A stretch of DNA of 26,338 nucleotides from a virus, in IMG/VR virus record IMGVR_UViG_3300030102_003982, positions 1 through 26,338 of that record, one strand, 5' to 3'. The position numbers were made by a program, and so were the translations under genes. Below, in pieces: positions 1 through 26,338 of the stretch. The notes under the pieces were generated by a model, which saw only the letters and a program-made list of their open reading frames with translations, had not been told where the DNA came from and ran no database searches. Numbering within the stretch: the first letter of the stretch is position 1; each line of letters opens with the position of its first letter.

Positions 1-163
1 AGTAATCAAAATTTAGATCGCGGGCCGGTGGTAACCAGCAACCAGATCGGGCTCTACTTTTAGAATAAACAGGTCCTTTCCGTTGTTCTGGTCTTTTATT
101 AGATGGAGGACACTTAGTGATCTTACCACCAGCAGCCAAGAAAGCTTCTATTTCTTTTTCCAT
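1..163 (-). CDS. Small unknown protein, C-terminus beyond the left edge
   Basis: A 54-codon open frame starts with ATG at 163 and runs off the window. The start overlaps the stop of the upstream gene as TAATG, so translation is probably coupled. The N-terminus reads MEKEIEAFLAAGGKITKCPP, followed by a basic segment (NKRPEQRKG). A short helix followed by a 'GGKITK-PP' turn is common in small phage proteins of unknown role, but I cannot name a family. The gene should be expressed from the early promoter at 530-558. Confidence 0.6.
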   Translation of the reverse strand, partial: MEKEIEAFLAAGGKITKCPPSNKRPEQRKGPVYSKSRARSGCWLPPARDLNFDY

Positions 164-495
164 TACGCATATTCCTCATCAAATTTCATTAATTCAGCCA
201 TTGAATCGCATAGCTGATGGAGATCAGCATCTGACATGCTTTGCAGGTCAAGAGAGCGAGCATAGCCTTTGCTCATCGCATCTGCGGCCATATAGTACGC
301 AGACTCTTCAAGCTCAATACGCTTGTACTCTTGGAGAGTACCAGTCGGAACACGCTCCGACCAGTACTCAGTGTTGTCGGGATCTACCAGCTTGCCCATA
401 AAGCAACCAGGCTGTTTGCTAAATTCTTCAGCTTCTCTACGCTGGTCCATGATAAAATCATAAAGGGCACCTGACATGATATAAACTTTTTGCAT
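163..495 (-). CDS. Hypothetical early protein, 110 residues
   Basis: I do not recognise this protein. The start is the ATG at 495, preceded by a strong ribosome binding site (GAGGAG); an in-frame TTG at 510 lies inside that site and is unlikely. It is soluble and acidic, with a Tyr/Met-rich N-terminal segment and helical stretches rich in Glu and Asp towards the C-terminus. It is the first gene behind a perfect sigma70-like early promoter (530-558) and is coupled to the next small gene by TAATG. That position suggests an early protein acting on the host or on replication, but this is inference only. Confidence 0.7.
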   Translation of the reverse strand: MQKVYIMSGALYDFIMDQRREAEEFSKQPGCFMGKLVDPDNTEYWSERVPTGTLQEYKRIELEESAYYMAADAMSKGYARSLDLQSMSDADLHQLCDSMAELMKFDEEYA

Positions 496-529
496 AATGT
501 AACTCCTCAATTTTTCATTTTGTAGATAT

Positions 530-558
530 ATTATACACTATTTCTTTTCATTTGTAAA
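530..558 (-). promoter_or_regulatory. Early sigma70-like promoter P1
   Basis: On the minus strand the -35 is TTTACA (558-553), the spacer is 17 bases and the -10 is TATAAT (535-530). Transcription would begin near 523 and run into the gene starting at 495. The -35 is embedded in TGCATTTTAGGGGTTTACA, a block found again at the promoter of gp43. The stop codon of the ParB-like gene lies immediately upstream. Confidence 0.85.
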
Positions 559-571
559 CCCCTAAAATGCA

Positions 572-1468
572 TTATGCTGCACTTTTTTCTAGAACATTAC
601 GCTCTGTCTTTGGAAGAGTTTCCCAGCTCTTGTTGATGCCAAGCATAAAGCACAACTCATCAATAATTTGCTCGTGCTTATCTCTATGCTTGTTCTTCCA
701 TTCCAATTCTGCTTGAAGAGTTGGGTGATGAAGTAATATCACAAGATTCTTCGGACGCTCAAAAAGCAGTTGTGGAAGCAAAGCATCGTAAGAAAACTTT
801 TTAGAAGACACAACGTGTACTTTCACTCCTGGAGTTTTATAGTTTTCTTTGATTTCTTTCAGCTCATCGAGTCTTTCAGGATCACTCCAGTTAATCCAAA
901 CAACTCCGCTACCCATTTGATCTAGATAAGCGTTTTGCTTTACTAACTTGTTGATCTCTCTTGTTCTCGTATCAGCCATAGATTTAGTAGCACCCATGCT
1001 GATAAAAGCTTCTTTCAAACCAACTAATGATTTCTTATCATTCCAGTAAGTCATGCCGAACTTAAGCATATCTTCTTTATTAGTTTCAAGCCTAGGTTCT
1101 TGAGAGATTCCATTCAGCATGAGACCATATTGATAAAGTTCAAGAGAAGAGAATTGATCCCATACTTCTTTCGCTATGTACACCACAGGATACGCAGTTG
1201 CACAAGACTTCAATGCTGCTTTATAGCGGTGGTTACCATCTAACATGGTGTGCTTACCAACACCTTTAAAGTCTTCTAATGCTACGATTGGTGCCATATT
1301 ACTGGTGACACATCCTTTATCGTTAATGCGTTCAGCAATAGTCATTATATGCACAGTGTTCGATCCAACCAGTCTAGACTGAAAGTGATCCATCTCTGCA
1401 ATTTGTTCTAGGGGTGTCATAAAAGGTGACGCAGCACAAGCCGCATCTAATTTTGAAAATATTTCCAT
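572..1468 (-). CDS. ParB/sulfiredoxin-fold domain protein
   Basis: This 298-residue protein carries an N-terminal ParB-like (Srx fold) domain. The signature is LDGNHRYKAAL at about residues 76-86, followed by a strand (PVVYIA), as in the 'DGxHR' nucleotide-binding loop of ParB and sulfiredoxin relatives. The remaining 200 residues are mainly helical with many Lys and Glu, and no helix-turn-helix is obvious by eye. The start is set at 1468 because AAGGAG precedes that ATG; a start at 1525 has no such site. It is the last gene of the MazG-primase-like-ParB group. ParB-fold proteins may bind DNA, hydrolyse CTP or cut nucleic acid. Which applies here cannot be read from the sequence, so only the fold is claimed. 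Confidence 0.7.
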   Translation of the reverse strand: MEIFSKLDAACAASPFMTPLEQIAEMDHFQSRLVGSNTVHIMTIAERINDKGCVTSNMAPIVALEDFKGVGKHTMLDGNHRYKAALKSCATAYPVVYIAKEVWDQFSSLELYQYGLMLNGISQEPRLETNKEDMLKFGMTYWNDKKSLVGLKEAFISMGATKSMADTRTREINKLVKQNAYLDQMGSGVVWINWSDPERLDELKEIKENYKTPGVKVHVVSSKKFSYDALLPQLLFERPKNLVILLHHPTLQAELEWKNKHRDKHEQIIDELCFMLGINKSWETLPKTERNVLEKSAA

Positions 1469-1537
1469 CTTAATCTCCTTATCGGTATGATGGTGTTTAA
1501 TGATTTCGCACCGTGCTACTCTCATGTTTATTTATCC

Positions 1538-2470
1538 TTAGATGTTTTTATAAACATACTCCAAGGCTCTATCAGCTTCTTTATCAAGAGGCCGATTCTT
1601 GTACCAATTACCAGTGTCTTCATCGAACTGACGACACAACTGAGATATTTCACCAGCGGTAATTGGATATTTCTTACGTACAGCATTACCAGCACATGCA
1701 ACCATAATGGCATACATCTTAGCATACCAACCTGTATTTGAGATTGTAGTATATTCAGCTGCGATTCTTTTTGGCCAGAACGGACAGTCATGATATGATG
1801 ACCATTCATAGTTTGCATCGAGTTTATCTTTACGATACTGGACGATTTGTTCTTGCATTGCTTCTGGTAGACGATCAAAGAAGTTATTAAGGTTCGTCTT
1901 TTCAGGCATTGGGTGTTTTGCGATTAGTTTAGCTGGATCAATATAATCACCGACATTATGGCTAAAGATAAAATTGAAAGCATTAGCATACCTGCCAGGA
2001 ATGTAATACATTCTAGACAAGTCTTTAGTTTGCTTGTCTCCAAGGTCACCAAGTTCTGTTTGAAGAGCAAACCAGAATCTTCGGATATCTTCCCGTTTGA
2101 CAGCTCGAGTAAGTGGGAAAACAAGTCTGAACTTCGGTCTATCGCGCGTAGAGCTGGCAGTGCTATAACACACAAAGCGATAGGCAGAAAAACGTTTAAC
2201 CAAGTCATCATTTATTCCTCTATATGGTAGTTCATAATCATCAACATCGACACAGCACCAACCAGCCCATTCAATAACGTTATCATTCTTACGAGTCGTA
2301 TTCTTTTCGTATATAGCTGGTGACATAAGCATTGCATCAGCTTTACTTTCGAAAGGTTTTTCAGAAAGATCGTATAGTACACTTTCAAACGAATCGAAGT
2401 TTGGCGCATCGATACGTTTGTTAGTCTTGTTATCGAATATGTTCTTAAACAGCGTAAGTGAAATATTCAT
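1538..2470 (-). CDS. Archaeo-eukaryotic primase (AEP)-like protein
   Basis: This 310-residue protein carries motifs in the order expected of AEP primase-polymerases. An acidic metal-binding motif VDVDD lies at residues 74-78. It is followed by YSTASS with RPKFRLVFPL at 102-120, and then by DLSRMYYIPGR at 150-160, which matches the 'SRxxYxPG' segment of phage AEP proteins. No helicase domain is attached. The ATG at 2470 has AAGGT five bases upstream, and the gene overlaps the end of the MazG-like gene by 26 bases. T4 uses a TOPRIM primase (gp61); none is in this window, so this protein could prime synthesis for gp43 or have a repair role. The assignment rests on motifs alone. The catalytic histidine of motif II is not clear, which is the main weakness. 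Confidence 0.65.
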   Translation of the reverse strand: MNISLTLFKNIFDNKTNKRIDAPNFDSFESVLYDLSEKPFESKADAMLMSPAIYEKNTTRKNDNVIEWAGWCCVDVDDYELPYRGINDDLVKRFSAYRFVCYSTASSTRDRPKFRLVFPLTRAVKREDIRRFWFALQTELGDLGDKQTKDLSRMYYIPGRYANAFNFIFSHNVGDYIDPAKLIAKHPMPEKTNLNNFFDRLPEAMQEQIVQYRKDKLDANYEWSSYHDCPFWPKRIAAEYTTISNTGWYAKMYAIMVACAGNAVRKKYPITAGEISQLCRQFDEDTGNWYKNRPLDKEADRALEYVYKNI

Positions 2471-2867
2471 GGTTACCTTCGTGTGACGGTCCTTTCCATC
2501 CTTCAGGTTTAATTAAGTCTGGTAGACCAAGTGGATTCGGTCTTGATTCTTTTACTCCGGGTTGTTTTGCCATGTTGGCAGTGTGTACTTCTTTCCATGC
2601 TTTATGAGCATCGACGTTAAACGCATCAAGTGTACCGATAGCCACAACGCAAAGATCGATGAGAGCATCAACAATTTCTTCTGGATTCTTTTCATCTAGT
2701 GCAATTCCCATTTCAGCAAGTTCTTCGTGTAAGAACCGTATACGGAATCGTAAGAACTCATTTAGTTTATCTTTATTGCCGAACTGTACTTGTTCGTCAA
2801 TCCAATCATGCACACCAAACTTTTCGTGCATTTCATATATGTCTTGTACCCAGTTCTTCATATTCAT
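2445..2867 (-). CDS. MazG-like NTP pyrophosphohydrolase
   Basis: This all-alpha protein of 140 residues has the MazG metal-binding pattern: EELAE at 48-52 and EEIVDALID at 63-71 (EExxE then ExxD). Family members hydrolyse (d)NTPs to monophosphates and are common in marine phages, where roles in nucleotide clean-up or in alarmone levels have been proposed. The start is chosen at 2867, behind AAGGG. An ATG at 2888 lacks a good site, and those at 2933 and 2963 (TTG) lie upstream of the expected transcript start from the promoter at 2922-2950. The C-terminal tail contains a Pro/Gly-rich segment (KPEGWKGP). It is the first gene of this early group. Confidence 0.8.
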   Translation of the reverse strand: MNMKNWVQDIYEMHEKFGVHDWIDEQVQFGNKDKLNEFLRFRIRFLHEELAEMGIALDEKNPEEIVDALIDLCVVAIGTLDAFNVDAHKAWKEVHTANMAKQPGVKESRPNPLGLPDLIKPEGWKGPSHEGNHEYFTYAV

Positions 2868-2921
2868 CAGATCCCTTGTCAGCTTCATATTATTCGTATA
2901 CTCTGGATGATTATGTATATT

Positions 2922-2950
2922 ATTATATCTCATTTTTGTCACTTTGTACA
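2922..2950 (-). promoter_or_regulatory. Early sigma70-like promoter P2
   Basis: The minus strand shows TGTACA (2950-2945), 17 bases, then TATAAT (2927-2922). The -10 contains the TAA stop of the coiled-coil gene, in the same phase as at the gp45 promoter. Transcription would start near 2915, which helps to fix the MazG-like start downstream. Confidence 0.8.
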
Positions 2951-3162
2951 CCCTTTTTTTCAAGTAAATGCTCTTTTATATCTAGCACTTTTTCATTCTC
3001 AATTATCTCAATAATAAGATTAGTTAGGTCAATCTCTTTCTTGACGAAAAACATCTTGCGTTGTAGTTCTTCTAATTGTTTTGCGTAATACTCAAGCTCT
3101 TTTTCTTTTCGTACCTTAGTTTCTAAAACCTCGGTGAGTAAGATAATTTTCTTTTCGGTCAT
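2923..3162 (-). CDS. Small coiled-coil protein after DNA polymerase
   Basis: This 79-residue protein is almost entirely charged helix (Lys/Glu/Leu/Ile heptads over residues 5-70), so it is probably a coiled coil. There is no membrane segment or enzyme motif. Its ATG overlaps the gp43 stop as ATGA, so it is translationally coupled to the polymerase and shares its early promoter. A role as a polymerase accessory protein would be a guess from position; I do not recognise a family. Confidence 0.7.
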   Translation of the reverse strand: MTEKKIILLTEVLETKVRKEKELEYYAKQLEELQRKMFFVKKEIDLTNLIIEIIENEKVLDIKEHLLEKKGVQSDKNEI

Positions 3163-5645
3163 GCGAAGAACTCATCTAAACTTGCAACTGGTTCTGGTGA
3201 CCACCCGATCGAATCAAGAATTAGTTTTAGTGGTTCAACAAACGTTTTATCGAACTGCAGATCATAATCTATATAGTGATCGAGTTTCAGTTCAGGTGGA
3301 AGAACCTCAGGAAACGCAATAACATTCTCGTGTAAAGGATTCGGTAACTTCATATAACAGAATTTAATTCTATTTGCATTTTGAATTAATTCGTATTTTT
3401 TAGTAAGTTTAGCGTCCTTGACAACTTTATTGTAAAGCAAAGAACCACGAACATGAATGGGTGAACCTTTCTTATAGATTGTCTTTCGATCGCGATAATC
3501 TGATATATTAGATACTGATCGAGGGAAAGCAACCTGTTCGGCGTTCAGTTGTTTGAACTGGGCTTTGAATTGTTTGATATATTCTTGAGTATCTTCTTCC
3601 GTTCCAGAAATAAGTATCTTGAAGATCTCCTTGAACCTGTCACGGCAAACCTCCGGCGTGCTAGACTTGATTGCCTCGATACCCATGATTTTGAGTTTTG
3701 GTTCCGCATATTGAACACCCTCGGAGTTATGTACATTTAGTATGTATCTTTTCTTTGCGGTCCAGATACCACGATCAGCGATTACTTCCCTACCCATTTC
3801 CATACGAGGTCTATGGCAGTTCATCTTTTTAAATAATTTATCGTATGCTGCAGCGATTTCTGGTTCTAGTTTGTCTTTTGATACACCATCAAGAAACTTC
3901 ACTGGATCTTTTGGTTTAAACTTTTTTACGAGTGGACCAAAGTTGACATACAAACTATCGGTATCGATAGCGATGACATAGTCTTCATCAGTATCAAGTA
4001 GCTTATTCATCCACTCATTGACGGTACGTTCAGCCCATTGAATGGCTAACTGGCCAGTAAGTGTGATGCCCTCGGCAAGTCGGAGGTCGAAGTATTTGAA
4101 GTATTGATTGCCGAGGGCACCATAAAGAGAATTCATCAAAATCTTAATCGCCATTTGTTGATTGTTAAGTTTATTGATTTCTTTCTCTAAAGCTTTTGAC
4201 TTATCTTTTTGATACGCTGACTCAGCCGCCAGCATTTGTTTCTTGATAGACTTACGATCATCGTAATAATCGATAATGATATTAGGAATCACACCATCAA
4301 TATTTCTTTTGTAAGTAGAACCATTGGCTGCAACAGAGTAAACGCTGTTACCAGGTTTGCTATTCATATAGTATTCAACACCTGAGATTTCAGATTGATC
4401 AACCAGAGTCTCGGTCGACATATTCCACTGTACGATGATGTTTGGATACAGCGAGTTTAGATCGAAAGATACGACCCAGTCGTGCGCACCAACCTGTGGT
4501 TCTTTCACAAAGCCACCAGCAAACTTTGTTCTTACTGCTTCTGCTGTAAACACGGGTGGCATCTTCTTTTCTGAATTAAGTTTACGATAGATGATCGATT
4601 CCCATATGTTAGTGACACCAAAGGTATCACCATAGTTCACACCAGCTTTATAAGCCATAGTCATGGCCAAGGTGATCAAACCCATCTTTTCTTCGATACG
4701 TTCAACCAGCTCCACATCTTTCATATTATAGTCGATGTACTTTTGAAAGTCATCCTTATACAGATTCTTCAATGAACCAGATTCTTCGTATGATAGTTTC
4801 TTTTCGCCAAGTACCACGTACGCGATATGATTCAATGAGTAAGATTCTTGTGGACCGTACGAGTAACCAAACTTTTGAAACAGTTCCATATAATCGAGTT
4901 GTTCGATACCTTTAATATCGTATGCATCTTCTGTACGACCACGTCTTGTAATCTCACGATGATCGATCATACGCCACGGTGAGAACGACCGTATGGCATC
5001 AACACCAAGAATCTTTGCTGTACGATTAATAAGATATGGAACATCGAAAAAACGAATATTCCAGCCAGTAATTACATCTGGAGTTTTTGATTCGTCAGAC
5101 CAGAATGCAATGAACTTTGAAAGCAAACTTACTTCATCGCGGCAACGATAATAACGAACAGGTTGTATTAGAGACTTTTCAGTATCAAAGTCGCCATAAC
5201 CCCATACGTGATATAGTTTTGATTTACTTGACTTGTAGGTGATGGAAAGGATTCTTTGATTCGCGTGTCTTGGTTCAGGAAACCCATCATCATATTCTGT
5301 TTCGATATCGAAAGTACCAACATCAATCACTTCACGCTTGAACTCGATTTCATGTGGAAACCGTTGTGTAATGTATTGTTGTAAATATTTACTGTTGCCA
5401 TAGATCTTACGACCAGCAACATCTCGATTCGCGTTTAACCAGTCTTTAGCTTCACGCATGCTATCCATTTCGATAGGAGCGATTGGCTGATTATTCATCG
5501 ACCTCCATTCGCTATCGTTCTTGGTTTGCGTATAAAAGACTGGCTTAAAATCTGTAATGCGTTTATAGATACGTCCACCGACTTGATTATAACCACGATA
5601 CAGAATAGCATTGCCATAACGGCATACATTAGTATAAAACGACAT
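3159..5645 (-). CDS. 43: DNA polymerase, family B (gp43)
   Basis: This is the replicative polymerase with 3'-5' proofreading exonuclease, 828 residues against about 900 in T4. Exonuclease motifs are intact: DIETE (113-117), the Exo II-type TGWNIRFFDVPYL (193-205) and the Exo III region YNMKD (306-310). Polymerase motifs are DLNSLYPN (395-402, motif A), KILMNSLYGALGN (501-513, motif B) and DTDSLY (561-566, motif C). The C-terminus is acidic and hydrophobic, as expected for binding to the sliding clamp. The ATG at 5645 has GGAGGT upstream. Its own early promoter lies at 5668-5696, and its stop overlaps the start of the coiled-coil gene. There is no intein or frameshift. Confidence 0.98.
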   Translation of the reverse strand: MSFYTNVCRYGNAILYRGYNQVGGRIYKRITDFKPVFYTQTKNDSEWRSMNNQPIAPIEMDSMREAKDWLNANRDVAGRKIYGNSKYLQQYITQRFPHEIEFKREVIDVGTFDIETEYDDGFPEPRHANQRILSITYKSSKSKLYHVWGYGDFDTEKSLIQPVRYYRCRDEVSLLSKFIAFWSDESKTPDVITGWNIRFFDVPYLINRTAKILGVDAIRSFSPWRMIDHREITRRGRTEDAYDIKGIEQLDYMELFQKFGYSYGPQESYSLNHIAYVVLGEKKLSYEESGSLKNLYKDDFQKYIDYNMKDVELVERIEEKMGLITLAMTMAYKAGVNYGDTFGVTNIWESIIYRKLNSEKKMPPVFTAEAVRTKFAGGFVKEPQVGAHDWVVSFDLNSLYPNIIVQWNMSTETLVDQSEISGVEYYMNSKPGNSVYSVAANGSTYKRNIDGVIPNIIIDYYDDRKSIKKQMLAAESAYQKDKSKALEKEINKLNNQQMAIKILMNSLYGALGNQYFKYFDLRLAEGITLTGQLAIQWAERTVNEWMNKLLDTDEDYVIAIDTDSLYVNFGPLVKKFKPKDPVKFLDGVSKDKLEPEIAAAYDKLFKKMNCHRPRMEMGREVIADRGIWTAKKRYILNVHNSEGVQYAEPKLKIMGIEAIKSSTPEVCRDRFKEIFKILISGTEEDTQEYIKQFKAQFKQLNAEQVAFPRSVSNISDYRDRKTIYKKGSPIHVRGSLLYNKVVKDAKLTKKYELIQNANRIKFCYMKLPNPLHENVIAFPEVLPPELKLDHYIDYDLQFDKTFVEPLKLILDSIGWSPEPVASLDEFFA

Positions 5646-5667
5646 ATTACCTCCAACTTCATGTATA

Positions 5668-5696
5668 ATTATACAACAGTTTGGAAGATTTGTAAA
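5668..5696 (-). promoter_or_regulatory. Early sigma70-like promoter P3 (gp43)
   Basis: The minus strand shows TTTACA (5696-5691), 17 bases, then TATAAT (5673-5668), with the transcript expected from about 5661. It shares the 5' block TGCATTTTAGGGG with promoter P1, directly after the stop of the Fe-S carrier gene. Confidence 0.88.
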
Positions 5697-5709
5697 CCCC
5701 TAAAATGCA

Positions 5710-6015
5710 TCATACTGCAAAAGATTCTCCGCAACCACAGGACGCAGTTGCGTTTGGATTTATTACTTTCAAATAAGCACCACCAAGTTCAGTAACATAA
5801 TCGATGGTACAACCGGCCACATACATTTCTGCCATAGGATCCAGAACTAAAGCACCACCATATGGCTCGCTCCATGTTACATCTGGCCAGTTTTTCTTAA
5901 AGTCCCACACGTATTGAAAACCAGAACAGCCACCACCTTTTACGCCAAGTGTAACAAAATCGTCACCACGTACTTGGTCAAGATATTTAATGGCTGCTGC
6001 TGTAACTTCAATCAT
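5710..6015 (-). CDS. A-type Fe-S cluster carrier (IscA/ErpA/SufA-like)
   Basis: This 101-residue HesB-like protein has the three conserved cluster ligands of A-type carriers: Cys30 in GGGCSGFQY, and Cys93 and Cys95 in SCGCGESF at the C-terminus. Proteins of this family receive Fe-S clusters from scaffolds and deliver them to apo-enzymes. The start at 6015 overlaps the lysozyme stop as TAATG and gives the usual family length; a longer frame reaching 6078 lies inside the lysozyme gene and is rejected. It sits with an oxygenase-like iron enzyme, which fits an iron theme, but whether it serves phage or host enzymes is unknown. Confidence 0.92.
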   Translation of the reverse strand: MIEVTAAAIKYLDQVRGDDFVTLGVKGGGCSGFQYVWDFKKNWPDVTWSEPYGGALVLDPMAEMYVAGCTIDYVTELGGAYLKVINPNATASCGCGESFAV

Positions 6016-6458
6016 TATGCTAAAGCTCTCATCCTTTGTACTAAACGATCTGCCCGATTCGTAACTTGACGATACCAAGCTGAGTCTACCATCTCATCGG
6101 CTGCAGCGTTCCAATCACGTGCATCAACACCGCGTTTCATTCCCTTAAACTTTGATAGTCTTGGTCTGCCCATGTTAAACATCATGTTCGCGATAATTAG
6201 TTGGACTTCTCCAGGCAGAACGTCAAAGTCGGGGTATAGGTGTGTGCACTCCGATAACACGATCTCGACATCTTTAGCGAAGCACTCATTGACTCTGTCC
6301 TCTGAGACAGGCGTTCCAACTTCCTGTCCATGCTCAGGATCGCTATCGAGAACGAGGTGACCAATACCAAAAGTAGGCAGGCCAAGGTGATCCAAATAGA
6401 TTTCATATTTGACTCCCTCGTCGATTTTCAGTTCTTCTCTTAATTGATCTATATTCAT
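6015..6458 (-). CDS. e: T4-type lysozyme (endolysin, gp e-like)
   Basis: This 147-residue protein aligns with T4 lysozyme, a muramidase that cuts the MurNAc-GlcNAc bond of peptidoglycan. The triad is visible near the N-terminus as Glu14 (KIDEG), Asp23 (YLDHLG) and Thr29 (PTFGIGH), equal to T4 Glu11/Asp20/Thr26. There is no signal peptide, so export would need a holin not seen here. The start at 6458 has GGAG upstream and overlaps the previous stop as ATGA. It could be the free endolysin or a gp5-like lysozyme domain; the absence of tail-spike domains favours endolysin. Confidence 0.93.
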   Translation of the reverse strand: MNIDQLREELKIDEGVKYEIYLDHLGLPTFGIGHLVLDSDPEHGQEVGTPVSEDRVNECFAKDVEIVLSECTHLYPDFDVLPGEVQLIIANMMFNMGRPRLSKFKGMKRGVDARDWNAAADEMVDSAWYRQVTNRADRLVQRMRALA

Positions 6459-7504
6459 GCTAGATTCTCCGCACAATGAAAGTGTAATGTTAAACGCCGT
6501 CTCAATGGATCGACAGTATCTGGAAATGGTTTTACCTTATGGTATTTTTGACAATCCCAACTGTACATCGTACCAGGTGTGTCAAGAGTTAAGATTCTTT
6601 CCAGACTCAGACCGTAAGTAGCTTCGTGTGGAAATACATTCTCATCGAAACAATGTTCCATGATTTCGTCGTACTCATCTTCATCCATTATCTTATGAGT
6701 AAAGTTTCGAATCTCTGCGCCGTATCTTTTTGGTTCATCACCTTTTACAAACTGAATACGAGTCTTAGCCCAACCCGTAGGTAACATTTCACCAAGAGGT
6801 ACGCTCATATCCATAAGAGTACAGTAAGGAAATGATTGATCGAATATTACTGTGCCATCGTTTGGATCAGCCACATCTAGATTTATCAGTCCTTGACGAG
6901 TGAACTTCCATTCTTCTTCTTGGAACCAGTCTTCTGGTGTTAGGTCGTCCCAACTATCAGGTCTTGGTAATTTTTTATTCTTAGCGTCACGGCCGTCACA
7001 GTGAACTTCAAACACGTAATTTAAATCATATAAAGCGTAGTATTGAATATCGTGATAATCATCTGTGACTCTAGATAAACTTTTGTTTAGTACGTCTCGA
7101 GTGTGCCAATAAAAATCTTCTACGTTAAATTCACTTTTAATACTATGAAGAAAATCAACAAACTCTTTTGTACCGTCTGGGTGATGTACCTTAACGTTGT
7201 TCACATCAAATCCATGACCTCCACCGGTACCTTCGGTGAGATTAATATATTCGCTGTGTACGAGTTCCCAATGAAAATCTGTTGATCTAACAAGATCAGG
7301 GTGATTCTTGTTCCAGAATCCATTCGGCTGAAACTCGTTCATATGAACATTAGATGGATCTTCTTCAATAAACTTTTCGCAAAGTAGTTTTTTAAATAAC
7401 CAATGACCATCAGTTATATCTTTTAACTCTTCGGCAGTAAAAAAGTTTTCGTGTTTAATGGTAGGTAGGAGTGGTTGGTTCACTACATCTTGGTGTGTTA
7501 ACAT
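6455..7504 (-). CDS. 2OG-Fe(II) oxygenase-like protein
   Basis: This 349-residue protein shows a likely iron triad: HxD in FEVHCDGRD (His168, Asp170) and a distal His322 in WDCQKYHKV, followed by RRRLTLHF (Arg near 336-338), the pattern of 2-oxoglutarate/Fe(II) dioxygenases. Between the two halves is a long acidic and aromatic insertion, so the spacing is wider than usual. The start is the ATG at 7504 behind CGGAG; a longer frame to 7531 runs into the terminator hairpin. Family members hydroxylate proteins, nucleic acids or small molecules; the substrate is unknown. It is coupled by ATGA to the lysozyme gene. I am fairly sure of the fold and not of the activity. Confidence 0.6.
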   Translation of the reverse strand: MLTHQDVVNQPLLPTIKHENFFTAEELKDITDGHWLFKKLLCEKFIEEDPSNVHMNEFQPNGFWNKNHPDLVRSTDFHWELVHSEYINLTEGTGGGHGFDVNNVKVHHPDGTKEFVDFLHSIKSEFNVEDFYWHTRDVLNKSLSRVTDDYHDIQYYALYDLNYVFEVHCDGRDAKNKKLPRPDSWDDLTPEDWFQEEEWKFTRQGLINLDVADPNDGTVIFDQSFPYCTLMDMSVPLGEMLPTGWAKTRIQFVKGDEPKRYGAEIRNFTHKIMDEDEYDEIMEHCFDENVFPHEATYGLSLERILTLDTPGTMYSWDCQKYHKVKPFPDTVDPLRRRLTLHFHCAENLA

Positions 7505-7523
7505 GTTGTATCTCCGAATATAA

Positions 7524-7543
7524 AAGGGCAATTGCTTGCCCTT
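7524..7543 (-). terminator. Intrinsic terminator after the Hsp20 group
   Basis: The minus strand has AAGGGCAA, loop GCAA, TTGCCCTT, then a short U-rich run (TTATATT). It separates the Hsp20 group of micro-genes from the oxygenase gene, whose start lies 20 bases further on. Confidence 0.75.
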
Positions 7544-7550
7544 CTATTTA

Positions 7551-7592
7551 TTAGTTTAAGAAACCAGCTTCTTCTTCAGTATATGGCCACAT
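7551..7592 (-). CDS. Micro-gene of 13 codons before a terminator
   Basis: An open frame MWPYTEEEAGFLN begins with an ATG that overlaps the stop of the preceding 48-residue gene as TAATG, and ends 8 bases before the terminator stem. Three successive genes here use 4-5 base overlaps, and this frame continues the pattern. Its composition (Trp, Pro, a Glu run) is not random-looking. It is not proven to be translated; it could be a leader-type peptide, a tail-end remnant or a real micro-protein. Confidence 0.45.
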   Translation of the reverse strand: MWPYTEEEAGFLN

Positions 7593-7738
7593 TATTTACC
7601 AAACCCATTTACTTCTGCGGTTAAACGCCGCTCAAGTTCTGCTAGAGTATATGATGACTCACGATACTTTAGTAGTGGTTTGTCTTTTGCTAAGTCCATA
7701 GCGACAATCTTGTTAATGAAACGTCTTATAGTATTCAT
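7592..7738 (-). CDS. Small basic protein, 48 residues
   Basis: I do not recognise this protein. It starts at the ATG at 7738, which overlaps the previous stop as ATGA, and ends with TAATG onto the micro-gene. The N-terminal 20 residues form a basic amphipathic helix (IRRFINKIVAMDLAKDK), followed by a helical LAELERRLTAEV. It is too short for a domain call; membrane-surface binding or a small regulatory partner would be guesses. Confidence 0.6.
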   Translation of the reverse strand: MNTIRRFINKIVAMDLAKDKPLLKYRESSYTLAELERRLTAEVNGFGK

Positions 7739-7968
7739 TTGTAATACTCCCTCAATGTTTTATCGTTAAGAATCGCTAAGATACCTGCGTAGTCTTCATG
7801 CGGATACTCATGCTTAAGCAAGTGTGCGAGCTTTTGATTAGCTTCAATCTGTCTTGAAACCATCACTGCTCTTCCGACTGAAGATAAGTGGCCAGTCATC
7901 CATGCAAACAGTGTTGCGATGAATCCTGTTTTAAGAAGCGAGTAGCTCCTGAGTGCTAGTGCTGTCAT
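7735..7968 (-). CDS. Small protein with hydrophobic N-terminus, 77 residues
   Basis: The start at 7968 is supported by GAGGG six bases upstream and lies inside the end of hsp20 (38-base overlap). Residues 10-28 are hydrophobic (LLKTGFIATLFAWMTGHL) and may form one membrane segment or an amphipathic helix. The rest is a helical domain with Arg/His and a C-terminal LNDKTLREYYK. The pattern 'EYPHE...ILAILND' suggests a small conserved phage family, but I cannot name it. It is coupled to the next gene by ATGA. Confidence 0.65.
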   Translation of the reverse strand: MTALALRSYSLLKTGFIATLFAWMTGHLSSVGRAVMVSRQIEANQKLAHLLKHEYPHEDYAGILAILNDKTLREYYK

Positions 7969-8392
7969 TTTTTCCCTCGTTAGATGAAATTTGAATCTTA
8001 CGAGGCAGCTTTTCTTCCGGAAGGACGACTTCTAAATTGACAGTCAAGATACCGTCCGTTAGATCTGCTCCAGTTACTTCCGTATATTCGGACAGTCTAA
8101 ATGACTTTTTCCAGTTACGAGCACTAATACCTTTATGAACATACATGTTTTGCTCACGACGCTGTGGTCGATTACCACTGATAGTTAAGATATGATCTTT
8201 GACTTCAATGTCAATATGTTCTTGTTTAAATCCAGCCACAGCGATCTCAAGAGTGTATTTCAACTCTTCGTCTTTCACTACGTTATGTGGTGGATAGGTA
8301 TCCTTCGCGTGGCTGTGAATATTGTCCAGCTGATCGAAGATGTGGTCGAAACCAAGAAATGCGTTTCGCGGAAATGCGAATGTTCCAGTCAT
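7931..8392 (-). CDS. Small heat-shock protein Hsp20 (alpha-crystallin type)
   Basis: This ATP-independent holdase chaperone of 153 residues has a short N-terminal arm, an alpha-crystallin beta-sandwich from about residue 37, and the classical GADLTDGILTVNL strand motif. The IQI motif near the C-terminus is the IxI tail that drives oligomer assembly. Hsp20 is a common gene in marine T4-like phages and may protect virion or replication proteins. The start is the ATG at 8392 with GGAGG upstream; a TTG at 8404 lies within the ribosome site. It stands between RegA and polymerase, as in cyanophage genomes. Confidence 0.95.
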   Translation of the reverse strand: MTGTFAFPRNAFLGFDHIFDQLDNIHSHAKDTYPPHNVVKDEELKYTLEIAVAGFKQEHIDIEVKDHILTISGNRPQRREQNMYVHKGISARNWKKSFRLSEYTEVTGADLTDGILTVNLEVVLPEEKLPRKIQISSNEGKNDSTSTQELLAS

Positions 8393-8422
8393 ATTTGCCT
8401 CCAATTAAGCAAGGTTAAATTT

Positions 8423-8442
8423 GGACCCGACTATCGGCGTCC
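8423..8442 (-). other. Imperfect hairpin between regA and hsp20
   Basis: The minus strand folds as GGACGCCGA, loop TAG, TCGGGTCC, an eight-pair stem with one bulged G. The tract that follows is only weakly U-rich (AAATTTAA). It may be a weak terminator for the clamp-loader/regA transcript, or a 5' leader structure of hsp20 mRNA. Confidence 0.4.
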
Positions 8443-8447
8443 AGGTG

Positions 8448-8455
8448 TATTTATT
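8448..8455 (-). promoter_or_regulatory. Possible late-type promoter before hsp20
   Basis: The minus strand reads AATAAATACACC. AATAAATA differs by one base from the T4 late element TATAAATA, and the following bases resemble those after the perfect late promoter at 19560-19567. It overlaps the regA stop codon. The expected transcript would begin at the base of the hairpin at 8423-8442. Confidence 0.3.
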
Positions 8456-8822
8456 TATTTCCAATATTATATTTTGGTTGTAGTGTCCAATTATTTTTTT
8501 CTTTAAAAGGAATAATCTTAATCTGTCGCAATGGTGCTAATGGATGTGCTTTTTCTTTATCGTCGATCGATAAAAGACCCCAGTCACTCATGAGTGTTGC
8601 GATGGTATTGCGTCTTGCAATATCATTTTCTTCCAGATTAGATTTCTTACCATCTAATAAAAAGAGTTCTTTAAAATGCACGATAAAATATCGGCCCTGT
8701 TTGTGGAGAATGTGGCATGATTGGAAAAGTGTGTTATCTTTTCGAGACGCTACGCCGATTCGAGTCAGTGTTTCTCTTACTTTCAGAAAATCATCAGGCT
8801 CTTCCAAAGTCACCTCAAGCAT
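8451..8822 (-). CDS. regA: RegA translational repressor
   Basis: In T4, RegA binds the initiation regions of early mRNAs, including those for clamp-loader proteins and its own, and blocks translation. Close identity to T4 RegA is visible throughout: MLEVTLEEPDDFLKVRETLT, QSCHILHKQGRYFIVHFKE, RRNTIATLMSDWGLL and a C-terminal WTLQPKYNIGN. With the ATG at 8822 the protein has 123 residues against 122 in T4. A GTG at 8864 would add 14 residues but lies inside gp62. Neither start has a strong Shine-Dalgarno, which may itself matter for autoregulation. It follows gp62, as in T4. Confidence 0.95.
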   Translation of the reverse strand: MLEVTLEEPDDFLKVRETLTRIGVASRKDNTLFQSCHILHKQGRYFIVHFKELFLLDGKKSNLEENDIARRNTIATLMSDWGLLSIDDKEKAHPLAPLRQIKIIPFKEKNNWTLQPKYNIGNK

Positions 8823-8847
8823 AGATGAGGTTGTCCATTCAACAATA

Positions 8848-9228
8848 TTATTTTCTTTTTCCACCTCGGTATACCTTCTGTCTTAGTATGTCAAGTTGTG
8901 CTGACGTAAGAAGGTTGAGGATCTGGCGGGCTTTTTCATTACTATAGCCATAATATTCCTTAATCACTTCGACGTCATCGTTTGTCTGAGCCTTGGCCCA
9001 TTTAGAAAAACGTTTTTTCTTTCTAATGATATTTATAAGAAAGTCGAATTGTAAACGATTATCCAGGTGAGAGTTCAGATTCATTTCATTCGCCATCAAT
9101 ACCGTATCATGAAAATACGATAACTGGCGATTTACCATAAACGGGTTGTATGCTTTTTCGGCGATGTCATCAACCATGATATTTGCTTTACCATAGTTGA
9201 TGTCGTTACAAAATTCAAATGGGTTCAT
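8848..9228 (-). CDS. 62: Clamp loader small subunit (gp62)
   Basis: This 126-residue protein is the partner of gp44 in the ATP-driven complex that opens the gp45 ring and places it on primer-template DNA. T4 gp62 has 187 residues; the short form is typical of cyanophage-like relatives. N-terminal NPFEFCNDINYGK and the helical FHDTVLMANEMNLNSHLD segment agree with the family. The start overlaps the glutaredoxin stop as ATGA. Position between gp44 and regA is the strongest support. Confidence 0.88.
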   Translation of the reverse strand: MNPFEFCNDINYGKANIMVDDIAEKAYNPFMVNRQLSYFHDTVLMANEMNLNSHLDNRLQFDFLINIIRKKKRFSKWAKAQTNDDVEVIKEYYGYSNEKARQILNLLTSAQLDILRQKVYRGGKRK

Positions 9229-9512
9229 CCAAAGTTCTCCACACCACCAACGTAATCATCAAAATTTATTTCTGCTTCAAGTATTTCTTTTGTGAACATA
9301 CCAGTATCAACTTTATTTAGATGCTTTTCATTCCAATATAGTTGCGGTACTGTTCTATGATTTTGTAAACGTAACCACGCACGTTTACTTACATCTTCGC
9401 TGATGTTTATAACGTCGTATGAGTATCCCCAGTCATCAAGTTTTGCTTTCATGATTTCGCAGAATACGCAATCAACTTGTGTGTATAGTGTAAGTTTAAT
9501 TGAACTGGACAT
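9225..9512 (-). CDS. Glutaredoxin (NrdC-like)
   Basis: This 95-residue thioredoxin-fold protein has the dithiol site CVFC at residues 15-18 after a beta strand (KLTLYTQ) and the cis-proline motif TVP at 54-56. Such phage glutaredoxins reduce ribonucleotide reductase to supply dNTPs; T4 NrdC has a closely similar site (CVYC). The start at 9512 is placed behind GGAGG inside the end of gp44 (17-base overlap), removing ten upstream residues that belong to that overlap. Its placement between gp44 and gp62 is unlike T4 and couples it to replication proteins. Confidence 0.9.
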   Translation of the reverse strand: MSSSIKLTLYTQVDCVFCEIMKAKLDDWGYSYDVINISEDVSKRAWLRLQNHRTVPQLYWNEKHLNKVDTGMFTKEILEAEINFDDYVGGVENFG

Positions 9513-10431
9513 TTGCCATAACCTCCGTAAGACAAGCAACAACGTTTAATTCGTGGTCAGCAACAAAGGCATGTTTGTACTGATAGTCGGCTAAGATAAG
9601 AACCAGTTGTGGAATTGACTGTGGTTGTACCTTGTCAGACATTCTATCGTATAGACCACGAAAGATCGCAGATGCATCTATATCTATATTGTTGACAACC
9701 CACTTGCGCATTTCTTTGAAATCTTTTTCTTTTAAATAAGAAAATAGTTGATCAAAGGTACCAGCACTAAAATCCAAGCTGCGGATATCACCAAACCCCA
9801 GTACAGCAACCCGCTGAAGCTCGTTGATACATCTTCGCCAATCCGGACCATGCTTCGATATAATAGGTAAAAGATCTTTTTTAGCATACTGTATCTCCTG
9901 TTCGTCAAGAATAAAACAGAATCGTTCAAACATCTGCTGCATAAGTACAGCAGTATTCTTTTTCGAAGTATTGAAATCATAGACACCGCAACGAGAGTGC
10001 AATGGTTCAATAATACGATTCTTAAAATTACAAGTAAGGATAAACCGGCAGTTGTTTGAAAACTCTTCGATAAAACCACGAAGTGCCGGCTGCGTTGACT
10101 GTGGATTTAGATAATCAGCTTCGTCAAGTATTACTACTTTGACACCACCCTGTAGCGAAATAGTAGAAGCGAACTGTTTGATCTTACCACGCAGGGTATC
10201 AATATTGCCATCTTCAGAACCATTGATCATTATATAATCAAGATTCATTTGATTGCATAAAGCTTTGGCGACTGTAGTTTTACCAGTGCCAGCTGTACCA
10301 CTGAACAGCATGTTAGGAAGTTCACCAGATTCAACTATCTTTTGAAAGAGTTCTTTTAGTTGATCTGGTAGAACACAATCGGCGATTGTTTGGGGACGAT
10401 ACTTCTCGACCCATAGAAATTCATTAGACAT
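9496..10431 (-). CDS. 44: Clamp loader large subunit (gp44), AAA+ ATPase
   Basis: This 311-residue protein provides the ATPase ring of the sliding clamp loader. Visible motifs are Walker A GTAGTGKT (45-52), Walker B LDEAD (102-106), sensor I TCN (133-135) and the HSRC arginine-finger motif (145-148). It shows RFC-small-subunit architecture with a helical C-terminal collar domain. Length is close to T4 gp44 (319). The ATG at 10431 has GGAG upstream and follows a terminator, so this gene probably begins its own transcript or depends on read-through. Confidence 0.97.
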   Translation of the reverse strand: MSNEFLWVEKYRPQTIADCVLPDQLKELFQKIVESGELPNMLFSGTAGTGKTTVAKALCNQMNLDYIMINGSEDGNIDTLRGKIKQFASTISLQGGVKVVILDEADYLNPQSTQPALRGFIEEFSNNCRFILTCNFKNRIIEPLHSRCGVYDFNTSKKNTAVLMQQMFERFCFILDEQEIQYAKKDLLPIISKHGPDWRRCINELQRVAVLGFGDIRSLDFSAGTFDQLFSYLKEKDFKEMRKWVVNNIDIDASAIFRGLYDRMSDKVQPQSIPQLVLILADYQYKHAFVADHELNVVACLTEVMANVQFN

Positions 10432-10443
10432 TCACGTACTCCA

Positions 10444-10482
10444 TAATAAAATAAAAGTGGGGAGCTAACCGTGGCTCCCCGC
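10444..10482 (-). terminator. Intrinsic terminator after the gp45 group
   Basis: The stem on the minus strand is GCGGGGAGC with GCTCCCCAC (nine pairs including one G-U), loop of 8 bases (10466-10473), then the U-rich run TTTTATTTTATT. It lies just after the stop of the 72-residue gene and upstream of gp44. Confidence 0.9.
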
Positions 10483-10497
10483 GAGTCTATTATGCGA

Positions 10498-10716
10498 CTA
10501 ACCACTTGATTCTGACTCAGCTGCTTCCATAGCTTCTTCTTGCTCGGCCTGTTCACACAGCTGAATGATTTGAATCGCTTGGTCACGAAGTCCACCGATG
10601 GTGGATAATTCTTCACCCTTGATTGCGCCACGTTGGGTCATCGCATCGATAACCGCAATCATTGACCGAGATGTGCGATTTGAAACATCCCGTAGTTCTG
10701 TCATAGTTTCTGACAT
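10498..10716 (-). CDS. Hypothetical 72-residue protein between gp45 and gp44
   Basis: I do not recognise this protein. The start at 10716 has GGAG at the end of gp45; an in-frame ATG at 10755 would overlap gp45 by 35 bases and lacks support. It is helical with a conserved-looking centre (SRSMIAVIDAMTQRGAIKGEEL) and an acidic tail (EQEEAMEAAESESSG). It is co-transcribed with the clamp gene and closed by a strong terminator, so an early role around the replisome is likely, but the function is unknown. Confidence 0.75.
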   Translation of the reverse strand: MSETMTELRDVSNRTSRSMIAVIDAMTQRGAIKGEELSTIGGLRDQAIQIIQLCEQAEQEEAMEAAESESSG

Positions 10717-10720
10717 GTCA

Positions 10721-11398
10721 TTAAACTCCAAATGTCGAAGATTTTTCAAGTGCAATCCAGTATTTCACGTCTAGACTTTTATGGCTGAATTGCGTGATCA
10801 GTTTTGAAGAAATTTCTACCTCGTAATCACCAGGTAGAATTTTCAAGTTGTTTGTGCTTAGGATAAAATTAAACGTGGCATCAGCTGGAAATTCACCATC
10901 AACATCGATAGAGAAAGCATTTGATGTCATGTTTTGAGAGTCAACCACAGAAAGACTAAGCACACCATCACTACCACAAATAGAAATTTCACTATGGCCA
11001 AGAGTCGATGCAGCGCGCTTTAGCTTATTCATCGTATCATTGTCTAAAGTAAACTTCACATTTGCTTCTGGCATAGTGATGTCTTTTTGTGGTGTTGTCA
11101 AAGTATCTTCGGATGAATAGAAGTACTTGACTTTAGAGCGACCCGTTGAATCGTTGACAACCACGTAATCGTCTTCAAACTTAAGACGTGGTGCGTCAAC
11201 AAGACCAAGGACACCCATAAATTCGTTGAGATCGTAGATGCCAAAATCAATTGGAAACTCTTCGGTCACATTGGCTCGAGCAAGAACCGTACGTGCTTCA
11301 GAGATTGTTTTGATTGTGTTGCCGCTACGAATCATCATATTTGGATTAATACCTGAAAAGTTTTTCAGGGTGGTTAGAGTATTTTCACTGAGTTCCAT
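10721..11398 (-). CDS. 45: Sliding clamp (gp45)
   Basis: The T4-type processivity clamp forms a trimeric ring that tethers gp43 to DNA and, with gp55, activates late promoters. The protein has 225 residues (T4: 228). N-terminal TLTTLKNFSGINPNMMI and the repeated beta-strand pattern match the family. The start is at 11398 behind GGAG; an ATG at 11413 lies upstream of that site. It has its own early promoter at 11427-11455, within the end of the zinc-ribbon gene. Confidence 0.97.
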   Translation of the reverse strand: MELSENTLTTLKNFSGINPNMMIRSGNTIKTISEARTVLARANVTEEFPIDFGIYDLNEFMGVLGLVDAPRLKFEDDYVVVNDSTGRSKVKYFYSSEDTLTTPQKDITMPEANVKFTLDNDTMNKLKRAASTLGHSEISICGSDGVLSLSVVDSQNMTSNAFSIDVDGEFPADATFNFILSTNNLKILPGDYEVEISSKLITQFSHKSLDVKYWIALEKSSTFGV

Positions 11399-11426
11399 TA
11401 TATATCTCCGCATTTAAACTAGGTAT

Positions 11427-11455
11427 ATTATACATCATTTTTCTCGGTTTGTACA
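11427..11455 (-). promoter_or_regulatory. Early sigma70-like promoter P4 (gp45)
   Basis: The minus strand shows TGTACA (11455-11450), 17 bases, then TATAAT (11432-11427). The promoter lies within the last codons of the zinc-ribbon gene, whose TAA stop is part of the -10. Transcription would start near 11420, giving gp45 a short leader. Confidence 0.85.
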
Positions 11456-11598
11456 CTACTTTTTTCACCGCACCAAGGACAATAAAATCCTTGCTTACGA
11501 GACTTTGGATTAAACCTATCACTAGTAGCGATAGAGAACCAAGCTAAACAGGATTGGCAAGTAAAATGCCATATAGTTTCTGGTTGAACAAACAACAT
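11428..11598 (-). CDS. Small zinc-ribbon protein, 56 residues
   Basis: The frame runs from an ATG at 11598, overlapping the gp46 stop as TAATG, to TAA at 11428. Two CxxC pairs, Cys14-x2-Cys17 (FTCQSCLAW) and Cys40-x2-Cys43 (FYCPWCGEK), are spaced as in a zinc ribbon of the rubredoxin-knuckle type. T4 carries small genes, including the RNA-polymerase-binding RpbA, between 46 and 45, so a transcription- or replication-linked adaptor would fit, but no homology to those is claimed. Confidence 0.8.
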   Translation of the reverse strand: MLFVQPETIWHFTCQSCLAWFSIATSDRFNPKSRKQGFYCPWCGEKSSVQTEKNDV

Positions 11599-13307
11599 TA
11601 TTTTATCCTTGAGAAGTTTTTGTCTTTGATAAACTCGATCTTGTTTTCGAACTTACCATCAAGTATTTCACCTTTGTGCGATATGATAAAGACATTCGTA
11701 CTATCACCAAGTGTATAAAGAATCTTAATTAGATTATCTACACCATCATGATCCAAAGATGAATCAAACGTTTCATCGAGTATCAATAGGTTTGTTGATA
11801 CCGAGTTTTTCATCTTTGCGATCTGCCGCCAGGTGAATAGAAGCGACAAATCAATTCTTTGTTTTTCACCCTCACTAAACGATTCATATGTAAATTCATC
11901 TCTATGGCGAGATCGGATCGTTTCATTGAACTCTTCGTTTAAATCAAAGTGCACATAAAAATCTAGTACCTGTAGATACTGATTGATCAGTTTATTCATT
12001 ACAGGTAGATATTGTTTGATGATCTTAGTTTTGATGCCCGTATCTTTTAACATCTCTGCAATAGCCATCTTATACGAGAACTCTTCACTAGTCTTCAACT
12101 TTGAATCTTTCAGATCTAGCAATTCATTTTTAAGTATTGCTAGATCTGCATTTGCTTTTTCTAAATCAGCACCAACTTCTTTCTCTATATGCTCTTGGTA
12201 AGAACGAATTTGGTTTTGATATGTCGCAATCTCTTTCGAGTTGGAAGTGAGTTTATGTACCCGATCCCGAAGCGTTGAAAGTAAGCCAGTTTGTTCTGCA
12301 ATCTCCGATTCCACTCCTTGGCCTTCGACGCCGATTTGCTTAATCTCTGCCTTCCGCCGATCCCGATCTGTTTGGGTTGATAGTAGAATCTCAGATTTAT
12401 GGCCGTCTGAAATGGCTTGGTCGCATACGGGACACGTTGCATTCTCACTGAAAAAGGTGATCCGCTTCTCGAGGTCGCGGATATTCGATTTCCGATCTTG
12501 ACTTCGGAGCAGTAAGTCCTGCTTCCTATCCTGTAACAGTCCCAACCTTTGTTCGGCCTGTGATACACATTCATCGAGTCCGACGCTAAGCTCACTATTC
12601 TCAGCCTGTAGTTCATCGATGAGACTCTGCGATTCAGATATCCTAAGTTCATAGTTCCTCCTATTCTCCTCGGTAAGAATAGATACATCAGAAATATATT
12701 TTTTCTGTGTTTCAACTTTATTCTTGCTAAGGTCAATCTGGTAGGATATGTCTTTGAGATTCTCTTTTATCGCATTTGTTTCTTCCTTTAGTAACTGATT
12801 CATCCTAGAGAATACGCCGATGTCAAGTAAGTCTTCGATTACGCCACGACGTAAACCAGGATTCAATTGCATAAATGGTACAAAGTTAGATGAACCAAGT
12901 ACCACAACCTGGTGAAATGATTTGTGGTTTAATTTTAAGATGTTTTGTTCGAGTATGCGCTGGTATTCTTTTGAATGAGATGACTGATTAATCATTTCAT
13001 CATTCTTCCAGATCTCAAACTTTACCGGCCTATCACCACGCACAATCTTAAAACGTGATTGACCAATTTCAAACTCAACTTCAACCATACTGCCTTTGCC
13101 GTTGATTGAGTTAATTAGTTGAGTCTTGTTAATATTTCTATGCGCCTTGCCAAACAAGCCAAATGACAAAGCATCTAACATAGTAGATTTACCAGAACCG
13201 TTTTGGCCCACTATCAAAGTGTGCTTATGTCTGGTCAAATCTATCTCAGTAAAATTGTTACCCGTTGATAAGAAGTTCTTATAACGAAGGTGAGTAAATT
13301 TTATCAT
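11598..13307 (-). CDS. 46: Recombination endonuclease subunit gp46 (Rad50-like)
   Basis: This SMC-like ATPase pairs with gp47 to resect DNA ends for recombination-dependent replication and host DNA breakdown. It has 569 residues (T4: 560): Walker A GQNGSGKS (34-41), Q-loop region NFVPFMQL, long coiled coils flanking a zinc hook CPVC (292-295), the signature FSEGEKQR and Walker B LLILDETFDSSLD near the C-terminus. The start overlaps the gp47 stop as ATGA. The sequence is intact. Confidence 0.97.
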   Translation of the reverse strand: MIKFTHLRYKNFLSTGNNFTEIDLTRHKHTLIVGQNGSGKSTMLDALSFGLFGKAHRNINKTQLINSINGKGSMVEVEFEIGQSRFKIVRGDRPVKFEIWKNDEMINQSSHSKEYQRILEQNILKLNHKSFHQVVVLGSSNFVPFMQLNPGLRRGVIEDLLDIGVFSRMNQLLKEETNAIKENLKDISYQIDLSKNKVETQKKYISDVSILTEENRRNYELRISESQSLIDELQAENSELSVGLDECVSQAEQRLGLLQDRKQDLLLRSQDRKSNIRDLEKRITFFSENATCPVCDQAISDGHKSEILLSTQTDRDRRKAEIKQIGVEGQGVESEIAEQTGLLSTLRDRVHKLTSNSKEIATYQNQIRSYQEHIEKEVGADLEKANADLAILKNELLDLKDSKLKTSEEFSYKMAIAEMLKDTGIKTKIIKQYLPVMNKLINQYLQVLDFYVHFDLNEEFNETIRSRHRDEFTYESFSEGEKQRIDLSLLFTWRQIAKMKNSVSTNLLILDETFDSSLDHDGVDNLIKILYTLGDSTNVFIISHKGEILDGKFENKIEFIKDKNFSRIK

Positions 13308-14365
13308 GCAATCTCTAATGCCTGCGCCTGATTCATCAGGTCTCTCATCATGGTTTTGATTCGATCTTTATCTAGATCCGTTTCAACACCATCAACATAA
13401 TCATCCATTAGCCGTGGAGTGTCATCCACTTCTAATCCTTCATCGTCAACATTCATGCCGATAAACTCGTTAAAGTTTTCAGATATTTTTAAGTCTAAGA
13501 CATCTTGATTCTGTACCCGATCTACGAATCGGTCAAAGGTAAACGAATCTGTCTTTTCGACCACTACGATCTTTACGAATTTTTTGTTTAAATGTTCAAC
13601 GTTATAGTTATTATAATCGGTTTCTCGGTCATTGTACACAATTTTTTCGTACAAAGTGTAAGGATTATGAATCCTTTCGATCTCACGTGTTTCTGTATCG
13701 ATCACGTGGAAGTATTTCTTATCGTGTGCGTCAGACCAGAAGAACTCCATTTGACTACCAAGATACCAGATGTTGTCCTGGCGTGATCCAACGTGGTAAT
13801 GACCTGTGAGAACTAGTTCAAACTTGCTAAATATTTCTCTACTCATACCGTGAACGTTTGTTACACCACGCATCATTTCAAACCCATTGAGTTCTAGATG
13901 CGCACCTAACCAGTCCGCTTTACAATCGTTGATAAACTGCATAGACTTTTCGTAGTTATCCATACATATCCACGGTAACATAGCGATCTTTAAGGAACCA
14001 TAGTTCATAACGGTTGGTTCCATAATGATATTGACCTCGTTCATAAAGTGACCAAGTAGCTCTTTTAAGCTATTCATGTCGTTTGTATTCTTAAAATAGG
14101 TATCATGATTACCAGGAATAATGTCCATAGTCATACCATGTTCACGCATTTTATTTAAGAAGCTTTTTCGATTATGATTTAGGGCTTTTATGTTTACTAC
14201 TTTTCGATTATCATAGTAATCACCTAAATGAATGATCTGCTTGATGTCGCGCTTTTCGCACTCAGGAAAGAACACCTTAGAATAAAATTCTTCGGCGTTG
14301 TCTAAGAATATTTGAGATGAGTTACGAATACCGCAGTGAGTGTCGTTGAGTACTGCTATCTTCAA
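13304..14365 (-). CDS. 47: Recombination endonuclease subunit gp47 (Mre11-like)
   Basis: This metallophosphoesterase nuclease is the partner of gp46. Metal motifs are NDTHCG (7-12), GDYYDNR (48-54), GNHD (85-88) and GHYH (188-191). The initiator is TTG at 14365, since the first phosphoesterase motif begins at residue 7 and no ATG lies just upstream; GGAG stands nine bases before it. The TTG overlaps the stop of a small membrane ORF as TTGA. It has 353 residues, similar to T4 (339). Confidence 0.96.
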   Translation of the reverse strand: MKIAVLNDTHCGIRNSSQIFLDNAEEFYSKVFFPECEKRDIKQIIHLGDYYDNRKVVNIKALNHNRKSFLNKMREHGMTMDIIPGNHDTYFKNTNDMNSLKELLGHFMNEVNIIMEPTVMNYGSLKIAMLPWICMDNYEKSMQFINDCKADWLGAHLELNGFEMMRGVTNVHGMSREIFSKFELVLTGHYHVGSRQDNIWYLGSQMEFFWSDAHDKKYFHVIDTETREIERIHNPYTLYEKIVYNDRETDYNNYNVEHLNKKFVKIVVVEKTDSFTFDRFVDRVQNQDVLDLKISENFNEFIGMNVDDEGLEVDDTPRLMDDYVDGVETDLDKDRIKTMMRDLMNQAQALEIA

Positions 14366-14517
14366 TTAAAAAAACTCCATACACAATATATGTAGAACGC
14401 GGCAATCGTAGCTAGTATTGAACCTACGGTAAAGACTTCAATACTATCGTATGTTCTATAAAAATTCAGATAAGTCTGAGTCAGCCGAGATAGTACGCTT
14501 TTTTCTTTTCTTTTCAA
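14362..14517 (-). CDS. Candidate small membrane protein overlapping gp55
   Basis: A 51-residue frame begins with TTG at 14517, ten bases after AAGGAG, inside the end of gp55 in a different frame, and ends in a TGA that overlaps the gp47 start. After a basic N-terminus it contains SIEVFTVGSILATIAAFYIY, a clear transmembrane helix. TTG initiation is precedented by gp47 next door. Without this frame the 90 bases between gp55 and gp47 would be non-coding in an otherwise tightly packed operon. The start codon is the weakest point; the membrane segment and the coupling are the evidence. Confidence 0.5.
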   Translation of the reverse strand: MKRKEKSVLSRLTQTYLNFYRTYDSIEVFTVGSILATIAAFYIYCVWSFFN

Positions 14518-15046
14518 TTTTACTTAACTCCTTCACTTCAGTATCAACAAACTTGACCCGATCGATTCTGGTCTTGAGTGTATCAACAAACATTTCCGCC
14601 ACTAAACCTGATTGTTCATCCCCGTGTTCGTTAACCATAAAGTCTTCGATACCAGAGTTGGCGATATATTTCATCTTAATATCTTGTTGCTTCTTTTCTT
14701 TAGCGATACGTCTTAGGAAAGCATACCACGTAATCTGTGTAAAGTAAGCAAAAGCGTTTGGTTTACCGGTTCGAGTAGCAGCTTCAATATCGTAATTGTT
14801 GATAGCCTTCAAACAATTTTCTACTGCATCCATTACCATTTCTTCGCGATATGTATAACGAATAAAGTTAGCCTTGTGTGATAAGCCTTCAGCGATACGT
14901 AAGAAACATTGTGCTACGTAGTTAGGTACCTTTGGAATCGTCGTGCTTTTCTTTTTTGCATCATTTACGACGGTAACATAATCGACGACTGCTTGTGAGA
15001 AGTCAGCATTGTTAACGTAATGAATGCTTTTTTTCTTTTGACGCAT
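14456..15046 (-). CDS. 55: Late-transcription sigma factor gp55
   Basis: gp55 is a minimal sigma that directs host RNA polymerase to TATAAATA late promoters, activated by the gp45 clamp through gp33. The protein has 196 residues (T4: 185). It shows the sigma region-2-like core with YREEMVMDAVENCLKAINNYD and AFAYFTQITWYAFLRRIAKEKKQ, the most conserved part of the family. The C-terminus ends in SDLSEFL, an acidic-hydrophobic tail like the clamp-binding tail of T4 gp55. It lies directly behind an early promoter, AGGAG precedes the ATG, and late-type TATAAATA elements occur in this same window. Confidence 0.95.
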   Translation of the reverse strand: MRQKKKSIHYVNNADFSQAVVDYVTVVNDAKKKSTTIPKVPNYVAQCFLRIAEGLSHKANFIRYTYREEMVMDAVENCLKAINNYDIEAATRTGKPNAFAYFTQITWYAFLRRIAKEKKQQDIKMKYIANSGIEDFMVNEHGDEQSGLVAEMFVDTLKTRIDRVKFVDTEVKELSKIEKKRKKRTISADSDLSEFL

Positions 15047-15072
15047 ATGTAATCTCCTACATTATGAATATA

Positions 15073-15101
15073 ATTATATCACGTGAGGCTGCATATGTAA
15101 A
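15073..15101 (-). promoter_or_regulatory. Early sigma70-like promoter P5 (gp55)
   Basis: The minus strand shows TTTACA (15101-15096), 17 bases, then TATAAT (15078-15073), leading to gp55 and the coupled gp47, gp46 and zinc-ribbon genes. Confidence 0.85.
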
Positions 15102-15136
15102 CATATATTTTTACGAATCATATGAAAATATTTTTA

Positions 15137-15165
15137 TGTACAAACCGTGCATTGTGTGGTATAAT
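15137..15165 (+). promoter_or_regulatory. Plus-strand early-type promoter facing the Ate1-like gene
   Basis: The plus strand shows TGTACA (15137-15142), 17 bases, then TATAAT (15160-15165), as good as the gene-serving promoters. The sequence TGTACAAACCG is shared with the gp45 promoter. Transcription would start near 15172 and run antisense into the 3' end of the gene at 15169-15927. No plus-strand gene with a credible ribosome site follows. Confidence 0.7.
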
Positions 15166-15168
15166 AAA

Positions 15169-15927
15169 TTAAGGTATTTGGGGAGAGGGATATACTCGAT
15201 AGAAATCTTTATGTCTGTGGTACAAATCATCCAAAGTTTCTACGTTACTATCTTTTGCGAGTAAATCTTTAAACATGTCTTTATCACTACTCCACCCGCG
15301 GCCGGTCCACCATTCGAATCCATTATAAAAAGATTTGTATTCGCATACTTTTTCATAGGCGTAAGATGAATAGTAATACTTGTAGTCTAGTTCTTTGTAT
15401 GTCATGCATTCAAAGTTCTGCGCGAATATTCCAAGACCTAATTTAGGATTTTCATAATCCCACGCGAACTCGCCCGCCACGACACTCCAATTATATCTTG
15501 TTAGATTAGTGTAAGCAATTACCTTATCGTTATGCCAGTATACGAAATAATCTTTGTCACCATACTCCTTGTCAATTAAACCTGCGTCATGGTGATCATC
15601 ATAGCCTCTATAATCACAATATTTTTTGAATACTTCATCGCATTCTTTCTGCCACGGGTTTGTGTCTCGGTAGTGTTTACCTGTTACACCTGTATTTAGG
15701 TATCTTTTATGCTTACGTTTTACCTTGAAGTTAGGTAGACTAATACGCGTAGTTCTCGCTTGAATCCATAGTTGCTTATCTGTCACGTAAAAAAAGGCGT
15801 CCATCGGCGTCCAACCTAAGTCTAACGCTTCATCTTCTTCACCAGGTTCAACCTCAGCTAATGCTAATCCATAAACGATGTCATACTTGGTGGTGTTACC
15901 ATAGATATGATCGTAGAATATTTTCAC
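15169..15927 (-). CDS. Aminoacyl-tRNA-protein transferase (Ate1/Bpt)-like protein
   Basis: This 252-residue, Tyr/Trp-rich protein follows the layout of arginyl/leucyl-tRNA-protein transferases. EALDLGWT (33-40) is followed by RISLPNFKVKRKHKRYL (61-77), which parallels 'RISVPDF..SRSQKRLL' of bacterial Bpt. A GNAT-like half has KVIAYTNLTRY (135-145), LGLGIFAQNFECM (163-175) and YYYSSYAYEKVCEYKSFY (184-201), paralleling 'LSLGTLAVL...YLGYQIDDCPAMNYK'. The N-terminal Cys pair of Ate1/Bpt is absent. Such enzymes add an amino acid to protein N-termini and mark them for ClpS/ClpAP degradation. Whether this one is active is inference. It overlaps its upstream neighbour by ATGA. Confidence 0.6.
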   Translation of the reverse strand: MKIFYDHIYGNTTKYDIVYGLALAEVEPGEEDEALDLGWTPMDAFFYVTDKQLWIQARTTRISLPNFKVKRKHKRYLNTGVTGKHYRDTNPWQKECDEVFKKYCDYRGYDDHHDAGLIDKEYGDKDYFVYWHNDKVIAYTNLTRYNWSVVAGEFAWDYENPKLGLGIFAQNFECMTYKELDYKYYYSSYAYEKVCEYKSFYNGFEWWTGRGWSSDKDMFKDLLAKDSNVETLDDLYHRHKDFYRVYPSPQIP

Positions 15928-16655
15928 TCTATCGGTGTCTCATCTATATCAATCTTACTTTTATTTCCATGTTTCTGGTGTATAGGACCAATCGGCGTTT
16001 CTTCAACATTAAACACGTCAGATCCGGTTTGTTCCCATTGAGTAAAGTAACTATCATCCGTGATAGTATCCTCACGTGTATTTTCAACGGTATAAAAATT
16101 TTGGTCGATAAGATAACCTGGATTACCAGTTAGTCGTTCTTCCATAAACGCGTCATCGTACCATATCGTTCTATTGTTAGGATAAGCAAAGAAGTTACCG
16201 TCGTCCATTCTAAACATGTGTGCACATTTATGTTCAGGGTCTTCACTAAAGTTTGTATCTAACATAGCGGCCTTGTCTTCCCATCCAAAGTCGATTGTAA
16301 ACATATAGGTGCCTTTTCTTTTTTCACCATGCCAATCAACAAGTTCTGCTCGGCAGTTGGCTAACCGGTTTCTTCGATTTACGTTAACGTACGAACTAAA
16401 ACAATCCCAGTACATATGAATATTTAGTGGATACTGTGGTGCGTCTCTTTTCCATACAAAAGCATTAATAGGTCTTCGAGTCCAGTTCACTCCATTAGGT
16501 AGTAAACATTCAAATAATATCGCTCTACGTTCCATACAATTAACCGTATGGATGTCTGCAAATGTAAATTCGCCATGCCCTTTGGTGTGATTGTATAAGT
16601 ACTCGTTTCGTATGTAAGCGCTAAAAGGTGGTATGTTGTGATTTAAGTATGGCAT
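15924..16655 (-). CDS. Conserved-looking hypothetical protein, 243 residues
   Basis: I do not recognise a domain. The protein is rich in Trp, Tyr, Asn and Asp, with probable beta strands (RRAILFECLLPNGVNW, GTYMFTIDFGWED) and an acidic tail. It has no membrane segment or signal peptide. It is coupled by TAATG to the Sm-like gene upstream and by ATGA to the Ate1-like gene downstream. Its aromatic composition resembles that of its downstream neighbour, which suggests that the two form a functional pair; this is inference from context. Confidence 0.7.
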   Translation of the reverse strand: MPYLNHNIPPFSAYIRNEYLYNHTKGHGEFTFADIHTVNCMERRAILFECLLPNGVNWTRRPINAFVWKRDAPQYPLNIHMYWDCFSSYVNVNRRNRLANCRAELVDWHGEKRKGTYMFTIDFGWEDKAAMLDTNFSEDPEHKCAHMFRMDDGNFFAYPNNRTIWYDDAFMEERLTGNPGYLIDQNFYTVENTREDTITDDSYFTQWEQTGSDVFNVEETPIGPIHQKHGNKSKIDIDETPIE

Positions 16656-17101
16656 TAGTGTATAGTATCCTTTGGTTTAAATACGATTACGTTTTCGCCT
16701 AGTTTCTTAGATTCTTCTTTTTCTTCAGCGAGCTCGTCCTCTACTAATTTTTCAATATATCCTTCCATCTCTTCGCCGCTCATCATCTCAAAGTCTTCAA
16801 GTGTTTGTCCTAGTTTTGTAAACTTACTCATGCGTTTTACCGCAGTAGCATAGTGTTTCATGATGTTCTTAGATGGAATAGCTTCAACGATTAGCTGATG
16901 GGTGTGCACTAATTGCAGTGCCTCAACATCCTGTGTAAAAGATATGAAAGGTCTGAAAGCAAAGTAGCTATAACCTTCCTCTATATTTTCGCACTCAACA
17001 ATACGCATCGCTGCCCGTACGACCATATGTTTATTTTCTTCATCTACTACATCAGCAATAATCTCATCACCATTGGTAAATTTTAACTGCTTAAATGTCA
17101 T
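16655..17101 (-). CDS. Putative Sm-like (LSm) fold protein
   Basis: The first 75 residues of this 148-residue protein look like an Sm-type barrel. A start KQLKFTNGDEIIADVVDEEN fits strands 1-2 with the 'NG' turn of the Sm1 motif, followed by MVVRAAMRIVEC and a later hydrophobic strand LIVEAIP. The C-terminal half is an acidic helix (LVEDELAEEKEESKKLGE). Sm-like proteins of cyanophage origin are known from marine samples, and I infer a relationship from pattern, not from alignment. A role in RNA binding would fit the neighbourhood. It lies next to uvsW (ATGA overlap). Confidence 0.5.
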   Translation of the reverse strand: MTFKQLKFTNGDEIIADVVDEENKHMVVRAAMRIVECENIEEGYSYFAFRPFISFTQDVEALQLVHTHQLIVEAIPSKNIMKHYATAVKRMSKFTKLGQTLEDFEMMSGEEMEGYIEKLVEDELAEEKEESKKLGENVIVFKPKDTIH

Positions 17102-18627
17102 AGCGCTACCTTATAAGTTTTGTGGTTGAACTTTTCTTTTTCGTAAATTTTAAGTCGTTCGTTTCCATGAAGCCATGCAAAATTCTTTTTAGTGTCAGTA
17201 CTAATATTATCTATAATGTCGTAAAGTGTAGTTGGCTCATTATTATCAGATTTTCTTAATCCTCGTCCAATTGATTGTAAAACTCTAATCTGGCTTTTCG
17301 AAGGTGACGCAAAGATAATGTTGTGTAGATTCCGAATATTAATGCCAGTACTAAAAGTACCCAAAGATGCGACAATGATAGCATTTTTCTGTTTCTCCAC
17401 TATGCCGCGAATAGCTTCGCGATCTGATGTTGCAACGTTACCTGATACAAAAAATACGCGGCGTCCCTCATCTGCTTTGTTTTGAATCAATTCAAACAAT
17501 GGTTTACCATGTTTTTCTACAAAATTAAACAATACTAGTGTGTTACCTTTTTGATCAAGCGCAAGGTTACTAATTAACCGATTACGTTTTTCGTTTGTAA
17601 CTATATATTCTATTTCACCCTGATAGTCTTTTTGCTCACAGTCCCGTCTGGCATCTGTCGAATGATCAAGAACGAGTCTGTTAATGTTGAGTTCTGCAAG
17701 TGTTCCTTTTTCTTGTAAAGACTTGGTAGTAGTAACCTTAAACGTTTTTCCAAAAAGTCCTTGAAGCACCAGCTCATGAGTTTGAGTTCCATCCAAAGTC
17801 CCAGTCGTGCCATATCGATACTTAGCCTCCGTTGCCTTATTCATAATATTCATAAGTGATTTAGATTTAAAACCGTGGCACTCATCGCCTATAACCATAC
17901 CGAACTGATCGTACCACTGCTTTGGTAATTTGTAAATAGACTGCCATGTTGTAATACATATGGCTTTTTCAAATGTTTTTTCTTTACCAGAATAGATTCT
18001 ATGTATGGCACCTTCCGAAGCGCCATACGATATAAAATCACCATACATCTGTTCAACAAGTGAGGTTGTAGGTACAACAACCAAAGCTCTACCAGCTTCT
18101 GGAAACCTTAGGCCTGTTGTTAATTGTGTAAGCCAATACATAATAAGAATGTAAATGATTAACGATTTACCAGAACCAGTAGGTGATAACAAGATACCAC
18201 GTGTTCTATGTAGTGCTTCCATTACAGCAATGAACTGATAATCTCTCGGTTCAAAGGGAAGATTCATCGACTTAATAAATTGAGCTACAGCCTTTGGATC
18301 AGGTCTTTCGTCGTGAATAGGTGACCCATATTTTTTTACGTCTATTAGTTCGTATTGGTAGCCTCGACTCTCAATAAACTTAATCAAATGAGAAATAAGT
18401 CCAGCCGGTAACTCACCACGGTTAGAATCAAAAAGACGAATCTTACCATCCCATATCCTACGTTTAAACGCAGGCATGAACTTATAACCAGGCACATAGA
18501 ATGAAAAGAACTCTTTAATCTCTTCCGCTTGACCCCAGTCACACTGGACATGGAGCATCGCATGACTTAGTTTCCGGATTCGAATTGCTTCCACTTGATC
18601 ATGTTCCCAATTGTCTGATGCCGCCAC
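17098..18627 (-). CDS. uvsW: UvsW RNA-DNA/DNA helicase
   Basis: This superfamily 2 helicase unwinds R-loops and branched DNA, switching replication from origin to recombination mode. Motifs are Walker A SPTGSGKS (148-155), DECH box (248-251), TTGTLDGT-type motif III and QSIGRGLRKS motif VI. The N-terminal FFSFYVPGYKFMPAFKRRIWDGKIRLFD matches the T4 UvsW substrate-binding domain. The start is probably GTG at 18627, giving 509 residues (T4: 503); a GTG at 18594 is possible. The N-terminus overlaps uvsY by about 60 bases in another frame. Confidence 0.95.
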   Translation of the reverse strand: MAASDNWEHDQVEAIRIRKLSHAMLHVQCDWGQAEEIKEFFSFYVPGYKFMPAFKRRIWDGKIRLFDSNRGELPAGLISHLIKFIESRGYQYELIDVKKYGSPIHDERPDPKAVAQFIKSMNLPFEPRDYQFIAVMEALHRTRGILLSPTGSGKSLIIYILIMYWLTQLTTGLRFPEAGRALVVVPTTSLVEQMYGDFISYGASEGAIHRIYSGKEKTFEKAICITTWQSIYKLPKQWYDQFGMVIGDECHGFKSKSLMNIMNKATEAKYRYGTTGTLDGTQTHELVLQGLFGKTFKVTTTKSLQEKGTLAELNINRLVLDHSTDARRDCEQKDYQGEIEYIVTNEKRNRLISNLALDQKGNTLVLFNFVEKHGKPLFELIQNKADEGRRVFFVSGNVATSDREAIRGIVEKQKNAIIVASLGTFSTGINIRNLHNIIFASPSKSQIRVLQSIGRGLRKSDNNEPTTLYDIIDNISTDTKKNFAWLHGNERLKIYEKEKFNHKTYKVAL

Positions 18628-19010
18628 GTAATATTACTCACTATCTCTGTTAGTGTTTCAACGAGTGTTTTGTAGTACTGAATCTTCTCTTCAGATTTTT
18701 GTATCTCAGGGTCTGAATCATAATAGTAATCCATATCGCCTTTCATAATCTTTAGGCCGTTAAAAGGATCTGGTTCCCATCCAAGTTCTTTCAACGTATC
18801 GGGATCCATCTTACCGTTATACCATTCCCACTTGTGCTTAAGCAATACCTTTTGAGAAAACTCAGCTCTTTTAAGTAACAACTTAGAGTTAGCCAGTTTT
18901 TCTAAATACTTAGCATGTAAGAGAGGTGTATTACGAGAATCTTCGTCAAGTTTCATACCAATTTTACTGTCCTCGGCCCATTCGGCCAAGACTTCTTTCA
19001 AGTCAATCAT
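18567..19010 (-). CDS. uvsY: UvsY recombination mediator
   Basis: UvsY loads the UvsX recombinase onto gp32-coated single-stranded DNA. The protein has 147 residues (T4: 137). The pattern matches the family: short helical N-terminus, HKWEWYNGKMDPDTLKELGW and DPFNGLKIMKGDMDYYYDSD in the centre, and a C-terminal helix for hexamer formation. ATG at 19010 has GGAG upstream. The overlap with uvsW is unusually long for this genome, and the adjacency of uvsY and uvsW is typical of T4-like phages. Confidence 0.94.
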   Translation of the reverse strand: MIDLKEVLAEWAEDSKIGMKLDEDSRNTPLLHAKYLEKLANSKLLLKRAEFSQKVLLKHKWEWYNGKMDPDTLKELGWEPDPFNGLKIMKGDMDYYYDSDPEIQKSEEKIQYYKTLVETLTEIVSNITWRHQTIGNMIKWKQFESGN

Positions 19011-19035
19011 TATTTACTCCATCATATAGAATTAT

Positions 19036-19554
19036 CTATACAAGCTCAAAGATCTGATATCTGAACGAAACAGGGAATGTAATGAACTCTGTTCCACTCG
19101 CAGTCGATTCAAAGTTGATGGCACCAAGGTTCGTAGGCATAGCGCCTTGGTACCGAATGTTCTTTATCTTGTTGTTCATACTATTTAAGATTGTCAACGT
19201 GATATCCGCTGTGGAAGGTATAGTATCAGTTGACGCAGCACTCGCACTATTTCTATCAAGTGCACCCTTCAAAGGCGCATCTATTAATCTTCTTATCCAA
19301 TCATGCATCTCGGTATAAGCTTTCATATCCTCGTCGAGAATAATGTTAGCAGTGAGTTCACCATAGTCTAAAGTACCACCAGGCATTGGAATGCTTCGGA
19401 CTTTTCTAAACTGTAGCTCGCTTGGTACGAGTGTTAAATCAGGATGTTGTACGTTTTGAGCAAAAAACTCTAGGTTCGGGTAGTTTTCCCGATCTATAGT
19501 AAGCTTGTAACCGGTAGGTTGCAAGTAGTTTATGTTTGAAGTTAAAGTAGCCAT
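19036..19554 (-). CDS. Second tail-tube-fold structural protein (gp19-like)
   Basis: This 172-residue protein resembles gp19 in layout. An N-terminal strand pair is followed by FAQNVQHPDLTLVP, then by a PMPGGTLDYGELTANIILDEDMKAYTEM-HDW segment matching gp19's FRGRRLK...FDPWTVTVINDTGFKIRDEMEKWM, and a final beta strand (FPVSFRYQIFELV). T4 has tube-fold relatives at the tail ends (gp48, gp54); this may be an initiator, terminator or connector tube ring. The gene sits after gp23 behind its own perfect late promoter, with only 5 bases from TATAAATA to the ATG and no ribosome site. Confidence 0.65.
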   Translation of the reverse strand: MATLTSNINYLQPTGYKLTIDRENYPNLEFFAQNVQHPDLTLVPSELQFRKVRSIPMPGGTLDYGELTANIILDEDMKAYTEMHDWIRRLIDAPLKGALDRNSASAASTDTIPSTADITLTILNSMNNKIKNIRYQGAMPTNLGAINFESTASGTEFITFPVSFRYQIFELV

Positions 19555-19559
19555 AAGTG

Positions 19560-19567
19560 TATTTATA
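19560..19567 (-). promoter_or_regulatory. Late promoter TATAAATA before the tube-like gene
   Basis: A perfect T4 late element lies on the minus strand. By the T4 rule (element at -13 to -6) the first transcribed base is the A of the ATG at 19554, so the mRNA would be leaderless. It lies directly after the U-run of the gp23 terminator. Confidence 0.8.
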
Positions 19568-19568
19568 C

Positions 19569-19600
19569 AAAAAAGAAAGGGACCCTCCGAAGAGGATCCC
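19569..19600 (-). terminator. Intrinsic terminator after gp23
   Basis: The minus strand has GGGATCCTC, loop TTCG, GAGGGTCCC (nine pairs, one G-U), then TTTCTTTTTT. The UUCG tetraloop and U-run make this the clearest terminator in the window. Confidence 0.95.
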
Positions 19601-19626
19601 AGTTTATGTCAAAGCTGAATTTACCC

Positions 19627-20958
19627 TTATGACAGGATATTGTTAACAGCTGAAATGCGATAGTACTGGTTAGTACGATCACTGGCAAGACCGTTTGATG
19701 GTGAAGAACCAACGAATGGGTTTGATACCATTCCGTAACGAGTCTTAAAGCCGATCCGAGGCTGGAAGTCTTCCTCGCCCACTGCCTTGACCATTGTCAA
19801 AGGAACGTATGGGCAGTAGAACAATCCTGCATCGTATGGGTTTGTACCCTTATAACCCACGTTTACGTAGTCACGTGATGAGTAAGGATCGATGTAGACA
19901 CGGATCCGACCGTTCAGAGTACCAGCAAATGTGTTACCAGTATCGTCTACGTTAAGGTTGCTTGACAACGCTGGAGTATAATCCAACATGCCAGCCGCGT
20001 TCAGGGCTGCAGCAACGTCTGATGAACACAGGATAAAGTTACCTTTACCGCGACGTGTTTCTTTAGCGATTGTGTTTGCTTCACGCTCGATCTGCATGAT
20101 CAGGCCTTTGTACTTCTCAACTGACCACCGGCCGTCTGCGTCTGTTGCCAGATCGAAGATACCGAGTGTTTGGTTTGAAGTTTGACGTGAACCGATCTTT
20201 GCTTGGCGGTTGACCGTACGTACAACTTCACGGTTGATTTCAGACAGGATCTCAGTTGACAGAATGTTAGCCAACTCAGTTTCTGCATCCAAACCGTGGA
20301 TTGCTTTCAGGTCTTGTGCCAGTTCGAGAGTGTAGTTAGCGCGTAACGCACGTGAACGTGCTGTCACTGTAGCTTTCTCGATGGTGAAGCCCATTGGAGC
20401 CAGTTCTTCTTGGCTTGTTCCACCCAATACTTCAGCCTCAGCAGCTGTGTATGTGTCACCAACGAACGGTACGTGTGTTGATTCGGAGTCAATGATTGTT
20501 GAGTCATTGTCGCCGTCTAATGTACCAGCCAAACCAGATGGACCAAGCGAACCGTTACCGGATGTTGATGAGTCACCTGAGTAGCCGACTGGAGCTTCGT
20601 TGAACAGAGCTTCGTCGCCGTTTGATACACCAGCTTTTGTCTTCTGGAAGGTTGACTTCATTGCGAAGATCAGACCTGTTGGACCAGTCATTGGCTGAAC
20701 GCCACAGATGTCGTAAGCAACAAGGTTAGGCATTGCGCGACGTACGAGTGCGATCAGAACTGGGTTCCAGTTAGCTGAGTTAGCAGTTACGGTTGTTTCT
20801 TGCAACATGCCTTCTTCTTTGAGGGCATGCTCTTGGTTTTCCAGAACAGCAGCAGTAACTGCCTTCCGGTGCGCGTCTTGAATGGTGCCGGCAGCTTCTG
20901 ACTCAAGTACCGGTGCCCACTTCTCAACGAGCTTATCGTATGAAATTACGTTATGCAT
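19627..20958 (-). CDS. 23: Major capsid protein (gp23)
   Basis: This HK97-fold capsid subunit has 443 residues (T4: 521). The N-terminal delta region (about residues 1-54) would be cut by gp21; MLQE at 51-54 followed by TTVTANSANWNPVLI fits the LxE cleavage rule. Family signatures include LVRRAMPNLVAYDICGVQPMTGPTGLIFAMKS, ANYTLELAQDLKAIHGLDAETELANILSTEI and the C-terminal YCPYVPLTM. ATG at 20958 has AAGGGAG upstream. It lies after gp22 and is closed by a strong terminator. No gp24 vertex gene is present here. Confidence 0.98.
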   Translation of the reverse strand: MHNVISYDKLVEKWAPVLESEAAGTIQDAHRKAVTAAVLENQEHALKEEGMLQETTVTANSANWNPVLIALVRRAMPNLVAYDICGVQPMTGPTGLIFAMKSTFQKTKAGVSNGDEALFNEAPVGYSGDSSTSGNGSLGPSGLAGTLDGDNDSTIIDSESTHVPFVGDTYTAAEAEVLGGTSQEELAPMGFTIEKATVTARSRALRANYTLELAQDLKAIHGLDAETELANILSTEILSEINREVVRTVNRQAKIGSRQTSNQTLGIFDLATDADGRWSVEKYKGLIMQIEREANTIAKETRRGKGNFILCSSDVAAALNAAGMLDYTPALSSNLNVDDTGNTFAGTLNGRIRVYIDPYSSRDYVNVGYKGTNPYDAGLFYCPYVPLTMVKAVGEEDFQPRIGFKTRYGMVSNPFVGSSPSNGLASDRTNQYYRISAVNNILS

Positions 20959-20973
20959 TTCTGATAATCTCCC

Positions 20974-22038
20974 TTAGGATTTGATTTGCTTATTAATGGC
21001 AGCCATGTACTGAGCCATTGCGTCTGAAGTTTCAACGATTGAATCATCGTCTTCTACTTCTTCTTCAATACCTTCAGCTGTTGCCGGTTTCTTGAAGTAA
21101 GATTCCTTCACGGTATTAACTTTATCAGCGAAGCTGTCGCTGTAGTCAATATCTTGTACAAGGGATTTTAACTTCTCGATTTCTGTCTGAGCCATGTCCT
21201 TTGTAGCTTCACGAATTACTTCGTTACGCTTAAATTCTTCTAGCTCACCAGACATTTCAATGAGCTTGCCTGTTGATTCGTTAAGCTTTTCTTCGAGCTC
21301 TTCGACTTCACCAGCAAGTTCGTCAACTAGGTCGACTTTAGACTCTGGTACGTCGATGTAAGATTCAGTGAACAGATCCTTCAGGTTGTTCATGAATTTC
21401 TCAGCGATCTCTGTGCGCAGACCATTCTGGACTGCTACCTTGTTGTCTTCCATCCACTGTTCTACAACGTAGTTCAGATAGGAATCTACCTTCTCTACTA
21501 GATCAGCTTTGGTTGTTGAGACTTCTTCTGCCAATTCCTCTTGATACTTCTCTTCCAGACGATCAATCTCTTTTGAAAGCTTTGATTTAATCGCAGCTTC
21601 AAAGATTGTCTCAGCTTTCGCCTTGAACTCATCTGATAGTGTAGCTTCTTCGGATACTAAAGCGTTTAGATCTTCTTGGAAGTCTGCCTCATACGCAATT
21701 TCATGCATTGGTGCATCTTCTTCGACGTCTAAATCTTCTTTCTTCATGTGCATCATTTCTTTATTCATACCGTGATACATAGCTTGAAGAGTTTTCTTAT
21801 CCTTCTTCATCATCATACCATGCATCGCAGCCATTAATGCAGACTTAGTTTTTGGCATTGGATCCTGTTTACTAGCATCTGCGGCACCGCCTGCAGTACT
21901 ACGCTTTGGCGCAGAACCACTAGCATCAGCGGCTTTATCAGCACTAGCAACGGATTTAGCTTCGTGATCATCCATCTCCAAGATAGTCTCGTCATCTTGG
22001 AGTTCAATTTCTTGATCTTGATTCTCTTGATCAGTCAT
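20974..22038 (-). CDS. 22: Prohead scaffold/core protein (gp22)
   Basis: The internal scaffold around which gp23 assembles is later degraded by gp21. At 354 residues it is longer than T4 gp22 (269). Residues 1-60 are acidic and Ala/Ser-rich; residues 67-98 are strikingly Met-rich and basic (HGMMMKKDKK, MNKEMMHMKKED); the rest is long coiled coil with a pattern of charged heptads. Several LxE-type sites could be cut by the protease. AGGGAG precedes the ATG. Position between gp21 and gp23 makes the call secure despite low sequence conservation. Confidence 0.9.
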   Translation of the reverse strand: MTDQENQDQEIELQDDETILEMDDHEAKSVASADKAADASGSAPKRSTAGGAADASKQDPMPKTKSALMAAMHGMMMKKDKKTLQAMYHGMNKEMMHMKKEDLDVEEDAPMHEIAYEADFQEDLNALVSEEATLSDEFKAKAETIFEAAIKSKLSKEIDRLEEKYQEELAEEVSTTKADLVEKVDSYLNYVVEQWMEDNKVAVQNGLRTEIAEKFMNNLKDLFTESYIDVPESKVDLVDELAGEVEELEEKLNESTGKLIEMSGELEEFKRNEVIREATKDMAQTEIEKLKSLVQDIDYSDSFADKVNTVKESYFKKPATAEGIEEEVEDDDSIVETSDAMAQYMAAINKQIKS

Positions 22039-22056
22039 TTAATTGACTCCCTACTT

Positions 22057-22707
22057 TTAATTTTTTAACAACGAGAGGAAATTTTTGAACTCACGAACCT
22101 GTGTCTCATAGAGATCAGCACGTGGAGCCTTTTTAATTTCAGTCTCCATTTTTTCAATTGCTTGAGCTTCCAAAATACCGTTATTCCAAACCCAGTCCAC
22201 ACCTTCCATAATCCCATTTACAAATGCAGACGGTGCTGATGGATCTTGCACTACATCGATAGCGTTAAGAATAAAATCGTCTTTGACGACCATCGCGTTA
22301 TTTTGTTGCATCAAACTTCCCATACCACGAGTCGAAACGCCCAGTTGAACACCACCTTCGAGAAGACCTTCTACGATTCGTCCCATTGGAGTATCCAAAA
22401 CTGTGGCCTTGCCCATAACATCGTTACCCTTAAACTCAAGGGATTCGATCTTATGAGAAACTTTATCTAAATTAACGGTCGGTCCTTCAGGGTGATTCAA
22501 CTCACCTACAGCACGACCCTTGGAAACTTGCTTTTCATTATACAGGTTGATAGCTTTTTCCATGATCGGCTTTGGATATATCCGGCCGTTACGATTCTTT
22601 TGTTCGGCTTGTGCAAATACGCCTTCAATGATATACTTCTTTTTACCGTTTTTTTCTTCGGTAATAACTTCGAAGCCTATATCATTAAATTCTGAAATAA
22701 GTTTCAT
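22057..22707 (-). CDS. 21: Prohead maturation protease (gp21)
   Basis: This serine protease cleaves scaffold and capsid proteins before DNA packaging. The protein has 216 residues (T4: 212). Likely catalytic residues are His72 in GELNHPEGP and Ser125 in LGVSTRG. The ATG at 22707 is preferred because AAAGGTGAG stands at a proper distance; the GTG at 22716 is too close to it. A late promoter lies 32 bases upstream. Order 67/68-21-22-23 is as in T4. Confidence 0.96.
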   Translation of the reverse strand: MKLISEFNDIGFEVITEEKNGKKKYIIEGVFAQAEQKNRNGRIYPKPIMEKAINLYNEKQVSKGRAVGELNHPEGPTVNLDKVSHKIESLEFKGNDVMGKATVLDTPMGRIVEGLLEGGVQLGVSTRGMGSLMQQNNAMVVKDDFILNAIDVVQDPSAPSAFVNGIMEGVDWVWNNGILEAQAIEKMETEIKKAPRADLYETQVREFKNFLSLLKN

Positions 22708-22738
22708 GATTTCCACTCACCTTTCTTTAGTGTAATAT

Positions 22739-22746
22739 TATTTATA
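22739..22746 (-). promoter_or_regulatory. Late promoter TATAAATA before gp21
   Basis: A perfect T4 late element lies in the 56-base gap between the gp67/68-like gene and gp21. Transcription would begin near 22733, giving a leader of about 26 bases that contains the AAAGGTGAG ribosome site. Confidence 0.85.
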
Positions 22747-22763
22747 TGATTTCAATTTTCTAC

Positions 22764-23126
22764 TTAAACGGATTCTTCAGCGTCTTCTTCATCGACCAAA
22801 TCATCATCTTCGCTATCGTCATCGTCCCCTTCATCATCAGAATCTTCCACATCCATATCGTCATCATCCAAGTCTTCAGAATCTTCCATGTCCTCATCTT
22901 CGATTTCATCTTCATCATCCTCCTCAGAAGCGTTGTAGATTGCGTTCGATAAACGAATACGTTCTTGGTCCATTACATCATCTAATTTTACTGAGATAGC
23001 TTGACCAAAGATTTCATTTGCTTTATTATAATCTTTGGCAAGTGCTGCATCGACCAGGTCTGCTAGTGGATTCACTTCTACTTCTGGTTCGTTTTCAGCT
23101 GCATCTACGTAATCTACTTCACTCAT
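22764..23126 (-). CDS. Acidic prohead core protein (gp67/gp68-like)
   Basis: This 120-residue protein has an ordered first half (NPLADLVDAALAKDYNKANE, then FGQAISVKLDDVMDQERIRL) and a C-terminal half made almost wholly of Asp and Glu. T4 has two small core proteins (gp67, gp68) at this place between portal and protease; this single gene probably fills the same role, helping to form the scaffold core. The helical segment looks more like gp68 and the acidity more like gp67, so no number is assigned. It is coupled to gp20 by ATGA. Confidence 0.75.
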   Translation of the reverse strand: MSEVDYVDAAENEPEVEVNPLADLVDAALAKDYNKANEIFGQAISVKLDDVMDQERIRLSNAIYNASEEDDEDEIEDEDMEDSEDLDDDDMDVEDSDDEGDDDDSEDDDLVDEEDAEESV

Positions 23127-24604
23127 TCTTCATCTCCTTGTTCGCCATCTGCTGGCAGGTTCATATTTTTTATTTCATCATCAGTAAACTTTAAGACATT
23201 CTTTTGTACCCATTCTTGTGAGAAATAGGTACCAATATAGTTACTAACCTGATCGAGAGTTTGTAGCCTCTCTCTAAGTATTTCTGATTCTTTTAATTCA
23301 GAGAAATAATTATCTCTTGCAAATACTACAACAATGTCGTTCTTCATGCTAGACCAATCGTCTTCGGTCATCACACCCTTAAGTACTAATTGCTTTTTTA
23401 GTATGTCTAAGAATAATCCAGCAAATCGAGTACGTAAACGATCTATGAACTTTTGAAACTTAAGTTCGTCGCGATTAATCTCAGTAGTTCTACCGATAGC
23501 GAATGACGGGCTATCTTGTTCTAACCGGTTGATTGGTACGTTTAGTGAACGATATAATTTCTTTTGAAAATAAAATATATCTTCAATTTGACCAAGGTTT
23601 TCACCACCAGGTAAAGTAGAGATCTCTGTGCCTCTACCACCTTCACGACGTGGCATCCAGAAATCTTCAAGTAATGACTGGTGTTTACGATCATCTTTGA
23701 TCTCACCAGTTTGTGCATCATATACGAGTTTATTGCGATACCGAGTCATGATGTCTTTCATGTATTGCTCGGCTTTACCTCGAGGAAGGTTACCCACGTC
23801 CACGTAGAAGATCCTACGTTCTGGAGCACGCGCTAAACGATAGATAACCAACGAATCTTCCATCATTCTTAATTGATTCAAAGGCTTTAATGCTTTATGT
23901 AAGAATGATAATACTTTCTGTCGTTTTTCATCAAGCAGGCCTGATGTACAATACGACACAGAATCAAGAGTTAGTTTAACACCAGCTGCTTGATAACCTG
24001 GTTTTTCTTGATAGATGAAATATTCATCTACTTTTTTAACCAACGGCGCGCCGGTGGATGCATCTTTCTTTTTCTTTACTTGTCTTACTTTACGAATACG
24101 TGCTGCGTCAATTGGACGAATGTCAATGATACCTTGCTTAAGATTACTTTCATCAACTACAAGGTGGTGATATATTCTACCGTCGACGTACCATCTTCGA
24201 AAGATGTCATGTCCTAGTTCTGTAAAACTCATCATTGCCAAGATACCATCAAACTCGTCCTTGATAGATTTTTTGATGGTTGCCGGCGCTATGAGACTAT
24301 CCATGTTTAAAGTAACAGGTTCATTCTCACCGCCAATGATAGCTTCGTTTGTAATATCTTCGATTGCTGCGTCAACTTCTGGATGCATTGCAGTGCCGCG
24401 GTACTTCATAATCAATGCATGATTATCTTTTGCATCCGCGCCATCTTGATTGATATATTGGCCATAATGAGAGCCTGACGCGGTTACGTAACCTGCGCCA
24501 TCCTCATCTCGGGCTGGAACGATTGAAGGAGCCTTGGCTGGATTCTCAGCGGAAGCTCTCTTAATCTCAAATCCAAATAATTTAAAGCCGTCTTGTTCTG
24601 CCAT
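23123..24604 (-). CDS. 20: Portal vertex protein (gp20)
   Basis: The dodecameric portal initiates head assembly and is the channel for DNA. The protein has 493 residues (T4: 524). Typical segments are GTAMHPEVDAAIEDITNEAI near residue 70, RRWYVDGRIYHHLV near 160, PERRIFYVDVGNLPRGKAEQ near 260 and LPGGENLGQIEDIFYFQKKLY near 330. AAGGA precedes the ATG. It stands between gp19 and the core protein, as in T4, and a terminator hairpin separates it from gp19. Confidence 0.98.
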   Translation of the reverse strand: MAEQDGFKLFGFEIKRASAENPAKAPSIVPARDEDGAGYVTASGSHYGQYINQDGADAKDNHALIMKYRGTAMHPEVDAAIEDITNEAIIGGENEPVTLNMDSLIAPATIKKSIKDEFDGILAMMSFTELGHDIFRRWYVDGRIYHHLVVDESNLKQGIIDIRPIDAARIRKVRQVKKKKDASTGAPLVKKVDEYFIYQEKPGYQAAGVKLTLDSVSYCTSGLLDEKRQKVLSFLHKALKPLNQLRMMEDSLVIYRLARAPERRIFYVDVGNLPRGKAEQYMKDIMTRYRNKLVYDAQTGEIKDDRKHQSLLEDFWMPRREGGRGTEISTLPGGENLGQIEDIFYFQKKLYRSLNVPINRLEQDSPSFAIGRTTEINRDELKFQKFIDRLRTRFAGLFLDILKKQLVLKGVMTEDDWSSMKNDIVVVFARDNYFSELKESEILRERLQTLDQVSNYIGTYFSQEWVQKNVLKFTDDEIKNMNLPADGEQGDEE

Positions 24605-24613
24605 GTAAATTCC

Positions 24614-24646
24614 TTATAATAAGAGGAGAGCGGAGTACCGCTCTCC
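24614..24646 (-). terminator. Intrinsic terminator after gp19
   Basis: The minus strand has GGAGAGCGG, loop TACT, CCGCTCTCC (nine perfect pairs), then TCTTATTATAA. The stem lies 13 bases after the gp19 stop and just before gp20. The U-run is interrupted, so termination may be partial and let some transcripts reach gp20. Confidence 0.75.
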
Positions 24647-24658
24647 CTTTATATATTA

Positions 24659-25195
24659 TTACTGATCAGTGGTGTTACTGGTCCAGTACTGATACTGCCA
24701 TTCGATCTGGAATCTTTCAATCTGGTCATCAGCATAGCTGAGTTCGATTGCAGATAAAGATGATGGCCAAGCATCTTTGATTGTGACTGTCTTGATGACT
24801 GATTCGTCACGATCAAACTGCTGTACCTGAAGATCAGCGAAATAGAGTTCTGGATTCTGCACACCACCAGCATCTGCATGGTTAGCGATTGCGTTCATCC
24901 ATTTTTCCATTTCATCTCTGATCTTAAACCCTGTGTCGTTAATCACTGTTACAGTCCAAGGATCAAACGTTCTGTCGCCGGCAACTTTCAATCTACGACC
25001 GCGAAATGGAATCTCAATTGTTCCTACGGTTGATGCGGGCAACTGAGCTGCCTCACACATGAAAGATGCAAAGTCAACATCAAGTGCGACCCCTAAACCA
25101 CCACGTGGGTTGTTCAAGGTAACCTGGAAGAGATTACCGCGAGCACCACCGCCAGTGAGTCTTGACTTAAATTCGTCTACACTACCAAGTGCCAT
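24659..25195 (-). CDS. 19: Tail tube protein (gp19)
   Basis: gp19 subunits stack to form the inner tube of the contractile tail. The protein has 178 residues (T4: 163). The tube-fold signature is visible in PFRGRRLKVAGDR followed by FDPWTVTVINDTGFKIRDEM and EKWMNAI. A strong AAGGAGGG ribosome site precedes the ATG, 13 bases after gp18. It ends at a terminator hairpin. Confidence 0.96.
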   Translation of the reverse strand: MALGSVDEFKSRLTGGGARGNLFQVTLNNPRGGLGVALDVDFASFMCEAAQLPASTVGTIEIPFRGRRLKVAGDRTFDPWTVTVINDTGFKIRDEMEKWMNAIANHADAGGVQNPELYFADLQVQQFDRDESVIKTVTIKDAWPSSLSAIELSYADDQIERFQIEWQYQYWTSNTTDQ

Positions 25196-25208
25196 AAGTT
25201 ATCCCTCC

Positions 25209-26338
25209 TTAGAATGCCTGTCCGGTTACTTCCTCGAAGGAAACACCGGTACGAACTGCGACAAAGTTTAGTGTTACGAAGTTAATCGAACGAGCCGGCT
25301 TAATAAAGATATTAGCGATGAACTCATTACGATCAACAACCGCTGGAGTGTTTACTGTTTCATCAGCAACAATCCGGAAGTCTGTAATACCACGCCGTCC
25401 TTTGACATCACGCAATACTGGCTCGACGATGTTGACGAACTCAGCTCTTGTAAACTCATCGTTGAATTCAAAGAGTACGTTCTTGGCAGCCCGTTCAATG
25501 GCCCGCTCAAGTGTTAAGAACAATCGACGTACGTTAATACGATCGAACGCGGATGGTCTTGATTGGTGCGTCTTATCACCGAATAGTATAATCCCTTGAC
25601 CAGGAATGTTTACAACCGGATTGACACCGGCTTTGTAAAGCGTATCCCTACGAGTCTTGTTTGGATTATAATCCACGGATGTCACACCGAGTAATAAACC
25701 ACGACGTGTGCCAGCTGGTGAGAACCAAGGTGCAGCGACACGATCTGTTTCAGCCATCAAACCAGCGATTGAAGAAGCTGCTGGAATCTGGATAAACTTG
25801 TCGTTGTACTTATCATAGACTTTTAAGTAGTTACCCGCTACGATTGCGTAGCTTGATCTAGTTAAAGTAGCTGCTGTAGTCGTGATGTTTGTTGTAGCTG
25901 TAGCTTCACTTGTTACATTTACAACATCTGTGCGTGCTGGTCCTGTTACAACAACACAATCTTTACGTGATTTTGCAATCGCGATCAGATCATTCGTTGT
26001 AGCTGTTTGATCTGCTCGAGACGACATGCCTGGTGCAATCAGGAAGTCAACCTCAACGACGTCTTTGTCTTCTAAAAGATCAAACGCAAGTAAGTACTGG
26101 CTAGCAGAGAGTGTACCTGAGTTTGCTCCAGAGTCAAAGTTAAAGTCTTGTACAGACGATAGAGCTACCGCAGAACCAAGGAAGTCTTTAGCTGATCCTG
26201 GAGTGATTGCTGTACCAGCGTTACCGATGTTTTTAAAGTCTGAATCAAATCCAACCATATGAACGTACTGTGATCTATTATTGATCACGTCTTTTACGAA
26301 CAGGTTAGATCCATCAGCAAGATCAACCGCGTTAGTAG
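25209..26338 (-). CDS. 18: Tail sheath protein (gp18), N-terminus beyond the right edge
   Basis: The frame stays open to the right edge. A GTG at 26288 is not taken as the start because coding continues upstream (ADGSNLFVKDV, a typical internal sheath segment). The 376 visible residues include the sheath C-terminal domain: TRRDTLYKAGVNPVVNIPGQGIILFGDKT is split across the conserved core, followed by FDRINVRRLFLTLERAIERAA and FNDEFTRAEFVNIVEPVLRDV. This is the contractile sheath that drives the tube into the host envelope. It is followed at once by gp19, as in T4. Confidence 0.97.
   Translation of the reverse strand, partial: TNAVDLADGSNLFVKDVINNRSQYVHMVGFDSDFKNIGNAGTAITPGSAKDFLGSAVALSSVQDFNFDSGANSGTLSASQYLLAFDLLEDKDVVEVDFLIAPGMSSRADQTATTNDLIAIAKSRKDCVVVTGPARTDVVNVTSEATATTNITTTAATLTRSSYAIVAGNYLKVYDKYNDKFIQIPAASSIAGLMAETDRVAAPWFSPAGTRRGLLLGVTSVDYNPNKTRRDTLYKAGVNPVVNIPGQGIILFGDKTHQSRPSAFDRINVRRLFLTLERAIERAAKNVLFEFNDEFTRAEFVNIVEPVLRDVKGRRGITDFRIVADETVNTPAVVDRNEFIANIFIKPARSINFVTLNFVAVRTGVSFEEVTGQAF

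Follow-up and report, generated by a model that had tools for sequence, protein, structure and literature searches.

Exact spacing between the late promoter box and the start codon suggests leaderless virion-gene messages in T4-like phages

The window analyzed here is the whole 26,338-nt stretch of the IMG/VR virus record IMGVR_UViG_3300030102_003982, and it carries the genes gp19, gp20, gp21, gp22, gp23, gp3, uvsY, and uvsW in this order. The gene under study encodes a gp3-like tail completion or tail-tube-terminator protein of 172 aa (19036-19554, minus strand; phrog_45, E 1.3e-28; cyanophage gp3 by tblastn). It lies behind the gene of the major capsid protein gp23 (19627-20958, minus strand; phrog_138), which is served by the terminator between the two. 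The window also encodes a gp55-type late sigma factor (14456-15046, minus strand; phrog_234, E 2.7e-50) and the gp45 sliding clamp, a co-activator of T4 late transcription (10721-11413, minus strand; phrog_223, E 1.3e-74). Immediately before gp55 lies a sigma-70 promoter of the extended -10 type that is close to consensus (15073-15101, minus strand), with a divergent promoter beside it (15137-15165, plus strand); it is possibly the early promoter of gp55. Furthermore, Hsp20-like (7931-8404) and ferredoxin-like (15924-16655, minus strand) genes lie amid replication genes, and between gp19 and gp20 lies a symmetric hairpin (24624-24647) with a terminator score on each strand. Two open reading frames have no PHROG match: one of 120 aa between gp20 and gp21 (22764-23126, minus strand), and one of 317 aa whose ATG follows GATAAATA (1529-1536, minus strand) after three bases.

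At the junction of gp23 and gp3, the minus strand reads AAACT, GGGATCCTC-TTCG-GAGGGTCCC, TTTCTTTTTT, G, TATAAATA, CACTT, and ATG GCT. The stem-loop GGGATCCTC-TTCG-GAGGGTCCC (19579-19600) is G+C-rich, folds with -17.2 kcal/mol (z -3.47 against shuffles), and is followed by the U-run TTTCTTTTTT (19569-19578), as in an intrinsic terminator. Next comes an exact T4-type late promoter octamer, TATAAATA (19560-19567), then the 5-nt spacer CACTT (19555-19559), whose length is kept in relatives, and the ATG (19552-19554). The direct stacking of U-run, box, five bases, and ATG described in the earlier note is thus present on the minus strand, with one G between the U-run and the box. T4 late boxes occupy positions -13 to -6 (PMC1524935), and by this rule +1 is predicted to fall on the A of the gp3-like ATG. 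With one mismatch allowed, TATAAATA has 47 matches in the window against 46 expected; because the motif occurs at chance frequency, the weight of this site comes from its position and conservation and not from the motif alone. The same phage has a leadered late gene for contrast: in front of gp21, TATAAATA (22739-22746, minus strand) stands 31 nt before the ATG, from which gp21 has 217 aa.

The start codon itself is well defined. No ATG, GTG, or TTG was found between the gp3-like ATG and the in-frame stop upstream of it, the next possible starts inside the gene are a TTG at codon 11 and an ATG at codon 57, and the N-terminus MATLT.N.NYLQPT is common to relatives. Additionally, no usable Shine-Dalgarno (SD) sequence precedes this ATG; the sole GGAGG lies about 30 nt upstream, inside the terminator stem. 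The gene therefore combines an AUG start with the lack of both an SD and an alternative start, as is characteristic of leaderless mRNAs, and the claim that both are missing is borne out.

The earlier note had also proposed that this junction be compared in related phages, and there the exact 5-nt spacing without an SD recurs. Among 47 gp3 loci classified, 20 have the box at exactly 5 nt, 13 are leadered (13-45 nt), 13 are box-less, and 1 has the box at 47 nt. All 20 loci at 5 nt start with ATG and have no SD, while leadered loci usually have one and box-less loci follow close behind the neighboring gene. The terminators of the gp3 relatives diverge, and the box, the spacing, and the ATG are retained. 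Mapped on the gp3 tree, the 5-nt state requires seven changes, at least four of which are forced by the starred branches; in C48C1, the closest cultured relative, gp3 is leadered. In the sister loci L040 and L042 (near position 3000), the hairpin loop, U-run, box, and GATCT are identical, and the two then part by an indel of 18 nt that adjoins the ATG. This indel carries AGGG and falls exactly between the predicted +1 and the gp3 ATG; it amounts to a leader gained or lost between the putative transcription start and the start codon.

To look beyond gp3, we scanned IMG/VR for GTATAAATA-N(1-12)-ATGGC, which gave at least 82 matches in 80 loci. Among the matches listed, spacings of 1 to 12 nt occur 1, 2, 5, 7, 33, 6, 3, 9, 5, 2, 6, and 3 times, that is, 33 of 82 at 5 nt and at most 9 at any other spacing. 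With the scrambled box GTAAATATA, 10 matches fall at 5 nt in a flat distribution, and with a GTGGC start, 4 fall at 5 nt, again without a peak. Since both controls are flat, the peak at 5 nt needs the true box as well as ATG. Similarly, a second scan of IMG/VR with ATATAAATA and ATGAC found 17 matches at 5 nt and no more than 9 at any other spacing. Genes that follow the box at 5 nt encode, among other proteins, gp2 (phrog_429), gp25 (phrog_261), gp3 (phrog_45), a large terminase subunit, and a protein resembling NifU.

The bases around the predicted start are also biased. In sets that pool scan loci, some of them chosen by spacing, a pyrimidine precedes the ATG in 114 of 120 sites at 5 nt versus 185 of 340 leadered starts, and an SD-like word is present in 7 of 120 versus 163 of 340. 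The spacing histogram of these pooled sites is not unbiased, because some loci were chosen by spacing, and counts over whole genomes or contigs are cleaner. In the 340 leadered sites, position box+6 is unlike its neighbors, with A at 0.61 and C at 0.04; this preference for A and avoidance of C fits a +1 at box+6. Collectively, the recurrence of the 5-nt spacing, the lack of an SD, and the box+6 preference support the earlier proposal that transcription would begin on the A of the ATG and give a leaderless mRNA.

The 5-nt spacing is concentrated in certain late genes, each site being assigned to the family of its best hit in a small reference set. It is found in 21 of 27 gp2 sites, in 18 of 34 gp25 sites, and in 25 of 38 gp3 sites, the last share not being a population frequency because the gp3 loci were fetched by gp3. 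Elsewhere it is found in 0 of 12 sites for gp18, 0 of 8 for gp22, 0 of 4 for gp23, 0 of 13 for gp8, 1 of 22 for gp48, and 1 of 14 for gp4. When scan-chosen sites are left out, gp2, gp3, and gp25 stand at 40:18 versus 3:90 for the set of other genes; binomial P values for such counts overstate independence, since homologous genes make up part of the 5-nt sites. The virion proteins gp2, gp3, and gp25 are low-copy. Copy number was nevertheless rejected as a full explanation: no site of the abundant gp18, gp22, or gp23 has the 5-nt spacing, but the low-copy gp8, gp48, and gp4 are nearly all leadered.

Whole genomes of cultured phages contain the same arrangement. Among cultured Pelagibacter phages, HTVC008M has 9 box-led open reading frames at exactly 5 nt, compared with 0 for six permuted boxes pooled, and Mosig has 6, compared with 1. 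The HTVC008M sites coincide with annotated CDS starts (6280, 7562, 19456, 31132, 49760, 18916 on the minus strand, 16007 on the minus strand, 75559, and 142360), and one gene of this phage is annotated as a late promoter transcription factor. For Mosig, the other spacings comprise one at 8 nt and one at 10 nt, the remainder being at least 15 nt, most with an SD. Melnitz-2 and Rhizobium phage RHph_I1_18 have three genes each at 5 nt, and C48C1 and S-SRM01 have one each. Whole-genome box-spacing counts found no 5-nt gene starts in P-RSM4, Syn1, or T4.

The geometry of the junction, the conservation of its spacing, the absence of an SD, and the identity of the genes that carry it are read directly from the DNA. 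On this basis, the junction most probably belongs to a class of T4-type late genes whose messages lack leaders, a class that consists mostly of gp2, gp3, and gp25 and occurs in mainly marine T4-like phages. The gp23 transcript would end at its terminator, and a separate late transcript covering gp3-uvsY-uvsW would start from the TATAAATA box, which gp55 would recognize together with the gp45 clamp. The first nucleotide of this transcript would be the A of the gp3 AUG or lie within one base of it. As there would be no 5' leader, initiation on gp3 would have to proceed without an SD, presumably via 70S ribosomes or IF2/fMet-tRNA on the 5'-terminal AUG, as in other leaderless mRNAs. We infer where transcription starts, that the host translates the message without a leader, and any advantage this brings; start sites can shift a base or two, and read-through of the gp23 terminator could supply a leadered RNA.

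Such read-through might even be the main source of gp3. The box would then be a real late promoter, gp3 would be made mainly from gp23 read-through RNA by SD-independent initiation in an A/U-rich region, and the distance would be incidental. Terminators leak, the gene lacks an SD on either RNA, and in several relatives without a box gp3 is coupled to the upstream gene. However, we consider this reading unlikely, because it leaves unexplained the peak at exactly 5 nt with dips on both sides, the dependence on box and ATG, and the position of the L040/L042 indel exactly between +1 and the ATG. Slightly less likely still is a start 1-3 bases upstream, inside CACTT, which would leave a near-leaderless message with a leader of 1-3 nt. 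Start selection of the T4 type can be ragged, and one base makes little change in sequence, but the pyrimidine at -1 and the fixed A at box+6 fit a start on the A, and leadered sites likewise favor A at box+6. Finally, an AT-rich octamer could happen to lie five bases before an ATG, and the chance frequency of TATAAATA-like words in the window would allow for it. We regard coincidence as very improbable, given that the arrangement is retained as terminators diverge, is seen again in front of gp2, gp25, and further late genes, disappears when the box is scrambled, and is refuted as chance by the scrambled-box and GTG controls.

The 5-nt late-gene class thus suggests that some virion proteins may be made from leaderless messages, unlike in T4, the model of late phage transcription, whose late genes carry leaders. 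If this is true, marine T4-like phages, including SAR11 phages, would translate selected virion proteins without SD pairing, which would bear on virion protein ratios, on how gene starts are predicted in marine phages, and on the reason why some of them carry the ribosomal protein bS21. This protein is encoded in HTVC008M (91237-91392) and Melnitz-2 (35461-35619), both of which have 5-nt late genes, and the HTVC008M bS21 is reported to enter 70S ribosomes in E. coli (PMC9723584). As a general partner of the class, bS21 was rejected: it was detected in only 2 of 25 records searched, and 5-nt phages without a detected copy exist, many of the records being fragments. Any connection of this protein with the leaderless late genes is speculative. 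We hold it doubtful, though conceivable, that the genes form a leaderless late regulon in which the host ribosome is shifted toward such messages late in infection, for example by phage bS21, so that selected virion proteins would be preferred or made in a set ratio relative to host or SD-led messages. In the open-access literature searched, no earlier description of late genes without leaders was found for T4-like phages, subscription literature lying mostly outside this coverage, and a cyanomyovirus review mentions the late motif without leaderless starts (PMC2984593).

Among known systems, the closest are the T4 late promoters, which depend on gp55, gp33, and gp45. The same exact octamer TATAAATA stands before gp3 here, it likewise leads late virion genes, and the window encodes both gp55 and gp45. 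In contrast, the box in T4 precedes the ATG by 13-34 nt, in most cases with an SD, and no T4 gene start was found at 5 nt. A leaderless structural gene would therefore be unusual when set against T4, as the earlier note held, but the junction is not a single oddity; it is one case of a class that recurs in particular genes. T4-like cyanophages (NATAAATA) and HTVC008M have late promoters of the same box family. HTVC008M has its nine starts at 5 nt, whereas S-SRM01 has a single one, and cyanophages were rejected as a model for the class because P-RSM4 and Syn1 have none. Phage AR9 was likewise rejected as a parallel, as its phage 5' UTRs measure 26-491 nt. Moreover, the predicted messages resemble leaderless mRNAs of the lambda cI type in their 5'-terminal AUG, the lack of an SD, and the use of AUG and not GUG; the efficiency of leaderless mRNAs is lowered by non-AUG codons and by distance from the 5' end (review PMC9031893). 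They differ from the lambda cI type in that the 5' end is predicted here and that the genes are not single regulatory genes but late genes for virion proteins, from several families, in a lytic T4-type phage.
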